Origin: Haloarcula halobia
Lineage (GTDB): Archaea > Halobacteriota > Halobacteria > Halobacteriales > Haloarculaceae
Direction: 5' to 3'
Assembly: GCF_029338255.1 (NCBI RefSeq)
Contig: NZ_CP119788.1
Location: forward strand, 62,001 to 126,000
Length of the DNA: 64,000 bases
In this document: piece after piece, positions 1 through 64,000 of the stretch
Layout of the letters: the number at the start of each line of letters is the position of its first letter
Numbering within the stretch: position 1 is the stretch's first letter
Program-made: the position numbers and the translations under genes
Notes under the pieces: generated by a model
Seen by the model: the letters and a program-made list of their open reading frames with translations, nothing else
Database searches by the model: none
What the model was told of the DNA's origin: nothing

Positions 1-294
1 GATGTTGAGCTCCTTTGGCGCATCCTCGAAGAAGACTACGAACAGCGCCACGTCCCGCATTTTATCGCGGCCCGACGGATTCACGACGACGCGAAAACCG
101 TCGGCGAATCTACACATAAGAATGAACAGGAAAAAGAACTCCTCCGAGACATGTACGGCTATTCGCTTATCGATCGGTTTGTCCCGCGAAAGGCCCTAAC
201 TCTGCTGGCTATCTGTTTGCAGACGATACTGTTCGCTAGTCAGTCCCGATGGGAGGCCATCGAAAACGTTGTCGACACGCTCAAATCCCGGTGA
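1..294 (+). CDS. C-terminal part of an unidentified protein (5' truncated by window edge)
   Basis: Frame 1 is open from the first base to a TGA at 292-294 and encodes about 97 residues. The stretch is rich in charged residues (LEEDYEQRHV, HKNEQEKELL), then has a hydrophobic segment around LTLLAICLQTILFA that could be a buried helix or one membrane segment. Codon use is typical of a haloarchaeal gene. It lies 19 bases before the deacetylase start on the same strand, so it is probably the preceding gene of the same operon. I do not recognise the family. A glycan-biosynthesis role is inferred only from position. Confidence 0.5.
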   Translation, partial: DVELLWRILEEDYEQRHVPHFIAARRIHDDAKTVGESTHKNEQEKELLRDMYGYSLIDRFVPRKALTLLAICLQTILFASQSRWEAIENVVDTLKSR

Positions 295-313
295 TACATA
301 CGCGCTAACGAAT

Positions 314-1234
314 ATGGGACAGGACGGGGCCGTCGTAGTCTCACTGGATTTCGAACTGGCTTGGGGCACGCATGGCCTCGATATCGACAACGATCTCGAA
401 GCCGAGCAACAGTATCGGAACGTCAAGCAGTTGCTTGACCTCTTCAATCGGTACGACGCACCGGCAACTTGGGCCGTTGTCGGGCATCTCATGCTGAACT
501 CCTGTGATGGAAGTCATACCAGCCTACCTCGCCCGGACGGTCAACTCGGCCATCGGTGGTACGACGAGGACCCCGGTACTGACTCTGATGATGCCCCGTT
601 ATATTACGCCCCAGATCTCGTCGAGGCAATTGCTTCTACCGAGATATCCCACGAACTCGGGTGTCATACGTTTTCACACTTGCTGTGCTCGGAGGCAAGC
701 GAAGTGGTACTGAACGCGGAACTCGAACAGTGTCGAACGCTTTTACAATCACATGGACAAGAATTGCAATCACTCGTCTACCCCCGAAACGAACTAGCCC
801 ATCTCGACACTGTCGCGGATGCAGGAATCAAAGTGATCCGAGACGTTAGTTCCGAATACATACTCAGGCACCGTCGGGTCGGTGGTCGTTACCGACGCTA
901 TGCGCGGTTCATCACGCGCCGCCCATACACGCCTGTTGTTCCGGAACCCATCCAAGAGGATTGTTGGCGACTACCGGCATCAATGTACCTCCCTTTCAAT
1001 CCGCTTTCGCCCACCGTCAACGATATGTTCGCAACCCACCCGAGAGTCGTGCGTGCACAGAAGTCGATAGACGCCGCAGCTCGGGAGTCGGGAATTTTTC
1101 ATGTCTGGGCACATCCACAGAACTTCGACGACCGCCTCTTTAGAGATCTCGAATCAATTCTCGCGTACGCGAATCGGCAGGAGGTACCCGTTCTGACCAT
1201 GCACGAAGCCACGCGTAGATATGTCGGGGAGTGA
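314..1234 (+). CDS. NodB-fold polysaccharide deacetylase
   Basis: About 306 residues. The N-terminus carries the NodB metal/catalytic motif (VSLDFELAWGTHG, residues ~8-20) and the HxxxH-type second motif (HELGCHTFSH, ~113-122), the usual divalent-metal site of carbohydrate esterase family 4. Such enzymes remove N- or O-acetyl groups from sugars. There is no signal peptide, so it probably acts in the cytoplasm on a precursor. The start at 314 is preferred over 269 because homologous proteins begin just before the first motif. It is followed four bases later by a glycosyltransferase on the same strand, so the two are likely co-transcribed. Family call is firm; substrate unknown. Confidence 0.85.
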   Translation: MGQDGAVVVSLDFELAWGTHGLDIDNDLEAEQQYRNVKQLLDLFNRYDAPATWAVVGHLMLNSCDGSHTSLPRPDGQLGHRWYDEDPGTDSDDAPLYYAPDLVEAIASTEISHELGCHTFSHLLCSEASEVVLNAELEQCRTLLQSHGQELQSLVYPRNELAHLDTVADAGIKVIRDVSSEYILRHRRVGGRYRRYARFITRRPYTPVVPEPIQEDCWRLPASMYLPFNPLSPTVNDMFATHPRVVRAQKSIDAAARESGIFHVWAHPQNFDDRLFRDLESILAYANRQEVPVLTMHEATRRYVGE

Positions 1235-1238
1235 ATGA

Positions 1239-2285
1239 ATGTCTAAACGCATCTGTCTGTTCGTCGGCTCCGCAACCGCATTCAACGTTCGCCAAACGTT
1301 ACAAGGAATCGGTCAAGCGCTTGAATCAACGGTTGATCTCGATCTCGTTACGACTAGCGAAGAGTTAACAACGGACCTCGCGTCACTCTACGACGTCTAT
1401 GGGACAGGTCAGCCTGCCTCACTCCAAGGACGCGTGAGAGCTCTCGAGACGTATCTGACAACGCACCGGCCGGCCTGCATGATGAACGTCTCTCGACCGC
1501 CGATACAGGGGAACATCACCGGTGTGCTCGCCCGTTGGCATGGCGTCCCGTTCATATATCGCTACAGCGGCGACCGATTCCACGTCCACAGACTGGCCAC
1601 CACGCTGGGACGGCAGGCGAAATGGTACGCACTGAACAACATTGTTGGGTACGTCCCACTCCGACTAGCAAGCCATTATGTCGCACTTGGTCCCGTCGGA
1701 AAGCGTCGGTTAGAAAATCAGGGCGTCCCGTCGAAGGCTATCACGATACTGCCACCACCAGTCGATCCCGAGCGGTTCAGCCCCACTGGACCGGTCGCGA
1801 ACCTAGACCACCCACCCAATCGGAAGGTCGTGCTCTTCGTTGGCCGACGGAGTCGATTGAAAGGAATCGACACCATAGAACAGGTGATTCCCGAAATCCT
1901 CGGTCGACGTTCCGACCTGCAGTTCGTTTTCGTCGGTGGCGGACGAGATCTCGATACTTCCGTCGCGAATTGTGATCACGTTACAGTCGTCGGGCCAGTC
2001 CCACCAGCGGAGATGCCGTCATATTATCGGGCAGCTGACGTTCTCATCCATCCATCGCTCACCGAGAGTTTCGGCCGTGTCCTCGTGGAAGCGTTACTTT
2101 GTGGTACACCGGTAGTGGCTCGACGCGCTGGCGAATTGCCTTCGATCACGTCGAATCTCATCTCGACGCCCGAAGAGCTGATCGACACTCTCTGTCAGCT
2201 AGAGGAACTTACTGTCGACAATCCGGCCCGCTTCACTCCCGAAGAACTCAAGCCGAGATATGCCGAGTTTTTCGAGCGATTTTAA
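1239..2285 (+). CDS. GT4-family glycosyltransferase
   Basis: 348 residues with two Rossmann-like halves typical of GT-B enzymes. The C-terminal half has the nucleotide-sugar binding stretch VVLFVGRRSRLKGID and the EX7E-type motif TESFGRVLVEALLCG near residue 274. It would transfer a sugar from a nucleotide donor to a lipid-linked or protein-linked glycan at the inner face of the membrane. The gene begins four bases after the deacetylase and is followed 24 bases later by a phosphodiesterase-like gene, giving a likely three-gene operon. Donor and acceptor cannot be read from the sequence. Confidence 0.88.
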   Translation: MSKRICLFVGSATAFNVRQTLQGIGQALESTVDLDLVTTSEELTTDLASLYDVYGTGQPASLQGRVRALETYLTTHRPACMMNVSRPPIQGNITGVLARWHGVPFIYRYSGDRFHVHRLATTLGRQAKWYALNNIVGYVPLRLASHYVALGPVGKRRLENQGVPSKAITILPPPVDPERFSPTGPVANLDHPPNRKVVLFVGRRSRLKGIDTIEQVIPEILGRRSDLQFVFVGGGRDLDTSVANCDHVTVVGPVPPAEMPSYYRAADVLIHPSLTESFGRVLVEALLCGTPVVARRAGELPSITSNLISTPEELIDTLCQLEELTVDNPARFTPEELKPRYAEFFERF

Positions 2286-2309
2286 CCTTCGGTCCACAGA
2301 GTGTGAATC

Positions 2310-3842
2310 ATGAATGCAGAGCGCACCGTTGTTGTGGGATTAGACGGTGCTGGATTCGATCTCCTCGACTCGTGGCTTGAAGAAGGGAAACTGCCGACAA
2401 TCGCGCGTGTGATGGATTCGGGTGTTCGTGGCCAACTCGAATCGGTTTTACCACCGGTTACATCGCCGAATTGGAAGGCGTACGCGACAGGTAAGAACCC
2501 CGGAAAGATTGGTATTTACTGGTGGGAGAACATCGACGTCGCGAATCGTCGGGTGTACTATCCATCCGAACGAAAGCAGACTAACACGGAGTACTGGGAG
2601 ATACTCGCCAACGAATCAGATGTCGGCGTAATCGGTGTTCCGACGACATACCCACCCAAACGCGTGGGATCATTTTTTGTCTCCGGGGCCCCAGATGCCG
2701 AAGAAACTGGATACACGCATCCACCCGAACTCGAGTCCGAACTTGAGTCCGAATTAGGATACCGCGTACTTAAACAAAACCGCATCAAGGACGACACAAA
2801 TGCCGCCGCGGAAGAGATTCTCGACCTCATCGACCTCAGATTCAAGGCCGCCAAGTATCTCGACCGGCAGTACAACGTGGACTTTCTCCAAATCGCGACG
2901 TTCTATCTCAACTCGCTACATCACTACCTATGGGACGACGACTACACGCTCGAGGCTTGGCAGTTGATCGACAATCACCTCGCGGACTTCGTCGACGACG
3001 AGACGAACATCATCCTGATGAGCGATCATGGTTCGAATCCAATCGGTACAGTTTTTTATATCAACACGTGGCTTGCTGAGAACGGCTACCTCGAACTGAC
3101 GCGCGACTCACCGGGGTTTCTGTATAAATTCGGGATACAGAAGGATAGGCTCGCGCGTGTGTTCAACCGTCTTGGAGTCAAACAAGCGGCCAAGCGTATG
3201 GCACCGCAGTCGCTCCTCAATCGAATCCCGGACGAAGAGGGTATCTTCAAACGCGAGCAGAAGACGAACAAGATAGATTGGGAACAGTCAACGGCAGTAG
3301 CGAGTGGTCAGGGACCGATTTATCTGACCATGGATCCTGACGACCCCGAGCGTGAAATCGTTAGAGAAGAACTGAAAACGAAACTGGGTGAACTCACGGA
3401 CCCGGAGCTGCGACAGATTGCGACCGAAATCGTCGACGGTCGCGACGCCTACAACGGCGAATACATCGATGAATCGCCAGACATAGTTATTGACCAAGCT
3501 GCTGGTGTCCACATCCCAGGTGGGATCGGAAAGGAAGAAGTGTTCACCATACCAACCGAGGAGGGATGGAAGGCTGAAAACAGGCGGTACGGGCTCTTCG
3601 CTGCGTCCGGTCCTGATATGGGGACGGGAACCGTCGACGGCCTCTCTATCCTCGATCTCGCACCGACGCTGTTGCATCTGCACGGCTGTCCGGTTCCAAG
3701 CTCTATGGACGGCCAAGTCGTGACAGACATATTTGATCCCCAATCGAAAGCTGTGTCAAAGGCAATCAACCGGCAAGCCGAAACACTTCAAGCACAGGAA
3801 CTGAAGCGAGTTCGGCAGATAGCCCGGCGTCTCGACTTATAA
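2310..3842 (+). CDS. Alkaline-phosphatase-superfamily phosphodiesterase / nucleotide pyrophosphatase-like
   Basis: 510 residues. It starts with VVVGLDGAGFDLLD, the first metal-binding Asp of the alkaline phosphatase fold. The nucleophile region is VTSPNWKAYATGKNPGKIGI (~50-70), and a later metal motif is MSDHGSNP (~237). This is the type I phosphodiesterase branch, whose members hydrolyse phosphodiesters or transfer phospho-groups. Similar genes are common in archaeal surface-glycan clusters, sometimes beside sulfatases. No signal peptide or membrane helix is evident. It is the third gene of the rightward operon. The exact reaction (hydrolase or transferase of a glycan phosphate) is inference. 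Confidence 0.8.
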   Translation: MNAERTVVVGLDGAGFDLLDSWLEEGKLPTIARVMDSGVRGQLESVLPPVTSPNWKAYATGKNPGKIGIYWWENIDVANRRVYYPSERKQTNTEYWEILANESDVGVIGVPTTYPPKRVGSFFVSGAPDAEETGYTHPPELESELESELGYRVLKQNRIKDDTNAAAEEILDLIDLRFKAAKYLDRQYNVDFLQIATFYLNSLHHYLWDDDYTLEAWQLIDNHLADFVDDETNIILMSDHGSNPIGTVFYINTWLAENGYLELTRDSPGFLYKFGIQKDRLARVFNRLGVKQAAKRMAPQSLLNRIPDEEGIFKREQKTNKIDWEQSTAVASGQGPIYLTMDPDDPEREIVREELKTKLGELTDPELRQIATEIVDGRDAYNGEYIDESPDIVIDQAAGVHIPGGIGKEEVFTIPTEEGWKAENRRYGLFAASGPDMGTGTVDGLSILDLAPTLLHLHGCPVPSSMDGQVVTDIFDPQSKAVSKAINRQAETLQAQELKRVRQIARRLDL

Positions 3843-3902
3843 TTGAGAAATTAGTATCCTCGTCGACTACTGTGCGGAGCAGATCTGACTGACAGATGCT
3901 AA

Positions 3903-4091
3903 CTAGTCGAGATAGCCGAGGTCTGAGAGCCGGTCAGTGACCGACCCGTCTGCTGTGTCAGTTTCCAATTCATTGAGTACGGTCCGGAGTATTTCCTTGC
4001 TATACTCTTCGGTTGATTCAAACTCATGTTCGTCGGCCCGGCGGGCCAGCCGATTGTAGATATCGTCGTCAATCTGAACTACCAATTCCAT
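3903..4091 (-). CDS. Small acidic protein with C-terminal LGY tail
   Basis: 62 residues. The N-terminus (MELVVQIDDDIYNRLARRADEHEF) resembles a short beta strand followed by helices, as in ribbon-helix-helix proteins. The C-terminus ends in DRLSDLGYLD. The same RLxxLGY ending occurs in the small protein at 49747-49953 and in the sulfatase-fold proteins at 47945 and 55541. It sits 60 bases downstream of, and convergent with, the phosphodiesterase gene. Function is unknown. Candidates are a DNA-binding regulator or a partner of the phosphodiesterase/sulfatase enzymes. Confidence 0.6.
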   Translation of the reverse strand: MELVVQIDDDIYNRLARRADEHEFESTEEYSKEILRTVLNELETDTADGSVTDRLSDLGYLD

Positions 4092-4128
4092 AAATTGAGT
4101 TAAGGAGAGTATCTACAAATCCATTTCG

Positions 4129-4893
4129 TCACGCGAGTGGCACCGAGGTGTCGCCAACGGTTGTCGGTCGTGTGCGACTCGCAAGTCTATTAACGTACGA
4201 AGCAATCCGAGAACGAAGGGTGGCTGATTGGAGATCGTAATCATGGCAGCTTATCATTGCGTACTGGCTATCCGACACGAGCGAACGCCAGGTTGCGAAG
4301 TAAAAGGGAAGAATTGCTACTCTCCGGGCGAGAAACGCATCAGCGTGGAGAGGTACGGCATCGAAGTTCCACGGCGTCGGGATGGCCGACAGAAGCCGGT
4401 TCCAGTAGACGGTCAGTGGCGCCTCGATCACGCCGTGTTCCCGGTATGGGTTCATTGGTTGCTGTGGTTTGAGCGACGCATCGTGCGTAAAACCGTGTTC
4501 ACCAAGGACCGCAAGGAGGCGGTCAGTATACTCCCACCGTCCGGCACGGAAGACTTTGGGTCGAATTCCCAGCGTATCCTCAAATGTGGTAAGCGCTTCG
4601 TTCACTAGCGCATCAATCTCTGCACGTCCGTACGTGGTCAACCAGTCCGCAGTTTTGTCAGCAGATTCATCTCGGCCATTGTCCAGCCGTGTGGGATGTA
4701 TATGGAGTCCGACTTCATGTTGAGACCGACACCAATATTCAACGACTCTAGGTCGGCTTCGAACGACATCTGGGGTCACAAACAAGGTCACTGCAATGTC
4801 CAGATGGCGAAGGAACTCTTGAGTCTGGTCTACACACTGATAGATTCGGGCATTCGGATGCCCTTCGACATCAATAGTCATAATTGACCTCAT
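4129..4893 (-). CDS. NodB-like polysaccharide deacetylase family protein
   Basis: 254 residues. MTIDVEGHP at the start supplies the first motif of the NodB fold, HEVGLHIHP supplies paired histidines, FRAGRWEYTD is the usual third motif, and ISCHDYDL near the C-terminus contains the late histidine. Such proteins deacetylate sugars or belong to related esterases. An alternative ATG lies 12 bases inside (4881) and fits the usual start MTIDVE better. A TATA-like TTTAAATA at 4956-4963 lies upstream on the minus strand. It is divergent from the FkbM methyltransferase group and separated from it by about 390 bases of AT-rich DNA. Confidence 0.82.
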   Translation of the reverse strand: MRSIMTIDVEGHPNARIYQCVDQTQEFLRHLDIAVTLFVTPDVVRSRPRVVEYWCRSQHEVGLHIHPTRLDNGRDESADKTADWLTTYGRAEIDALVNEALTTFEDTLGIRPKVFRAGRWEYTDRLLAVLGEHGFTHDASLKPQQPMNPYREHGVIEAPLTVYWNRLLSAIPTPWNFDAVPLHADAFLARRVAILPFYFATWRSLVSDSQYAMISCHDYDLQSATLRSRIASYVNRLASRTRPTTVGDTSVPLA

Positions 4894-5287
4894 AATACTA
4901 AGAATAACGTACTAGCCGAAACTCTGGGACCTTACCGCTACTGATGCGGTGTGGGTATTTAAACCCGGCGTGACTCTAAAATTTAACACTCTAGAACCGC
5001 TTGTCAGTGTGTTTAAATAGACTATCTACAGCTAAAGACATATTATATCATTTGAGTGTCGCGTCTCTATACCCACTGGTGTGAATAGGCTCAGGTGATC
5101 GGCATACTCCGCTAGGTTTGATTGTTGGATTAGAGTTTGATTGCTGTATATGAGTATCGTTTTCGATCCCCTCAAATCCACACTAAGCCACTGCTTTCAC
5201 GCGGTTCCCTGACAAATTAACGAGTGGTGCTAGAGATTTATTGCTAAGAACTATTATTGAGAAAAACGAGCAGAGATGCTCCTGATA
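4894..5287. promoter_or_regulatory. AT-rich intergenic region with minus-strand promoter
   Basis: No convincing reading frame on either strand. A TATA-like box (TTTAAATA, minus strand, 4956-4963) is well placed for transcription of the deacetylase starting near 4930. Further AT-rich stretches occur around 5030-5060 and 5215-5260. No repeat or RNA structure stands out. The drop in GC against the flanks is seen by eye; it may mark a junction between separately acquired blocks. Confidence 0.4.
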
Positions 5288-6154
5288 TTAACTAGGTGTC
5301 TTCCGATATACATAGTCTCGTAGCCCATTCGCTCCCCAAGAATCATCAAGAGAGGTACCAGTGAACCCTAAGTCAGTGAGTAATGCGTTCACTTGTTCGA
5401 AATTATTTTTCCCAATCTCAACTAGTATCGTCACGCTCTCCGAGGCCTCTAAAGTCTTTACCATTCCTTGGAGAGCCTCCAATTCCTGGCGACCGATGTC
5501 TACTTTCACGTAGTCAACGGATTGAAATCCATGTTGTTCAAGAACCTTATCCACAGTTACCGCTTCCACAGGTATACTACCGTCTGGATTTATATGAGCG
5601 GCTTTAGGATGGTCCCAGTCTGGTTTCGGTTTTAGATCCCATCCGACTAACCACATTTCCTGATTTTTATTGTATGTGGCCGCATTGAGCGTGGTAATAT
5701 TGGAGAAGTTATTCAGTTCAGCATTCTTTTTTAACGCATTGTAATGATCTGGCACAGCCTCAAAAGCAAACACGTGACCCTGTTCACCCACCTTCTGTGC
5801 GCTCGGGAGAGCATATTTTCCTACGTGTGCACCCATATCTACAACAATGTCACCCTCATCGGGAGCAAATATATCAAAAGCATCACTCTCTGGGTTAAGT
5901 AACCAGATCTCTATTTGTCCTTTTCTTGCCAAGAATAAACATCCGCGATAGCTTATGAGCATATCTCGAGGCATCAATTCTCTATAGAGGTCAGTGAATT
6001 TATTCGACAGACCCACGTCAGTGACTACTGACCAAAGTACTGCAAGGGGCAAAGAGAGGCATATTAAGATAATATTAATGATTGCATCAGTAGTTCTTGG
6101 GAACCGAGAAGTGGAAATTAATCCTCGAAGACTTCTTAGCTTGTCTGCTATCAC
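5288..6154 (-). CDS. FkbM-family SAM-dependent methyltransferase
   Basis: 288 residues. A hydrophobic N-terminal segment (INIILICLSLPLAVLWSVV, ~26-44) may anchor it to the membrane. The SAM-binding motif VVDMGAHVGKYAL lies near residue 104, followed by AFEAVPDHYNALKKN and the FkbM signature region SVDYVKVDIGRQELEALQGM near 220. FkbM enzymes usually O-methylate sugars or natural products, here probably a surface glycan. The usual KIDVEG motif is changed to KVDIGR. The gene is more AT-rich than the first operon and stands alone on the minus strand, 200 bases from the Wzy-like gene. Confidence 0.85.
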   Translation of the reverse strand: MIADKLRSLRGLISTSRFPRTTDAIINIILICLSLPLAVLWSVVTDVGLSNKFTDLYRELMPRDMLISYRGCLFLARKGQIEIWLLNPESDAFDIFAPDEGDIVVDMGAHVGKYALPSAQKVGEQGHVFAFEAVPDHYNALKKNAELNNFSNITTLNAATYNKNQEMWLVGWDLKPKPDWDHPKAAHINPDGSIPVEAVTVDKVLEQHGFQSVDYVKVDIGRQELEALQGMVKTLEASESVTILVEIGKNNFEQVNALLTDLGFTGTSLDDSWGANGLRDYVYRKTPS

Positions 6155-6358
6155 AAGATACCTGATTAGTGTTGTGGGGTTAAAACTAGCCCAAGCACAG
6201 AGGTAAAACTATAACAATCGTTAATGGCGATAGATTTGAATATCAACGGTCGAAAGCCCAGCCGTGTCAACGTCGACGGTAGTCGGATATTCATATCAAC
6301 TGACACCAAATCCCCTGTCGGGAGACGAATATCCCTTCATCGCATAAGCTGATGTCTC

Positions 6359-7708
6359 TCAGTCGCGGTATGAGAGAGAAATAACAAGAGAACCCAGTCC
6401 GAGGAATACCCAATTCAATGCGTGTACGATAGGTAATGTGAAAAAGTTAATGAGCACATTTGTTAAGAGCGTCAGTGCAAGGCCGAGGGCGAGTGTCCGG
6501 TCAAATGAGTTTGTGAAATTTTGCCACGCCTGATAGAGGTACTTGCCCGCAGCTGTGTACATCAGCATATAGCTCACAAGTCCAATAGATCCAGTTGACG
6601 TGACAACGAAACCGAACACGCTGTGCGTGGCAGGCGGTTTTCCGCTACACCGACTACACCAGTCAGGCGGAACGAGGTCGAGGAAGATCGAATTGTTAAG
6701 ACCTAGCCCGAACAGTGGGTGTTCTATCCATATGAGAACAGACCAGTACAGTCTCATCAACCGAACACCTATCGAACCGCTCACAGTACCACCGAAGAAT
6801 AGAAGTCCGAAAACGGCGCGAGCGAATTTGATTATACGATATGCTGGCGTGTAGAGGATAGCGAATCCCTCGGCGAACACGAATATCAGGGCGACTCCGA
6901 CAGCAACACCGATTCCGAGCTTCACAGCGATCTTCCGAAACTGACGGTCAATCAATGTCCCGAGACCCACAAGGGCGCCGATAACTAAGTAACCACCCAG
7001 CGAGACGATGAGCAGGTAGTTCAGCCAAATGAATCCTATGAATAGAGAGTTCATTCGGTCCCGCTTGAACATTAAGACCGTCCCATGGCCCCTGTAATAC
7101 ACGACAGTAAAGAAGACGTAGGCAGGTAAGACGAATGCCGAATAGTGCGTGGGTTCGTGGAAGAATGAAGTGGGGCGCGGATATCCCCACAGAACGGCTA
7201 TTTTGGTCTTGAAGCCACCGAGTTGAAGCGCCCCGAAAGGGAGCCCTAGGTTTAGCGCGAATACCTGGTAAAATCCGTAAAGAGATACGAATATAACGGT
7301 GAACAGCCACACTCGAAAGACGACAAGTAACTCCTTCCGTGTGGCGTTGAACGACCCAATAGCGAAGTAAAGCCCTACACCTAAGACGATCTGGATTGCG
7401 ATTGTTACCGACTGAGTCAGTGGATAAGGTTGGAAGATGTCAAGAATTAATCTACCTATCATAATCCCAAGAAATGACAAGACTGCCAAGTCAAGCCAGT
7501 TGAGCGTAATCCGGTGGTGTCTAATCAAGACTTTGGCAAAGAATGCCAAAAGTATTATAATAAAGAGCCGATGGAGAAGAAAAATATCATGGCCAGCGAC
7601 CACGAGAAAATTGACCTGCGATGTCGCCATCGAGATGATCACCAGCAACAGAAGAACGAAGTACGTCAGTCGGACATCATCGGCTAGTTGGCGGGCTAAT
7701 CGAGGCAT
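6359..7708 (-). CDS. O-antigen polymerase/ligase-like integral membrane protein (Wzy-like)
   Basis: 449 residues with about eleven hydrophobic segments spread along the chain. A larger loop in the second half (around residues 330-375, containing PLFGLGLNNSIF, PPDWCSRCSGKPPATHS) corresponds to the large external loop of Wzy/WaaL proteins. These polymerise or ligate lipid-linked oligosaccharides on the outer face of the membrane. Sequence conservation in the family is weak, so the call rests on topology, the loop and the glycan-cluster context. It lies between the FkbM methyltransferase and a GT4 enzyme, all on the minus strand. Confidence 0.75.
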   Translation of the reverse strand: MPRLARQLADDVRLTYFVLLLLVIISMATSQVNFLVVAGHDIFLLHRLFIIILLAFFAKVLIRHHRITLNWLDLAVLSFLGIMIGRLILDIFQPYPLTQSVTIAIQIVLGVGLYFAIGSFNATRKELLVVFRVWLFTVIFVSLYGFYQVFALNLGLPFGALQLGGFKTKIAVLWGYPRPTSFFHEPTHYSAFVLPAYVFFTVVYYRGHGTVLMFKRDRMNSLFIGFIWLNYLLIVSLGGYLVIGALVGLGTLIDRQFRKIAVKLGIGVAVGVALIFVFAEGFAILYTPAYRIIKFARAVFGLLFFGGTVSGSIGVRLMRLYWSVLIWIEHPLFGLGLNNSIFLDLVPPDWCSRCSGKPPATHSVFGFVVTSTGSIGLVSYMLMYTAAGKYLYQAWQNFTNSFDRTLALGLALTLLTNVLINFFTLPIVHALNWVFLGLGSLVISLSYRD

Positions 7709-7949
7709 CGTTTGAACAGAATCGAGTTATATATAATAGAACTCACGAACATCCCATCTCTGTAGACACTGGCGAATTGTTTCATTGAGCAAGTGTAATA
7801 TGCTTCGGTTTTTCTGCCGTGTCGAATCGCGATTTAATCGAAACATGTCATTACATATTGAGATTGATGAGGCTAGATTCCAAAGTTATAGGTAGCGTAT
7901 TTATTTATCCAAACGTACGAGCGAGAATAGAATCTAAACAAGTTGAAAG
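7709..7949. other. AT-rich intergenic region
   Basis: About 240 bases between the Wzy-like gene and the upstream glycosyltransferase. No frame with coding character was found. It probably holds the promoter of the minus-strand Wzy-like gene (AT-rich stretch ATATATAATAGAA near 7728-7740). Confidence 0.3.
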
Positions 7950-9080
7950 TCAGACATACCTCGAAAGTTCAGCAAGGAAATCATCGGTAAACCGTGTCAT
8001 ACTGTATCGAGAAACAATATCGGTATCGACGTGTAGACTGCAGTTCATGCTCGTCTTGCGGATTGTTTTGGCTAAATTGTTTAGCGTATCAGAATGAAGG
8101 TTAGGATGGGTAATCTGATTGAGGACACCCACTGGTGTCGTAAAGACCGGGCGTCCTAATGCTAGCGCTTCGAGGGCGACAGAACAGTATGACTCGGCTT
8201 CGGAGGTGACTACCAGTCCGTCAGCGCACGCGATATACTGGAGCGCTTTGGCGGGTGGCACCTCGCCAGTAAGTGTAACTCGGTTTTCCAAGCCCCGTTC
8301 CACGACAGCGCGTTGGATCGCATCGCGAAGGGGACCATCGCCGACTATCACGAGGTGGAAATCGTCGTCAAGTTCAGTTAGTATCTCCAGCGTTGCCAGT
8401 GGTCGTTTAATCGGAACGAGGCGGCCGACAAAAGCGAGGACACACCCGTCGCTCGGTACCGAGAGCTCCTCTCTGTGTTTGGTTTGTGAACTTGCAGCTG
8501 TGTCCCGTATCAGTTCTCCGTCAACGATACCGTGGACGATGCGGACATTACAGTCAGTGGCAGATTGCACGTAGGACTTGACGGAGTGAGATCGGCAGAG
8601 AATTAGTTCGGCGTGGAACAGACGAATATTGGCTTTGGCTAGCAAGAGGCGTACATGCGAGTGGCGGTCGGGATGAACGATCGGCGAATATCCGATGAAG
8701 TTCGTTGCTTTGACTCCGAGGAGGCGCTGTAAAACCCACGCCATCCAGTGCATCGAATTCGATGTCGAGACGATCACGTCGGGGTCAATATCCGAACGAT
8801 GCAGGGTCCAGAGGGTGGCAAAGAAAAACAGCGGCGATAATAACAGTCTTGACATGGTTGATGTCGAAGAAAGCCCATCAGTCCCCGGGAGACGTAATGA
8901 CGCCGGTCGTTCGATGCGAACACCTTTAATTATCTCCGAATCAGGGAGGTCATCTCGTTGCGGTGTGAACGCCGTAACATCGTGACCAGCGGTAACGGCA
9001 CCGGTACAGAACTCCCACCTCGTTCGAGCGCCGCCACTGACACTTGGATAGAACTCCTCGGCAAGAAGTAGAATGCGCAT
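7950..9080 (-). CDS. GT4-family glycosyltransferase
   Basis: 376 residues. The N-terminus MRILLLAEEFYPSVSGGARTRWEF is the classic GT4 beginning with the GG acceptor-site loop. The C-terminal half has LAFVGRLVPIKRPLATLE (nucleotide-sugar domain) and TSEAESYCSVALEALALGRP, the EX7E motif. It belongs to the GT-B inverting/retaining fold found in capsule and N-glycan clusters. First gene of the minus-strand group that continues with the Wzy-like protein after a 240-base gap. Specificity cannot be determined. Confidence 0.88.
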   Translation of the reverse strand: MRILLLAEEFYPSVSGGARTRWEFCTGAVTAGHDVTAFTPQRDDLPDSEIIKGVRIERPASLRLPGTDGLSSTSTMSRLLLSPLFFFATLWTLHRSDIDPDVIVSTSNSMHWMAWVLQRLLGVKATNFIGYSPIVHPDRHSHVRLLLAKANIRLFHAELILCRSHSVKSYVQSATDCNVRIVHGIVDGELIRDTAASSQTKHREELSVPSDGCVLAFVGRLVPIKRPLATLEILTELDDDFHLVIVGDGPLRDAIQRAVVERGLENRVTLTGEVPPAKALQYIACADGLVVTSEAESYCSVALEALALGRPVFTTPVGVLNQITHPNLHSDTLNNLAKTIRKTSMNCSLHVDTDIVSRYSMTRFTDDFLAELSRYV

Positions 9081-9687
9081 AGCTACTCGGTCAGAGGTAT
9101 CGGTGAGCCAGATATACGTGCAACATCGTCAAATCCGTCTACTATAGTGGAATCCATCACAGCAGGTATCGAAGAGCATTGGATTTTTGTCTTGTGGATT
9201 CAGGATGTGTATAAAGTCGAGTTCCATTAGTATGGAAAATATCATATGACAAATTTTGACACTGTATAGGAATAGTTAGGGCTAGTACTTAGACATAAGG
9301 TCGACAATAAGATATTGACAATAAGATAGTACCTCCAGAGACCACTATTTCAAATCGAATTTATCGCTTGCATCTATTGATTTTCGATTTTTGATTCTGT
9401 CGCAATCAATTGTGCCGTTAGAATTCCGGAGTACTAACTCGAGAACCGACCTCCACATCTGTTTCATTATTATCGAGTCCCAAGTATCGCCACATCTGAA
9501 CCGGCAGAGTCGCTCGACTCCGTCGTTCATTGAAGACGTCCATAGGACTGTCTCGAACGGTTCAATGTGACCTGGTCTCGCTCGCCGGACGCAGTACTCG
9601 AATGTTTCCAAATCGCCATTGAACGGTGTTGGCCAAGAAACTCGTCGAACGGGATTGGCCTCCAAATCGGTCGAAGGCTACAGTTAG
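9081..9687. other. Intergenic region without recognisable gene
   Basis: Several short frames exist but none looks like protein. The first part (9160-9340) is AT-rich and probably contains the promoter for the minus-strand glycosyltransferase. Repeats of ACAATAAGATA near 9304 and 9316 are short and local. From about 9560 the composition becomes GC-rich and grades into the PolB remnant, so it may contain more decayed plus-strand coding DNA that I cannot identify. Confidence 0.35.
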
Positions 9688-9890
9688 AACACACAGAACA
9701 TAGCGGAGGCGAAGCAAATTCTCTATCAGGACTTCGCTGTCTATCTCGGACAGGACATTCAGTACGCTGTCGTCGACGACGAGTACGTTCGTGAGAACGG
9801 GCCGTGTTGGCCCATAAGGAGATCAAGACGTGCGATCCCTGGTAGTAAAAAGCCACTCGTACAGTGGTAGAGAATCTCCTCTCTGCTTAG
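9688..9890 (+). pseudogene. Remnant of family B DNA polymerase C-terminus
   Basis: Plus-strand frame 9688-9813 reads with segments AEAKQILYQDFAVYLGQ and DIQYAVVDDE, typical of the C-terminal part of haloarchaeal family B DNA polymerases. After a frame change the next frame reads VLAHKEIKTCDPW, followed by two stops and then TVVENLLSA. Order and spacing match the polymerase tail (VVVDDE, then an HEEI-like stretch, then the PLG region). No upstream polymerase body is visible, so only a fragment remains. It supports an origin of this segment in a replicon or virus that carried its own polymerase. The assignment relies on memory of the family. Confidence 0.45.
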
Positions 9891-10043
9891 TTGGGGATGC
9901 ACAGACATCCAACAACAAGTCTCAGAGGTTCGTGAACCAAAGTTAACCGACTCCCTGATGATGATGATGAGCGGCGAGTGATTATTATCAACCCCACGAT
10001 CACAAATCCCTCCCCCGTCATCGATGTGTGAATCGCCCCGGAG
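9891..10043. other. Probable right end of the TnpB element
   Basis: This stretch lies just downstream of tnpB on the minus strand, where elements of this class place the RNA scaffold end and element end. A GATGATGATGAT-like run is at 9957-9970. Exact element borders cannot be fixed without a second copy. Confidence 0.3.
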
Positions 10044-11279
10044 TCAAGCTTCGAGGCTTCCTGCTTCGATGACGCGCTTTGCAGACACCTCTCGAAAGTC
10101 ATCAGTGTCCGTAGGGAGCGCGGTCTCCACAGGCTTTTCTTCGGACCATCCCAGCCCTAGCTCAGCAAAGCCACGTTGTAAGACGTTCATCGCTGCGTTC
10201 GCGTCCCTGTCCGTCTTGAACCCACATGACGGACAAGAATGTTCTCGCACCCACAACGGTTTCTTTGTCTCTACACCACAAGAGGCACACTCTTTCGTCG
10301 TACCACTGGCTTCGACCTGCACCACATGCGTACCGTACAGGTCGCCCTTGTATTCGAGCAAGGTGATGAACTGTCGCCACGCGGCATCCTGCTTGTTCCG
10401 AGCGTTCCCCGCATCCTGAAGCATTCCCGTGACGTTGAGGTCTTCGACGAACACGGCGTCGTATTCTCGGACGACCCATGTGGTGATCTTGTGCTGGTAG
10501 TCCAGCACTTTCCGCCTGATGTGCCGCTTGATTGTAACCACTTTTCGACGTTGCGTCTCGTAGTTGTTCGATCCTTTCTCCTTGCGAGACAGCTTGCGTT
10601 GTTCACGCCGGAGTCGTTCGTACTCTTCTTCGAGGTCAAGCCAGTCCACAGTCGTACCGTCCGAGGTGTGGATATAGTTGCGGATTCCGAGGTCGATCCC
10701 GACGCTGTTGCTCGCATTGAGAGAGTTCACGTCTGGTTCCTCAGGCAGGTCCGCATCGTCCATTTCTAGTCCAAAAGAGACGAACCAGTCACCAGTCATT
10801 TCTTTTTTGACAGTGACTTCTTTGATCTCAACATTGGTGGGAATCTCTCGATGGTATCGGATTTTAATCTCTCCGATTTTGGAAAGCCAGAGCGTCGCAC
10901 GTCGGCCACTCGTGTTTTTGAGTTCGAAGCCGGACTGCGAGTACGTCATACTCTGGAACTCCGTTGGAGACTTCCATTTGAGTTTCCCGACCTTGTTCCC
11001 GTTTTGTTTCTGCTCGGAAAGTCTGTTGAGGTTCTGGTAGAACCGCGTGACTGTTCGTTGCAGAGCTTTTGAGTTGACTTTTGAGAAGACGAGAAACTCG
11101 TCTTTCCAACCAGGAAGTCGGTAGTGGTGTTTGTACGCGGTGCCGATATTGTCGGCGTCCACGTGTTCGTATTCGTACAGGGTGTAGTTGTACGCTTGAC
11201 GATGAATGTCGATATGGTATTCCAGTCTCTCCGCTACCCCTTGTGTCGGATAAGCATGGTAACGGTGACTGTACTCCAT
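10044..11279 (-). CDS. tnpB: TnpB, RNA-guided endonuclease of IS200/IS605-IS1341 family
   Basis: 411 residues, full length. It has the N-terminal HTH-like domain with the YNYTLYEYE stretch, then a RuvC domain with the first Asp in GIDLGIRNY (~192), the Glu in FVEDLNVTGML (~280), a four-Cys zinc ribbon (CASCG then CPSCG, ~331-353), and the last Asp in TDRDANAAMN (~356). All catalytic residues are present, so it should be an active omega-RNA-guided nuclease. No tnpA lies beside it, as is usual for IS1341-type elements. A TATA-like signal upstream is not obvious. The element separates the polymerase remnant from origin 1. Confidence 0.93.
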   Translation of the reverse strand: MEYSHRYHAYPTQGVAERLEYHIDIHRQAYNYTLYEYEHVDADNIGTAYKHHYRLPGWKDEFLVFSKVNSKALQRTVTRFYQNLNRLSEQKQNGNKVGKLKWKSPTEFQSMTYSQSGFELKNTSGRRATLWLSKIGEIKIRYHREIPTNVEIKEVTVKKEMTGDWFVSFGLEMDDADLPEEPDVNSLNASNSVGIDLGIRNYIHTSDGTTVDWLDLEEEYERLRREQRKLSRKEKGSNNYETQRRKVVTIKRHIRRKVLDYQHKITTWVVREYDAVFVEDLNVTGMLQDAGNARNKQDAAWRQFITLLEYKGDLYGTHVVQVEASGTTKECASCGVETKKPLWVREHSCPSCGFKTDRDANAAMNVLQRGFAELGLGWSEEKPVETALPTDTDDFREVSAKRVIEAGSLEA

Positions 11280-11527
11280 CGCAGTCTTTTGATGTGTGAT
11301 GTGTTAACTTAATGGTTTGTACCACAGCCTGCCGGATTCAACCCTGAAATCAAGGCTTGAGACATTCTCTTACGCCGGCTGTTTAAACGAACCCCCTACA
11401 CCCCGTGTGCGATGTGAAATGCAAAAGCTAAATCAACTCAACGGCGCCCACGAAAAGAAAGTACTGTAACGACCCAGTACGTCGAACTTGTCGATCGGAT
11501 CTGAAAGGAATGGGTGTCAACACCCCC
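11280..11527. other. Left end of TnpB element and gap before origin 1
   Basis: No gene. The bases just upstream of tnpB (to about 11350) probably include the left end of the insertion element. No further repeat is seen until the first origin box at 11528. Confidence 0.3.
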
Positions 11528-11830
11528 ACCCCACTGCTTCCGCTGTTAGGGACAGAACAGACAGCACCACCCCCATGTGAGGGGGTGCCTTGTTGTTCAG
11601 TGAAAAACAGTATACGGATGCTGTTTTTCGTACAGGTACTTGAACTTAATTGCTAGTGCTAGAAATATACCAGACTGTAGTAGCATCAATTACAGCCGGT
11701 GGTACAGCACTAACAGCGGAAGTAGTGGGGTGGGTGTCCCCTACCTTTCCAGTATAATCCAAAATCTGCTAACAGCGGAAGTGGTGGGGTCGAGAGTATA
11801 TAAACAATGGATAACAGCGGAAGCAGCGGA
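11528..11830. repeat. Replication origin 1: origin recognition boxes upstream of orc1/cdc6
   Basis: Four copies of an element with core AACAGCGGAAGTGGTGGGG lie before the orc gene: one reversed at 11528-11549, and forward copies at 11710-11731, 11769-11790 and a shorter one at 11812-11830. A fifth, reversed copy lies directly after the orc gene at 13059-13080. Opposed boxes around an AT-richer spacer (11590-11705) are the usual layout of haloarchaeal origins, where the neighbouring Orc1/Cdc6 binds the boxes and the spacer unwinds. A stem ACCCCC/GGGGGT sits at about 11565-11590. Origin activity is inference. Confidence 0.85.
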
Positions 11831-11869
11831 ACTAAAGGTTAAGTCCCCTCGGGTAACACCATAATCTGA

Positions 11870-13057
11870 ATGAACGACATCACTTTCTCGCCGACCTCCA
11901 CAATCTTCGAGCAGCGGGAGGCACTTCTCGAGGAGTGGACGCCCGAGCAACTCGTCGGGCGGGACGAAGAACTTCAGCGATATCACTCTGCTCTCCAGCC
12001 CGTGATCAACAACGAAACCCCCTCCAATATCTTCTTGTACGGCAAAAGCGGTGTCGGTAAAACCGCCGCCACGCGGTATCTGCTGGAAGCTCTTGAACGA
12101 GACGCAGCTAACGTCGATGGTCTTGATCTCCACACTGTCGAGATCAACTGTGATGGTCTCAATTCCAGTTATCAGGCTGCCGTTGCCCTTGTCAACGAAC
12201 TTCGCGACCCCACAGACCAAATCTCGAATACCGGTTATCCGCAGGCATCTGTCTATCAGTTCCTTTTCGAGGCACTCGACGAAATGGGCGGTACCGTCCT
12301 CATTGTGCTGGACGAAGTCGATCATATCGAAGACGATTCGTTGCTATACAAATTGCCACGTGCCAGATCGAACGGAGATATCTCAGAGGCAAAACTCGGA
12401 GTAATTGGAATCTCGAATGATCTGGATTTTCGGAATCAGTTATCTTCGAAAGTCCGCTCGAGCCTGTGTGAAAAAGAGGTCTCATTTTCCGCGTACGACG
12501 CCAAGGAACTACAGCTCGTCCTCAGACAGCGCGAGGAAGTAGCCTTCCAGGAGGACGTCATCGATGATGGTGTCATCGAGATGTGTGCGGCATACGGCGC
12601 AAAGGACTCAGGGGACGCACGACAGGCACTCGATCTGTTGCTTGAGGCCGGGGACCTCGCCCGAGAGTACGATGATGAACTCGTCGCAGAAGAACACGTT
12701 CGTGAAGCACGGCAACGACTCCAGACTGACCAGGTCGTCGAAGGGATTCGCAACTATTCTGATCACGGTCAACTCGTGTTGTATGCGCTCACTGCCCTCG
12801 CTGAACAGAACGAGACGCCGGCTCGGACGAAAGATATTCTTTCGGCGTATCAGGAAATCGCGACTGAAGAGGGAATGAGTCCCGTGTCCGAACGCTCTGT
12901 CCGCGACTATCTTGGCGAACTCAACCAACTGGGGATCACGTCGTCGACGGAATACAATCGCGGCAAGAGCGGTGGCAAGTACAAGGAACACGACCTCGAG
13001 CAGTCTGTTGAGTCGGTCAAAACTGGTCTTTCGGAGCTCCTTGACACAGCTCGCTAG
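11870..13057 (+). CDS. orc1/cdc6: Orc1/Cdc6 family replication initiator (copy 1)
   Basis: 395 residues. AAA+ ATPase with Walker A GKSGVGKTA (58-66) and Walker B IVLDEVD (145-151), a sensor-1 region (GVIGISNDLDFRNQ), an arginine-finger region, and a C-terminal winged helix (~300-390, YLGELNQLGITSS) that reads origin DNA. Archaeal Orc1/Cdc6 proteins bind origin boxes and recruit the MCM helicase. The gene sits directly between forward boxes and a reversed box, the normal cis arrangement. Its closest relative in this window is the minus-strand copy at 23951, which has a different box sequence. Function is firm. Confidence 0.95.
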   Translation: MNDITFSPTSTIFEQREALLEEWTPEQLVGRDEELQRYHSALQPVINNETPSNIFLYGKSGVGKTAATRYLLEALERDAANVDGLDLHTVEINCDGLNSSYQAAVALVNELRDPTDQISNTGYPQASVYQFLFEALDEMGGTVLIVLDEVDHIEDDSLLYKLPRARSNGDISEAKLGVIGISNDLDFRNQLSSKVRSSLCEKEVSFSAYDAKELQLVLRQREEVAFQEDVIDDGVIEMCAAYGAKDSGDARQALDLLLEAGDLAREYDDELVAEEHVREARQRLQTDQVVEGIRNYSDHGQLVLYALTALAEQNETPARTKDILSAYQEIATEEGMSPVSERSVRDYLGELNQLGITSSTEYNRGKSGGKYKEHDLEQSVESVKTGLSELLDTAR

Positions 13058-13058
13058 T

Positions 13059-13080
13059 ACCCCACCACTTCCGCTGTTAG
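13059..13080 (-). repeat. Origin recognition box downstream of orc copy 1
   Basis: Exact reverse complement of the box at 11769-11790, placed one base after the orc stop codon. It faces the upstream boxes, so the orc gene itself lies inside the origin unit. Confidence 0.85.
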
Positions 13081-13365
13081 CTGTCGGGGGTGTGTAACCA
13101 CTGCTTTTCAAAGTACACGAAAATCAAATAGCACACGGGGTGTGGGCACTCGTCCGGATTGACTACCGCCTTTATCCGGCTGTGTCTTTTTCCACCCTGC
13201 CAGTAGCGGTTGTCGTAGATCGCCTTGACCGTGATCGTCGCATTCGACGGGACATCGTCTAGGAGGTAGTGTTACTGATCGATTTGCGCTGAAGAAGAAG
13301 TCCTTCTATGACGAAGAGAATCTCGAGATCAATTGCTCTGGAACTGGTGGAGTGAATTCCTAGAA

Positions 13366-13411
13366 TCTTACCAAACAAGAGTTCTCTTTTGGAGCCTGTG
13401 GTTAGGTAAGA
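13366..13411. repeat. Inverted repeat TCTTACCAAACA (imperfect copy)
   Basis: Left arm TCTTACCAAACA at 13366-13377; right arm GGTTAGGTAAGA at 13400-13411, matching the ideal arm at 10 of 12 positions. The same left arm with a perfect or near-perfect right arm occurs at 23783-23829 and 25975-26020, on both sides of the second origin unit. This copy lies 310 bases beyond orc copy 1. The surrounding stretch 13081-13619 otherwise holds no recognisable gene. A possible binding site for a plasmid regulator or partition protein. Confidence 0.6.
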
Positions 13412-13619
13412 TACAAGTGACACGACCACCGGTACCAACTCACTTCAGCTGTATATCGCTGGGGGCACCTCGAAACGAGACGATGTGAACTCGCCATGCA
13501 GATCGGCGTCACCATCCGGACGCTCTTTCACATTTCGAGCGTTTTTGGCCGGAAAATCGTCGAGATTCCAACAGAGGATTTCGGCAATCTATAGCGACAA
13601 GATACGCTTCCGCCGAAAA

Positions 13620-14210
13620 TCAATTGGACTGGATGGCCTGTAGCGTTTCTTTATCCCCGGAGTATCTCCACTTCCCGTACCCTGCTTTCTCGATTCCGGG
13701 TGTCGCTTCATCGACATTGCGGCTGAGACTCTGCCACATCGAATGAGCGTCGCTATAGTGCTCGTTATGGGATTTATAGACTGCATCTTGGACTTCACTG
13801 GTTGACAGCTCTCCATCGGCATTACGGAGAACCCGAAGTGTCTCAACCATAGCCTCTTTACCGTGTTCCGTCTCCGGTGGACGGTCAGATAGCCATTCTC
13901 GGAACGCCTCGATAACATCCTCATTATGATCACTGTCGCCATCATTGGAGCCCTCCGTTTCGACCGCCGGGATCTTGCCCGTGCCCTCGGTGGCGGCCTC
14001 ATTACGTTCTCTCTCGAGAGCGTCGACACGATTCTCGAGGTCATCAATTCGATCCACAAGTTCACTTCTCTGCAGCATCGTTGTGTCACCGCTTTTTGCG
14101 GCCTCGACTGCGTCGCGGATTACCTTCGATTTTGAGACGCCCCGTTCCTCAGATTGTAATTCCACCCATTCACCGAGTTCTTCGTCGAGAGAGATGGTAA
14201 ATCGATTCAC
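13620..14210 (-). CDS. Ribbon-helix-helix DNA-binding protein with coiled coil and C-terminal domain
   Basis: 196 residues. The N-terminus MNRFTISLDEELGEWVELQSEERGVSKSKVIRDAV is a typical CopG/MetJ ribbon-helix-helix. It is followed by a predicted coiled coil (LVDRIDDLENRVDALERERNE, ~49-72), an acidic low-complexity linker, and a C-terminal helical domain (VETLRVLRNADGELSTSEV...KWRYSG) resembling a winged helix. Proteins of this shape are common on haloarchaeal plasmids and probably regulate transcription or copy number. The neighbouring inverted repeat at 13366-13411 could be a target, but that is speculation. Confidence 0.7.
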   Translation of the reverse strand: MNRFTISLDEELGEWVELQSEERGVSKSKVIRDAVEAAKSGDTTMLQRSELVDRIDDLENRVDALERERNEAATEGTGKIPAVETEGSNDGDSDHNEDVIEAFREWLSDRPPETEHGKEAMVETLRVLRNADGELSTSEVQDAVYKSHNEHYSDAHSMWQSLSRNVDEATPGIEKAGYGKWRYSGDKETLQAIQSN

Positions 14211-14425
14211 CGGAGTTCACCATATTTGCACAACCTTCCAGGGAACTTAAAATCACACTCAGACAGTCGTCACACTGATATTCGCCAGACTTGCGACACC
14301 AATATTCACCAATTTGGTGCATTTTATGTAATTTAGGAAGGCCACACTTCATGAAAAACGAAGCCTAAGACACTTTCACTCCGGTTGGCTGGAGTTTAAC
14401 ACTCCAACCCACATACTGATTCAGT

Positions 14426-15073
14426 ATGGGCCAACTCGACCCAGTTGCATTCGATATCGAGACATCGGGGCTTACCGAGGATGCCGTCATCACCGTCACC
14501 GGCTTCGCACACGACCTTGGGGAGTGGCTAGTAGTCAACACCAACGGTCGCAATGCCGACCAGAAAAACCTCGTTCGGGATTTAGATGTCCACTCGGACG
14601 GTGCCGTACAGTTGTCGCTCGCGAACTCCGAAAAAGAGCTTCTCGAGGACGTCGCTTCCTTCGTCGACGAGAGACTGAATGGAGACAGACACTACGTTAC
14701 GGCATTCAACGGCGAGACCTGGCGTGGTGGATTCGATCTCCCGTTCTGTCGTACGAGATACCACCGGCACGACCTGGACTGGCCTTTCGGAGATATCGCA
14801 TACGCTGACATGATGCAGATCGTCGACCGATTCGATACTGGCGATAACTCCGACCTGGTCGGGGTCTACAACTCCCTCATCGGTAACGAAACATGCGACC
14901 CATTCGACGATAGTGCGATGGCCGTCGATGCGTTCGATAACGGCGACTGGGGACCTCTCCTCGCGCACAATCTCGCCGATATTCAGCGAACTCGTGAACT
15001 TGCCCTGCTGGCCGGTCGCTTCGTCGCTCGCTCTGATTTTCGAATGAAGAATCTCGAACCGCCGAGACGGTAA
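14426..15073 (+). CDS. DEDD-type 3'-5' exonuclease (RNase H-like fold)
   Basis: 215 residues. FDIETSG (~9-15) gives the first Asp and Glu, AFNGETWRGGFDLPFCRTRY (~92-111) gives the second Asp motif, and HNLADIQRTRELALLAGRF (~182-200) gives the last Asp. This matches the proofreading-exonuclease superfamily seen in PolB and DnaQ proteins, here as a stand-alone protein. It would degrade DNA or RNA from 3' ends. It lies about 650 bases before the Cas5/Cas7-like operon on the same strand, separated by a divergently oriented regulator, so a link with that system is possible but not shown. A promoter-like TATA is not obvious; the ATG follows TACTGATTCAGT. Confidence 0.75.
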   Translation: MGQLDPVAFDIETSGLTEDAVITVTGFAHDLGEWLVVNTNGRNADQKNLVRDLDVHSDGAVQLSLANSEKELLEDVASFVDERLNGDRHYVTAFNGETWRGGFDLPFCRTRYHRHDLDWPFGDIAYADMMQIVDRFDTGDNSDLVGVYNSLIGNETCDPFDDSAMAVDAFDNGDWGPLLAHNLADIQRTRELALLAGRFVARSDFRMKNLEPPRR

Positions 15074-15306
15074 TCAAGATGCTGAGACCGTTCTACAACG
15101 ATTGGAGAGGCCTCCTGGGTGCCCAGGCACTAGATCCGAGTATTTTGGGTACTGGATTGGAGTACGTTAGTCGTTCAAATGCGGACAGTCAAGAACTCCA
15201 CCGAGCGTACTGATGGATCCGTCTCCAATGGCTCGACACAGGAAATGGGTCACGGTCAATCTGCTGCTGGCTTTACTCATTCCTGTCTTTGTCGATATCC
15301 AGATTG
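15074..15306. other. Intergenic region between exonuclease and regulator genes
   Basis: About 230 bases. Short frames across it are antisense or out of frame with neighbours and show no family features. I see no repeat or terminator of note beyond a GCCTCCTGGGTGCCCAGGC palindrome at 15111-15129, which could end transcription of the exonuclease gene. Confidence 0.35.
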
Positions 15307-15531
15307 TTATGATCTGGTCCACAAGAGAGTGTTCCCGACTTTTCGGGACGAAAGCATTCCTTCTTCTTCCAGTTTTTGTAGCCGCTTATACGCAGTGTCG
15401 TGGGCACAACCAACCTGAGTTGCAATCTCTCCCGTGCCAGCCATCCCACCTTGGTTAGCGATAGCATCGAGGAAGTCCTCGGTAGAGTACTCACCGGTGT
15501 ACCGGCCAGTCTCTTCGTCACGGTGGGGCAT
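15307..15531 (-). CDS. Small winged-helix regulator
   Basis: 74 residues. MPHRDEETGRYTGEYSTEDF is the characteristic beginning of a common haloarchaeal family of small winged-helix proteins, followed by MAGTGEIATQVGCAHDTAYK (helix-turn-helix) and RLQKLEEEGMLSSRKVGNTL (wing). Proteins of this family usually lie beside mobile or defence genes and are presumed repressors. It is divergent from the Cas7/Cas5-like operon. The gap between them contains an 8-bp inverted repeat and an extra half-site (15585-15630), so control of both units by this protein is a reasonable inference. Confidence 0.8.
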   Translation of the reverse strand: MPHRDEETGRYTGEYSTEDFLDAIANQGGMAGTGEIATQVGCAHDTAYKRLQKLEEEGMLSSRKVGNTLLWTRS

Positions 15532-15584
15532 TACTCAGAATTTCAGTTCCGTTCTGATTAGTCCTAACGGTATTCCGGCATCCC

Positions 15585-15630
15585 ATTATGAGTTCTCCGA
15601 AAGGCTTTTACTATTATGAGTCCTCATAAT
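15585..15630. promoter_or_regulatory. Candidate operator: palindrome ATTATGAG-TC-CTCATAAT plus half-site
   Basis: Perfect 8-bp inverted repeat with a 2-base spacer at 15613-15630, and an isolated copy of the same half-site (ATTATGAG) at 15585-15592, 28 bases away. It lies in the gap between the divergent winged-helix regulator (start 15531) and the RAMP operon (start 15729). A palindrome of this size suits a dimeric winged-helix protein. Confidence 0.6.
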
Positions 15631-15638
15631 GGATATGG

Positions 15639-15718
15639 AGCCCAGCCCCTTGGGGCGTAGTGTACAGCTAAAGCGCCTGGGTGCTAGAGACACCCGGGCT
15701 GGGTTTCCCACAGGACGT
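15639..15718 (+). ncRNA. Predicted structured leader upstream of the RAMP operon
   Basis: Bases 639-648 pair with 696-705 over ten positions (AGCCCAGCCC with GGGCTGGGTT, one G-U). Inside, GGGTG 679-683 pairs with CACCC 691-695 and stacks directly on the outer stem. An alternative stem CCCC-TT-GGGG covers 646-655. A further small stem (TTCC-CAC / GTGGAA) is possible at 704-722. The element ends just before the first ATG of the operon. It could be a regulatory leader or a stable small RNA. Paired bases are read directly; expression and function are unknown. Confidence 0.4.
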
Positions 15719-15728
15719 GGAAGAACCC

Positions 15729-16280
15729 ATGACAGACTCTACACCATCGATTCAAGAAGTTTCCGCCAGAGAGTTAATTGAAGATACATATAAATTGCAA
15801 AAAATCCCATTCGGGGAAGGGGGCGCGACGTGCCAAGTGTTCGATGACTCGCTGCACGACGGCGACGCGGTCCTCGCGTACGTGTTCCGACCAGCAGGGA
15901 TCACGAAGTACAAAATCGGCCACGTGACCTGCGGTGAGGCCCAGCACAAGCCGCCCGAGGAATACACGTTGGGTGTTCGCGAGCTACTCGCCGACGGGCG
16001 ATTGGGCTGGTACTCTGACGGCGCGACACAGTCGTCGTGGCCAGTGCTACTCGCGCCAGACGTGCGAGTTATGAGCCCACCCGCGACGAAGACACTCTAC
16101 AAGCCCTCGCCCGATCAGCGAACGAAAACTCAGAATACAACAGACCACACCAAGACGGACCCCGACAATACTGCGAACCAACCGAGAACCATCGCCGCAG
16201 GCGAAGCACGCCGGCGAACCACGACGACGAGACCCGAGCTGATAGCCCCGGGCCGCTACTGGAGTGATCGGCCCCGATGA
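15729..16280 (+). CDS. Haloarchaeal conserved protein heading the RAMP operon
   Basis: 183 residues from the ATG at 15729. A compact N-terminal domain (1-~118) contains GGATCQVF, AYVFRPAGITKYKIGHVTCGE and LADGRLGWYSDGATQSSWPVLLAPDVRVMSPP, a pattern I recall from many short haloarchaeal proteins of unknown function. The two Cys-containing strands could bind a metal, but there is no CxxC pair. The rest is a hydrophilic Thr/Asn/Arg-rich tail without structure. The last codons overlap the Cas7-like start by four bases (ATGA), so the two are translationally coupled. The upstream ATG at 15681 would fall in the predicted RNA stem, so 15729 is preferred. Role unknown. Confidence 0.65.
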   Translation: MTDSTPSIQEVSARELIEDTYKLQKIPFGEGGATCQVFDDSLHDGDAVLAYVFRPAGITKYKIGHVTCGEAQHKPPEEYTLGVRELLADGRLGWYSDGATQSSWPVLLAPDVRVMSPPATKTLYKPSPDQRTKTQNTTDHTKTDPDNTANQPRTIAAGEARRRTTTTRPELIAPGRYWSDRPR

Positions 16281-17245
16281 GCCAGAACACCCCAGAACTG
16301 AAGACGGCCCACCTCGACGTCGACATTGATCTCCCGAAGCCAATCACGGACCTCCAACTCCCCGACATCTACATCGGCTTCGAGATCGACCTGCTTGCGA
16401 CCGGCGACGGCATCGTCACGGACCGGCATCACGCCTCCGCCGAACGCTACGAACCCGACGATTCGATGAACCAGATCGGGGGGCAGATCTCGTCGTTCGC
16501 TCTGAGTGGCTGGGCCCGCCACGGCTCTGAAGCGGTCCTCCAACACGCGGGCACGACGGCCTGCCACCCGGGCGAACCGAACGCGGACTACCGTCGCGCG
16601 GCCGTCTACGAGCGTGACCTGGACGACGGCTACCACGAGAAGGGAACATGCACGGACGCCCACGAGATGGGCTGTGTCGTCTACGACCTGTTCGGTGGCT
16701 TCGGCTCGCAACCGGGCAAACTCCTCCGGCGCCCGATTTCGTTTTCCCCGATCCGCAGACAGGTGGACGTCCTCGAGGGCGAAGCCGAAGCCCACTACCG
16801 CCAGGTGTCGACCCAGGTCCGGTCCCGGAACGACACCGACGGTGGCCAGCCACTCCGCCAGGCCGACCGCGACGTGCTGGGCAACGTCGAAGGGACGTGG
16901 AAACTCACCCTTCGCGAGCTCAAACCCGAGTTCGTCGGCCTCATCCTCGAAGCAATCAGCTTCCTCGACGCCCACAGCGACGAGTTCGCGTTCCAACTCG
17001 GCGGCGCGCGTAACTTCGGCGCCGGCATCGCCGATGCGTGGGTCATCAACCCGCTGTACACCGACCGGGAGATCCGCCGCGTCTTCGACCGGGCCAAGGA
17101 CTCGACCAAGGCGATGACCGAGAAAGACGAGCAGTGGACCGAAGCGTACCGTGACCAGTTCGTCGGGGCGCTCCACGCACGGCTGGCGGCCCGCGATCCC
17201 GCCGCCGAACCCACCGCCGTTCCCACAGGAGGTGAGATGGAATGA
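16277..17245 (+). CDS. Cas7-like RAMP protein of an array-less haloarchaeal class 1 system (HRAMP-like)
   Basis: 322 residues. DIYIGFEIDLLATGDGI at the N-terminus is the first beta strand of a RAMP (RRM-like) fold. GGQISSFALSGWARHGSEAVL (~68-88) resembles the invariant Gly-Ser-x-x-(R/K)G-type helix of Cas7/Csm3 proteins. LGGARNFGAGIADAWVINPLY (~240-260) is the glycine-rich loop. An insertion with Cys96, Cys136 and Cys143 could bind zinc. Cas7 proteins form the backbone that holds guide RNA. The overlap of four bases at both ends ties it into one operon with the next gene. No Cas10 or Cas3 is nearby. The family link is by pattern recognition. Confidence 0.7.
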   Translation: MSQNTPELKTAHLDVDIDLPKPITDLQLPDIYIGFEIDLLATGDGIVTDRHHASAERYEPDDSMNQIGGQISSFALSGWARHGSEAVLQHAGTTACHPGEPNADYRRAAVYERDLDDGYHEKGTCTDAHEMGCVVYDLFGGFGSQPGKLLRRPISFSPIRRQVDVLEGEAEAHYRQVSTQVRSRNDTDGGQPLRQADRDVLGNVEGTWKLTLRELKPEFVGLILEAISFLDAHSDEFAFQLGGARNFGAGIADAWVINPLYTDREIRRVFDRAKDSTKAMTEKDEQWTEAYRDQFVGALHARLAARDPAAEPTAVPTGGEME

Positions 17246-18051
17246 GCGAGCCCACCACGCCCCACGCGGAGCCGGCCACGGATTGCGACACCGACACCGA
17301 CGCGGAGCCGATGCTCGCGGTCTACCGGCACGACGTCCACAAACTCATGATGCGCTCGCACACGGCCGCTCGTGACCGTGTCGCGGGCGTCCGCGTCAAC
17401 GAACAGGTGCCACTGGGGGCCGACCGTGACGCAGCGTTGCTGAGCCGCCCGCGGGGCGAGCCCGAACAGACGGTGGCGAACCACGAGTCACCGTTCCGCC
17501 TCTCGCTGCTGACCGGCGACACAGCGGTCAACCCTGATCAGACGGACGGCGACATCGAACGCGCAGTCCGAGAGTTGGTTCAGATCGAGGACCCGACCGA
17601 GATGCACGACGCCTGGCTCACCGCGTCGCTGCCCGCCCAGTTCACCGAGTCGGTGTACTACCCTTATACGTCGATCAAGTACCACACGCTCCTCGCGGCC
17701 GCACTCCTCTCGAACTACCGTGCGGGCGCTAGCTTTGAGGACCTCTGTCTGGTCGTCGACGATGCCCACGACGATCCGGTCTCACACCGGACGATTCTCC
17801 ACACTGACTACGCGTCGCTTCGTCTGACGGCCAGCCCCGGCAATTCACCGGCCGCTTCATTGGGCCCAGCCCCGGCCCGGTCGTGGGCGGACGTCTGGAG
17901 CCGGCTGCCCGACCACCCGTTCCTGGCAGATACCAGTCGCCGCTCGCGCAACCTTGATGCGCAACTTCGGCGCATCCGGTCGTGGTCGACGGCGCTACAG
18001 TTCATCGAAGACTTCGAACTACACGCCCAGCGAAAGGCAGGGGGGCTCTGA
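17242..18051 (+). CDS. Uncharacterised conserved component between Cas7-like and Cas5-like genes
   Basis: 269 residues. No recognised domain. There is an unstructured acidic N-terminus (1-28), then a mixed region (VYRHDVHKLMMRSHTAARDR), and a mostly helical second half: ESVYYPYTSIKYHTLLAAAL, SNYRAGASFEDLCLVVDDAHDD, RLRIRSWSTALQFIEDFELH-type segments. The position matches the uncharacterised conserved protein reported with haloarchaeal Cas5/Cas7 homologues (HRAMP, from memory). A small-subunit or large-subunit replacement role is conceivable from the helical content. It overlaps the Cas7-like gene by four bases. GC-rich and codon-typical, hence a real gene. Confidence 0.65.
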   Translation: MSEPTTPHAEPATDCDTDTDAEPMLAVYRHDVHKLMMRSHTAARDRVAGVRVNEQVPLGADRDAALLSRPRGEPEQTVANHESPFRLSLLTGDTAVNPDQTDGDIERAVRELVQIEDPTEMHDAWLTASLPAQFTESVYYPYTSIKYHTLLAAALLSNYRAGASFEDLCLVVDDAHDDPVSHRTILHTDYASLRLTASPGNSPAASLGPAPARSWADVWSRLPDHPFLADTSRRSRNLDAQLRRIRSWSTALQFIEDFELHAQRKAGGL

Positions 18052-18053
18052 TT

Positions 18054-18167
18054 ATGGCTGCGCTCCGTACCCACCCTCGCACGCTCGATAGCCAGCGCCG
18101 AAATTCAGTGAGTTGGAGGCCAGCCCGCCGCAATGGTGAGTGGAAACAAGGGGGTGTCACACAGTGA
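18054..18167 (+). CDS. Tiny ORF coupled to the Cas5-like gene
   Basis: 37 codons from ATG 18054 to TGA 18165-18167, basic in composition (MAALRTHPRTLDSQRRN...). It begins two bases after the preceding stop and its TGA overlaps the GTG start of the Cas5-like gene (GTGA). The geometry suggests it is translated and couples the two larger genes, or is a relic. No homologue recognised. Confidence 0.35.
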   Translation: MAALRTHPRTLDSQRRNSVSWRPARRNGEWKQGGVTQ

Positions 18168-19132
18168 CACGCATTCAGGAAGTCCTCCTGAAACTGGAGA
18201 CGAGCTACCTGGGCACCCCCTACTACATCTCGGGCAACGCCCTCTATAGCGCGCTCGCCCGACGCCTCTCGGAAGAAACCAAACGCCACCTGCAGGTGAG
18301 TGCCGGCATGTTCGTGCCGGGCGAACACGGCGGCTTTCCAGATGCCCATTCCCAGTCGGGTGGCGTCTCCTTCTTCGGGACGGGCCTGCGCCCGGTCGAG
18401 CGCTACGACGACCTGTTCGTCTTCCGGGATATGGCCCAGCGCTGGCTCTCGGACACACGCCCGCGTGACGCGCACAATACACACCCACTTCAGGAGTTCA
18501 GCACGACCGCTGGCTACGCCCCCACGCGAAGCTTCGGCCGGCCACCCGAGAAACGCATCACGAAGCGCACGGTGTCGTGGTACGTCCACTGCTACGTCCA
18601 TCTTGACGAACCCACTGGCCAGACGACGTTCCCGTTCCCCGCGTGCATGTTCGATGGCCTGCGTCTCGGTGGCGCGCGAAACTATGGCTTCGGGCTGATG
18701 GAGTGTGTCGAGACGCGCTGTGTCGACCTCTCGGACCTGGCGTACGACCGGCTCGAAACCGCCGATGCCTACCAGCTGGAACTGCTGACGCCGTACGTCA
18801 CAGCGAGCGAGTATCCTGACGCCGACGACCAGTCGATCCCCTGGTGGTGGGACGGTGAGGGCGACCTTCGGACGCGGTCGAGTACGCTCGCCCGCGGTGA
18901 CGACATCTATCCGCTGGAGACGGTCGACCACGGACAGGTCGTCGGGTACGCCGGATCGGACCCCATCCAGACGGCCAAAAACGGCCTCTTGCGCGTCGGG
19001 ACCCACTCGCAACTGGGCTTCGGTGAGTTTCGGCTTCGGCCGGCCGAGGACGACCGCGTCCCCGACCGACAGCGAACCCAGGCGGCGGAGCCGACTTCCA
19101 AGCCACATGCTAGCCCGGGAGGCCACCGATGA
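18164..19132 (+). CDS. Cas5-like RAMP protein of the HRAMP-like system
   Basis: 322 residues from a GTG at 18164, chosen because it overlaps the preceding stop as GTGA; a GTG at 18140 is the alternative. LLKLETSYLGTPYYISGNALYSALARRL (positions 8-35) gives the first RAMP strand and following helix. The glycine-rich loop is GGARNYGFGLMEC (~170-182), nearly the same as in the Cas7-like partner. A C-terminal half (~190-322) contains another Gly-rich stretch (THSQLGFGEFRLRP). Cas5 proteins cap the crRNA 5' end. Distant homology only; assignment to Cas5 rather than another RAMP rests on gene order and memory of HRAMP. Confidence 0.65.
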   Translation: MTRIQEVLLKLETSYLGTPYYISGNALYSALARRLSEETKRHLQVSAGMFVPGEHGGFPDAHSQSGGVSFFGTGLRPVERYDDLFVFRDMAQRWLSDTRPRDAHNTHPLQEFSTTAGYAPTRSFGRPPEKRITKRTVSWYVHCYVHLDEPTGQTTFPFPACMFDGLRLGGARNYGFGLMECVETRCVDLSDLAYDRLETADAYQLELLTPYVTASEYPDADDQSIPWWWDGEGDLRTRSSTLARGDDIYPLETVDHGQVVGYAGSDPIQTAKNGLLRVGTHSQLGFGEFRLRPAEDDRVPDRQRTQAAEPTSKPHASPGGHR

Positions 19133-19254
19133 GCGATCCGCTGGAACTCGTTGCCGACGTCATCCGGACCGCCCAGCTTGGCGAGATCGCCCAGCCCTAC
19201 TGCAGTAAGTCCGACTTCAATTTGAAATCACTGACACCTGCACGCGATGGCTAA
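19129..19254 (+). CDS. Short ORF in the effector slot, probably a truncated gene
   Basis: 41 codons starting with ATGA overlap on the Cas5-like stop: MSDPLELVADVIRTAQLGEI followed by AQPYCSKSDF. The start looks like a normal helical N-terminus, but the frame stops abruptly. In related loci this slot is occupied by a nuclease gene (from memory), so this may be the 5' stub left after deletion. It overlaps the next small ORF by eight bases. Confidence 0.4.
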   Translation: MSDPLELVADVIRTAQLGEIAQPYCSKSDFNLKSLTPARDG

Positions 19255-19432
19255 CTCGATCAGTGCCACGGCTACTGTGACTCTTGAAGCGATCCCCCAG
19301 TCCCAGACACCGATCGGATCGTGGCCGAACCAAGATACTGCCAAACACGACAATATGCGACCGAACGCACCCATCGAAATCGACGTATCGTACGCACCAC
19401 CCACCAACGAGCAGGGTGGTGAGAACCCATGA
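19247..19432 (+). CDS. Short coupled ORF before the HNH gene
   Basis: 61 codons, Thr/Pro/Ser-rich (MANSISATATVTLEAIPQSQ), no recognised domain. Its stop overlaps the HNH start by four bases (ATGA), as do other genes of the operon, so it is probably translated. It could be the remaining C-terminal part of the truncated gene beginning at 19129, or an independent small protein. Confidence 0.4.
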   Translation: MANSISATATVTLEAIPQSQTPIGSWPNQDTAKHDNMRPNAPIEIDVSYAPPTNEQGGENP

Positions 19433-20211
19433 CGGACCACCGCGGCTCCGACGAACCAGTCGATCAGGAGACCCGCGACCAGGCGCTCTCCCGGGATGAC
19501 TACAGCTGCCAATTCTGTGGCGTAGTGGGGCCGACGCGTGGCGGCTATGCCCGCCTCGAGATCCACCACAAAGAGCGCAATCCCGACCACATGGAGGAAC
19601 ACGACCTGAAGAATCTGGTGACGCTGTGCCGGCACTGCCACGGCTGGTTCCACCGGAAGCCCACGGCCGACGATGTCGAGACCGAGCTCCTGCCTGCCGA
19701 CCGGCCAGAACTGCTCCCGCAGGATTTCGAGATCCTGGGCTATCTCGAACAGGATGGCCCCGCCTCGACCAGCGAGATAGCAGAGGCTGTCAGTATCGAG
19801 CAGTCCGAGATGACTATCCGCGAGCGGTTGTCGGTGCTTATGGGCCTAGATAGTCTCGTCGACGAACGCGAGACCCAGATCGTCGACAAGGATGTCGACA
19901 CTGGCGAGTGGGGGCTGCCCGACGATATCGATGTCTCGGCACGCGGCCGCGTCCCGGAGAACACGCGGACGCTACTGAAGCGTGCCGAAGACGAGCTGAT
20001 CCGGCTGGCGATCGCTGCCGGGTACAACCGGCCGACGGTAGCCGACGTCTACGATGTCGGCTACCGGACGACCTGGCGCAAGGAACGCCGTGCGCATGCC
20101 TTCCAGCTGCCGCTGACGAAGCTGTATAGGCAGGCAGACGGCGAGCAGACGGAGGTCACGGCGGACGCTGCCGACCGCGAGTCAGAGCACCGACTCCACC
20201 TCGGTAAGTAA
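19429..20211 (+). CDS. HNH endonuclease with C-terminal winged-helix region
   Basis: 260 residues. The HNH domain has C27xxC30, LEIHHKERN with His45/His46, DLKNLVTLC with Asn62, then C67xxCH with Cys67, Cys70 and His71: all zinc ligands and catalytic residues of an HNH nuclease are present. Residues ~90-150 (LGYLEQDGPASTSEIAEAVS...) form a winged-helix-like segment, and the C-terminal ~80 residues contain another helical DNA-binding-like part (DVYDVGYRTTWRKERRAHAF). As last gene of the coupled operon it is the best candidate for the cleaving subunit of the RAMP complex. Confidence 0.82.
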   Translation: MTDHRGSDEPVDQETRDQALSRDDYSCQFCGVVGPTRGGYARLEIHHKERNPDHMEEHDLKNLVTLCRHCHGWFHRKPTADDVETELLPADRPELLPQDFEILGYLEQDGPASTSEIAEAVSIEQSEMTIRERLSVLMGLDSLVDERETQIVDKDVDTGEWGLPDDIDVSARGRVPENTRTLLKRAEDELIRLAIAAGYNRPTVADVYDVGYRTTWRKERRAHAFQLPLTKLYRQADGEQTEVTADAADRESEHRLHLGK

Positions 20212-20674
20212 CGGCCTGCCTTCCCCCATCTGCTGACAGTGGGGGGCAGTGGCTGACAGAAGCGGTGCAGACGGTCGGCGCGTATGCGAATCGAGTATCT
20301 GGGGTCCGATTGCCAGCTGCCGGAGAAGTGGGGACGGCAATGGGACGGAGCTGTCTGTGACACGGATTTACGCTCAGAATCCAAGGGTGGAGCAGCCACA
20401 CTCCCTCACGGCCGCCTCTCGTGGGCACAGCGTCACTGAGCGACGTACGCCGTGCGCATCGATTACTGCGACAACGTTGATCGCTTCAAGCCGTCTCAGA
20501 CGCTGCTGGCCGTCGACTGCAGACCCATCGAGTGCTACTTGTCGGAAAACCACCGACGTCAGGTAAAAAGCACGAACAGGTATTCATTTTTTGTACCATT
20601 ATACAGTAAGAAAAATCCCACATTGGTTACCAAATTAGCATAATTTATTTACATATGGATGAGAATACACGGTT
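20212..20674 (+). other. Region after the HNH gene with a possible decayed ORF
   Basis: No clear gene. A plus-strand frame at 20452-20643 encodes segments YCDNVDRFKPSQTLLAVDCR and PIECYLSENHRRQV that look protein-like, but it lacks a proper start region and runs into AT-rich DNA, so it may be a fragment. The end (20575-20660) is AT-rich and contains TATA-like sequence (ATAATTTATTTACATATG) positioned as promoter for the gene at 20675. Confidence 0.35.
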
Positions 20675-20878
20675 ATGGTCCATCAGTTCGATGACGACGT
20701 CGATGATGATGATGAATCGGTCCGTGGCCCAGTCAATTCATCAGGAGATCATGCTGATAGCTTAGCTCCCAGCGACGCGAACCATAATACCGATGAGACG
20801 TCATTTGATAAACTGTACCGGAACCAAGATAGCGGGGAGAAGTCAGCTCATGACAAATACCGAAGTGACTCCAACTGA
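20675..20878 (+). CDS. Small acidic protein
   Basis: 67 residues, strongly acidic and Asp/Ser/Asn-rich (FDDDVDDDDESVRG), with no predicted fold. It begins about 25 bases after a TATA-like stretch and ends 13 bases before the transposase-like gene on the same strand. That suggests the first gene of a short operon. Function unknown. Confidence 0.4.
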   Translation: MVHQFDDDVDDDDESVRGPVNSSGDHADSLAPSDANHNTDETSFDKLYRNQDSGEKSAHDKYRSDSN

Positions 20879-20891
20879 CAGCCAGTAGTGT

Positions 20892-22592
20892 ATGAGTGAT
20901 GACTCTGAGGAAGTCCCGCTATTTGAGCACCCTGTCGACGATGTGGCAGAGCTGGAACATGAACGCGCTATTGCACTCTCGTTTCGAGAGAAGAATCTGA
21001 CTGAGAAGTCATTAGGTGAAAAAACGAAATCGACGGAATCGGCAGAACTCGTCGACGAGTTTGTTGACTACGTGTTTGACAAAGTAGAGCACCCTGGACT
21101 GGACGCAGAATATGTGACGTACAAAGAGTTCGACCTCGATCGGAAGTACGTAAACGCGTTGGTGTTGCGGAATGCACACGGTATTACGTTCGAAGATTTG
21201 CGCGAATATTTATATAACAATCCAACGGTCGCCGAACGGATCGGCTTTGACACCGATGAGAGTTTTCCGACTGCGAATACGATAAATCAGAAGGCCATCG
21301 AGCTTGGAAATCAGCAACTCCCTGGATCCCCAACCGAGACGTACCGGGATCTCCTTGAGGACGTCGCCAAGCGTCTTGTCTGGGGTGCAGTTCGATTCGG
21401 AGTTGTACTCCCAGAACGGACGATCGATAACTACGATATCAAACTCTCTTACGACGAGGCGCTCGCACAGGTGACGCGTGAGACTGAGCGCACTGGATTG
21501 CACACTACCATACGATATCTGCTCGATAGGACGGGATCCCATTTCGCATTCAACCGAGCATCGAATGCATCCCAGGATTTCGAGAGATATATCGCTCTTT
21601 TCGCTCGGGCTGTTGACGGCGACGAGGGGCTCAGTGAAGCATGGAAAAGCTATCCGAGTAATGTCGATTTAGACGGCCCGACTAATTATTATCAAAACGT
21701 CGGGAAATATCCCGAACAAGAAGACCGATTTCAGAATGACTTACAATCGATCGGGGGTCAATTCGATAAGGCACTGTTTGACATGCTAAAACTAGTCGGA
21801 GAGCTTGACATTTTCGACGACGGCGTTACTGTCGCCCAAGATCCAACCCTTGTGAAGAGTGCCCTCGCGGACTCTGATTTAACGATCGGTTCCGGCAATA
21901 CACAAGTGTGGTATTTTCCGATCTCTGCGGGTGTTGAGAATCAGTTCCGTTTGGTCTGGAACATCGATCTGTTCGATTCGAAAGACCAAACGCATGATAA
22001 ATTCAAAGACAGATTAGAGATTATAGACAAAATCATTGGTGTGAAGAATCTCTGCCTCGATGGCGAATACGATTCGGAACGAGTTATAGAGGCATGCGAG
22101 GATATTGTTTCCGAAAACTGGCTAATCGGGACAGGGTATAACCCTGAACGCGAAGATTTTCCCTCAGAAGAAGAGCTGCCAAATCCAGGGGATTCAACGA
22201 TCTGGGGTGGGGTAAGTGTCGGAGATAAAGACGTCAATTTGGTAGCAGTACACCGATACGGCGAGGACTCGCAAGTGCAATTGTTTTTCACGAATATCGA
22301 GGAAGACGGTATGGATACAGATGAGATTTTGGCGCTCCATAATCGGAGACAGGCAATTGAGACAACGATACAAGAAGTGAAGGAACTCAGACCGGAGATA
22401 GGAGTTGAGGATCGAGATCACCAGTTCTTTTCGATGTGTATGGCTACGTATTTGTACAATATATACATGCTGACAAAGATACTCTATACCCCAAAGTATC
22501 AATTAGGGTTGACTCCGAATAAGTCGGAGATCTTGACGGGTGTGATAGAGGTCTGTGCTGGCGACTACCCGAAGTACAACGATGGAGTGTAA
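20892..22592 (+). CDS. DDE-transposase-like protein (IS4-like haloarchaeal group)
   Basis: 566 residues. The architecture parallels the transposase at 31813: an acidic N-terminus, a helical domain with FEDLREYLYNNPTVAERIGF, then a DDE core. Candidate catalytic residues are Asp in TVAQDPTLVK, Asp in LCLDGEYDSERVIE, and Glu in NRRQAIETTIQEVKEL, the same order as DITYVAYYG, YADAEFDG and RWGIENSYKSI in the other copy. The C-terminus CMATYLYNIYMLTKILY matches the membrane-like tail of these transposases. No inverted repeats are obvious and it is followed eight bases later by another gene, unlike a simple insertion sequence. Confidence 0.6.
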   Translation: MSDDSEEVPLFEHPVDDVAELEHERAIALSFREKNLTEKSLGEKTKSTESAELVDEFVDYVFDKVEHPGLDAEYVTYKEFDLDRKYVNALVLRNAHGITFEDLREYLYNNPTVAERIGFDTDESFPTANTINQKAIELGNQQLPGSPTETYRDLLEDVAKRLVWGAVRFGVVLPERTIDNYDIKLSYDEALAQVTRETERTGLHTTIRYLLDRTGSHFAFNRASNASQDFERYIALFARAVDGDEGLSEAWKSYPSNVDLDGPTNYYQNVGKYPEQEDRFQNDLQSIGGQFDKALFDMLKLVGELDIFDDGVTVAQDPTLVKSALADSDLTIGSGNTQVWYFPISAGVENQFRLVWNIDLFDSKDQTHDKFKDRLEIIDKIIGVKNLCLDGEYDSERVIEACEDIVSENWLIGTGYNPEREDFPSEEELPNPGDSTIWGGVSVGDKDVNLVAVHRYGEDSQVQLFFTNIEEDGMDTDEILALHNRRQAIETTIQEVKELRPEIGVEDRDHQFFSMCMATYLYNIYMLTKILYTPKYQLGLTPNKSEILTGVIEVCAGDYPKYNDGV

Positions 22593-22600
22593 ACCACGTA

Positions 22601-23284
22601 ATGCCGAGTACAGATTCACGATGGACAGGACAAGTTTCCGTTGCACATCTCGCCCAGCTCAGTGAAGCTACGGCTACTATCCGAGACGTAGTCCATTTTG
22701 TTGCGAAACGAGATGAAGTGATTTTAGCCACGCGAAGTGACAATGATAGATGCTGCGTATTTGGCTCCACACCGGTAGTTGACGCGAATGAAACCGGGGA
22801 CACCACGGATGGAGATGTAGGGAAGAAAATAATGGTCGATGCCAGAGCCCTCGCGGATTATTTCAAGTCCTTTGAGACGGACGTGTGTGAGCTTACAGTT
22901 ACATCGAGAGCGGACGGGACTGGCGGAACAATAACCATCTCTGACCGATCGCTGACGTTCAACATCTCGTTTTCCGACAGGAGACGGTGGGAGGGGACTT
23001 TCCATGAACCTGAGTTTCAGGCTGATTTAGAGGGTACTGCGACGAAACTTGTATCTGGGTTAGATTTGTTGTCGAAAATTGACTCGGGATACTCTGAGCA
23101 TGTATTGTTGGGTGTGAGTGACCAAGTGATGTGCGCATACGCGTGGAGTGAGTTGACCGAGATGGTATTCGGAGTCCAGCCCTCGGAAGTTCATACTTGC
23201 TCAGGTCCATTCCACTCTATCTACCCCCACGATGTCTTGCGGGAAAGTCTCAGCATATTTGAGCTGACTCATCAATCCGTATGA
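22601..23284 (+). CDS. Possible DNA sliding-clamp-like (PCNA-fold) protein
   Basis: 227 residues. The pattern of strands resembles a PCNA first domain: QVSVAHLAQLSEATATIRDV, then FVAKRDEVILATRSDND, then KIMVDARALADYFKSF and ELTVTSR...TITISDRSLTFNISF. A second domain start appears as TKLVSGLDLLSKIDSGYSEH with VLLGVSD, and FHSIYPHDVLRESLSIF matches the second-domain strand and helix. The chain is shorter than PCNA by about 20 residues at the end. It is eight bases behind the transposase-like gene and overlaps the next ORF. The clamp call is inference from fold-like pattern only. Confidence 0.4.
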   Translation: MPSTDSRWTGQVSVAHLAQLSEATATIRDVVHFVAKRDEVILATRSDNDRCCVFGSTPVVDANETGDTTDGDVGKKIMVDARALADYFKSFETDVCELTVTSRADGTGGTITISDRSLTFNISFSDRRRWEGTFHEPEFQADLEGTATKLVSGLDLLSKIDSGYSEHVLLGVSDQVMCAYAWSELTEMVFGVQPSEVHTCSGPFHSIYPHDVLRESLSIFELTHQSV

Positions 23285-23496
23285 GACTCACACCTGCGAA
23301 AAATCCCAGCAATTGGGCCGTCGGCGGGCAAGCAAAATTTGCGTCTGTAGACACTGAATATGATCTAACACTCTGGTTGAAACCAAAATACAAACCCAAT
23401 GCTGACAAACCGCCTGCCCTTGGTCAAAAATTGTTATCAACCTTCAGAGATCAAGACCAAATCGCTCAATCAGATCTTACGTGGTTGCCTTGCTGA
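23281..23496 (+). CDS. Small protein coupled to the clamp-like gene
   Basis: 71 residues, starting with ATGA overlap on the preceding stop. Contains KFASVDTEYDLTLWLKPKYK, weakly strand-like. No family recognised. The coupling suggests it is the last gene of the operon 20675-23496; it could also be the displaced C-terminal end of the clamp-like protein. Confidence 0.4.
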   Translation: MRLTPAKNPSNWAVGGQAKFASVDTEYDLTLWLKPKYKPNADKPPALGQKLLSTFRDQDQIAQSDLTWLPC

Positions 23497-23782
23497 CGGC
23501 CATACATGCCAGCCACCAGTTTAGTGATCATCAGTTTCCGAGTACAATGTTATAGCCAAATATAATTGACTTTTTGATATATACAGAATCCAGCCAAACT
23601 TATTTCGGCCCATTAGGACTTGTGAGGGATTTTGCAAGCTTAGACCACATGACCCGGAGTTTTCAAAACTCAATATGAGTGGACAGCTCACCAATTTTGC
23701 ATAGATAGTGTGTTCAAGCGCTCTTGACGTAGTTTAGTTCACTTACAGAATATGGATAAAATTAGCGATTGGGGCCCCTCAT

Positions 23783-23829
23783 TCTTACCAAACATAGAAG
23801 GTGAAGAGTAGTCAAAAAGTTTGGTAAGA
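23783..23829. repeat. Inverted repeat TCTTACCAAAC (left border of origin 2 unit)
   Basis: Arms TCTTACCAAAC (23783-23793) and GTTTGGTAAGA (23819-23829) are perfect over 11 bp with a 25-base spacer. The same element borders the other side of origin 2 at 25975-26020. Confidence 0.75.
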
Positions 23830-23880
23830 CCCTGATTACACGCACTTTGCTTAGTTTCCAGAGCGCGAGAACGGTCACTA

Positions 23881-23901
23881 CCCTCCACCGTTTCCGGAGC
23901 T
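23881..23901 (-). repeat. Origin recognition box downstream of orc copy 2
   Basis: Reads as the reverse complement of AGCTCCGGAAACGGTGGAGG, matching the box at 25840-25860. It lies 50 bases beyond the orc stop codon, mirroring the single downstream box of origin 1. Confidence 0.8.
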
Positions 23902-23950
23902 TTCTGTGACTTAGAAAGGCACCTCTCTTTAGAATCGTAGTAGTCCGCAC

Positions 23951-25207
23951 TCAGTAGTCGGAAATATCTGACTGGAGAAGGTTGTTATCGTCGGCCGTCG
24001 ACTTGATGATGTTCGCAAGTTCCTCGAAGCGGGTCGTCGAGAGTAGGACTTCCAGCACAGATTTCAGTGGAACGTCAAGCTCGTACTCGTGATACCGACC
24101 AGCCGAGAGTCCCTCGTTTCGTTCATAGACGCTAATGAGCCCGAGCATATTCATATCCGAGAGGTGGTCGCGAACACGGCGCTCGCTCACGCTGTCAGCC
24201 TCAAGCCGGTCGCAAATCTTCACGTATCGTTCGTATAAATCGCGAGAGCGAACCGGAACATCGTCAAGGGCTTGATGATACGCAAGCGCACAGAGGACAG
24301 CGTGTCCCTGTGTCGTGAGTTCCTGCATCCCCTCGTAGAGTTGGTTCTTCTCGAGTTCGTCTTGAGCGTCCCGGACGTGTTCCTCAGTCATGGTGTCAGA
24401 ATCGGCAGATTGCGCGAGTTCGCCGGCTTCACGAAGCAGCCGGATTGCCTGTCGAGCAGATCCCGTGTCCTGAGCAGCAAATGCTGCACAGAGTGGGACG
24501 ACATCATCCGTTAAGACACCATCGTGGAACGCCTTCTCGGCGCGGGGGTTGAGAATCGAGCGCAGTTGATTCGCGTCGTACGGTGGAAAGAGGATCTCTT
24601 TTTCGGCGAGCGTGTCCTTGACCTTCGGCGAGAGGTTGTCTCGGAACTGAAAATCATTGCTGATGCCAACGATTACTGGGCGTACGTCGTCGACGTAGCC
24701 ATTCGACCGTGCTCGAGGAAGACCGTAGAGGATGTCGTCAGAGTGGCCGATGTTATCGATCTCGTCGAGGACAATCACGACTGTGCCACCAAGCGCGTCG
24801 AGTTCCTCATAGAGGATATCGAAAACCCGCTGCTGAGAGTAGCCAGTGGTGCTGATGCGGTCCTTGTCTTGGCTTTCACGGAGTTCGTTGACGAGAGCAA
24901 CGGCGACCTGGTATGACGAAGAGAGATTCTCGCAGCTGACCCAAACGGTCGAGAGATCGACATCATCGTACTCAACAGCGTCGTTCTCGAGATGGGACAA
25001 CATAAATTTCGTCGCGACGGTCTTCCCCGTTCCTGTCTTACCGTACAGAAAGATGTTGGACGTCGGGCGGTTATCGATAATCGGCTGAAGGGCTCGCTGA
25101 TATTTTTCGAGTTCCTCGTCCCGTTCACGAATATCCTCGGGTTCATAGGAGTCATCAAGGGGCTCTGCATCAGCGAACACCTGATGGTCTCGTTGGAACA
25201 TCCCCAT
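23951..25207 (-). CDS. orc1/cdc6: Orc1/Cdc6 family replication initiator (copy 2)
   Basis: 418 residues from the ATG at 25207 (25201 also possible; the longer frame to 25243 would enter an origin box). Walker A GKTGTGKT (56-63), Walker B VIVLDEIDN (~150), sensor-1 region VIVGISNDFQFRDNL, and a C-terminal winged helix (HLSDMNMLGLISVYERNEG). It has the same domain order as copy 1 but clearly diverged, and a different cognate box. It would bind the boxes at 25332-25962 and load MCM. Strong call. Confidence 0.95.
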   Translation of the reverse strand: MGMFQRDHQVFADAEPLDDSYEPEDIRERDEELEKYQRALQPIIDNRPTSNIFLYGKTGTGKTVATKFMLSHLENDAVEYDDVDLSTVWVSCENLSSSYQVAVALVNELRESQDKDRISTTGYSQQRVFDILYEELDALGGTVVIVLDEIDNIGHSDDILYGLPRARSNGYVDDVRPVIVGISNDFQFRDNLSPKVKDTLAEKEILFPPYDANQLRSILNPRAEKAFHDGVLTDDVVPLCAAFAAQDTGSARQAIRLLREAGELAQSADSDTMTEEHVRDAQDELEKNQLYEGMQELTTQGHAVLCALAYHQALDDVPVRSRDLYERYVKICDRLEADSVSERRVRDHLSDMNMLGLISVYERNEGLSAGRYHEYELDVPLKSVLEVLLSTTRFEELANIIKSTADDNNLLQSDISDY

Positions 25208-25235
25208 GATAGACCGCCACACAGGACGATATGAT

Positions 25236-25962
25236 AAAACCACCGCTTCCTTAGCTTCCGAAGCGTCCTAAGCTCGTGGGTACATAAAGAATACACACAC
25301 CAGTGGTTCCGAAGCCACAGTTCTTTATAACCCCCTCTCACTCCACTGTTTCCGAAGCTATGCGAAAGACAGCTCATCACGCATTCCGAAAGGGAACTAA
25401 TATTCACCAAAGAATTAAGACAATAACACCTGAACCATCACCGTACTAGCGCGAAAAATACGTGATAGAAAATAAATATGTCTAGTGAGAAAGGACAAAA
25501 CCTATCTGAAAAACTGATCTTAGTTGATTGCCGGTGTGTCTTTCACTGATCCCTTTCCTTCTCTCATAGATAGCTTCGGAAATGGTGGAGTGAGGGTTTG
25601 TGAAATCTGGTCTCAGGAAAAGCTCCGGAAACAGTGGAGGGTCATACTCACATCCATCCAGCTCCAAGCTCGCGTTCATCGTTTCAGCATCGAACTGGCC
25701 TGACTCAATATCGAGATTTCAGTTCGTCTACGCCTTCAGAAGCTTCTCTAGACTAGTACTGTCCATGCGTGTCGCTCGTCTCGACCTACCTAGCACAAAG
25801 CTCCGGAAGTGGTGGAGGGGGTTCATTATCTCGCACAATAGCTCCGGAAACGGTGGAGGGTTGAATCCCCTTCCATATCCAGCTCTTCCGATGCTACTGA
25901 TACCCTGCTAATCTCTTGTTTACGTCGTCCTTACCGGGGATTGCTCCGGAAAAGCTGGAGGG
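25236..25962. repeat. Replication origin 2: origin recognition boxes and AT-rich unwinding region
   Basis: Consensus AGCTCCGGAAACGGTGGAGG. Forward copies at 25572-25596 (variant with CTTCGG), 25621-25641, 25799-25820, 25840-25860 and 25942-25962. A reversed copy is at 25332-25359, and weaker reversed copies are near 25300-25316 and 25238-25265. Between the reversed and forward sets (25385-25560) the DNA is AT-rich (GAAAATAAATATG), a good unwinding-element candidate. A further reversed box is at 23881. The layout is that of haloarchaeal Orc-dependent origins. Confidence 0.88.
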
Positions 25963-25974
25963 TATTGCGTCCAA

Positions 25975-26020
25975 TCTTACCAAACATTTATTCTTTGCCA
26001 ATCTCTATTGTTTGGTAAGA
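25975..26020. repeat. Inverted repeat TCTTACCAAACA (right border of origin 2 unit)
   Basis: Arms TCTTACCAAACA (25975-25986) and TGTTTGGTAAGA (26009-26020), perfect over 12 bp with a 22-base spacer. The right arm ends two bases before the ATG of the gene at 26023, so a bound protein would also control that gene's start. Confidence 0.75.
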
Positions 26021-26022
26021 CA

Positions 26023-26361
26023 ATGCCCGGCCAACCACCATCTCCCGATTCGCTTCCCCAGTATCTTGCTGAGGGCGTCCCAAAGCAAGATGACGCAGAC
26101 CTGCGCGCCCTCCAGGATTGGATCGATGATCTCCTCGAGTACCGCCAGGACGTCGCCACCGAAGATATCGACGCCGGCGAGGGTGAGTCAATCGAAGCTG
26201 TCGAGGAATCGAGTGGCGGGACGGTGGTGATCAAGAAGGTCAGTTGTGGCAAGGACAACTGCAAATGTCAATCTGGTGAACTACATGGCCCTTACAAGTA
26301 TATCGTCCGCCGACAGGGCGACAGCCTCAATTGGGAGTACAAAGGGCCTGTCTCTGAGTAA
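26023..26361 (+). CDS. Small haloarchaeal protein with Cys motif (DUF6788-like)
   Basis: 112 residues from ATG 26023 (26008 is an alternative start within the repeat). MPGQPPSPDSLPQYLAEGVP is a proline-rich start, the middle is an acidic helix (ALQDWIDDLLEYRQ), and the C-terminus has KVSCGKDNCKCQSGELHGPYKY, a C-x4-C-x-C plus HGPY pattern found in a family of short proteins of unknown function. Such genes commonly follow plasmid origins in haloarchaea. The perfect inverted repeat touching its start suggests autoregulation. Family name from memory. Confidence 0.6.
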   Translation: MPGQPPSPDSLPQYLAEGVPKQDDADLRALQDWIDDLLEYRQDVATEDIDAGEGESIEAVEESSGGTVVIKKVSCGKDNCKCQSGELHGPYKYIVRRQGDSLNWEYKGPVSE

Positions 26362-26446
26362 TTAGCGGTGGATTCACACCCGATTGTCGATGTCGCGCGT
26401 GAGCAGATGATCGACGTGGCTGACCGCGCTATTCGCTAATGTACCG

Positions 26447-26899
26447 TTAAGGTGGGTTTGACGCACTATTCAGCCGATCCAGTTCATCATCCTCGTACGC
26501 TGCTCGCCACATTGCATGGACGGCACGAGCCACGAGTGAGACCTCGGTTACGTCGATACACGACGGTTCGGCATCCGTCGTCGCAGTCTCGGGCGGAGGG
26601 TGGAAGTGAATTTCGGATGAATGTGTGTTTGGGTGGCGATCAAATCGCCAGTTGATGTCAGCGGAATCGACGTAATGAAACGAATACATCCCCAGTTCGC
26701 TCCACTGGATATCGAGCCGAGCGCTGTCGGCGTCGCCGAGCCCGTCAGTGAGACTAATCTGCAGTTCCGTGGGGGCGACGACGTCATCGTACGATGTTGT
26801 CTCGATTAACGGTTCGAGTTCCAGCCAGAGATCACGAATTCGCTGGAGCGCCGGGAGATAAATCGGCCCGAACTCGCCGGCACGGTCGTTGTCGCTCAT
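26447..26899 (-). CDS. Partner protein of a regulator module (copy 1)
   Basis: 150 residues from ATG 26899. Contains ELQISLTDGLGDADSARLDI, MYSFHYVDSADINWRFDRHP and SSEIHFHPPPE, an alternating strand pattern ending in a helix (LVARAVHAMWRAAYEDDEL). It overlaps the end of the upstream winged-helix gene by four bases (ATGA). A similar two-gene arrangement recurs at 38015-39016. Function unknown; the pair could be a toxin-antitoxin-like or regulatory module. Confidence 0.6.
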   Translation of the reverse strand: MSDNDRAGEFGPIYLPALQRIRDLWLELEPLIETTSYDDVVAPTELQISLTDGLGDADSARLDIQWSELGMYSFHYVDSADINWRFDRHPNTHSSEIHFHPPPETATTDAEPSCIDVTEVSLVARAVHAMWRAAYEDDELDRLNSASNPP

Positions 26900-27408
26900 A
26901 CCGCGAACTGTTGGCTGGCTTCGTCGTATGCGAGTGCGAGCTGGGCGACCGCGAGATTCTGTCGCGTCGTTCGCCATGCAGTTAGGTCGTCCCACCCCTC
27001 CATCTCGTCGGCGTCGAGTTGCTGGGCGAGTTCTTCAGGTGATACCACGTCGTAGCGGTCCTCGTAGCGCCGGATCTCGGCTTTCATTTCCTTGATGCCG
27101 TTGAGCAACTCCGTCCGGCTCGCTTCGTCACGAAGCTCACGGATCCGGGACATCAATATCCGGTCACTGTTTCGCTTGTACAGCGTTGTTCGACCGTCTT
27201 GATCCGTCTCCGCGAAGCCCGTGTTCACGAGTGTCTTGCAGTGGCGGCGTGCCGTCGGCTCGCTCACGAGTGCGCGGTCGGCTATCTCGGCTGCTGACTG
27301 CCCGTCGTGAGTCTGTTCGACGATTTCGTACACCCGCTCGAACGGCGTGGTCTCCGCTTTCCAGTCCGCTTTGACCTGCTGGTTGACATCGTCCCACGTC
27401 TCGGTCAT
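26896..27408 (-). CDS. Winged-helix transcriptional regulator with coiled-coil tail (module copy 1)
   Basis: 170 residues from ATG 27408 (MTETWDDV). Residues ~25-75 form a winged helix (AAEIADRALVSEPTARRHCKTLVNTGF), followed by a helical/coiled-coil part (SRIRELRDEASRTELLNGIK, EMKAEIRRYEDRYDVVSPEEL). This is the haloarchaeal regulator family usually found next to a short partner gene. It overlaps that partner by four bases. The AT-rich stretch at 27430-27460 upstream is the likely promoter. Homologous module at 38477-39016. Confidence 0.72.
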   Translation of the reverse strand: MTETWDDVNQQVKADWKAETTPFERVYEIVEQTHDGQSAAEIADRALVSEPTARRHCKTLVNTGFAETDQDGRTTLYKRNSDRILMSRIRELRDEASRTELLNGIKEMKAEIRRYEDRYDVVSPEELAQQLDADEMEGWDDLTAWRTTRQNLAVAQLALAYDEASQQFAV

Positions 27409-27487
27409 ACTGGGTGCTACGCTCTCTGGAAACAAATAGATTTCTTAAGAAAATATTCTTTCCAACAGTGCTTGTGCAGAAGCATTG

Positions 27488-27700
27488 TCAGGCTACCTGC
27501 TCCTCTAATGTGTCTCGGTGCGACCGGATGGTCGTCGCAGTGACGCTCGCCGCCGCAGCGACTTCCGCCTGCGTTAGCCATCGTCCCTCTTCGCGACCCG
27601 CTTTGTACAGACAGGCGGCACAAAGCGCTGGAACGCGAAAGCCCGCAAGGGGGCGCAACCGACGGGGATACCCGCTGCCGTCGAGACCAGATTCATTTTA
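27488..27700 (-). pseudogene. C-terminal remnant of a TFB-type transcription factor
   Basis: Minus-strand frame reads VPALCAACLYKAGREEGRWL followed by TQAEVAAAASVTATTIRSHR and ends at a TGA (27488-27490). This is the second cyclin-like repeat of haloarchaeal TFB proteins (AAxxLY...LTQ..VA...V...TLR). The part before it (LDGSGYP) is out of place and no start exists. Only the last ~65 residues remain. It lies upstream of the regulator module. Assignment by pattern. Confidence 0.5.
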
Positions 27701-27961
27701 GCCCGGACTGGGCGCTCGCGGTACGGAGAGCGCCCGCACGCCCGGAATGGTCGGTCGCGAGCGACGCGGAGGGCGGAAGCGGCGAGCGGGGCGTGCCGTA
27801 ACAAAGAACCTGTTCAACCGGGCTCGACGCTTACTGACACAGCCGATATCCTGGTGGATTCAGAAAGGGCGAGGCCGTCTCGGTTGCTCCCCGACTCCGT
27901 AAGCACCACAGGCACGAGGAGCGCAGCGTGGGTCGCGGGATGCCGAGCGGCCGAGGGCTTT
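27701..27961. other. GC-rich intergenic DNA with inverted repeats
   Basis: No gene. Contains short inverted repeats such as GGGCGCTC...GAGCGCCC (27708-27735) and GC-rich motifs of the kind scattered between haloarchaeal genes. No function can be assigned. Confidence 0.35.
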
Positions 27962-28263
27962 CTATGCGTCGGCGACCTCGTCGATGAAGTCCTCGTCCAA
28001 CTGCTGTTTCAACACTCGGAGGTTGGCCGCTTCCTCGGCGCCGACGAGCGCTTTGAGCTGCTCGAAGGTGATCCCATCGTCGTAATAGGCGGCGCCGATC
28101 TCTTGGGTGAGTGCGTCGTCGTGAGCGACGTCTTGGAGGTACTCCCGAAGCGCGGTCACGAGCACATCTGTTCGGTCTTCCCCAAGGACTGCGGCCAGTG
28201 CGTCGGCCCGATCGATGAGGCGATTGGGGCCCGAAACTGCACGCGTTTCTTATCGCCGCTCAT
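27962..28263 (-). pseudogene. Ribbon-helix-helix antitoxin-like gene with a frameshift
   Basis: From ATG 28263 the frame reads MSGDKKRVQFRAP and then breaks; moving one base inside the run GGGGCCC near 28229 restores a continuous protein (NRLIDRADALAAVLGEDRTD, then VLVTALREYLQDVAH), which ends at 27962. The complete product would be about 100 residues: ribbon-helix-helix N-terminus and helical C-terminus, as in plasmid antitoxins. The break is a single base in a homopolymer, so a sequencing error is as likely as a true mutation. No toxin gene follows it directly. Confidence 0.6.
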
Positions 28264-28325
28264 TATGTGTACAATGTGAGCATCACCGGTATCGGGAGTC
28301 GACCTTGTGGTGCAAAATACCGAAG

Positions 28326-28339
28326 TTATTTATATATTA
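28326..28339 (+). promoter_or_regulatory. TATA box of the regulator-nucleotidyltransferase operon
   Basis: TTATTTATATATTA lies 21-34 bases before the ATG at 28360, so the transcript would be leaderless or nearly so, as is usual in haloarchaea. This favours the start at 28360 over the longer frame from 28267. Confidence 0.65.
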
Positions 28340-28359
28340 CTTCGCTAGTATGCAACAGT

Positions 28360-29283
28360 ATGCTCACAGAAGGCGAGGTTCGCGCCCTCACTGCCCTCCA
28401 TGGTGAGCAGACGGTCTCTGACCTTGCAACGAATCTCGATCGAAGTCTCAGCTACACCTCCGAACTCGTCAAACGGCTCGAAACAGCTGGCCTCGTCGAG
28501 GCCCGCCGACAGGGGAAAACAAATCAGGTACGGCTGTCGGATGCAAGGGCACTCGAGTTACTCACGGACCTTACCCAGCAGTATTCACACATCGACTGGC
28601 CAGAACTGTTGTCAGGGTCAGCCCTCCGTGTCTGCTACTACCTCGATACCCCACGGGCTGCGACCGAACTCGCACGCCGCGCCGACGTCCACCGAAGCAC
28701 TGTCCACCGTACGCTTGCCCCGCTTCAACATCGCGGACTCGTTTACCAAACCGACAACGGGGCGTACGCACTGAACGACGGCTTCGAACAGCTGAGTACA
28801 TTCGCTCGTGAGCTTGCCCATCATGTCCACCGCCAGACTGTCGAAGAACAGACCGACACGTACAGGATTCTGTGGGAATCTCTCGACGAGTTCCTTGTGC
28901 AGACGCCGACCGAGATCACCGACGAGCACTTCATTTCGACAGGCCCAGACCAGTTTCAGCGATACGGCCTCCCACTCTTGACACGTGACCGCAGACACTA
29001 CCTCTATTCGGAGACGACGACCGAGCTCTCCCCGGAGATGTTGTGCTGCCACATGCTCGTGATCGATTTGGGCGCACGAACGCAGTCATACTGTTTGCTC
29101 CTGCTCAGTCACGTCGACATTGACCGCGACGAACTTCGAGCCCAAGCCACCAAGTACAGCGTCGAGGACATCGTCGACGACCTCTGCACGTATCTCGAAA
29201 CCAGCGGTACCCAGCGGACGTCCCGACTTCCCGAGTGGGAGGACGTTCAGGAGCTCGCTGATGAGTACGAGGTGACGCTATGA
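28360..29283 (+). CDS. MarR/ArsR-type winged-helix protein, probable antitoxin of a nucleotidyltransferase pair
   Basis: 307 residues from ATG 28360. Two tandem winged helices: residues 1-60 (LTEGEVRALTALHGEQTVSD...SLSYTSELVKRLE) and ~85-140 (LRVCYYLDTPRAATELARRA, DVHRSTVHRTLAPLQHRGLV). The rest (150-307) is a mixed alpha/beta domain without a name. It overlaps the nucleotidyltransferase gene by four bases (ATGA). The pair looks like an AbiEi/AbiEii-type toxin-antitoxin: regulator first, nucleotidyltransferase second. Antitoxin role is inferred. Confidence 0.7.
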   Translation: MLTEGEVRALTALHGEQTVSDLATNLDRSLSYTSELVKRLETAGLVEARRQGKTNQVRLSDARALELLTDLTQQYSHIDWPELLSGSALRVCYYLDTPRAATELARRADVHRSTVHRTLAPLQHRGLVYQTDNGAYALNDGFEQLSTFARELAHHVHRQTVEEQTDTYRILWESLDEFLVQTPTEITDEHFISTGPDQFQRYGLPLLTRDRRHYLYSETTTELSPEMLCCHMLVIDLGARTQSYCLLLLSHVDIDRDELRAQATKYSVEDIVDDLCTYLETSGTQRTSRLPEWEDVQELADEYEVTL

Positions 29284-30092
29284 GGGCGCGATTCGACAGC
29301 GCATATATTCGCTCAGAACTCGAGCGCATCGGCCAGCAGCTGGACAACCCACTCACCGTCTTTTTGATCGGCGGTGGGTCGATGGCATTTCGCGGACTCA
29401 AAGAGACGACCAAAGATATCGACTTCATCGTCACCTCCGGCGACGATTTGAGTCAGCTACAAGCGGTGCTACTTGAGCTGGGATACGATATCGTCCGGGA
29501 GCCGGACGAAGAGTACGAAGAGCTCGGTGCCCAGCGAATCCTGGAAAACGATGATGGGTGCCGAATCGACGTCTTCAACAAACAGGTGATCGGCAAACTG
29601 ATTCTGTCTCCAGGCATCCGTGAGCGAAGCGAGCGATACCTCGACCCAGGAAATCTCGTGGTCGAACTCGTGAGTCCAGAAGACATCTTCCTGTTCAAAG
29701 CGGTCGCCGGTCGGGTGGACGACATCGAGGATATGTTCTCGTTGATGCAGACTGGCCTCGAGTTCGATGTCGTCGAAGCGGAACTCGAGACGCAGGTCGA
29801 TCTCTTGGAGCAAGAGCTGTTCGTAACGTACGTCAACGAAGCGTTGACCGATCTCACCGAACAACACAACGTGACGACGTCGTTGCACGACCCCGTGGCG
29901 GAGATTACCGAGCGCGTATACGAGGAGCTCGAAGTGCTGCACGCGCTTGACGAACCGAAGTCGATGGCTGACCTGCAACAGGAGCTTGATTGGTCTGCAG
30001 CGGACGTACAGGAGATCCTGACACGACTGGAAGAGAAAGAAGCCGTTGCGGTAACCGATGGGCGCGTCGAACGTCGTTCAACGACGATTTGA
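29280..30092 (+). CDS. Nucleotidyltransferase-fold protein, probable toxin partner
   Basis: 270 residues. FLIGGGSMAFRGLKETTKDIDFIV (~22-45) contains the GG/GS and DxD motifs of the nucleotidyltransferase (MNT/AbiEii) fold, and GCRIDVFNK (~98) supplies a third acidic residue. The C-terminal part is helical, with a small winged-helix-like end (SMADLQQELDWSAADVQEIL). Such proteins transfer a nucleotide to tRNA or protein in AbiE-type toxins. It is translationally coupled to the upstream regulator. Its 3' end overlaps the convergent integrase by 15 bases. Cargo of the integrase-bearing element is plausible. Confidence 0.7.
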   Translation: MRARFDSAYIRSELERIGQQLDNPLTVFLIGGGSMAFRGLKETTKDIDFIVTSGDDLSQLQAVLLELGYDIVREPDEEYEELGAQRILENDDGCRIDVFNKQVIGKLILSPGIRERSERYLDPGNLVVELVSPEDIFLFKAVAGRVDDIEDMFSLMQTGLEFDVVEAELETQVDLLEQELFVTYVNEALTDLTEQHNVTTSLHDPVAEITERVYEELEVLHALDEPKSMADLQQELDWSAADVQEILTRLEEKEAVAVTDGRVERRSTTI

Positions 30093-31355
30093 CCGCGATG
30101 CTTGACCGGATACCAGAGAATCGTATTCGTCGAGTGCTTCTGTCGCTACATCACCCAGCTCGCCCGCCTCAATGTGGGAATAGCGCTCGCGAACCATCTC
30201 TTCGGAGTTATCGAGATATCGGGCCGCAACCGTGTAGCCGAATGCTCGGACGAGAACTTCGCCCATCCCTCGCCGACCGCCGTGTGGTGCGAGATAGTCG
30301 TGTTTTGGATGGTCGATATCGATTTCCGCTGTTCCTGAAAGTCGCTGAAGAATCGTCCGTGCTCCACCGGTCGTGATCGAGGGCGGCTGGATGTCTTCGT
30401 CAAGTGCCAGCAGGAGGTCACGAGCGTACTTTTCACGTCGTTCGTCGATTGCCTTCGGGCGTTCCCCTCGGTCGGCTAGCTCCTTCTGTAGGAGTTCTCC
30501 GAGTGTTCGCTGGTCGAACGTCGGGAACACCGGCCACCGCTCTGACGGTGGGTCCATCAGTTTGCGGTAGCTCCGTAACGGCGAGATAACTGGGTCAGGA
30601 AGAGAGGCGGCGTCCCACTGCTGTTTCTTCCGATAGACGTCCATACTCCCGTCCTCGAGGTTGATGTCTTCCCATCTGATACCACGGCGTCGTGGATCAT
30701 CTGGATCACGGAGGAGTTCACCCACGCGGACGGCGGTGTACGCGAGGACGAACACGAGTACCCGGTCGCGGGCGGCTTTCAGTGCCGCGTAGCGAGCCCG
30801 TTGCTTGTTGAGCGGATCCACGTCGTCGGGGAGGGTCGTGTACGCCTCGATGGCCTCACGTGCCTCCTCGTCGACGTGGCGGGTGAGCGCGTGGCGCTGC
30901 TCGGACGTCCAGGCCTGTTGGTCTCCGGGCTTGCGGCCGTCGTCCTCAGGAAGCGGTGCCATCGCGCTTGCTCGCTGTGCGTAGTGGGCCTCCAGATAGC
31001 CCTCATTGACACACCAGCCACACCACGCTGAGATGTACGCGTAGTATGTCTGGACCGTGTTCTGTTTGAGTCCCCGATCTCCGGCGAGGTGTCGAGCGTA
31101 CTCCCGGAAGACACGCTCGTCGAGATCGTCGAAGGTTGGTTCGCGGTCGGCGTCCTCGGGGATGATCCCGGTCCAGTCATCGTCGCCACGGTCGCCGGCG
31201 GCCCATTCGGCGAACCGTTCGAGCTCTCGCGCTGCGTTCCGCCGGTAGTTCCCTCCGTCGCCACCGCGACCCTTTCCCTTGTCCTGGAGATAGCGCTCGA
31301 ACGAGGCGGTGAGTGAACTCAATGGCGTTCGCCCCGTGGGTCTATTCTGGTCCAT
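30078..31355 (-). CDS. Tyrosine recombinase (XerC/D-like integrase)
   Basis: 425 residues. SAM-like N-terminal domain (SFERYLQDKGKGRGGDGG...RVFREYARHLAGDRGLKQNT) binds arms or core DNA. The catalytic domain has TAVRVGELLR (first Arg, ~215), then HGGRRGMGEVLVR (His-x-x-Arg, ~365) and YLDNSEEMVRERYSHIEAGE, where the nucleophile Tyr is in RERYSH. All essential residues are recognisable. It integrates or resolves mobile DNA. A truncated copy of its N-terminal domain is at 37689-38018. No att site or tRNA is seen next to it. Confidence 0.9.
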   Translation of the reverse strand: MDQNRPTGRTPLSSLTASFERYLQDKGKGRGGDGGNYRRNAARELERFAEWAAGDRGDDDWTGIIPEDADREPTFDDLDERVFREYARHLAGDRGLKQNTVQTYYAYISAWCGWCVNEGYLEAHYAQRASAMAPLPEDDGRKPGDQQAWTSEQRHALTRHVDEEAREAIEAYTTLPDDVDPLNKQRARYAALKAARDRVLVFVLAYTAVRVGELLRDPDDPRRRGIRWEDINLEDGSMDVYRKKQQWDAASLPDPVISPLRSYRKLMDPPSERWPVFPTFDQRTLGELLQKELADRGERPKAIDERREKYARDLLLALDEDIQPPSITTGGARTILQRLSGTAEIDIDHPKHDYLAPHGGRRGMGEVLVRAFGYTVAARYLDNSEEMVRERYSHIEAGELGDVATEALDEYDSLVSGQASRSNRR

Positions 31356-31812
31356 AGTGTTCTCTCGAAGTAGCCGACGTCGTCATTGACATTCTCCCAC
31401 CCCTAAAGAGTGAGCTTCCGCTTGCTACCATCTTCGCCTATACAATTTTTCGAGGAGAATCCCGCCGTTTACAGTAGTTGCCGATTCAAATCACAGAGCG
31501 CTCGCCGAGATACGACGAGAATGTTGAACTCCGGCTTGAGCTGGTTGTTCGAGCAGTGATGCGGGTAGGCGGTGATGGACGAGACGAGAAATTCATGGCG
31601 ACCGTCAGTCTCGCCAGTACGGAGGGGCGTGTTGACCCGGGCGCTAGGCAGGTGTTCGGAATGTGCATGAACAACTGATGAGCAGCGGTGAATTTCGGCA
31701 ACAGGCCACAACAATAATGTCGATCTGTCGTCCGTTCGGTCGAACAGCGAACTGATCCGTCAATTTCGACTGATATTGCGGCGAAAATAGCCAGATTGCG
31801 TAGAGATATCTC
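31356..31812. other. Intergenic region between integrase and transposase
   Basis: No gene recognised; several short frames (for instance 31478-31678) have no family features. The stretch directly before the transposase end (31740-31812) probably contains one end of that insertion sequence, but no inverted repeat pair could be confirmed by eye. Confidence 0.3.
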
Positions 31813-33462
31813 TCACGAGTCGGCGTTCCGCCCGGCGGAACGCCACGTCACAGGCATCTCCTTGCGCACGATATTCAGGAACGTTCGTGCAGGCACGCGC
31901 GGCTTCAACCGCTGTTCAATATCGAGGCTGATCTGTACCAGCAAGTCAACGACTAACCACATATCGTAGAGAATCACCGCAAATCCGAAGTAAAACACCC
32001 TCACAGCCGTGTTCCGTGATGTTGTCCACGCCAGGAAATCTTTGATCGACTTGTAGCTGTTCTCAATTCCCCACCTGCGGGCGTACCGCCCTATGATGCG
32101 GCGGGTACGCCCGCGTGCTGCTTTCGTACCATCGCTCACCTGGAGATTCGTCACGAACATCACCGTCGTATCTTCCTTCCGAGTTGAGGGAACCCCGACC
32201 AGGGTCGGGGTGACCGTCACAGATTCGCCTCCACTCGTCTTCTCCATCTCGTGGGATTGCTTGACTGCTACTTCGTGATCCATGGCGGCGACAAACCGAT
32301 CAACGCGGTTGTCCGATGACTTTCGGATCAAGTAGGAGAGACGCTTCTCTTCAAGCGCGTTGATGACGCCGATGCCGTCAAATTCGGCATCGGCATACAC
32401 CGTTCCAAGCGAGACATGATCACTCGCTATGTCAAGAAGTTTCTCAACGAGGACGCTCCGAGGGATGTAGCCGCGCAGCGGCCGCATCCCGAGCGTGAAT
32501 TTCACTTCCTCACCAACGACCGAAATCGTCGCCATCTTGTAACACCACGAGTAGGACTTGCTCGGTGGAGCGCCGGTACTCATCTGGAACTCATCACGGT
32601 CACCGTAGTATGCGACGTAGGTGATGTCGATCGCCACGTCGGCGTGGCGATCTATCGAATAGTACTGCTCAGCAGCCCATACCATCTCACCAATCGCACC
32701 GTTGACCATCGACGCGATCTCCATCGCGTCGAGTTGCTTGATGTACTGGAGATGCGTATCACCAGCAGGACCACCAGCCTCACGGGTCGTTTCTTCGTCG
32801 AACATTTGGCTCCCTTGGTTGGCAGCTGTTCCAGTTAGCCCGAGGTAACTCTGGAGATCGAGGAACGCAGTATCGGCATACTGCGTTCCCTCCTTGGGAC
32901 GGTCAAGATCGATCGCAGGGAAGACAATCTGACAGAGTGCATCCGTCACGTCCTTGGCTTTCTCGGTGACGTAGCGACGCTCCGTCCGGTTCGAAGAGTT
33001 GCTTTTGTCGGTTGGTTCGAGTGCACGCATTCCGAGCGGATTGCCCATGTCGTGGGCAACCGCGAGGATACGCTGTGCGGACTGTGTGATGAACGACTTG
33101 AGCCGGTCAGTGAAGCGATCACGCCATGCGCGGCCGAGCGTCGTTCGGCCTGGGGCCATCTTGTCTGGAGCGAACTGGTTGGGGTCGAAGCCGAGCGTGC
33201 TGGCACGCTCGGCGTCGGCGAGATACTCGTACAGTTCCGTGGTGGCGAATCCCGCGAGTTCCTTGCAGTAGAACGCCCGTATCATCGGACGATACTCGTA
33301 TTGAGCGTCCCATTCGTTTGCAGCCGTGCCAGAGATGGGTGTATCGCTGAACGTCAATCCGCAGACAGCGGTCAAGAGATCGGTGTCTTTGTGTATCAAT
33401 TCGGCAGCTTGGCGTTCGAGCCGCCTGATGGCCGGCTCGAACTCGGATGTCTTCTGTGACAT
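31813..33462 (-). CDS. Transposase, DDE type (IS4-like haloarchaeal ISH group)
   Basis: 549 residues, intact. An N-terminal helical region (FATTELYEYLADAERASTLG) is followed by the DDE core: Asp in DVAIDITYVAYYGDRDE (~278), Asp in LGTVYADAEFDGIGVI (~355), and Glu in ARRWGIENSYKSIKDFLAWT (~478). The C-terminal hydrophobic tail is YFGFAVILYDMWLVVDLLVQ. The frameshifted gene at 40647-42439 has the same order of motifs, and the protein at 20892 is a distant relative. The exact ISfinder family cannot be given without a search. Confidence 0.88.
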   Translation of the reverse strand: MSQKTSEFEPAIRRLERQAAELIHKDTDLLTAVCGLTFSDTPISGTAANEWDAQYEYRPMIRAFYCKELAGFATTELYEYLADAERASTLGFDPNQFAPDKMAPGRTTLGRAWRDRFTDRLKSFITQSAQRILAVAHDMGNPLGMRALEPTDKSNSSNRTERRYVTEKAKDVTDALCQIVFPAIDLDRPKEGTQYADTAFLDLQSYLGLTGTAANQGSQMFDEETTREAGGPAGDTHLQYIKQLDAMEIASMVNGAIGEMVWAAEQYYSIDRHADVAIDITYVAYYGDRDEFQMSTGAPPSKSYSWCYKMATISVVGEEVKFTLGMRPLRGYIPRSVLVEKLLDIASDHVSLGTVYADAEFDGIGVINALEEKRLSYLIRKSSDNRVDRFVAAMDHEVAVKQSHEMEKTSGGESVTVTPTLVGVPSTRKEDTTVMFVTNLQVSDGTKAARGRTRRIIGRYARRWGIENSYKSIKDFLAWTTSRNTAVRVFYFGFAVILYDMWLVVDLLVQISLDIEQRLKPRVPARTFLNIVRKEMPVTWRSAGRNADS

Positions 33463-33539
33463 CCTTTCAACACTGGTGAGCCGCTCCGGTTAGCCGCCCG
33501 TCTCATGCACAGAATCTGTCGTTCCGAACTCCTGATTAG

Positions 33540-33701
33540 CCGACGTTCTCGGTCCGATTGTTCTACTTCCTGTTCGCGGTCTCTCTGTACAACCTGTGGG
33601 TGTTGGCGAACGTCCTTCTCTCGAGTGGAACGATTCCGAAGAAACCGCCCCTCTCGACCCGAATCTTCCGGCTTTTCGTCCTCCCAACGGACTACGGCTA
33701 G
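33540..33701 (+). pseudogene. C-terminal remnant of a transposase
   Basis: Plus-strand frame with segments FSVRLFYFLFAVSLYNLWVL and ANVLLSSGTIPKKPPLSTRI ends at TAG 33699-33701. It resembles the hydrophobic C-terminal tail of the DDE transposases here (YFGFAVILYDMWLV). It is preceded by an in-frame stop and has no catalytic domain left. It abuts the 5' side of the intact transposase on the other strand. Confidence 0.55.
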
Positions 33702-33761
33702 CGGCTGAGTCACACCGACCGGGACGACCGGTCAGAACACCCCAACTGAGTGGCAACGCTC

Positions 33762-33789
33762 GGGACCGCCGCCGAGCGGCGGCGGTCCC
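33762..33789. terminator. Perfect 13-bp inverted repeat (strong hairpin)
   Basis: GGGACCGCCGCCG (33762-33774) and CGGCGGCGGTCCC (33777-33789) are perfectly complementary with two bases between. No T-run follows. It lies 60 bases after the transposase remnant stop and about 220 bases before tnpB. It may be a transcription terminator or an insertion-element end structure. Confidence 0.45.
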
Positions 33790-34009
33790 CCGATCTTCCG
33801 GTTCTGTTCTGTGAGTTTCCGTTTTGGAATCGCCTCAACTGAGCTGTCGGAGGAAACTACCCTCTTCCGGCCTCGATTTGATTCGGCGTCTACTGTTCAC
33901 GGCGGGGATGAAGCCGACAACTGGGGACCACGCCACGCTGGGAGCCACGGCTGGATATTCCACGGAGTGACGCCCAACTTTTATATAAGCAAACAGACCA
34001 TGCTTACAT

Positions 34010-35272
34010 ATGGCGGATCGGGTCGTCACACGGACACTCAAAGCGAGTGTGACGAATCACTCGCAAGTCGCTGAGGACCTCGATTCGCATGGCTTCGCTG
34101 CCAGTAAACTGTGGAACGTCGGCCGGTGGATGATCTCGCGCGTCTGGAATGCTATTGACCACATTCCAGACGCCGATGAACTCTGTTCGTACCTCAAAGA
34201 CCACGACCGCTATGCGGATTTGCACTCACAATCCAGTCAACGAGTTCTTCAGGAACTCGGTGAAGCGTTCGTCTCGTGGTATGAACAGGACGATCCAGAC
34301 GCGAACCCACCCGGCTACCGCAAACATGGCGACGAACGCCCACGCTCGACCGTGACGTGGAAGAATCAGGGCTTCAAACTCGATACGCAGTACAACCGTG
34401 TTCGGCTTTCCAAAGGCACGAACATGAAGGAATCCCGGTACGCCGCAGACTATATCCTCTGCGAATACACGCTCCAGACAGACGACCAGACGCTCGACGC
34501 TGTCGAGAGCGTCCAGACCGTGCGTGCTGTCTGGAACGGGGATGCGTGGGAGCTCCACTTCGTCTGCAAGATGCGGATTGAGACGCCCGAAACACCCGGC
34601 GAGAGAACCGCAGGTATCGACCTCGGCATCTGCAACACTGCGGCCGTCTCTCTCGGTGACGAGACACTCCTGTATCCGGGCAACGCTCTGAAAGAAGACG
34701 CACACTACTTCCGCCGCGAGGAATACGAGACGGAAGGAGCTGATGGCCCGAGCGATAAAGCAGAGTGGGCGCGGCAGACGAAATCCCGGCGACAGGACCA
34801 CTTCCTGCACGCCCTCTCAAAAGACATCGTAGAACAGTGTGCTGACCGTGACGTGGGAACGATAGCGGTGGGCCACCCGAAGAACATCCGCGACGATGAA
34901 GATTGGGGACGGCACGGGAACAAGCGGTTGCACGACTGGGCGTTCGAGGCGCTGCTCAGCCACATCGAGTACAAGGCCCAAGAACGCGGCATCGACGTCG
35001 AGCGTGTCGATGAAGCAGCGCTGAAAACGTCGAAAACGTGCTGCGAGTGTGGGACTGAAGCCGACTCGAATCGTGTCGAGCGCGGCTTGTACATCTGTGA
35101 GAATTGTGATCTGCTCGCTAATAGTGACCTGAACGCGGCGGAGAATATGCGATCGACGGTAACTCCGAGTCCTGCGAAGGATAGGAGTAACGGCTGCTTG
35201 GCACAGCCATCGGTACGCCTGTTCGACAAATCAACGGGGCGAGTCGTCCCACAAGAACAGGTCGTCCCGTAG
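34010..35272 (+). CDS. tnpB: TnpB-family protein with altered RuvC motif
   Basis: 420 residues. First RuvC Asp in AGIDLGICNTAAVSL (~203), zinc ribbon CCECG and CENC (~344-366), last Asp in LANSDLNAAENM (~370). At the middle motif, where canonical TnpB has Glu in (V/I)EDL, this protein reads IAVGHPKNIR (~285-294): Gly-His replaces Glu-Asp. Members of this haloarchaeal subgroup often read VGDLKGIR (from memory), so the acidic residue may have shifted and is here His. It may be a weak or inactive nuclease that still binds RNA and DNA. Start at 34010 follows a well-placed TATA box. Confidence 0.85.
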   Translation: MADRVVTRTLKASVTNHSQVAEDLDSHGFAASKLWNVGRWMISRVWNAIDHIPDADELCSYLKDHDRYADLHSQSSQRVLQELGEAFVSWYEQDDPDANPPGYRKHGDERPRSTVTWKNQGFKLDTQYNRVRLSKGTNMKESRYAADYILCEYTLQTDDQTLDAVESVQTVRAVWNGDAWELHFVCKMRIETPETPGERTAGIDLGICNTAAVSLGDETLLYPGNALKEDAHYFRREEYETEGADGPSDKAEWARQTKSRRQDHFLHALSKDIVEQCADRDVGTIAVGHPKNIRDDEDWGRHGNKRLHDWAFEALLSHIEYKAQERGIDVERVDEAALKTSKTCCECGTEADSNRVERGLYICENCDLLANSDLNAAENMRSTVTPSPAKDRSNGCLAQPSVRLFDKSTGRVVPQEQVVP

Positions 35273-35328
35273 GCTAGAATATCCCAACGTGGGAATCCTC
35301 GCGCTTCAGCGCGGGGAGGATGTCAAAG
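35273..35328 (+). ncRNA. 3' end of predicted omega-RNA scaffold
   Basis: After the tnpB stop the sequence contains the stem CCCAACGTGGG and the stem CGCGCTTCAGCGCG, then GGGGAGGATGTCAA. In this element class the RNA overlaps the end of tnpB and continues into the flank, which serves as guide. Boundary placed by recall of the typical right-end sequence. Confidence 0.5.
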
Positions 35329-35444
35329 ACGTTCGTCGTCGTGAGACCGACGTGTTTCGTTATTTGAGTCCACAAGGAGCTATTCGCAACAGCGATCAGC
35401 GTGTCCGTGTCGACGAGGATCGGATACCGTGTATCGGTAGCCAT
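35329..35444 (-). pseudogene. PIN-domain (VapC-like) toxin, truncated by the TnpB element
   Basis: Begins one base before the antitoxin stop (ATG at 35442-35444) and reads MATDTRYPILVDTDTLIAVA then NSSLWTQITKHVGLTTTNVF, the N-terminal part of a PIN RNase with the first catalytic Asp (LVDTDT). At about 35328 the frame runs into the insertion-element end, so the remaining two thirds of the toxin, including the other acidic residues, are lost. Confidence 0.6.
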
Positions 35445-35756
35445 TTAGACGAGGTAGTCACTGGTGTCGTCAGTGGCAGCCTCACGGAAGGCGTCAATAT
35501 CCTCTTCGAGGAAGTCAAGTTCGTCACCGAGAAGCACCCGAGCAGCGTCCTCAGAGAGGTCACCTGCCGAATAGCGCTCGTAAATCGCGATTTTGTCGTC
35601 GTCCGTCATCGATCGTCGAAGCATCTCAGTTAGCCCCTCACGTGCGAGTTCGCTGATATTGATGCCGCCCAGATGGACGGAATCCAGTTCGGTTGCCGCT
35701 TCTTTGAGCGGGCCAGCACGGAATTTTATCGTATCGTCGAGCGATTCCTGACTCAT
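35445..35756 (-). CDS. VapB-like ribbon-helix-helix antitoxin
   Basis: 103 residues from ATG 35756 (MSQESLDDTIKFRAGPL). Ribbon-helix-helix start, then ISELAREGLTEMLRRSMTDD, and helical segments ending DISDYLV-like. An UPF0175-style C-terminal region (ERYSAGDLSEDAARVLLGDE) helps neutralise the toxin. It is directly followed by the truncated PIN gene, so this is an orphaned antitoxin that may still repress its own promoter. Confidence 0.65.
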   Translation of the reverse strand: MSQESLDDTIKFRAGPLKEAATELDSVHLGGINISELAREGLTEMLRRSMTDDDKIAIYERYSAGDLSEDAARVLLGDELDFLEEDIDAFREAATDDTSDYLV

Positions 35757-35968
35757 AACAGGAGATACACGGGCCGGTTTGATAAGTTGTTCCCCTGTGT
35801 GTGAACACTTGGGTACAGAAATCAAGGATTGGGAGGTTTGTTCGACTCTCCTCACGACCAGATCTGCGTTCCGTCACACGGCACAGTAGTTGAGGCCGGT
35901 CATCTCAATGCATATGGCAGTCTGGCGCAGTTCATAAATAGTATGAAGTCGTAGTCTTGGAGAGAACG
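35757..35968. promoter_or_regulatory. Divergent promoter region between two antitoxin genes
   Basis: About 210 bases between the divergent antitoxin genes at 35756 and 35969. AT-rich stretches lie close to each start (GTTCATAAATAGTATG at 35930-35945 for the rightward gene). No conserved operator seen. Confidence 0.35.
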
Positions 35969-36337
35969 ATGGCACGAATTACCGGTTCCTACCCAGATGA
36001 CCTCGACCTCCTCATTGAGGGTGCTGTCGAGGCTGGTGTCTTCGGGGGCAAGAGCGATGCGTTGCGCGAGTTCGTGCGTGAATACTTCGAGGACCACGAG
36101 AACGAACGGATTGCAGCTGCGGTCGCCCTCTACGAACGCGAGCGGATCACACTCGGTGATGCTGCGAGACTCGCTGCTGTCGACCGCTGGACGATGCGTG
36201 ACATCCTCCGTGAGCACGGTGTTGAACTTCGCCTCGGGCTCGTTGACGAAGACGACGCAGCCTACGAGGTAGAGGCAGCACGCGAACTCGAATTCGATGA
36301 TGAGGACTCGTCTGATGAGGAGCCACGTGCTAAATGA
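35969..36337 (+). CDS. UPF0175-type antitoxin
   Basis: 122 residues from ATG 35969. MARITGSYPDDLDLLIEGAV is an N-terminal ribbon-helix-helix-like segment, followed by DALREFVREYFEDHENERIA and the UPF0175 helix-turn-helix YERERITLGDAARLAAVDRW. An acidic tail ends the chain. It overlaps the PIN gene by four bases (ATGA), the usual order for UPF0175 antitoxin and DUF3368 PIN toxin. Confidence 0.75.
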   Translation: MARITGSYPDDLDLLIEGAVEAGVFGGKSDALREFVREYFEDHENERIAAAVALYERERITLGDAARLAAVDRWTMRDILREHGVELRLGLVDEDDAAYEVEAARELEFDDEDSSDEEPRAK

Positions 36338-36847
36338 CAGGTAACGATCTCCCAGCGAACCCAAGCGTCTTGAACACGACTGTTCTCTCGAATTTTGCGT
36401 ACATCGATCAGCTGTGGATAGTTACTGACCTTTCTGGAATCTGTACGGTACCAGCCGTTCGTGAGGCTCGAAAACGGCGTCGATAATCACCCATATCTCC
36501 AGGAAGCACTCGATACGCTTGATGACGAAATCCAAGTTGCGACGATTTCGGATACTGTCGCAAACAGAGAAGCCGTTGTTGGTGGACATCTCGACCCCGG
36601 GGAAGCACAGGCGTTCGCCCTCGCCGACGCACACGACGGTCGACTGCTGACAGACGACGGCGATGCCCGGTCGTTTGCGAAAGACCAGGGCGTGACCGTT
36701 GTCGGGTCGGTTGGGGTTCTGTTGGCTGCAATCGATGCTGGGAAGATCGATGAAGCCACTGCTGACGAGTGGCTATCGACGTGGATCGATGAGATCGGCT
36801 ACTACGTCCCGTATCGGACGATCTCGGAGTTCGAAACGCCTGATTAG
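36334..36847 (+). pseudogene. PIN-domain toxin (DUF3368-like) with a frameshift
   Basis: Starts MTGNDLPANPSVLNTTVLSN with the family pattern LNTTVLSNFA, reaches TVPAVREA near 36470 and stops. The following frame carries LENGVDNHPYLQEAL, then GEAQAFALADAHDGRLLTDD (acidic cluster of the PIN active site) and VVGSVGVLLAAIDAGKID. A one-base change near 36465-36480 would give an intact protein of about 170 residues. The first Asp of the active site appears replaced by Asn (VLNTTVL). Broken as read. Confidence 0.65.
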
Positions 36848-36927
36848 TGTGACCGTGAACACATCTATCTCGCAACGGTCTGTCGAAGAGAACGAGTTCT
36901 TGGCTGTGAAATGTCCAGTGTCTCGCA

Positions 36928-37335
36928 GTGGCACCAACCAGTGAGTCTCGCCGGAGTGTCTTTCGTCGGATCGCTCGGAAATCGCACGTCGAGTGGCCGG
37001 CGTACGACTCGACCCCGTTGTATGACCGGAGTTCGCTAACTGGACTGGAGTCGGACCTTCGTACTGTGTCGGAAGCGTGGTTCGATCACGACGCCCATAC
37101 CCCCGTTGAGCTGTCCGTCTGTACGGTTCCGCTGGCCTACTTTCGATTCGATCCTCACGATCGCTACGCGAATTCGACACGCTACGAGATGAACACGCTC
37201 TTTCGCCTGTTCGTGCTGAAAGAACTCCACGGGTGGGACCACGAGACAGCACTCGTTGAGTACCTCAAACATCGATCTGTTATCGGTGAGCAACTGGGTA
37301 TCGAATCGATTCGATCAGTCGACGAAAATCATTAG
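36928..37335 (+). pseudogene. N-terminal fragment of a transposase
   Basis: 136 residues: FRRIARKSHVEWPAYDSTPL, then MNTLFRLFVLKELHGWDHET and ALVEYLKHRSVIGEQLGIES, the N-terminal part of haloarchaeal DDE transposases (FRLFVLKELHGW...ALVEYL). It ends soon after 'SIRSVDENH' without a catalytic domain. An incomplete insertion sequence downstream of the broken PIN gene. Confidence 0.6.
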
Positions 37336-37362
37336 GAAGCACTACGACCCACGAACCAAACG

Positions 37363-37701
37363 TCAGCGTAAGGAAGACCGTTCACAGTCAGTTAGAGACG
37401 CGTGGTCAGGGTGAGGGATGTAGACCGATTCCTCAGGCAGATAGGGACGCTGCTGTTCCACCTTCTCACGCTCTGTCTGTTGATCGTAATGACGGTCCAC
37501 GACATTCATACAATCACTGACAACACGCTCAGGCGTACCGGACTGCAAATGGTACGTGATTGATCCACGGCGAATCGAATGTGGACTCAGCGCTGACGTA
37601 CAGCTGTAGGCATACTCAGTCGGCCGTGCATCACAGGTCCCGATATCATGGTCGTGGGGAATCGATTGGTGCACGACAGCAGGCAGAATCAGCCAAAGCA
37701 C
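37363..37701 (-). pseudogene. C-terminal fragment of a tyrosine recombinase (second type)
   Basis: Contains SPHSIRRGSITYHLQSGTPE (His-x-x-Arg region) and VVDRHYDQQTEREKVEQQRP with the nucleophile Tyr in HYD. This end is typical of another group of haloarchaeal integrases, different from the integrase at 30078. A short deletion appears before VVDRHYD. It is joined directly to the N-terminal fragment of the other integrase type at 37689. Confidence 0.6.
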
Positions 37702-38018
37702 GCTGAGATATACGCGTTGTAGGTCTGAACCGAGGTCTGTTTGAGTCCCCGATCTCCGGCGAGGTGTCGAGCGTATTCCCGGAAGACACGCTCGTCGAGA
37801 TCCTCGAAGGTGGGGTCGCGGTCAAGATTGCTGGGGACGATCCCGGTCCAGTCGTTGTCACCCCGGTCGCCGGCGGCCCACTCGGCGAACCGCTCAAGCT
37901 CGCGAGCGGCGTTTCGTCGATAGTTCCCGCCGTCGCCACCGCGGCCTTTCCCCTTATCATGCAGATAGCGCTCGAAGGAACTCGTAAGTGACTGATTCTC
38001 GCGTTCTTTCGGTATCAT
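37689..38018 (-). pseudogene. N-terminal fragment of an integrase, copy of the 30078 gene
   Basis: From ATG 38018 it reads TSSFERYLHDKGKGRGGDGG and RVFREYARHLAGDRGLKQTS, nearly identical to the N-terminal domain of the integrase at 30078-31355, for about 100 residues. It then stops at 37689 where the second integrase fragment begins. Its ATG overlaps the preceding gene's stop. Confidence 0.7.
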
Positions 38019-38473
38019 GAGTCCTCGTTCGCGCACTGTATATTCGGACGGACATCCTCGAGGAGTGCTTCGACAATCTCCCAAAGGATCAGCGAAGGAG
38101 TCTCGTGTTCAAACGTGATACCCCATCGGTCCTCGTCGTCGACGGCGGAGTACTGGAAATGCGTCCTCCCGAGATTGGGATGGTCCTCGTCTTGGTGCCA
38201 GCCAGCGTGAAAACCCGTGTTTGGGTTGGTGTAGTTGACCCGGAACCAATCGTGTGGCTCCTGTCGATACCACTTGATGGACAGTTCCGGCGATTCAGGC
38301 CCTGTCGAAGGATCGAGACGGGCTGGATCAAACCGTGCCTGCAGCTGCTTGGCCTCGATATCATCAGGAACGAACTCGACCGCCGTAATCTGTGGCACAC
38401 GGCCGAGGACGTCTCGCTTCATCTGGGCACAGAGGTTTGCGTTTGGGTCACTACCTGGACGCGGGACCGACAT
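38015..38473 (-). CDS. Partner protein of a regulator module (copy 2)
   Basis: 152 residues. ELSIKWYRQEPHDWFRVNYT, GRTHFQYSAVDDEDRWGITF and a C-terminal helix (LILWEIVEALLEDVRPNIQC) mirror the strand-rich layout of the gene at 26447. Starts three bases after the upstream winged-helix gene and overlaps the integrase fragment by four bases. Function unknown; the second occurrence of the pair argues that it is a mobile two-gene module. Confidence 0.6.
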   Translation of the reverse strand: MSVPRPGSDPNANLCAQMKRDVLGRVPQITAVEFVPDDIEAKQLQARFDPARLDPSTGPESPELSIKWYRQEPHDWFRVNYTNPNTGFHAGWHQDEDHPNLGRTHFQYSAVDDEDRWGITFEHETPSLILWEIVEALLEDVRPNIQCANEDS

Positions 38474-38476
38474 CCG

Positions 38477-39016
38477 TCAGCTGCTGGCCTCAGCGGGCTC
38501 TGTTGTCGGAGTGAGGAAATCCCATTCACGGATGGCGAAGCCGACGATTTCGATGCGCCGTTGGAGGTGTTCCCACTCGCGTGCAATCTCACGGCGACGG
38601 CTTTCTTCGTCGGCGTCGAGAGACTCTTCGGCGAGCGTTCCGCGAAGGTGGTTTGGCGACTCGACGTCAAATTCACCCTCCCAATCGCGAATCTGCGCCT
38701 TCATATCGGCGAGACGGTCCGTGAGTTCCTCAACAGTGTGTCCGCTGTCTCGAAGCCGCATCGCCTCTTGCATCGCTTGGCGTCGGTAATCTGGGTAGTA
38801 CGTCGTATGAGTACCGCTTTCGTCACAATGGAGGATGCCATCATCGACGAGCCGTTCGAGGACACGCTTGGTCGGCTCGTGTGACCAGCCCGCTTCGGAG
38901 GCGATCCAGTTGGCTGTCCGCGGCTCCGACAGCTGCCGGGCGGTCATCCTCACCCGGTCTTCACCCGTGGTCTGGCGCTCCATCAGATCCCTGGAGTTCG
39001 ATTCGTCTTCGGTCAT
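38477..39016 (-). CDS. Winged-helix regulator with coiled-coil tail (module copy 2)
   Basis: 179 residues. Winged helix in RTANWIASEAGWSHEPTKRV, LERLVDDGILHCDESGTHT, then a coiled-coil part (EELTDRLADMKAQIRDWEGE, FDVESPNHLRGTLAEESLDA). The domain order equals the protein at 26896, including the FDVxSP segment before the last helices (DVVSP there). It belongs to the same family and controls or accompanies the partner gene that follows. Confidence 0.72.
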   Translation of the reverse strand: MTEDESNSRDLMERQTTGEDRVRMTARQLSEPRTANWIASEAGWSHEPTKRVLERLVDDGILHCDESGTHTTYYPDYRRQAMQEAMRLRDSGHTVEELTDRLADMKAQIRDWEGEFDVESPNHLRGTLAEESLDADEESRRREIAREWEHLQRRIEIVGFAIREWDFLTPTTEPAEASS

Positions 39017-39086
39017 ACGTTACCGTTCACGCTGTATCTCGATATAGATTGAGGTCTTTCGCTCTATATCGGATTACAGGAGGTGG

Positions 39087-39615
39087 TCACCGGAATTCGT
39101 CGGCTGTGAGCGTTTCGAGATACGCGACGCTGACGTACCGAAATTCGAGACAGTCACTGAAGCCGTGCTGTGAAAGGAGCGTTTCTGCCGCCTGCCCCGC
39201 CGGTTTGTCGGTCGTCAAGAGAACAACGTGGTCGGCCACCTCTGTGTCGAGGACCTGGGCCGCAAGTCCAACGAGCGCCGTGTCGAGCTTTCTCGATGAC
39301 GTCTTCGTCGCGGTCGGTTTCGTTGGCGATGAAACGACGTGCCTTGTCCATCACCGTCGAAACGAGTGGATTGGTGTAGTCGAGTTCGTTGGCGACGACA
39401 ATCCATCCCTCCTCGAATCCATCGGGATAGGGAATATTCCCTGAGGGATACTCGTCTGCTGCCGGATCGCCCCCAAGCTCTTCGTAGACGCGCTGCGGGA
39501 CACGCAACGAGACACCTGCTTGTCGAAGTGCCCGACGAAGTCGTTGAAACTTGTCCTTGTCCGAGCCGCCACACCGTACAAAGACGCCGGTATCGGCGAT
39601 GTAGACGGTTGTCAT
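39087..39615 (-). pseudogene. PIN-domain toxin with a frameshift
   Basis: From ATG 39615: TTVYIADTGVFVRCGGSDKD carries the first PIN Asp. The frame is continuous to DEDVIEKA near 39290, where one extra base (GCTCGAC) shifts it. In the corrected frame the chain continues DTALVGLAAQVLDTEVADHV, then VLLTTDKPAGQAAETLLSQH and ends at TGA 39087-39089. The intact protein would have about 175 residues. It overlaps the HTH gene by four bases, forming a regulator-PIN toxin-antitoxin pair. Confidence 0.7.
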
Positions 39616-40148
39616 GCAGCCGCGTCGGCGTACTCGGTCGCAACCGGCTCCAGCGCTTGGAGAATAATCTCTGCTTCCAGCGGTGAGAGATCGAGTTCCC
39701 GGGCCGCAATCCGATGGTTGACCGTTCCGTCAACGAACTCGTAAGCGTATTCAAGCGCGACGGCGAGACCGTCGAGGCCATGGCGCTCGATGTAGACATC
39801 GATGTCTTCGTCCTCTTCGCGGCGAGCAACGGCTGCGATTAGTCCTGGCGTAATCGTTTGCGTTTCGCCGTCCGTCGAGAGCGTGAGTGCAATCGACTCG
39901 GCATCGTATTCGTACGGGCGCTGCTCACGGGCTTTCTCCACTAAGCCAGCGGTTTCGAGATTTTGAACGTAGTCGTAAGCGGTCCCCTGTGGGATGCCGA
40001 GTTCGGTGACCATCCCGGAAACAGTCACTGGGCCGTGTTGCAAGATGTAGGCGTACAACCGAGCGAGTGTCGGCGTTTCGAGGAGGTCGACGACCGTCTG
40101 AAGCTGCTGAATCGGTGGTCGGCCCGACCGGGACGGTGATTTCGCCAT
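39612..40148 (-). CDS. Winged-helix regulator paired with PIN toxin (probable antitoxin)
   Basis: 178 residues. Residues ~25-80 form a winged helix (LARLYAYILQHGPVTVSGMV, TELGIPQGTAYDYVQNLETA). The middle is strand-rich (AESIALTLSTDGETQTITPG), and the C-terminal helices (DGLAVALEYAYEFVDGTVNH) likely bind the toxin. TrmB/MarR-like. It overlaps the PIN gene start by four bases. AT-rich promoter upstream (ATTATGGGTAATTCATAATAAG at 40159-40181 contains the inverted repeat ATTATG/CATAAT, a likely operator). Confidence 0.72.
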   Translation of the reverse strand: MAKSPSRSGRPPIQQLQTVVDLLETPTLARLYAYILQHGPVTVSGMVTELGIPQGTAYDYVQNLETAGLVEKAREQRPYEYDAESIALTLSTDGETQTITPGLIAAVARREEDEDIDVYIERHGLDGLAVALEYAYEFVDGTVNHRIAARELDLSPLEAEIILQALEPVATEYADAAA

Positions 40149-40646
40149 CTCTATTACGAATTATGGGTAATTCATAATAAGACTTCCGTCGAGGAAGCGG
40201 ACCTCGAGATCATTCCGAGATTCGAAACCGGAAGACGCTTCCAGCGGCTTTACCCTGGGGAAGCGCCGTTCTGAGTCGATTGCGGCATTCGTGCTTACCC
40301 GACAGCGGCGGGGTACTCCAAACTGGTTGTGATTACTCGACTAATCATGACCATACGCGTATTCACTCGAAGTGCCGAATTCTGGCGTATTAACTTCTAG
40401 AAACGAGATATCCTTGTGTGTAAACTATATATTGCTATATCAATGCTAATCTGTGGCGCTGCGAATGCCGCCGAATCCGTGCACGAGAACCACCTCTCTC
40501 GGTGGAAGTCGGGCCAGTGTACCAGCTGATCAAGAAGTTACGACCGCTACTCAGCGGTGGTGAGTAGCGGTCGGACAGGAGAGACCGGGCAAATCAGTCG
40601 ACTTTGACAGTGATGCCTCTCACGAAGGGCTGCCACGGACCGGGAT
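40149..40646. other. Intergenic region with operator-like repeat and hairpin
   Basis: No gene. Besides the promoter repeat close to 40160-40180 it has an AT-rich stretch (ACTATATATTGCTATATC, 40424-40441) and a perfect 13-bp inverted repeat at 40541-40573, listed separately. Confidence 0.4.
40541..40573. terminator. Perfect 13-bp inverted repeat near transposase 3' end
   Basis: CGACCGCTACTCA (40541-40553) and TGAGTAGCGGTCG (40561-40573), seven-base loop. It lies 70 bases beyond the stop of the broken transposase on the minus strand and may end its transcript or be part of the element end. Confidence 0.5.
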
Positions 40647-42439
40647 TTACAGCAATGCGCTCACCTCCCGGCGAAGGAATGCACGAAACCGCGGGGCCGT
40701 CACCCGCGGTTTCGTGCGAAACTCCACGACATCGATCAATGTCTGGACCAAAAAGTCCACCAGCAACCACAGATCGTATAACAGTACCGCGAATCCGAAG
40801 TGAAACAGCCGAATCGAGAAGTTCGTCGAGGTGGTCCACGGTGCGAACTCCTTGATCTTGCTGTAGGCGGTTTCGATGCCACCTCGACGGCTGTAGCGGT
40901 TGATCTGTTTCTTCGCCCACCGCCGATCGAGACCAATCTCGTCGTTGACGTCGAGATTGGTCGCAAACACCTGCGGCTCTTCGCGGTCCTCGTCTGGCGG
41001 GAGACCGACGAGCGTTGTCTCGGTGCTACTCTTCGTCCCACCGTGTTTCACCGGCCCGTATACAGCGTGGTCGTGTTTGACTGTCACCTGCTTGTTGCCG
41101 TCTACGTCCTCGTTCATGCGCGCGATGAACCGCTTGACGCGGTCATCGCGCCGTGCCGGGATTACGTAGAAGATCTCTCGCTGTTCCAACGTCGAGAATA
41201 CGTCGGTCGCGTAGAACTCACGATCGGCGTACAGCCGTCATATACGGATCCGACAGACATCGTTGACGTGATCGACGAGTCGGCGAACGACGTCGCCGAC
41301 TCGGTAACTCTTGTCTTTGCCAGGGTACGCATCGGAATCGTGGTAGTCAGCGTGGCCGACTGGGAGCATTCCGGCCGCGAAGTGAACGTTGTCCCCGACA
41401 ACGTTCGCGGTCGCAAACTTGTAGCACCAGTCGTAGGATTTGTCCTCAGGAGCACCCTGCACACGAACGAGTTCCTCGCGCTCTCCGTAGAAGGCGACGT
41501 AGGTGATGTCGATTGACAGCATGACCGGTGTCTCGAACTCCAGACGGGGCTTGGCCCGCGTCAAGACGCGGGCCGCGCCCTGGTTGACCATCTCAGCGAT
41601 GTCCGTCGGAGAAAGGTCTTTGATCGCCTCCAGCAGTGTTTCGCCACTCGGTCCGTCCTCGTAGAAGGGGTCGTCGAGAGCCGGATCTGGGTTGACGAAA
41701 TCACCATAGGTCTCGGCACCGCCGTTGGCGGCGGTGCCTGTCACTCCGAGACAGGCCTCCAGGGTTAGCAGTTCTTCGTCATCGTAGGCTAGATCGTCGG
41801 GCCGATCGAGCCGAATGCAGGTAACACGACTGTCTGGAGTTCGTCCAGCAGGTCCCTGGTTTTCCGGCGAAGGAGACGATTGACGGTGCGCTTCGAGGAG
41901 CCTGTCGGCTCCTCCGAAGCGTTGGTTTCGTACGGTGCTCCGATTGGACTACCGCGCTCAGCGGCCAACTGCTGGATCTGACGAGCACTCGTCTCGATCG
42001 TCGAGCGCAGTTCGGCAAGCCGTCCGCTCCAGGCGCGTGAGATCGCACTCCGTGAGGGGGGATTGTCTGGTTCGAAGCCCAGATTAGCGGCAAGTTCGGG
42101 GTCAGCATCGAGCGTCCGATGGAGCCAGCCATCGGACGCGTCTTCCAACTCCTGCAAGAGGAGTGCCCCAACCATCGCCGCGAACGGCTTGGCGGGACGC
42201 CAGTCGGGGACGGGATCTTCGTGGGTGTAGCGGTCGTACTCGAGTTGGGTGACGAGGTCGGCCGCGACGGTCGTCTCGTCGACGACCACCGCGGCCTGCT
42301 CTGTCAACGGTAGTTTCCCGATCGAGAGCGGATCGATATTTTCTCGATGCTCGTCGACTGATTGTCGGTCGCGGCTGTCATCAGCAGCCGCAACCGGATC
42401 TGACCGGTTTGTCACATCGGGGGACAACTTGTCCCCCAC
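40647..42439 (-). pseudogene. Transposase of the IS4-like haloarchaeal group, two frameshifts
   Basis: Three consecutive frames together make one protein similar in order to the transposase at 31813. First part 42439-41789 (N-terminal helical region and RTVNRLLRRKTRDLLDELQT), second 41744-41238 with the first Asp in MLSIDITYVAFYGEREELVR, third 41189-40647 with IETAYSKIKEFAPWTTSTNF containing the Glu, and the tail HFGFAVLLYDLWLLVDFLVQ. Frame changes are near 41780 and 41215. The second catalytic Asp falls in the damaged zone around 41200-41235. Inactive as read. Confidence 0.85.
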
Positions 42440-42572
42440 CGGTCACTTCACCGATCACAATCCCGTGCACGGGTTCTGTCATTCGCAGCGCCACTAATCT
42501 GAGGTCTTGACTTAGCTCGCCATACAAAGCGGAGAATCCAGCCACTTTGGGCCCGATGTTTAGACGATTCTG

Positions 42573-42588
42573 AAATAGATATCTATTT
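42573..42588. repeat. 16-bp palindrome at the 3' end of the partition cassette
   Basis: AAATAGAT-ATCTATTT is perfectly self-complementary and abuts the stop codon of the small partition gene. The CTATTT motif recurs in the repeats upstream of parA (43981-44035), so it may be a binding site of the partition protein rather than a terminator. Confidence 0.45.
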
Positions 42589-43001
42589 TAGAATAGCTTA
42601 CTATCTATTCGATTCTGGAGAAGCAGATTTTCGAGCTGTTCGAACCGTTCACTCACTTCTTCCACTAGGTCTTCTTCCACGACTGTCCGCAAGAGGGCAT
42701 CGGTCATCTCCCGGACTACGATGTTCTGGTAGCCCTGCTGGTTGAGCTCGCGTTCCAGTTCGTACTTCAGCCAGGAATCGAAGTCCTCTATCGTTGTCTT
42801 CCGGGCGTAGAAGGGACGCTGTTTGGCGGCTTCGTAGCTAAACGCAGTATCGGTCATCGGATCCCGTCGTTCGACCGGTTCCTTAGAAGCCGTTTCCTCG
42901 GTTGTCCCTGATTCAGGTGCCTCATCCATGTCCTGTGGTTCGTCGTCCGGTGAATCCTCTAGCGTCTCTCCAAGATCGGCGAACGGATCATCCTCAGTCA
43001 T
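42588..43001 (-). CDS. Small partner of ParA (putative centromere-binding protein)
   Basis: 137 residues from ATG 43001. The N-terminal half is acidic and unstructured (DDPFADLGETLEDSPDDEPQ). The C-terminal half is helical: AFSYEAAKQRPFYARKTTIE, FDSWLKYELERELNQQGYQN and LVEEVSERFEQLENLLLQNR, with coiled-coil character. It overlaps parA by eight bases, as the second gene of ParA-partner operons normally does. No ParB domain is recognisable, so DNA binding is inferred from position. Confidence 0.65.
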   Translation of the reverse strand: MTEDDPFADLGETLEDSPDDEPQDMDEAPESGTTEETASKEPVERRDPMTDTAFSYEAAKQRPFYARKTTIEDFDSWLKYELERELNQQGYQNIVVREMTDALLRTVVEEDLVEEVSERFEQLENLLLQNRIDSKLF

Positions 43002-43944
43002 GGCGGACCACCTTCCCTGCCTTGACAATGTGTGCTAATTCGTCGAAACACTTCAACTGGTCACAGTCTGGATCGTAGTCCAGAAGTGGTTTGCGCTCTC
43101 CGTAGGCCTTCGTAATGCTAGTACGGTCCCGAATGCCTGGTGAGGGTTTGAGGTCGCCGGCGTCGACGGCCTCCCAGTCCGTGATTCGTGCGAAATTTGG
43201 GATGCGGTCTTGGAGGCTATCATGGGAGTTGAGCCGTTCGAGCAGCTGCCGATCTTGGGTCTGCTGGTCGATACGACCGCTCAGCATATTCGGAACCAGC
43301 GCAAGGACGTCGACGTCCATATGCTGACGGAGTGGTGAAATCTGTCGTTCGATGGTTCGTTCAAGACCGGCCATCGCCTCGTTACCGGGTGCGAGGGGAA
43401 GGACCAGGTTCGCCGTCGCGACCAGCGCGTTATCTGTGAGTCGGGACCGGTAGGCCGGCGAATCTGTGACGATGTAATCGTATGTGTCCCCGAGAAGTGG
43501 ATCGACGACTTCCCGCTTGAGCAGCGCAGAGGGTTGGAACACGTCACCAACGACGATCTCCCGCTCTACCTGTTCTAAGTCTTCACTCGAAGGAAGGATA
43601 TCGAACTCGTAGCCGGTATCATAGACGACAGAAGTTGGGTCGGCATCATGGAAGAAGACGTCGCCGATTGTCTCCTCCGTGTTGTGATATTGATCGTCAA
43701 ACCCTAAACCGACGGACGCGTGGCCGTTCGGGTCGAGGTCGATGAGGAGAACATTGTGGGCTTGTGCAGCCAACTGGCGTGCCAAATTGACTGCAACCGT
43801 TGATTTGCCCACGCCCCCCTTCAGCATACAGACCGAAACAGCACGGTTGTTCCCGTCGGTACGTACCGAGTTGTATGGGACATTTGGGCTTTTTGTAGTA
43901 TCTATTCTATTCACGCTATTTGGCCCACTCATACTATTCACCAA
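42994..43944 (-). CDS. parA: ParA-family partition ATPase
   Basis: 316 residues (ATG 43932 is an alternative start). The deviant Walker A is CMLKGGVGKSTVAVNLARQL (~39-58), with the signature Lys of ParA/MinD. The A' region is VLLIDLDPNGHASVGLG, and the Walker B-like segment is YDYIVTDSPAYRSRLTDNAL. It segregates the replicon with its small partner encoded just downstream. Direct repeats upstream of its start are a plausible centromere or operator. Firm call. Confidence 0.92.
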   Translation of the reverse strand: MVNSMSGPNSVNRIDTTKSPNVPYNSVRTDGNNRAVSVCMLKGGVGKSTVAVNLARQLAAQAHNVLLIDLDPNGHASVGLGFDDQYHNTEETIGDVFFHDADPTSVVYDTGYEFDILPSSEDLEQVEREIVVGDVFQPSALLKREVVDPLLGDTYDYIVTDSPAYRSRLTDNALVATANLVLPLAPGNEAMAGLERTIERQISPLRQHMDVDVLALVPNMLSGRIDQQTQDRQLLERLNSHDSLQDRIPNFARITDWEAVDAGDLKPSPGIRDRTSITKAYGERKPLLDYDPDCDQLKCFDELAHIVKAGKVVRHD

Positions 43945-43980
43945 TATCTCCCCTCTCGGCTTAATTCTATGGTAAATAGT

Positions 43981-44035
43981 TTGAATAGCATTCTATTTTA
44001 TATATTTAATATATTTTTGAATAGCCTTCTATTTT
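43981..44035. repeat. Direct repeats upstream of parA
   Basis: TTGAATAGCATTCTATTTT (43981-43999) and TTGAATAGCCTTCTATTTT (44017-44035), one mismatch, 36 bases apart, in very AT-rich DNA (TATATATTTAATATATTTT between them). GAATAG...CTATT is itself an imperfect inverted repeat. Position 40-90 bases before parA suits an operator or parS site. Confidence 0.65.
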
Positions 44036-44045
44036 GGAGTAGATG

Positions 44046-44624
44046 GGTAGAAGAGCCGAACGCAGGATCAGGAAATAAGCCCAATATTGAGCCGTCCAGA
44101 CTCGATAAGTCGGAGGATTGGACCCCTCGAAAGCTTCGAAATGGAGAGACTCAGTAGCACCGTATAATCCGAATAAAGTGAGGTGATCTGCTCGCTAACG
44201 CCGAACCGATATCGCTCACCTATTCAAACACAAACGGCTCTAAATTGCTCAAAATTGAGTTCTTTCGTCGATCTTCGAACCTCCTTGAGTTCAGACGCAA
44301 ACCATTGGGGACGTAGTTTATCCCGCTAGTATCGCCCATTCCGACATTATATCGGGGTGATCGTAGGCGCCCAAAGAGGGCTCAATAGTAACATCGGCGC
44401 CTACAATCTGATGGATGGTCCCTCGGAACCGCTCTCTTTTTGACCCAGTCACCTGAGACAGACCACTCGCCAGTGGCTGGCTCGTAAGTCCGCTTCGTCA
44501 GCACCACGGCATCGTCGGCCAGGACGACCAAACTGAGACCATTGGAACCGAGCAGACAACAGTCTACCAGTCCTCTGGTGGAATGTAGCCTGGATTACCA
44601 GGGGGTTTGTCGCCGTTGCCAGAG
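44046..44624 (-). other. Intergenic region with a possible decayed reading frame
   Basis: No intact gene. A minus-strand stretch around 44390-44560 reads LSLVVLADDAVVLTKRTYEP then ATGEWSVSGDWVKKRAVPRD, which looks like real protein sequence, but it has neither start nor end signals and no family I recognise. It may be the remains of a gene at the junction between the partition cassette and the polysaccharide block. Confidence 0.3.
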
Positions 44625-45604
44625 TTACCCATTGAGTTGTACACCTCCGGCTGGATGTTGATCTCGGACAGACTCGTACCAGTTAATTGTCTCTTGGAGA
44701 CCCTCTTCGAAATCGATCTTGGCATCCCAGTCGAAATACTCCTTGGCGCGACTGATGTCCAGTTTCCGTCGAGGCTGTCCGTCCGGTTTCGAGGTATCCC
44801 ACTCGATGTCACCCTCGAAATCCGTCAGCTCCGCGATGGTCTCGACGAGATCACGGATACTGACTTCCGCACCACTCCCGAGGTTGACCGGTTCGCTCCG
44901 GTCAAGTTCTTCGGTTGCGTTGAGGATGCCACGTGCGGCGTCAGTCACGTAGAGGAACTCACGCGTCGGCTCACCGGATCCCCAGGCGGTGATTGAATCG
45001 TCGCCGCGATCTCGGGCCTCTATGCACTTGCGGATAATAGCTGGGATAACGTGGGCAGATTCGAGGTCGAAATCGTCACGAGGCCCGTATAGGTTCACCG
45101 GCATTAGATAGATACTATTAAAGTCGTACTGCTTCCGGTAGGCCTTCGACTGAGTGAGCAGGGCCTTCTTTGCGATGCCGTAGGGAGCGTTGGTTTCCTC
45201 CGGATAGCCGTCGAAGAGATCCTCCTCAGAAAATGGCACCTCCGTGTGATTCGGATACGAACAGATCGTTCCTAAGATGGTAAATTTCTCGACGTCGAAC
45301 TGCCGGGCCATCTCCATGAGTTCGATACCCATAACGGCATTGTCGTAGAAGTAACGTCCTGGATTCTTTCGGTTCGCGCCGATGCCGCCAACGGTTGCCG
45401 CGAGATGAATAACAGTGTCGAGCCGGATTTGACGAATGCCTGGCGAATTGCAGCCCGCTCACGGAGGTCGTACTCGTCGCTTCGGGGGATGAATACATCA
45501 ACATCGTCGGAGCGCGTGCGCAGTTCCTCCACTAGGTGGCTGCCAAGAAAGCCACTGCCACCAGTCACCATCACTGACCGGCCGTCCCAGAAGTCGTGGA
45601 TCAT
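44625..45604 (-). pseudogene. fcl: GDP-L-fucose synthase-like NAD(P)-dependent epimerase/reductase, one frameshift
   Basis: N-terminal part from ATG 45604 has VMVTGGSGFLGSHLVEELRT (Rossmann GxxGxxG). The frame breaks near 45415, and the alternative frame continues [40 protein letters not shown], then SICSYPNH-like CSYP and [20 protein letters not shown], the Tyr-x3-Lys site. Full length would be about 325 residues, as for GDP-fucose synthase. It overlaps the GMD-like gene by four bases. One base repairs it. Confidence 0.75.
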
Positions 45605-46662
45605 CGCCAGTCCACCCGACCGTACCACGACGGTTTGTTGTTCGCGTACCAGTCAATGGTCTCTCGAATGCCCTCACGCCAGGAGACTTGCGGCTCCCAG
45701 CCGGTTTTCTCGTGGAGTTTCTCGTAGCCGACCAGCAACTCTTCGACGTCACTGTCACCGGGGCGATACCGGTCCTCGTCCTGGACGATGTCTGGACGTT
45801 CCCAGTAATCGTGTTCGTTGCCTACGTCGAGGATGGTCTCGGTCCACTCACGCATTGAGATGTTCTCACCGTAGCCGTAGACGTACTGCTCACCAGGGTT
45901 ACCACCGAGTGCGACGTGGAGATGCCCACGAACACCGTCGCTGACGTAACACATGTCCCGCTTTGGCTGGAGGTTCCCAAGTTCGACGATGTCCCGCTCT
46001 AGCGCCTGCGTGATGATTGTACCCGTGATGTAGCGAGGGTTCTGTCTGGGGCCGTAGTTGTTGAACATCCGCGTCGTGACCGCCGGCAATCCGTACGCGT
46101 CGTTGTAGTTCATCGTGAGGAAGTCAGCGGCGAGTTTCGACGTGGCGTAGATGCTCGTGGGGTTGACCGGCGACCGCTCGCTGAGGAGGACGCGGCCGTC
46201 GTCTTCGTAGTCATGTTTCTCAGTCATCTCCTCTTTGACGTTCCCGTATTCCTCGCTCGTGCCTGCGGTGTCGAACTTCGCGATGTCGAGGTCAAGGTCG
46301 ACAATGGTCTGGAGGAGATTGAGTGTTCCAGTGACGTTGGTGTCGACAGTCTCGTAGGGGCGGTCCCACGACTCGCCAACGTGGGCCTGTGCCCCGAGGT
46401 GAAACACAAGCGTTTCGGTGTGGTCGGTAAACGTCGAGAGAGCATGGTGGACGGAGGTTTTGTCCCTGAGGTCACCACGGTGGACGGTAATATCATCCAT
46501 CAGATGGCGGATATTGTTGAGCTCGCCACTGGAAGTGGCCCGAACGAAAACGTGGACGTCGGCACCGTGTTCAACGAGGGTATCGGTCAGATGAGAGCCG
46601 ACGAACCCATCTGCACCTGTAACGAAAACCGGCCGCTCCGAGAGTTCAGATTCAACGTTCAT
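45601..46662 (-). CDS. gmd: GDP-mannose 4,6-dehydratase-like SDR enzyme
   Basis: 353 residues. Rossmann motif FVTGADGFVGSHLTDTL (13-29), VFHLGAQAHVGESWDRPYET, active-site region TAGTSEEYGNVKEEM (~132) and Tyr-x3-Lys in SIYATSKLAADFLTMNY. This is the extended SDR group of GDP-mannose 4,6-dehydratases and related sugar-nucleotide dehydratases. Its neighbour resembles GDP-fucose synthase, so together they would convert GDP-mannose to a 6-deoxy sugar donor. The operon 49261-44625 runs sulfatase, GT4, this gene, reductase. Confidence 0.8.
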   Translation of the reverse strand: MNVESELSERPVFVTGADGFVGSHLTDTLVEHGADVHVFVRATSSGELNNIRHLMDDITVHRGDLRDKTSVHHALSTFTDHTETLVFHLGAQAHVGESWDRPYETVDTNVTGTLNLLQTIVDLDLDIAKFDTAGTSEEYGNVKEEMTEKHDYEDDGRVLLSERSPVNPTSIYATSKLAADFLTMNYNDAYGLPAVTTRMFNNYGPRQNPRYITGTIITQALERDIVELGNLQPKRDMCYVSDGVRGHLHVALGGNPGEQYVYGYGENISMREWTETILDVGNEHDYWERPDIVQDEDRYRPGDSDVEELLVGYEKLHEKTGWEPQVSWREGIRETIDWYANNKPSWYGRVDWR

Positions 46663-46788
46663 ACCAGTAGCAATACGTATTTATCCGCTTGATATTGTTC
46701 TTACTATCGAATAGCCGACGCTAACAAAGTTCCAGGACTGATTGGCGTCGGTGCTGGCTTAAACGTCTACTGGCATCGGTAAACAGCA

Positions 46789-47934
46789 TTATTCGGTCGG
46801 GGATGCGGCAAGAATATTTTCATACGCGGCGGCAATAGTGTCGATTCTCGTCTCGCGGTCGAACATTGTTTTCACACGTGTCGCAGCGTTCGCCCCAAGC
46901 TCCGCACGGTATTCGGGGTCAGAGAGGAGTCGATCCAGTGCCTTCGCTAGGGCCGACGAGTTCCGTGGCGGCACGGTTATTCCCGTTTTGCCGTCCTGGC
47001 TGACCCACGGCACGCCTGTCGGAAGACTCGTATTGACGACCGGCATCCCGTACGCCATCGCCTCCAACTGTACGATTCCGAACGCTTCACTTGCTTCAAC
47101 CGACGGGAGGGCGAAGACGTCAGCCGTGTTGTAACAGTAGTGGAGCTTTTCCTCAGAGACGTGGCCCAGAAACGTAACGCGGTCGGTCAGCCCGTGGTCT
47201 CGGACACGTGCTTCGAGTTCGTCCCGGCGTTCGCCGTCACCGATGATCAAGAGTGTCGCGTCAATATCGCGCATGGCGTCGATGAGATACTCGGTTCCCT
47301 TGTAGTAGTTGAGGCGCCCGACGAATAGCACCCGCTTGCCTGGTTTGCCTGGGAGGTCATAACTCGCCCCCTCGTACTGACCGAACTTCGACGTCTCAAT
47401 AGACAAGGGAACCACCCTACACTTGTGTTCATATTGCTTGAGGAACTCGGAGTTACCAATCATATTTGGGGAGGTCGCGAAGATACAGTCGACACGATCC
47501 AGAAACGTGTGTAGAAGCGGAGCGTACAGTTTGAGTTCCAGTGCTTGCCGGACGATATCGCTATGATACGTGACGACCGTTGGAACGTCCCGCGGTGCCG
47601 CGAGTAGGTGAGAGATGACGCCGATCGGGTTTGGGACGTGGTGGTGAATCAGGTCTGCAACCGTCGCCTCCTGCCTAAAACGAACCGGAAACGTGGGAGC
47701 GAGCGGGACCGAGCGAAACGTGCCGAGACTCGTGGTCCGACAGACCGAAATGCCATTTACCCTGTCCTCTTGGCCTCGCCCTTGCGACTGGGCGGCCAGC
47801 ACCCGTACATCGTATCCGTGCTCGAATAAACCCTCGGCGGTCGCTTTGACTGTCTGTTCAACCCCACCGATATGAGGCGAGTAGAACTTATTGACTTGGA
47901 GGATTCTGGGCCGTTCCGCACTAGATCCCGTCAT
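46789..47934 (-). CDS. GT4-family glycosyltransferase
   Basis: 381 residues from ATG 47934. The N-terminal RILQVNKFYSPHIGGVEQTV is the canonical GT4 start with GGVE. The donor site is VLFVGRLNYYKGTEYLIDAM and the EX7E motif is SVEASEAFGIVQLEAMAYGM. It begins 10 bases after the sulfatase stop, so it is in the same operon. It would add a sugar to the surface glycan; the adjacent GMD/reductase pair suggests a 6-deoxyhexose, which is inference. Confidence 0.88.
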   Translation of the reverse strand: MTGSSAERPRILQVNKFYSPHIGGVEQTVKATAEGLFEHGYDVRVLAAQSQGRGQEDRVNGISVCRTTSLGTFRSVPLAPTFPVRFRQEATVADLIHHHVPNPIGVISHLLAAPRDVPTVVTYHSDIVRQALELKLYAPLLHTFLDRVDCIFATSPNMIGNSEFLKQYEHKCRVVPLSIETSKFGQYEGASYDLPGKPGKRVLFVGRLNYYKGTEYLIDAMRDIDATLLIIGDGERRDELEARVRDHGLTDRVTFLGHVSEEKLHYCYNTADVFALPSVEASEAFGIVQLEAMAYGMPVVNTSLPTGVPWVSQDGKTGITVPPRNSSALAKALDRLLSDPEYRAELGANAATRVKTMFDRETRIDTIAAAYENILAASPTE

Positions 47935-47944
47935 GCGTCGGGAC

Positions 47945-49261
47945 TCACTTGTAGCCCAGGTCACGAAGCCGTTGTGAGACAGCTTCACTCTCGATTTCTT
48001 CGCCGGCTGTTACTCGGGCGTTTTGAATTGAGTCGTTGTGCTCTCTGATCTGGTCATCGAAGTGCGCACGAACGTCCGGTGCGTCGTCGCTTACATCCCT
48101 TTTCGGGTCGTCCGACTGCCGGTCGTAGAGTCCGCTCGTCTGTACATGGTCTTCGTCGTCCAGTTCGATCCGATAATTGTATCTGGCTGACCGAGCGGCG
48201 ACCCGCCGTGTGTCCCTAGCATCGTTCTCCCCGCGACACTCCGCGATACCGACGGGTGCTACATCGGTGTACTCGCTACTCTCTCTCGGGAGCGCTTCAC
48301 CAGAAAAGGTCGGCGGAACCGAACAGCCCGAACAGTTCAGTATCGTTGGGCCGATGTCAAGGTTCTCAACCGGCTGGTCCACTCGCTGGTCCGCTGGATA
48401 TCCACCGCCAAGCACGAATAGTGGTACGTGAATCAATTCTTCATAAGGGTGGCGGGGATGGCCGTAAACATCGTGTTGACCGAATGCCTCGCCGTGGTCG
48501 GCGGCGACGATGACGAGCGCGTCTGACAGCAACCCGCGGTCTGCGAGTCCGTCAATAAACTCGCCAATCATCGCGTCCGTATACCGTATCTCGGCGTCGT
48601 AGAGGTCGACCAGCAGTTCGCGATCTTCTGCGTTGAGTGACGAGGGGTTGTCGACCATCTGTCGCCAAAGCCGTTTGGCTGACCGCTTCCCGATAGATTT
48701 GTCTGTGAAGTGTGATTGGAACGATGCCGGAGGCTGATACGGACCGTGTGGGTCCATATAATGGACCCAACAGAATCGGGGACGGTTCGGTTCCGAGTCG
48801 AGCCATTCAAGTGCCCGTTCGTTCAGGTCACCAGCACGAGTATACGGTTCGGTCCGAAAATGATTCACGACGCGATGGAAGAACGTCACAAGACGATTCT
48901 GTGCGAGTGACAGAGAATCGTCGAACACGTCGAATCCCTTATCGAACTCGTATGCACGGGATAGATACGGATTCGAGTGGAACCCAGCAGTCGTAAATCC
49001 GCTGTCAGATAGAACCGTAGCGATAGTTTCGCGATCGTCCGGTACTGGACCAATATCGGGAAGCTGGGATGGATATTGTGAGAAGAACAACGACGGCATC
49101 GACTCCCGTGTATGGGAACTCTGGGCGACGGCGTTCGTGTACAAAGTACCCCGGCGGCGGAGTTCGTCCAATCGAGGTGTGGTGTTCCGGTCGTATCCGA
49201 GACAGCCCATGTGTCCGGCAGTGAGTGAGTCCACGGTGAGAAGAACAACAGGATCCACCAT
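47945..49261 (-). CDS. Sulfatase-fold hydrolase/transferase
   Basis: 438 residues. PVVLLTVDSLTAGHMGCLGY (first metal Asp) opens the alkaline phosphatase/sulfatase fold. SHTRESMPSLFFSQYP (~48-63) holds the nucleophile region with Ser/Thr rather than the Cys-x-Pro-x-Arg of classic sulfatases, and IVAADHGEAFGQHDVYGHP (~258) is the C-terminal metal motif. Such enzymes remove sulfate or transfer phospho-groups on glycans. The protein ends with AVSQRLRDLGYK, the LGY tail shared with small proteins in this window. First gene of the GDP-sugar operon. Confidence 0.82.
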   Translation of the reverse strand: MVDPVVLLTVDSLTAGHMGCLGYDRNTTPRLDELRRRGTLYTNAVAQSSHTRESMPSLFFSQYPSQLPDIGPVPDDRETIATVLSDSGFTTAGFHSNPYLSRAYEFDKGFDVFDDSLSLAQNRLVTFFHRVVNHFRTEPYTRAGDLNERALEWLDSEPNRPRFCWVHYMDPHGPYQPPASFQSHFTDKSIGKRSAKRLWRQMVDNPSSLNAEDRELLVDLYDAEIRYTDAMIGEFIDGLADRGLLSDALVIVAADHGEAFGQHDVYGHPRHPYEELIHVPLFVLGGGYPADQRVDQPVENLDIGPTILNCSGCSVPPTFSGEALPRESSEYTDVAPVGIAECRGENDARDTRRVAARSARYNYRIELDDEDHVQTSGLYDRQSDDPKRDVSDDAPDVRAHFDDQIREHNDSIQNARVTAGEEIESEAVSQRLRDLGYK

Positions 49262-49390
49262 CTACTCGTGATGTTGACGATTTCCTGTATTGTGCTTTTT
49301 CATTTCATTGGATTCTAATTCCAGGAGTCTGTGCCGGCATAATTACGCCTGACTGTTGAAACACCAAACTCAAATATATTTGAATCTGGG

Positions 49391-49522
49391 GACAGACACC
49401 CGTTCCGTGATGGGTTCCTCCAAGGGATCCAACAGCAACTGGACGACGAACTCGGATGGCGGAAGGAGTACCGGACGAACGGCGTGGGATTGCCGCCAGA
49501 GTACGGAGATGTCATCGGTTGA
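49391..49522 (+). pseudogene. C-terminal remnant of an ISH3-like transposase
   Basis: Reads FRDGFLQGIQQQLDDELGWR and KEYRTNGVGLPPEYGDVIG before a TGA at 49520-49522. The PTNGVG-type ending is shared with the transposase at 52275 (APTNGVGIPSTYPELDAG). No upstream part survives. The remainder of 49523-49746 shows no gene. Confidence 0.5.
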
Positions 49523-49746
49523 CCGCCTCGCTTCGGCGAAGCGAGACTGTCCGAGAGCGATAGCTCCGGTTGCTTATGTCCGATATCGACAGTAGCTTCC
49601 AGTCGCCTGATCTATCGTTCCCAACTGATTCCTGCCAACCGCTATGAGGGCCCTATTATAGCGCTTGCTGCGTGAACTGCGGCGATACTACTTGATCTTT
49701 ACCGATAGAACGGACATCTAGCGACTATACGCGCCTACATCTAAGC

Positions 49747-49953
49747 TTAGAGATATCCGAGGTCCCGAAGGCGTTCCTCGATGTCTGGTTCTGAGTCAAT
49801 TTCGACCCGCTCACGTTGAACGATTGGTTTTACTTTCTCCGCGATCTCCGAGAGAAGCTGGTTGATATATTCACCGGTCGGCATGTCTTTTTGTCCCGCA
49901 CGTTCTGCTAGAACAGTATAAACGGCTTCCTCTACTTCGACTCTTTCTCCCAT
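49747..49953 (-). CDS. Small protein with C-terminal LGY tail
   Basis: 68 residues: MGERVEVEEAVYTVLAERAG, a short strand then helix, and the ending PDIEERLRDLGYL. It is divergent from the sulfatase-like gene starting 69 bases away. The same ending occurs in the small protein at 3903 beside another alkaline-phosphatase-fold gene and at the C-termini of the sulfatase-fold proteins. Probably a regulator or partner of the neighbouring enzyme; unproven. Confidence 0.6.
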   Translation of the reverse strand: MGERVEVEEAVYTVLAERAGQKDMPTGEYINQLLSEIAEKVKPIVQRERVEIDSEPDIEERLRDLGYL

Positions 49954-50021
49954 GACTGATACTCTTTACTCGAAACTTATAATTCGAACTGCTTTTGATG
50001 GTCTCTCTATTTGCTTAATCA

Positions 50022-51385
50022 ATGACTAGGAAGAATATTGTACTCGCTGTGGCTGACACGATGTCGGCATTCCACCTTCCATACTACGGCTATAATCGTG
50101 AGACTGCACCATTCATCTCAGAACTTATAAAAAAGAGCTGGGTTGCGGATTCGGGTTACGCGAATGCGCCGTTTACTGGTCCGTCCCATGCCTCCATTTT
50201 CACGGGCAATTTGCCACATGAACATAATTTCACCACCGAAACAATGTACCTGACTGGATGTGACCTCCTTACGCAATTGCAACACCAAGGATACGAGACT
50301 ATGGGTATCACAAACAACTCCTTCATCACTCCGGAGTTTGGTTTTACCGGATGGGACAAACATACCGAGATCGAAGATTTTGAGAAGTTTGTCGGCTATC
50401 CTGCACTTCAGGCCCTCTTCAAATCTGATGGTCAGCCGTCTCCATCTGAACAAATAAAAACGCTGGTCAGAGAAGCGTGGTGGAAACGTGACTTCATTTC
50501 CCTTGAAAAAGCAACCAGGCTAAAATTAGGGAAAAATCCCTTGTCGCCTTTCCCCGACGCGGGTGCTAGAGTAACCATCAAGAGGGCTAAACAATGGATG
50601 CAACAAACCGATAATCCGTTCTTCCTTTACCTGAATTTTATGGAGACACATATGCCGTACGACCCGCCAGATGAATTTGCTACTGAATTCGTATCTGATC
50701 CAGTCAAGGCTAAACGAAAACTGGCTGACGGCTACCGGATCGGTAGGAATAGAAAGAGTTTTCGGTGGGAAGAGAAAGACGATGATACAATCAGAGCAGC
50801 GCGCGCTCTGTATGACTCTTCAATCCGGTATCTCGATTCTCAACTGAAGCTACTTTGGGAATGGATTCAGACCAACAAACAGGACACTATTTTCATTCTC
50901 ATTAGCGACCATGGGGAACTTATTGGGGAACACGGTATGCAGGGCCACCAGTGTGGTATTTGGGAAAAGCTACTCCGTGTCCCGATTATTATTCACGAAC
51001 CCGGCGTTCCAGCCAAACTGAATCAAATAACGTAGCGCTTCGGGATTTGTATGGGTTTCTGACGAATGGACTAAACGTAAACGATCTCGGCAAAAGGCGA
51101 GTATTTGCAGAATATTATGGCTACGGAAAATTGCTTGCAAATGAAGACGTTAATTTTAATCAGTATCAGGAATCCGAGCACAAATATCTCCACAACCGGG
51201 CGAAAGCAGTAATTGATGGGGCAACCGGAGTTATCCTGCAATCCCACCTAAACAATCAAAAATTCCAATTAGGTTTTAATTCTGAACGACTCAACGACGA
51301 AATAAGCTATTCATCCCTCCAAAATTGTTATAAGGCGATTGCAAACGAATTCAGCATCGTAGACATGACTGAACTTTCACTGTGA
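50022..51385 (+). pseudogene. Sulfatase-fold protein with one frameshift
   Basis: ORF 50022-51035 has NIVLAVADTMSAFHLPYYGY (metal Asp), APFTGPSHASIFTGNLPHEH (nucleophile region) and LISDHGELIGEHGMQGHQCG (late metal motif). It stops after VPAKLNQIT, and the next frame continues NNVALRDLYGFLTNGLNVND to 51385. A single base near 51028, in an AAATAA stretch, separates the two. The complete protein would have about 454 residues but lacks the LGY tail. More AT-rich than its neighbours. Confidence 0.75.
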
Positions 51386-51611
51386 CTGTTTGTGATCTGT
51401 TACGGGACTAATTGACGGATGAGCCGTCAACCGATCGCTCTGAGCTCGCTTCGTCGCCAACTAGTGCATGTAACAAGATTCGCAGCCAGATGATAATTGA
51501 ATAATAATTATATTTTCGGCTACAGGGCGCATCCACCCTTTGGAGTTGGAACTAGCAGAGAATGCCAAGGCTGAGGGAGCGGAGTAGGGATTCAAGCCAC
51601 TAAGGACTTCA
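51386..51611. other. Intergenic region with AT-rich segment
   Basis: About 225 bases between convergent genes. AT-rich ATAATTGAATAATAATTATA at 51491-51510. No gene or strong terminator recognised. Confidence 0.3.
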
Positions 51612-52022
51612 CTATTGCTTGCTCACGACTTCTGCTGGGGATCCGGCGATTACCACCCCCTCAGGAACATCAGACAATACTACCGAGTTAGCCCCGATTA
51701 CTACCCCATCTCCGATTTCAATATCACCGAGGATAACTGCTCCACTGCCAATAAAAACTCGATCTCCGATTTTTGGTGATTGCGTATCTGATGGATTCTT
51801 CACTCCAATAGTAACATTCTGGAGTATCGTGCAATTTTCCCCAATTGGGCTCCCTGTTCCGATTACGATACCTATCGGATGTGGAAATGATGTTGATCGT
51901 GGCAAACGTTTCGATGACCAACAAGAAAATAGATAACGAAGATCTTTGGCGACGAATACCGTATTATATAGACCGTAGTATAGCCACTGGAAGTGGCGAA
52001 CGAACACACTCTTAATACCCAT
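51612..52022 (-). CDS. Hexapeptide-repeat acyltransferase (serine O-acetyltransferase-like)
   Basis: 136 residues, shorter than usual. After an N-terminal segment with aromatic residues (FQWLYYGLYNTVFVAKDLRY) come left-handed beta-helix repeats: FPHPIGIVIGTGSPIGENCT, ILQNVTIGVKNPSDTQ, KIGDRVFIGSGAVILGDIEI, GDGVVIGANSVVLSDVPEGV. It acetylates a small molecule or sugar using acetyl-CoA. The His in the family motif FPHPIGI is present. Likely part of the glycan block; acceptor unknown. Confidence 0.8.
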   Translation of the reverse strand: MGIKSVFVRHFQWLYYGLYNTVFVAKDLRYLFSCWSSKRLPRSTSFPHPIGIVIGTGSPIGENCTILQNVTIGVKNPSDTQSPKIGDRVFIGSGAVILGDIEIGDGVVIGANSVVLSDVPEGVVIAGSPAEVVSKQ

Positions 52023-52257
52023 TCTGGTACCGCTGATTTCGCTCGGAACTATATCAATGTGTTGGGGATGCCTTTGTAGCTAGCTCTACTAATTTCGGTC
52101 GTTTCCATCGTTCCCGAGCAATGACTGAATCTGAGAGCTGTGACGGCTGAGAACGTCCGCTCACGCTCGTGCATTTGTTGGTGAGGTCAGTCTCACATCC
52201 GTGAGACTGCCGTTTGCCATAATGCAGGCGAGGCTCTCGCTCACGGACGTGGCGTGC
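52023..52257. other. Intergenic region with an inverted repeat
   Basis: No gene. CAGTCTCAC-ATCC-GTGAGACTG (52188-52209) is a perfect 9-bp stem; it probably belongs to the end of the adjacent insertion sequence. Confidence 0.35.
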
Positions 52258-52290
52258 GCTGGATGCGGGCGTCGTTAGCCCGCATCCAGC
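52258..52290. terminator. Perfect 13-bp hairpin at the transposase 3' end
   Basis: GCTGGATGCGGGC (52258-52270) and GCCCGCATCCAGC (52278-52290) with a seven-base loop overlap the stop codon of the minus-strand transposase. A typical arrangement for ending an insertion-sequence transcript. Confidence 0.5.
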
Positions 52291-53342
52291 TCTGGGTATG
52301 TTGACGGAATCCCAACACCGTTCGTTGGTGCCTCCCAGAGCCGCCCGAAACGTTCGTCAAGCGAGTGAGCGATCCACCGACGGAAGACCTTGAACCGGAA
52401 CCAGACCGGGTCAGGCGTGGTTGTTCGCGCTCGGGCCTCCTGCATCGTTCGGAAGCTCGTCTCAATCGCTGAACGCTTCCGGTAGAGACGTTCGACTTCC
52501 TTTGGCGTGCGAGCACCCTGCTCGCACGCCGCGTACGCCCGCACGAGGTGTTTCCCGCGCTTCTCTTGCTGGTAGAAGACACAGACCGCCAGCGGGAAGC
52601 GAACGGGAGGTTCGCTTCCCGCGTACATCACATACTCTGTCCAGTAGGACACTCTCGTCTCCAGTTTCTCGGCAAGACGTTTCCCACGCCGAATGACCGG
52701 TAGAATCACTGGAGAGGTCGTCTGCAACCGCTGGATTGAGGCAGCGTTCGCAAAGCCTCGATCGGCGAGGACTGCGTCTACCTCGAAGGGGAGAGCCGTG
52801 AAGCGGTCGATGACGCGATCGACCGCGTCACTCGTTGGCTCGTCGCTGCGGACGGGTGTGACGGCAACAATCAGCGGTTTCGCGGGACAGAGCGTGATTG
52901 CAGCAAGGTAGCGATGGCACTGGGAGGTGCCATCGCGGGGAGTCGTATGACAGAGTTCAGCCGGGTCGTAGTAGGGACAGCCGTGGTAATGGATGTCGAT
53001 GAAGTCAAGGCAGATGATCCTCGGCAGAGGGCCAAGGATCATCGTCGCCTGTTCAGCGGGAAGTCGGTTGACGATCTCTCCAAGCTCAGTTGGATCGATG
53101 GTGTGGAGCTGTGTGAGCGTGTAATCATCGGAATTGGTGTTGCGCGTGGCGTCAGTGATCGCCTTGATGAAGTCTTGCTCAACAGCGGCGTGAAGGAGGG
53201 TGTCGTGGATGATTCCGGAGTCGAAGGCGCAGTCTTCGACTCCGGGGATCGGAATCTCCGAGAGGAGACCAAGCGCTAAGTTTTCGAGGTCAGAGGCCGT
53301 AAGAACTGTGTCTGGATGGTACAGAAACTTCACAACACCCAT
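52275..53342 (-). CDS. ISH3-like transposase
   Basis: 355 residues. KFLYHPDTVLTASDLENLAL is a typical ISH3 start. Catalytic candidates: Asp in IICLDFIDIHYHGCPYYDP (~112), Asp in EVDAVLADRGFANAASIQ (~195), and Glu in LYRKRSAIETSFRTMQEARA (~288). ISH3 proteins are usually a little longer; here the sequence passes from VWFRFKVF directly to RRWIAHSLDERFG, so a hydrophobic segment may have been deleted near residue 320. Otherwise intact. Confidence 0.82.
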   Translation of the reverse strand: MGVVKFLYHPDTVLTASDLENLALGLLSEIPIPGVEDCAFDSGIIHDTLLHAAVEQDFIKAITDATRNTNSDDYTLTQLHTIDPTELGEIVNRLPAEQATMILGPLPRIICLDFIDIHYHGCPYYDPAELCHTTPRDGTSQCHRYLAAITLCPAKPLIVAVTPVRSDEPTSDAVDRVIDRFTALPFEVDAVLADRGFANAASIQRLQTTSPVILPVIRRGKRLAEKLETRVSYWTEYVMYAGSEPPVRFPLAVCVFYQQEKRGKHLVRAYAACEQGARTPKEVERLYRKRSAIETSFRTMQEARARTTTPDPVWFRFKVFRRWIAHSLDERFGRLWEAPTNGVGIPSTYPELDAG

Positions 53343-53432
53343 ATAGACGCTTTCTGAAAATCCAACCTCGTCAATCGTGGCTATCGGTTGACTCGATGGG
53401 AACTACCGAATTTGAATCGCAATTAGACACAG

Positions 53433-55235
53433 CTAACCCGGCTCTGCCGAGTACAATTCGGCGTACATTCCATCTTGGTTCAGTAGTTCAGAGTGGCTTC
53501 CTCGTTCGGAGATCTGGCCGTCCTCGAGGGCGTATATTACATCCGCGTTTCTAACCGTTGACAGACGATGGGCCACAACGATCAGTATCACATCACGCTC
53601 CATTGACTCGATTGCGCTGTGGACTTGATCTTCGATGTTCGTGTCAAGATCGCTGGTTGCCTCATCGAGTATTATTAAGTCCGCTTCTTTCAGCAGTGCG
53701 CGAGCAAGCGCGACTCGCTGTCGCTGACCACCGGATAATTTGACCCCGTCATCTCCGAGATGAGTACCGTAGCCCTCTGGTAAGTCCTCAAGGAATTCAG
53801 TCACCTGTGCAATCTCGCAGACACGATCAATTTCTTCTTTGGTGGCATCTCTACGGCCAATAGTTATGTTCTCCTGTAATGTTTTATTAAAAATATATGG
53901 GTTTTGTCTGACGACCGAAATACTTGACCGCCATTGCTCAAGGTCAAACGATTGAATTTTTCTTCCGTTTGCTGTTATTCTCCCCGAATCCGGTTCATAC
54001 ATCGAAGCAAGTAGCGAGAGAATCGTTGATTTTCCTGCCCCGGATGGACCGACAAATGCTATAAACTCGCCCCGCTGAGCGTTGAATGATATGTCTGTGA
54101 TTTGTTCAGTACCCTCGCTGTAGCTGAAACAGACGTTTTCAAACGATACCGAATCGATTTGATTTGGAACATGATATTCGGAATTATCTTTTTCTCTATT
54201 TGACTCCAAGTCGGCGACGAACTCTTGAGTACGGATGAGGTGCGGAAGTTGTCCCTCCGCATTATACACTTCTTTGTTGATTCTGCTCACACGAGGCCCT
54301 AAGCGAAACATCGCAAATAAATAAACCCCCATCGCCCCCAGGGATAGGGACGAAAAGGAGAGAGCTATATAAATTAGTATGAATACTGTGAGTGCGGTTA
54401 ACAGCTGATAGAAGTTATTAATCGCCGCACGGTTCATAATTAGTTGAATTCGAGTCTCCTCTGCCTCTCTTACGGCTTCATTAAATTGCGACGAGATCTC
54501 GTCAGATAGTCCAAACAGTTTCACATCGCGAATACCCTGTGTACCCGCTTGTGCATGCGTCTGTATCCGCTCCTTCGCTTCAGCCATAGCGTCACCCAGT
54601 GAGTACCCCCCCTCTAAGAAAAACCGAAAGAAGACTGTGATGCTCCCCAAAATAAGGAGCGTTCCGATTGTGACTAACGGGGCAAGGTATAGTGCGATAG
54701 AGAGATAAACCAGAGAAAGAATGGACTGTTTGAAGACTTCGAGGGAGTGTCCGATCACACGGCCACCATTTTCGGCTTGTGTCACTATGGCGTTGAGGAT
54801 TTGATCCGAGCCTTCGTGGTCAAAGTACGAAATCCGTGCGTTTATTGTCCTGTCGAATGTCTCAATTTGGAGGTGCCGGACGTAGTTCGCTTCTAGAACA
54901 CCCTGCAACCAGGCGACGACAAAACTAAGGCTATAACGGAGAATCATTATGATAGCTACACCGCCGACAAGTGACTCAAGAGTAAATGGGATCTTCAATA
55001 GCTCGTAGATTTGCAGGAAGATCGCAAGTAGTCCTTCTGCGGACTCGGGGTCAGAAATATCTTCCTGAGCGACTTCAACAATCGGAAGAATAAAACTGAG
55101 CCCAAACCCCTCAAGCACAGCTGAAATAGTACTGACAATTATTATTCCCCCAAAATAAAACGGGCGGAATCGGATGACATCCTTAAACGCTCGAACCTTT
55201 CGCCGCCAAGAGAGATTTTTGGAATCGTTGGACAT
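53433..55235 (-). CDS. ABC transporter, fused permease-ATPase (lipid-linked oligosaccharide flippase/exporter type)
   Basis: 600 residues from ATG 55235. The N-terminal half has six hydrophobic segments (first: PFYFGGIIIVSTISAVLEGF). The ATPase half has Walker A GPSGAGKST (~395), Q-loop VVRQNPYIFNKTL, signature LSGGQRQRVALARALL and Walker B DLIILDEATSDLD, then H-loop VVAHRLST. Half-transporters of this shape act as dimers and move lipid-linked glycans, as PglK and MsbA do. Context supports a glycan flippase; a lipid or peptide exporter is the alternative. Confidence 0.88.
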   Translation of the reverse strand: MSNDSKNLSWRRKVRAFKDVIRFRPFYFGGIIIVSTISAVLEGFGLSFILPIVEVAQEDISDPESAEGLLAIFLQIYELLKIPFTLESLVGGVAIIMILRYSLSFVVAWLQGVLEANYVRHLQIETFDRTINARISYFDHEGSDQILNAIVTQAENGGRVIGHSLEVFKQSILSLVYLSIALYLAPLVTIGTLLILGSITVFFRFFLEGGYSLGDAMAEAKERIQTHAQAGTQGIRDVKLFGLSDEISSQFNEAVREAEETRIQLIMNRAAINNFYQLLTALTVFILIYIALSFSSLSLGAMGVYLFAMFRLGPRVSRINKEVYNAEGQLPHLIRTQEFVADLESNREKDNSEYHVPNQIDSVSFENVCFSYSEGTEQITDISFNAQRGEFIAFVGPSGAGKSTILSLLASMYEPDSGRITANGRKIQSFDLEQWRSSISVVRQNPYIFNKTLQENITIGRRDATKEEIDRVCEIAQVTEFLEDLPEGYGTHLGDDGVKLSGGQRQRVALARALLKEADLIILDEATSDLDTNIEDQVHSAIESMERDVILIVVAHRLSTVRNADVIYALEDGQISERGSHSELLNQDGMYAELYSAEPG

Positions 55236-55540
55236 GGTTGCGAAACGGAGATCGTCTCTACGAACCAAAGAATGAACACGGGGATAATAACCTCGTCGGC
55301 TTTGTGCAACCGAGGTCGATATGAAGGTGTTTAGATATTAACTATATTTCCGAGCGTTACAATATAATATCGATTTCTCAATTGAATCGGCTGAGTCTTT
55401 CAGGCCTTTCCACCTATAGCCTTAATATCTCCAGAAGATAGTTTCAATTACAAGAGCGGTGAAACGGACAGCTATCCACCAACTTATGCAATCAGAGCAA
55501 ATTCCCTGCTATTATAACCGCCAACAGGCTTATCAAAGGT
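55236..55540. promoter_or_regulatory. Divergent promoter region
   Basis: AT-rich 300-base gap between the ABC transporter and the sulfatase-fold gene. TATA-like stretches occur at 55337-55350 (ATTAACTATATTTCC) and 55362-55372 (ACAATATAATA). No repeat recognised. Confidence 0.4.
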
Positions 55541-57058
55541 ATGCAGCCGAATATCGTCATTGTCGTCATCGATGCGCTCCGACGTGATCGGGTCGGGTCA
55601 TTTGGAGGGCGTGATTTAACTCCGAACATTGACACACTTGCGGGCGAAGCAACAATTTTCCCGAATGCATATAGTACAATAAATACAACTGATCCTGCAG
55701 TGACGAGCATTCAGACGGGTCGATATCCGCTAAGTCACGGGGTGGTTAATCACGGGCGCCGAGTCACAGAAAGCGAGAAGCAATCCGTTGAGAACGTCAG
55801 ACAGCTCCCAGAGATTCTCTCAGAGAATGGGTATCGTACCGGAAAATTCGGAAGGCCACTGGGGCGGTGGCATCGAAATGGATTCGACCGTTATCCGTCC
55901 GAAATGGAGAGTCGAAAAGCGTTCGGAGAACAATCTAAATCAACGAAATCTGCTATCGGGGATACATTGGAAGCAGTCCATCCCCTGGTAAAACGTACTA
56001 TTTCGAATGTTTATCAGTCAGTCTCTTCTTTCCTTCCGGAACGGGGCGATGTCGGGTCTAATGCAACGATAGATGCCTATCATCGGTCACAGGATCAAGT
56101 CATACACAATTTTTGCGAGTGGATAGATTGTTCTGAACCGTTTTTCTCTTTTGTTCATTTGATGGACACTCATGGTCCATACTCGGCACCTCCAGACCTC
56201 ATTGCAGAAAATCTCAATACATATGACTATAAGGTAGACATGGGAAACTACACTGGTTGGGAAATTCCGGCTGAATTCCACAGTCGAGTGTTGAATGGAC
56301 ACTATCCGGAGATTCGAGAAAAATATTATTTTGATCAAGAAACGCCCAGCACCGCAATCATTGACGCTAGCTACGATGCGAGCGTAGCTATTGCCGATGA
56401 TCGCTTGGGCCATTTGATTTCAGAACTACACAGCCAAGAAGTATATGAGGATACACTCCTTGTGTTTTTGGCCGACCACGGAGAGTCACTAACTGAACAC
56501 GGTATTTATTATGATCATCATGGACTCTACGACTCCACAATCCGAATACCGATGCTTATCCGGTCACCAAACAAAGGCATAGACTCCGTAGCCGATCTGG
56601 TTCAAATAACAGACATCGCCCCGACAGTACTATCCATTGCAGATGTAGAAGAAGAAAAAATTGAACCTGATGGCTTTGACCTCACCCCGGCCATCCAAGG
56701 CGAGGGATCAATTGACCGTGAGTTCGTGATGGCTGAAGAAGCACACACACAAAGGCGACGGATGATCTTTAAGAATGAGAAGAAACTGATATACTTAGTT
56801 GATGGAACTACTGTCTGCCGCTACTGTGAAGTTGAACATGCACCATCAATCGAACTCTATGATACTAAACAGGATCCAGAGGAGCGGACCAATCTACTCA
56901 GTGAGCAGAAAGACACGGTTGAAAAACTGAAGAGACTCTCTGAGGAGCGGTCAAATCATCTGCTGGAGAAGAGACCAAAGGGTGGGAGTGATAACTCGGT
57001 CTCGTATCATGATGAAGAGGACGTTTACAAGCGCCTTGAAGCCCTTGGTTACCGATGA
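55541..57058 (+). CDS. Sulfatase-fold hydrolase/transferase
   Basis: 505 residues. NIVIVVIDALRRDRVGSFGG (metal Asp), INTTDPAVTSIQTGRYPLSH (nucleophile region, Thr/Ser instead of Cys), FLADHGESLTEHGIYYDHHG (late metal motif). C-terminus VYKRLEALGYR carries the LGY tail. Members act on sulfate or phosphate esters of glycans. It stands alone on the plus strand, divergent from the ABC transporter. Third sulfatase-fold gene within 10 kb. Codon use is more AT-rich than the origin region. Confidence 0.82.
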   Translation: MQPNIVIVVIDALRRDRVGSFGGRDLTPNIDTLAGEATIFPNAYSTINTTDPAVTSIQTGRYPLSHGVVNHGRRVTESEKQSVENVRQLPEILSENGYRTGKFGRPLGRWHRNGFDRYPSEMESRKAFGEQSKSTKSAIGDTLEAVHPLVKRTISNVYQSVSSFLPERGDVGSNATIDAYHRSQDQVIHNFCEWIDCSEPFFSFVHLMDTHGPYSAPPDLIAENLNTYDYKVDMGNYTGWEIPAEFHSRVLNGHYPEIREKYYFDQETPSTAIIDASYDASVAIADDRLGHLISELHSQEVYEDTLLVFLADHGESLTEHGIYYDHHGLYDSTIRIPMLIRSPNKGIDSVADLVQITDIAPTVLSIADVEEEKIEPDGFDLTPAIQGEGSIDREFVMAEEAHTQRRRMIFKNEKKLIYLVDGTTVCRYCEVEHAPSIELYDTKQDPEERTNLLSEQKDTVEKLKRLSEERSNHLLEKRPKGGSDNSVSYHDEEDVYKRLEALGYR

Positions 57059-57193
57059 TCGTCACTTAGACAATTTTCGATGAATTCAAGCATTATTTCG
57101 TTCACGCTAATGAGTAGAGGATTGTTGGTCAGCCAGCAGTAGTAGAAGTCGTAGCGGGGCAAGGGTGTCGCGTTCGCGCCACCCGACGAAACC

Positions 57194-58075
57194 ATGCTTC
57201 CACTCAAGACGTTCGTCTCGGAGCGTCGCGCCGCGAATCTGCGGGCACAGATTCGCTGGCGTGACGGCGTCTATTGCCCACGCTTCCGGGCCGAATCTGT
57301 GATTCGGTATGGCAGCTATCGGGTGTTCCAGCGATACTGCTGTAAGAATAACGACCGCACGTTCAACGATCAGACGGGCACCGTCTTCGAGCACTCGGCG
57401 GTCGAACTCAGAAAGTGGTTTCTCGCCGTCTACACCTAAATCCGCTTCAACACCAGTTTTCGACAGCTAGACGTAGAACTCGGTGTCTTCTAGAAAACGG
57501 TTTACCGGCGCGTCCAGCGCTACCTACGAGCGATGGACGCGCCTCGCCCACAACTCGAGGGGCCGGTCGAAATCGACGAACTGTACGTCAAAGGGGAAGA
57601 AAGGCCGCGAGCGCGACCGCCCGGTCGCGCTCGCGTGGCCTATCCGCGCGCGGACGGGGCACGTACGAGCAGGACAGCCACCCTTGTTTATCCTGGCTGA
57701 CCGTGGCCAGGGGACCGGTACGTGTTGCCAGCGAAAGCCTCCGATGAATCGACGGTTCGACTCCTGCTTGCGAACCGCAAAGAGGAGTCGTTGACTGTCT
57801 ATACCGATGGCTTTCGGGCGTTGGATCCGCTCGACGAAGACGATGTACTTGACCGCAAATATGTCGTTCACGGCGATGGTGAATACGCTATTGGAGACAT
57901 GCAAGTCAATACCTGCGAGAGCCACGGATGGCTGGCGCAATCGGCTCGCGCCCCATCGAGGAGTCTCCAAGGACAAACTCACACCCTATCTCAAAGCGTT
58001 CCGACTTCGTCATCGTGTCTACCAAAGCCCAAAAAAAAGAGACGTTGAAAACCACCCTCAAAACTGCCCTATGAC
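57194..58075 (+). pseudogene. IS1595 family (ISH4-like) transposase, several frameshifts
   Basis: Fragments in order: RAQIRWRDGVYCPRFRAESV and IRYGSYRVFQRYCCKNNDRT (zinc ribbon with one Cys lost), EHSAVELRKWFLAVYT then stop, VEIDELYVK in another frame (first Asp/Glu of the DDE core), GRGTYEQ, then VLPAKASDESTVRLLLANRK and LTVYTDGFRALDPLDEDDVL (second Asp), and RGVSKDKLTPYLKAFRLRHR near the end. At least four frame changes. The element is inactive and lies between the sulfatase and the GT2 gene. Confidence 0.8.
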
Positions 58076-58128
58076 TCACCAACAATCTATGTCACAAGAG
58101 CGTTCGTTCAAATTCGTTTCCTCTTTTA

Positions 58129-59016
58129 CTAACAGACACGCTGACGTGCGGTTCGAAAGATATTTTTATACAAAGTAATATCCCAAGGGTGAGTTTTTAT
58201 TGCTTTTATATGATAATGAACGCAATTTACATTATCTCCAACTTGACCATAGCACTTCCCCAGATTCGAATAGATTCTCGCTTTTTGAGCAGGATAGTCA
58301 CTTAATTCGTCTCCGAACTTGTGCAGTTTTGTCTGTTTCCCTTCAATTGCATTTCGGATTCCTTCTTCATCGTCCCGTGTAATCCGTGTTCTACCATGGT
58401 CGACATAGTAATTGACAAGAGCATCAGGAACAAAATCAACTTTGTACTCTCGGCACAATCTCCGAACGAAATCCCCGTCAATTCCACGCGATAACGATTC
58501 GTCAAACTGGATTAACTTTGCTATTGGCTTCCTGATTAGCAAAGTTGACCCAGCCCCTATCGGTTGACGATCAAGTGTATGCGGAAATATATTTCCTCGA
58601 TAAGTGGGTTGGTACTCAAACAATAGTTCGCTGTCTCCGTTTCGTCGGTAGTCCATCCAGCAGTAGACCAGCGCATATTCGTCATCCAGTTGCTGAAAAA
58701 GTTCGTACTGTTTCTCTAATTTTCCCGGTAACCATTCATCGTCGTCGTCAAGAAATGCCACGTAGTCACCCTGCGCCATATCAATACCCGTATTTCTGGC
58801 TGCGGAGAGACCTTGGTTTTCTGTATGTCGCGTGTACTGCAAACGGTCGTCATCATACGACCCTATAATTTCCTTGGCTTTGAGTGTGGGTGAACAATCA
58901 TCTACGACTATACACTCTAAGTCAGTGAATGTCTGTTCTAGAACACTCTCAATAGCCCTCGGGAGTAGTTCAGGTCGATTGTAAGTAGTAATCACGACTG
59001 AGACTCGGGTTTGCAT
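58129..59016 (-). CDS. GT2-family glycosyltransferase
   Basis: 295 residues from ATG 59016. VSVVITTYNRPELLPRAIES is the classic GT-A start. DLECIVVDDCSP and YVAFLDDDDEWLPGKLEKQY give the DxD motif (LDDDD) that binds the metal-nucleotide sugar. A later ARNTG (AARNTGIDMAQG) is present. Inverting GT2 enzymes add sugars to lipid-linked glycans. First gene of its group on the minus strand; the next gene on the left is the dead transposase. Confidence 0.88.
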   Translation of the reverse strand: MQTRVSVVITTYNRPELLPRAIESVLEQTFTDLECIVVDDCSPTLKAKEIIGSYDDDRLQYTRHTENQGLSAARNTGIDMAQGDYVAFLDDDDEWLPGKLEKQYELFQQLDDEYALVYCWMDYRRNGDSELLFEYQPTYRGNIFPHTLDRQPIGAGSTLLIRKPIAKLIQFDESLSRGIDGDFVRRLCREYKVDFVPDALVNYYVDHGRTRITRDDEEGIRNAIEGKQTKLHKFGDELSDYPAQKARIYSNLGKCYGQVGDNVNCVHYHIKAIKTHPWDITLYKNIFRTARQRVC

Positions 59017-59254
59017 CAACAGGACTTTTTCTGTGAGACCAGACAATAAATAATTCGGGGTTCACCGTGCGAAGTTACCTGTTGTTCTCATAGGATTTAC
59101 CCCCATCGTTGGCACATATGCTTAATCAAGAACCAGATGATTAGAAGGTAACGTATATGCTATGCAACAATACGACGGTTCCACATAGCAGCTTCAGTTC
59201 GCATCTATGAGCTATTCATAAAACCTAATACGTACGGAAAGAGTTAGCGTTGGC
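59017..59254. promoter_or_regulatory. Divergent promoter region for GT2 and rhamnose genes
   Basis: AT-rich 240-base gap. A TATA-like box lies near 59219-59230 (TAAAACCTAATACG) before the rmlC-like start, and another at 59045-59055 for the minus-strand GT2. No other element seen. Confidence 0.4.
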
Positions 59255-59722
59255 ATGATACACGACGTCGAGACAAAAAAAGTTCAAATAAACGCAGACG
59301 AGCGAGGGTTTCTCGCTGAGATATGGCGTTCCGATTGGGATATATACGCAAATGAAGGCAGTCCTGAAATGTCCTACGTCTCGGAATCTTATCCCGGGAT
59401 TATCAGAGCTTGGCATCGACATTGTGAGGGACAAATAGATCATTTTGTGGTTCCCCACGGAAAAGTGAAAGTTGGCATTTACGATAACCGGGATGAATCT
59501 CCTACGCAAGGCGAACTTAATACTTTCATAATCGGTAATGGGAATATGGAACTCATCCGAGTTCCCGGAGACTGCTGGCATGGGTTTAAGACGCTGGTGA
59601 CGAGAGACACTCTGATAAACTTCCCTACGAATCTATACGACTACGAGGATCCCGATGAAGAGCGGCTTCCCTATGATACGGACCAAATTCCACTTGATTG
59701 GGAGGAGTCTCCACACAAGTAA
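59255..59722 (+). CDS. rmlC: dTDP-4-dehydrorhamnose 3,5-epimerase-like cupin
   Basis: 155 residues. Cupin with ADERGFLAEIWRSDWDIYAN, SYPGIIRAWHRHCEGQIDHF (catalytic His and Tyr region; the His pair in WHRH is present), GKVKVGIYDNRDESPTQGEL and CWHGFKTLVTRDTLINFPTN. The length is shorter than bacterial RmlC (~180). The next gene is RmlA and RmlD lies nearby, so a rhamnose role is likely. A different sugar epimerase or isomerase of the same fold is the alternative. Confidence 0.78.
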   Translation: MIHDVETKKVQINADERGFLAEIWRSDWDIYANEGSPEMSYVSESYPGIIRAWHRHCEGQIDHFVVPHGKVKVGIYDNRDESPTQGELNTFIIGNGNMELIRVPGDCWHGFKTLVTRDTLINFPTNLYDYEDPDEERLPYDTDQIPLDWEESPHK

Positions 59723-59724
59723 CA

Positions 59725-60798
59725 ATGAAGGGACTTATATTATCGGGAGGCACAGGCACCCGCCTTCGGCCAATAACTCATACCGGGCCGAAACAGTTGA
59801 TTCCGGTTGCGAATAAACCAGTCATAGAATACGCTATTAAAGATCTTAAAGCCGCAGGTATCACAGACATTGGAATTGTTCTGGGTAACAAAGGTCGGGA
59901 TGAAATAAAGCAACTGCTTGGCGACGGGTCAGATTACGGCGTTAAAATAACATACATAATACAGGGAAACCCCCTTGGACTTGCTCACGCTGTCGGTGTC
60001 GCCGAAGACTTTGTTGATGGTGATGACTTTGTCGTCTACCTGGGTGACAATATACTTAAAGAGGGGATTAACGACTTGGTTGAGGGATTCAGAAAAAACA
60101 GATACACAGCAGGTATAGCGCTCCAAACTGTTGACAACCCCCAAGAGTTCGGTGTCGCTAATCTCGACCAGGACAACAATGTCAAAGAGCTCGTTGAAAA
60201 ACCGGATAACCCGCCCAGCAAATTCGCATTGATTGGAATCTATCTGTTCTCGCCAGTCGTCTTTGAAATCATCGAAGAACTCGAACTTTCTTGGCGAGGG
60301 GAATTGGAAATCACTGACGCGATTCAGGGATTATTGGATCGTGACGAACCTGTCGATTCCCATGTCGTCAAAGGATGGTGGAAAGATACAGGCAAACCGG
60401 AGGATATTCTGGAGGCGAACCGCCTCATCCTTGATAGTCTTCAGCACAGAATCGAGGGGGAAATTGAGGATGAGACCAGCGTTTCGGGGAGAGTCGAACT
60501 CAAACAAGGGTCGGTAATCGAATCCGGGGCGGTCGTCCGAGGACCGGTTTCAATAGGGCCTGATACAACGGTGGCGGATGGTAGTTACATCGGTCCATAC
60601 ACCTCTATCGGAGAGTCTTGTAAAGTGGCAGAAGCCCGAATCGAGAGCAGCGTAATTGTGGGAGATTCAGATATTACTACATCGAAAAGAATCGTCGATA
60701 GTCTCATTGGCCGTGGTACAATTATCGGGGGAGCAGAGGACATGCTCCCGGAGGGTCGCAGATTCGTTGTCGGTGAGAATTCCTGCCTATTCCTGTGA
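59725..60798 (+). CDS. rmlA: Glucose-1-phosphate thymidylyltransferase-like nucleotidyltransferase
   Basis: 357 residues from ATG 59725, two bases after the rmlC stop. LILSGGTGTRLRPITHTGPKQ is the nucleotide-binding signature; VVYLGDNILKEGINDLVEGF and GWWKDTGKPEDILEANR are family motifs. A C-terminal left-handed beta-helix part (SGRVELKQGSVIESGAVVRG...) makes it the long archaeal form. It makes dTDP-glucose (or UDP-sugar) from glucose-1-phosphate. With RmlC and RmlD it would supply dTDP-rhamnose; a clear RmlB is not in the window. Confidence 0.85.
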   Translation: MKGLILSGGTGTRLRPITHTGPKQLIPVANKPVIEYAIKDLKAAGITDIGIVLGNKGRDEIKQLLGDGSDYGVKITYIIQGNPLGLAHAVGVAEDFVDGDDFVVYLGDNILKEGINDLVEGFRKNRYTAGIALQTVDNPQEFGVANLDQDNNVKELVEKPDNPPSKFALIGIYLFSPVVFEIIEELELSWRGELEITDAIQGLLDRDEPVDSHVVKGWWKDTGKPEDILEANRLILDSLQHRIEGEIEDETSVSGRVELKQGSVIESGAVVRGPVSIGPDTTVADGSYIGPYTSIGESCKVAEARIESSVIVGDSDITTSKRIVDSLIGRGTIIGGAEDMLPEGRRFVVGENSCLFL

Positions 60799-60800
60799 CA

Positions 60801-60980
60801 ATGAAGATTATAAGCCATACCTGTGAGTCCTGTGGTACCGTGGTCGCAGCAAACGAACTTGAGAGTAAACGAATATTGAAATGTCCGGGCTACAATTGTA
60901 ATAAAATTCTTGAGTTTACCGACCTCTCAGAAGAGGAGCGTAAATACTTCTTGGATAACATTAGCAAATATCAAATATAG
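60801..60980 (+). CDS. Small zinc-ribbon protein
   Basis: 59 residues from ATG 60801 (a GTG at 60795 would overlap the rmlA stop). HTCESCGTVVAANELESKRI LKCPG-type arrangement: C-x2-C then C-x4-C (KCPGYNCNK), a single zinc ribbon, followed by an acidic helix (LSEEERKYFLDNISK). It is two bases beyond rmlA on the same strand, so likely co-transcribed. Its 3' end overlaps the convergent rmlD by ten bases. Function unknown. Confidence 0.6.
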   Translation: MKIISHTCESCGTVVAANELESKRILKCPGYNCNKILEFTDLSEEERKYFLDNISKYQI

Positions 60981-61855
60981 TCCTGAAGATCACCAGTTTG
61001 CTCACGAAGTACAGGCTGCTTTCGGCCGAGTGTTTGTTCTAATTTCCGCACATCAAGACAGGAGTTTGCCGGTCGAGCGGCAACCGTATCTAGCGCTTCC
61101 CGAGATACTTTGATTATTTTCCCTCCGGCCGTCATCTCAGTCATGACGATCTGACCAATTTCATATGGAGTTACACAATCTCGGTTGGCAACATGGAACA
61201 CACCGTTCTGGTCACGTTTCATAAGGTCCAGTGTTGTGTCGGCCGCCTGTATCGCTCGGGTCGGGGTAACGTGCTGGTCTTCAACAAGAGTTGGAGCGTT
61301 CCCTGACTGTAACTCAGAGTAAACCCAAGCAGGGAATCCAATCCACTTTTCCGACGAACGATGGATCCCATGAACGAACGAAAGGCGAATAATTAGCGCA
61401 TCAGAGATTCGTCCCCTAATGGCACTTTCCCCCTGAAGCTTTGTTTGGCCATATACTTGAATCGGATTTGGGTTATCCTGTTCCCCGTATTTTTCGGTCT
61501 TCTGACCATCGAACACGTAGTCAGTGGAAAAATGAACTAAATCCGTTTCAGACTCCTCACATACCCGGGCGATACGATCTGGAACCTGTGAATTGATGCT
61601 CTGAGCGCGTTCCGGATGACGCTCACAGCCATCAACGTCGGTGAGCGCTGCACAATTGATTACGAAGTCTGGTTCGTAATCCTCCACCAATGTGCGAAAT
61701 TCGCCGCGTTCGGTCAGATCGCATTTTTTACAACGGACTGGAAGGTCGGGGCGGGACGTGTGAAACGTCCCGACGGTTGACCACCCACGCTCGTGGAGGC
61801 TAAGTGCGACATTGCTTCCGAGGAGGCCGCTCGCTCCAAGCAATAAAACAGTCAT
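60971..61855 (-). CDS. rmlD: dTDP-4-dehydrorhamnose reductase
   Basis: 294 residues. TVLLLGASGLLGSNVALSLH (NAD(P) binding), NCAALTDVDGCERHPERAQS and LVHFSTDYVFDGQKTEKYGE (active-site STDYVFDG) plus YGQTKLQGESAIR (Tyr-x3-Lys). A typical RmlD. It reduces the 4-keto sugar made by RmlC to dTDP-rhamnose. It overlaps the NUDIX gene by four bases, so the minus-strand operon is dehydrogenase, epimerase, NUDIX, rmlD. Confidence 0.88.
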   Translation of the reverse strand: MTVLLLGASGLLGSNVALSLHERGWSTVGTFHTSRPDLPVRCKKCDLTERGEFRTLVEDYEPDFVINCAALTDVDGCERHPERAQSINSQVPDRIARVCEESETDLVHFSTDYVFDGQKTEKYGEQDNPNPIQVYGQTKLQGESAIRGRISDALIIRLSFVHGIHRSSEKWIGFPAWVYSELQSGNAPTLVEDQHVTPTRAIQAADTTLDLMKRDQNGVFHVANRDCVTPYEIGQIVMTEMTAGGKIIKVSREALDTVAARPANSCLDVRKLEQTLGRKQPVLREQTGDLQDYI

Positions 61856-62319
61856 GAGTAGTTATATCCGAGAGCCCGTAAGTCGTTTATATATCTCCAG
61901 ACGTAGTCGTGTAGTGCTGGGAACGTGGCATCGAAAACCCGAAATTCGACGTGTTGTTCGTCAGGGGTGAAATCACGACTCTTGGGAGTAACAACGAATG
62001 CAGTTGCTAAATACTGCTTGGAATGAACACCATCGCTTTCAGCCGCATCGTACGAGTGTTCATACACGCCGAGGGTACGTTCAATCGTGACATCCGTGCC
62101 CATTTCCTCTTGGGCGACACGATGAACTGCTTGGCGACGATCTTCTCCCTTGAGGACGGTCCCCCCCGGAACGAACCACTCCCCTCGTGCCGGTTCATTC
62201 TGACGCTTCCCTAAGAGGAGTCCCCCCTGGGTATGGACCAGTAAATCGACCGACACGATTGGGACATTGTCGGCGATGACCCGGTAATCGTCCGACGAAA
62301 TCGGCTGTTCTTCATTCAT
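61852..62319 (-). CDS. NUDIX hydrolase, GDP-mannose mannosyl hydrolase-like
   Basis: 155 residues from ATG 62319, which overlaps the epimerase stop as ATGA. VPIVSVDLLVHTQGGLLLGK and RGEWFVPGGTVLKGEDRRQA, VHRVAQEEMGTDVTIERTLG give the NUDIX fold; the NUDIX helix is reduced (AQEEMG), as is known for GDP-mannose mannosyl hydrolases that lack one Glu of the box. It would split GDP-mannose or a related donor. The C-terminus NDLRALGYNYS has an LGY sequence similar to the sulfatase tails. Confidence 0.8.
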   Translation of the reverse strand: MNEEQPISSDDYRVIADNVPIVSVDLLVHTQGGLLLGKRQNEPARGEWFVPGGTVLKGEDRRQAVHRVAQEEMGTDVTIERTLGVYEHSYDAAESDGVHSKQYLATAFVVTPKSRDFTPDEQHVEFRVFDATFPALHDYVWRYINDLRALGYNYS

Positions 62320-63291
62320 GTGTAGTGTTTTTTTCCCCACTCAATAACGCGTTCTATACCCGTTTCTAGTGACGTTTCTGCCTGCCAGTCAAGCAGTCGA
62401 TCGGCTTTTGACACATCGGGGACTCGACGATCAAGATCCTCGTAAGCGTCTCCATAGAGTTCATTCGTATCTATATATTTTGGCTCCCTACCAGAGTGAC
62501 CCGCAATCTCAAGGACGAGATTCGCGAGCTCTGCAATCTCCGTTTCTCGAGTGTTACCTAGGTTGAACACTTGATTCCGGCCCGCCTCGTTTGTCGCCGC
62601 TCGTAGCAGTCCCTCGACGAAGTCATCGATATATGTGAAACACCGCGTCTGTGTTCCTTCGTCGTACACGATAGGGACATCTCCGTTGACTATCTGCTCA
62701 ACGAACGCAGGAGTACGAACGCGGGTCGCTGCCCTGGTCCATACAGATTGAATGGGCGAATTATTGTTGCGGAGAACGGAGTATCTGCCGACATGAGTCC
62801 TTGTATCATATGTTCGCAAAACCCTTACTCGTACTGTGGCTCCACCTATCAATTGACGCTGGTCCGAGTATCCGATCGTTATCTTCATCCCACGGGACAT
62901 CGGGATTCTTCCCGTACACTTCGCTTGTGCTCGCAAAAACAAATCTCACATCCTCATCACGAATTCTATTAAGGATGTTTCTCGTAGCAATAATATTAAC
63001 ATCAGTGAGGTATAACGGATTTTCGACGTACTCATTGACACCGACGACAGCGGCAAGGTGGAAAATATAATCGAAGTTCTCGGAGAGTAAGTCATTCACA
63101 AAATCTTCATCTGTTATATCGCCTTGGCGATATCTTAGACGGTCACCGAGGTGGTGGCTGTATCGGTCTGGTGGCGAATTTTGAATGTCTGTGGCCGTAA
63201 CGATGGTATCATCTCCCCGATTAATCAATTCCACAACAACGTGGGTGCCCACGAACCCAGCAGCGCCGGTCACTAAGATACGATCACTCAT
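62316..63291 (-). pseudogene. NAD-dependent epimerase/decarboxylase (UDP-glucuronate decarboxylase-like), two frameshifts
   Basis: From ATG 63291: RILVTGAAGFVGTHVVVELI (Rossmann), FHLAAVVGVNEYVENPLYLT, STSEVYGKNPDVPWDEDNDR. The active-site region reads RWSHSTSKGF where the family has Tyr before STSK, so Tyr is replaced by His. Frame changes near 62815 and 62730 separate the middle part, which reads EHMIQGLMSADTPFSATIIR and PFNLYGPGQRPAFV; the last part has CFTYIDDFVEGLLRAATNEA and ends at 62316. Full length would be about 325 residues. Inactive as read. Confidence 0.75.
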
Positions 63292-64000
63292 CGGTGTCAC
63301 CCCGACCCACTCCGATGTAAGACGCAGACAGATTCGCGAAGTCGTCGGGTTCGAAAACGAATCGACCGTCGACGACAATAAATTCGTCTTTTCCGACGTA
63401 GTTTACGAGGTCTTCTGGAGTTAGAGAGTGGTACTCCTCGTGCCCTGTGACGAGCACGACTGCATCCGCACCCTCCAGTGCTTCCGGAAGCCTTGAGGAG
63501 AGATTCCCACCTCAGATTCGATAGTTGTGGAAGTAACGAACGGATCTGAGATTTCGATCTCAACGTCGACTTTCTGCAGACCTTCAACAATTGCTTTGGC
63601 TGGAGTGTTTCTCGTATCGTCTGTCCCCTTTTTAAACGCGTACCCGAGAACGGCTACAGATGCCCCGCTCGTGTCTGCAACGGATTGTGCTACTAAATCA
63701 ACCACATGGTCTGGCATCTTCTCGTTAATTGCACGGGAGGTACGCGGAGTCTGCAACTCAAGTCCGTGCTTTTCTCCAAGTTTTGCGATGAACCAAGGGT
63801 CTTTAACAAGGCAACTCCCCCCTACGCCTGCACCCGGATAAAGGATGTTCACATTATTATCGCCTTTCGGCAAAGTGTTTGCTGCCTGAATCACTTCAAG
63901 TGCATCAACCCCCAACTCTTCTGCTAAGAGCGCGATCTCGTTCGCTAACGCGATGTTGAGGTCAATCCACCAGTTGTCGGCGAGTTTGGTTAGTTCCGCC
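63284..64000 (-). pseudogene. Nucleotide-sugar dehydrogenase (UDP-GlcA/ManNAcA type), partial, one frameshift
   Basis: Runs off the right edge, so only the C-terminal half is present. GVGGSCLVKDPWFIAKLGEK is the catalytic Cys motif (GGSCLVKD), and VLGYAFKKGTDDTRNTPAKA (AFKxxTDDxR) is the UDP-binding motif. The frame breaks near 63505 in a CCC run; the other frame continues LPEALEGADAVVLVTGHEEY and VDGRFVFEPDDFANLSASYI to TGA 63284-63286. The stop overlaps the epimerase start by several bases. One base repairs it. Confidence 0.8.

Follow-up and report, generated by a model that had tools for sequence, protein, structure and literature searches.

Many transposases touch the sliding clamp of their host, and the reason for this is an open question. 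PCNA is such a clamp, a ring protein that slides on DNA under replication. The host clamp is used by TnsE of Tn7, by TnpA of IS200/IS605 and by IS1634 (PMC4549789, PMC5371812). In the last case a PIP motif lets a peptide of the Methanosarcina transposase bind to archaeal PCNA (PMC4549789), and IS1634 is related to ISH3 and IS4 (PMC2266710). The haloarchaeal locus described here resembles IS1634 (PMC4549789), which works with a clamp in archaea too, in that a DDE transposase of the IS4/ISH3/IS701 neighbourhood is tied to a sliding clamp, the tie being predicted here from the genes. The clamp of IS1634, a beta clamp or PCNA, is that of the host, reached via a PIP-like motif, whereas the haloarchaeal pair encodes an adjacent clamp and the PIP motif is not seen. 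Tn7 TnsE acting with the beta clamp (PMC5371812) is a second parallel, as it provides an accessory contact that directs transposition to replicating DNA, a role that is only proposed for the haloarchaeal pair. TnsE, however, is not a clamp and belongs to a multi-gene system with defined ends, while the haloarchaeal accessory gene codes for a clamp homologue.

The ISH3/IS4 insertion sequences (PMC2266710) share with the haloarchaeal enzymes the DDE residues and a YREK-type signature, and ISH3 is the best named profile match. The paired transposases nevertheless score far under the ISH3 cut-off, are ~200-300 aa longer, have a clamp partner and are present in single copy, with inverted repeats not found. 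The clamp family compares with archaeal PCNA (Haloferax volcanii 3hi8) through full-length homology, a size of ~250 aa and the presence of both PCNA domains; it differs in being very diverged, in having lost the C-terminal [A/S]PR motif and in being an addition to the usual chromosomal PCNA, encoded alongside a transposase. Archaeal PCNA copies can derive from mobile elements (reviewed in PMC8371274). Extra PCNAs on archaeal mobile elements have in common with the haloarchaeal clamps that a second PCNA is found on accessory DNA, but those sampled retain [A/S]PR and score as ordinary PCNAs. A transposase accompanied by its own clamp gene was not found in the open-access literature searched.

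The locus and its plasmid

The window, which is the whole stretch of 64,000 nucleotides that was analysed, corresponds to C2:62001-126000. It belongs to a plasmid of a haloarchaeon, which makes up contig C2 (129,378 bp) of the two-contig genome G000. The plasmid is circular with a true size of ~75.5 kb: C2:1-53787 repeats 75549-129377 (53.8 kb, 99.74% identity), and this redundant first 53.8 kb features many small indel errors and broken genes. Copy counts from the contig are misleading because of the redundant end. The operon occurs twice in the assembly; a real duplication was considered and ruled out, C2 having been assembled past the start of the circle.

The locus is composed of four ORFs of the + strand (Table 1) spaced by 13, 8 and -4 bases, and both the ORFs and the gaps agree exactly with those of an earlier reading of the DNA (the sequence-only reading). 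That reading took the four genes as a unit, of which only the two middle genes are conserved elsewhere. The acidic ORF and the 71-aa ORF have no counterpart at the 13 other pair loci and, on this comparison, are probably not partners of the pair. Both were also tried as split-off ends of their neighbours, and rejected: as a transposase end the acidic ORF ranked 3 of 1001 shuffles by HMM and gave no pairwise match under 5%, while as a clamp end the 71-aa ORF gave a best pairwise result of 11/1000 among 17 tries, which is not significant. The four ORFs lie in a G+C-poor block whose composition is consistent with a separate acquisition of the transposase-clamp pair.

Table 1. Features of the transposase-clamp locus (positions in the window).
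Feature	Position	Strand	Remarks
Acidic ORF, 67 aa	20675..20878	+	Homologue not found; sits where the transposase of relatives has an N-terminal extension
DDE transposase-like recombinase, 566 aa	20892..22592	+	Divergent family near ISH3/IS4/IS1380; D317, D390, E490, R486, K497
Candidate sliding-clamp protein, PCNA-like and highly diverged, 227 aa	22601..23284	+	Aligns with PCNA, stops before the last strands
71-aa ORF	23281..23496	+	Overlaps the clamp stop codon (ATGA); homologue not found; at the place of the missing clamp C-terminus
G+C-poor block	20500..23950		G+C 41-52% versus 59-65% just upstream

Three genes at window:16277-19132 (G+C 66%) have faint Csm3/Cmr3/RAMP similarity (PADLOC Cmr3 E=9e-6, Csm3 E=0.02) and may form a diverged type III-like module. 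A protein with HNH and winged-helix domains adjoins the pair in two genomes (window:19429-20211; L063:9446-10315), on strands and sides that differ. The same plasmid carries a second, distant DDE transposase (window:31813-33462, - strand), which is closest to ISH3 (116 bits).

Conservation of the pair and features of its transposase

Relatives of the window transposase were found by a six-frame search of 392 haloarchaeal genomes, all of one order. They are present in 49 of these genomes, the best with 26% identity over the full length, and eight of them are followed at once by a same-strand gene, unannotated, for a protein of 245-266 aa. Nine transposases and nine clamps served to build profiles A2 and A1, respectively. 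Across the 392 genomes the A2 search places 14 best transposase loci at 393-867 bits, the next tier lying at ~360 bits and below. The A1 search yields 12 best clamp matches at 160-322 bits, all adjoining such a transposase, with ordinary PCNAs at no more than 146 bits; at the remaining two loci (G038, G109) the clamp is also present on inspection. A ~250-aa clamp is thus encoded directly downstream and on the same strand of each of the 14 transposases scoring above 390 bits, the one of the window included. The two genes mostly overlap or are spaced by 8 bases or fewer (largest gap ~94 bases), and a single pair is found per genome. Five of the 14 pairs (G023, G063, G160, G038, G109) are external to the profiles, and in three of the five the clamp was picked up independently by the clamp profile. 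The distances between transposases and those between clamps are correlated (Mantel r=0.94, p=0.0001), whether the window is included or left out, and therefore the pair is inherited as a unit, the clamp not having been acquired repeatedly.

The transposase-clamp pairing in haloarchaea is near certain. It bears out the proposal of the sequence-only reading that a DDE transposase is joined here to a PCNA-like clamp, and also its remark that partners of this kind are missing from ordinary insertion sequences, the clamp being conserved beside every near relative. The opposite pattern considered in that reading, in which kindred transposase genes would always stand by themselves between inverted repeats, does not describe the near relatives; a sister clade of nine transposases is without clamp. 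Outside haloarchaea, no clamp-paired match of the top tier was found in a 325-genome sample of the phylum. Sequence searches of plasmid, phage, viral and genome-contig collections gave no match to the window transposase nor to the window clamp, for which profiles were needed, and scans of viral sequences did not yield relatives of the clamp that could be used.

The similarity of the window transposase to known families is low. It matches Pfam DDE_Tnp_1 with E=1.8e-4 and NCBIfam ISH3 with E=0.001 (18.3 bits), a model to which its relatives score 47-52 bits and whose curated cut-off of 225 is above all of these values; the ISH3 and IS4 models are the nearest named profiles. The catalytic triad that had been noticed as preserved is real. 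It is formed by D317 (VAQD), D390 (LDGEYD) and E490 (AIETT), and the D, D and E are invariant in the 14 clamp-paired transposases, window included, despite an overall identity of only ~20%. In the YREK surroundings R486 is found in 14/14 of these proteins, K497 in 13/14 and the Y in 12/14 (H in the window, F in G109). The clamp-paired members of the transposase tree are spread over several deep lineages, and the branch leading to the window protein is very long. The clamp-less sister clade (L066:6115-8157, on the chromosome of the window's own genome, L052, L053, L056, L057, L060, L061, L064 and L065), whose nine proteins have 530-720 aa, is set off from the other transposases by a branch supported at 100/100. 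In this clade S or V takes the place of the K of YREK, homology between its copies stops at the stop codon, and no inverted repeats were found within 700 bp.

Kinship of the clamps with PCNA

The 13 partner clamps other than that of the window align to 20 haloarchaeal chromosomal PCNAs with E=1.2e-35 over 241 columns (hhalign), and their lineages taken singly match PCNA with E=5e-6 to 3e-41. When profile A1 is compared with the PDB, only PCNAs are among the matches listed, the best being Haloferax volcanii 3hi8 (E=3.3e-38). Two partner clamps pass the gathering score of Pfam PCNA_N, and the NF002222 sliding-clamp model matches L050 (E=2e-26) and L072 (E=3e-24), both under its cut-off. These profile comparisons identify the family unambiguously, in its 13 members besides the window, as full-length PCNA homologues. 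Partner clamps group apart from the chromosomal PCNAs in the clamp tree with moderate support (77/89). Additional haloarchaeal PCNA-like genes (L086:100-1101, L088:1-1101, L082, L087, L093) keep [A/S]PR and fall off the main chromosomal PCNA cluster; the extra PCNAs sampled have scores like those of ordinary PCNAs.

The C-terminal [A/S]PR of PCNA, which lies at the PIP pocket, is kept in 20/20 ordinary PCNAs and lost in 13/13 partner clamps. PIP-boxes (QxxhxxFF) are not enriched in the transposases, where 1 motif-like match was found among 24 sequences (14 of them clamp-paired) versus 2.9 expected. The loss of the motif in the clamps and the lack of PIP-box enrichment in the transposases are together in keeping with a private clamp contact, not a generic one. 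The simplest reading of these sequences is that the clamp serves the paired recombinase and would no longer serve general replication partners.

The 227-aa protein of the window taken alone has one relevant match, to the archaeal PCNA subfamily NF002222 (15.8 bits, E=0.0076). It scores 8.3 bits against an HMM of 33 PCNA/clamp sequences built without it, a value reached by none of 1585 shuffles and by none of 306 other ORFs of the window, while HMMs of PCNAs alone or of partner clamps alone do not separate it from chance. In its single-sequence AlphaFold2 model, which is unreliable (pLDDT 33), the helices and strands of the first half succeed one another much as in PCNA domain 1. Its own sequence, too diverged to serve as proof, gives modest support for a PCNA-like clamp; the assignment is convincing because a PCNA homologue occupies this position beside every near relative of the transposase. 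The protein is shorter than PCNA and ends before the last strands, hence before the [A/S]PR position. It is possibly truncated, and therefore the window copy of the pair could itself be degenerate.

Ends, proposed action and genomic neighbourhood

No inverted repeats above shuffled controls were found within 700 bp of 12 pairs and none that is convincing in window 19200-25500. No element terminus could be fixed from which to read target duplications, and none of these were found. The flanking stretches examined have no simple attL/attR pair of direct repeats. Within the best-sampled lineage, sequence is shared between a promoter-like block (AGGGTTTATCCGT...AGATAATTA), located ~45-60 bp ahead of the transposase start, and the stop codon of the clamp; outside these limits there is nothing in common. 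The sequence-only reading offered two alternatives, a domesticated transposase or a replication-linked mobile element, and the features of the pair point both ways. The single copy and the undetected inverted repeats are unlike an active insertion sequence; yet the catalytic residues are kept and integrative elements often carry the pair.

We propose that the pair is a two-gene haloarchaeal accessory module in which a YREK-type DDE recombinase is translationally coupled to a dedicated, diverged PCNA-type clamp that would guide it, a reading to which we give a probability of about one half. The clamp would form a ring of its own or a mixed one with host PCNA subunits, and this ring may be loaded on replicating or nicked DNA. 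Once loaded, it would hold or target the recombinase there, as an in-cis version of the contacts that TnsE makes with the beta clamp and the IS1634 transposase with PCNA, both of which involve the host clamp. Because the pair is single copy and has no inverted repeats, the DNA on which it acts is probably not a simple insertion sequence but a fork structure, or else the end of some larger integrative element or plasmid. The presence of the pair in at least 14 diverse genomes suggests that the ring helps the enzyme to act on DNA, in a manner for which the literature searched has no description. The odds are likewise about even that the two proteins make up a self-contained clamp-guided DDE system with a private or mixed PCNA ring, which would act on replicating DNA and thereby either mobilize an element or destroy invading DNA. 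Counting against the proposal are the undetected inverted repeats and the one copy per genome, which make it no more than possible that the pair moves DNA, and the sister clade of nine transposases that manages without clamp.

If true, a recombinase with a dedicated clamp would represent a class of recombinase machinery previously unknown. Co-inheritance of transposase and clamp would replace a transient contact by two genes that can be separated and tested, and would show what PCNA can become once freed from general replication. The pair could also yield a clamp-addressed recombinase for archaeal work.

A replication-sensing defence, in which the clamp recruits the DDE enzyme, as a nuclease, to the forks of invading viruses or plasmids, is rather unlikely. 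Such a role would suit a pair that is single copy, patchy over several families and without inverted repeats, and some of its neighbours point the same way. The pairs of G112, G136 and G023, together with two clamp-less relatives (L066 on the window's own chromosome; G287), are located in one common chromosomal hot spot (L050, L051, L055, L056, L066, L069) with a DraG-like gene, a 574-aa gene, a modification-dependent-type restriction enzyme (AspBHI_N+HNH) or AbiE toxin genes, the alternative content being transposases with or without clamp; the window pair is near the RAMP-like genes and the HNH protein. However, such hot spots collect mobile elements too and several pairs adjoin integrases instead, no PADLOC model matches the transposase or the clamp, and the close kin of the enzyme fold are transposases.

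Unlikely as well, and by a hair more so, is a replication/integration module in which the PCNA homologue replicates an element and the DDE enzyme resolves or integrates it, the two being linked as element functions and not by contact. This explanation draws on the described origin of archaeal PCNA copies from mobile elements (PMC8371274) and on the integrases found around the pair. Tyrosine recombinases adjoin it in L054, L062, L063, L072 and L073 (Pfam), with a homologous gene in L071, and tRNA-Glu(CTC) with an integrase is found in L062, L071, L072 and L073. In two loci (L071:8661-8677, L072:9551-9567) a 17-nt sequence identical to the anticodon arm of tRNA-Glu(CTC) follows the clamp at 170-205 bp and lies close to a gene for a tyrosine recombinase; a copy with 2 mismatches is found at L049:9592-9608. 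The tRNA anticodon arm is a kind of site used by archaeal integrases (PMC8371274), and the copy behind the clamp, which is inverted relative to the tRNA gene, may be an att site. In G360 the conserved chromosome stops at L054:4323 and is followed by the integrase and then by the pair. On the other side, the pair travels without polymerase, clamp loader or fixed third gene, its element contexts are very different, and direct cooperation of recombinase and clamp better fits their tight coupling and correlated distances. An ordinary insertion sequence found by chance upstream of a PCNA-like gene, for which the transposase homology could be quoted, is refuted by the 14/14 adjacency, the correlated distances and the absence of inverted repeats.

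Two further observations concern the surroundings of individual pairs. The break of genus synteny at L054:4323 is sharp and lies near the end of a protein gene, which places the integration site in or beside a protein-coding gene. The gene of a Ro60-like TROVE/vWA protein (L049:3917-5446), set within a tRNA cluster, precedes one of the pairs by a few genes.
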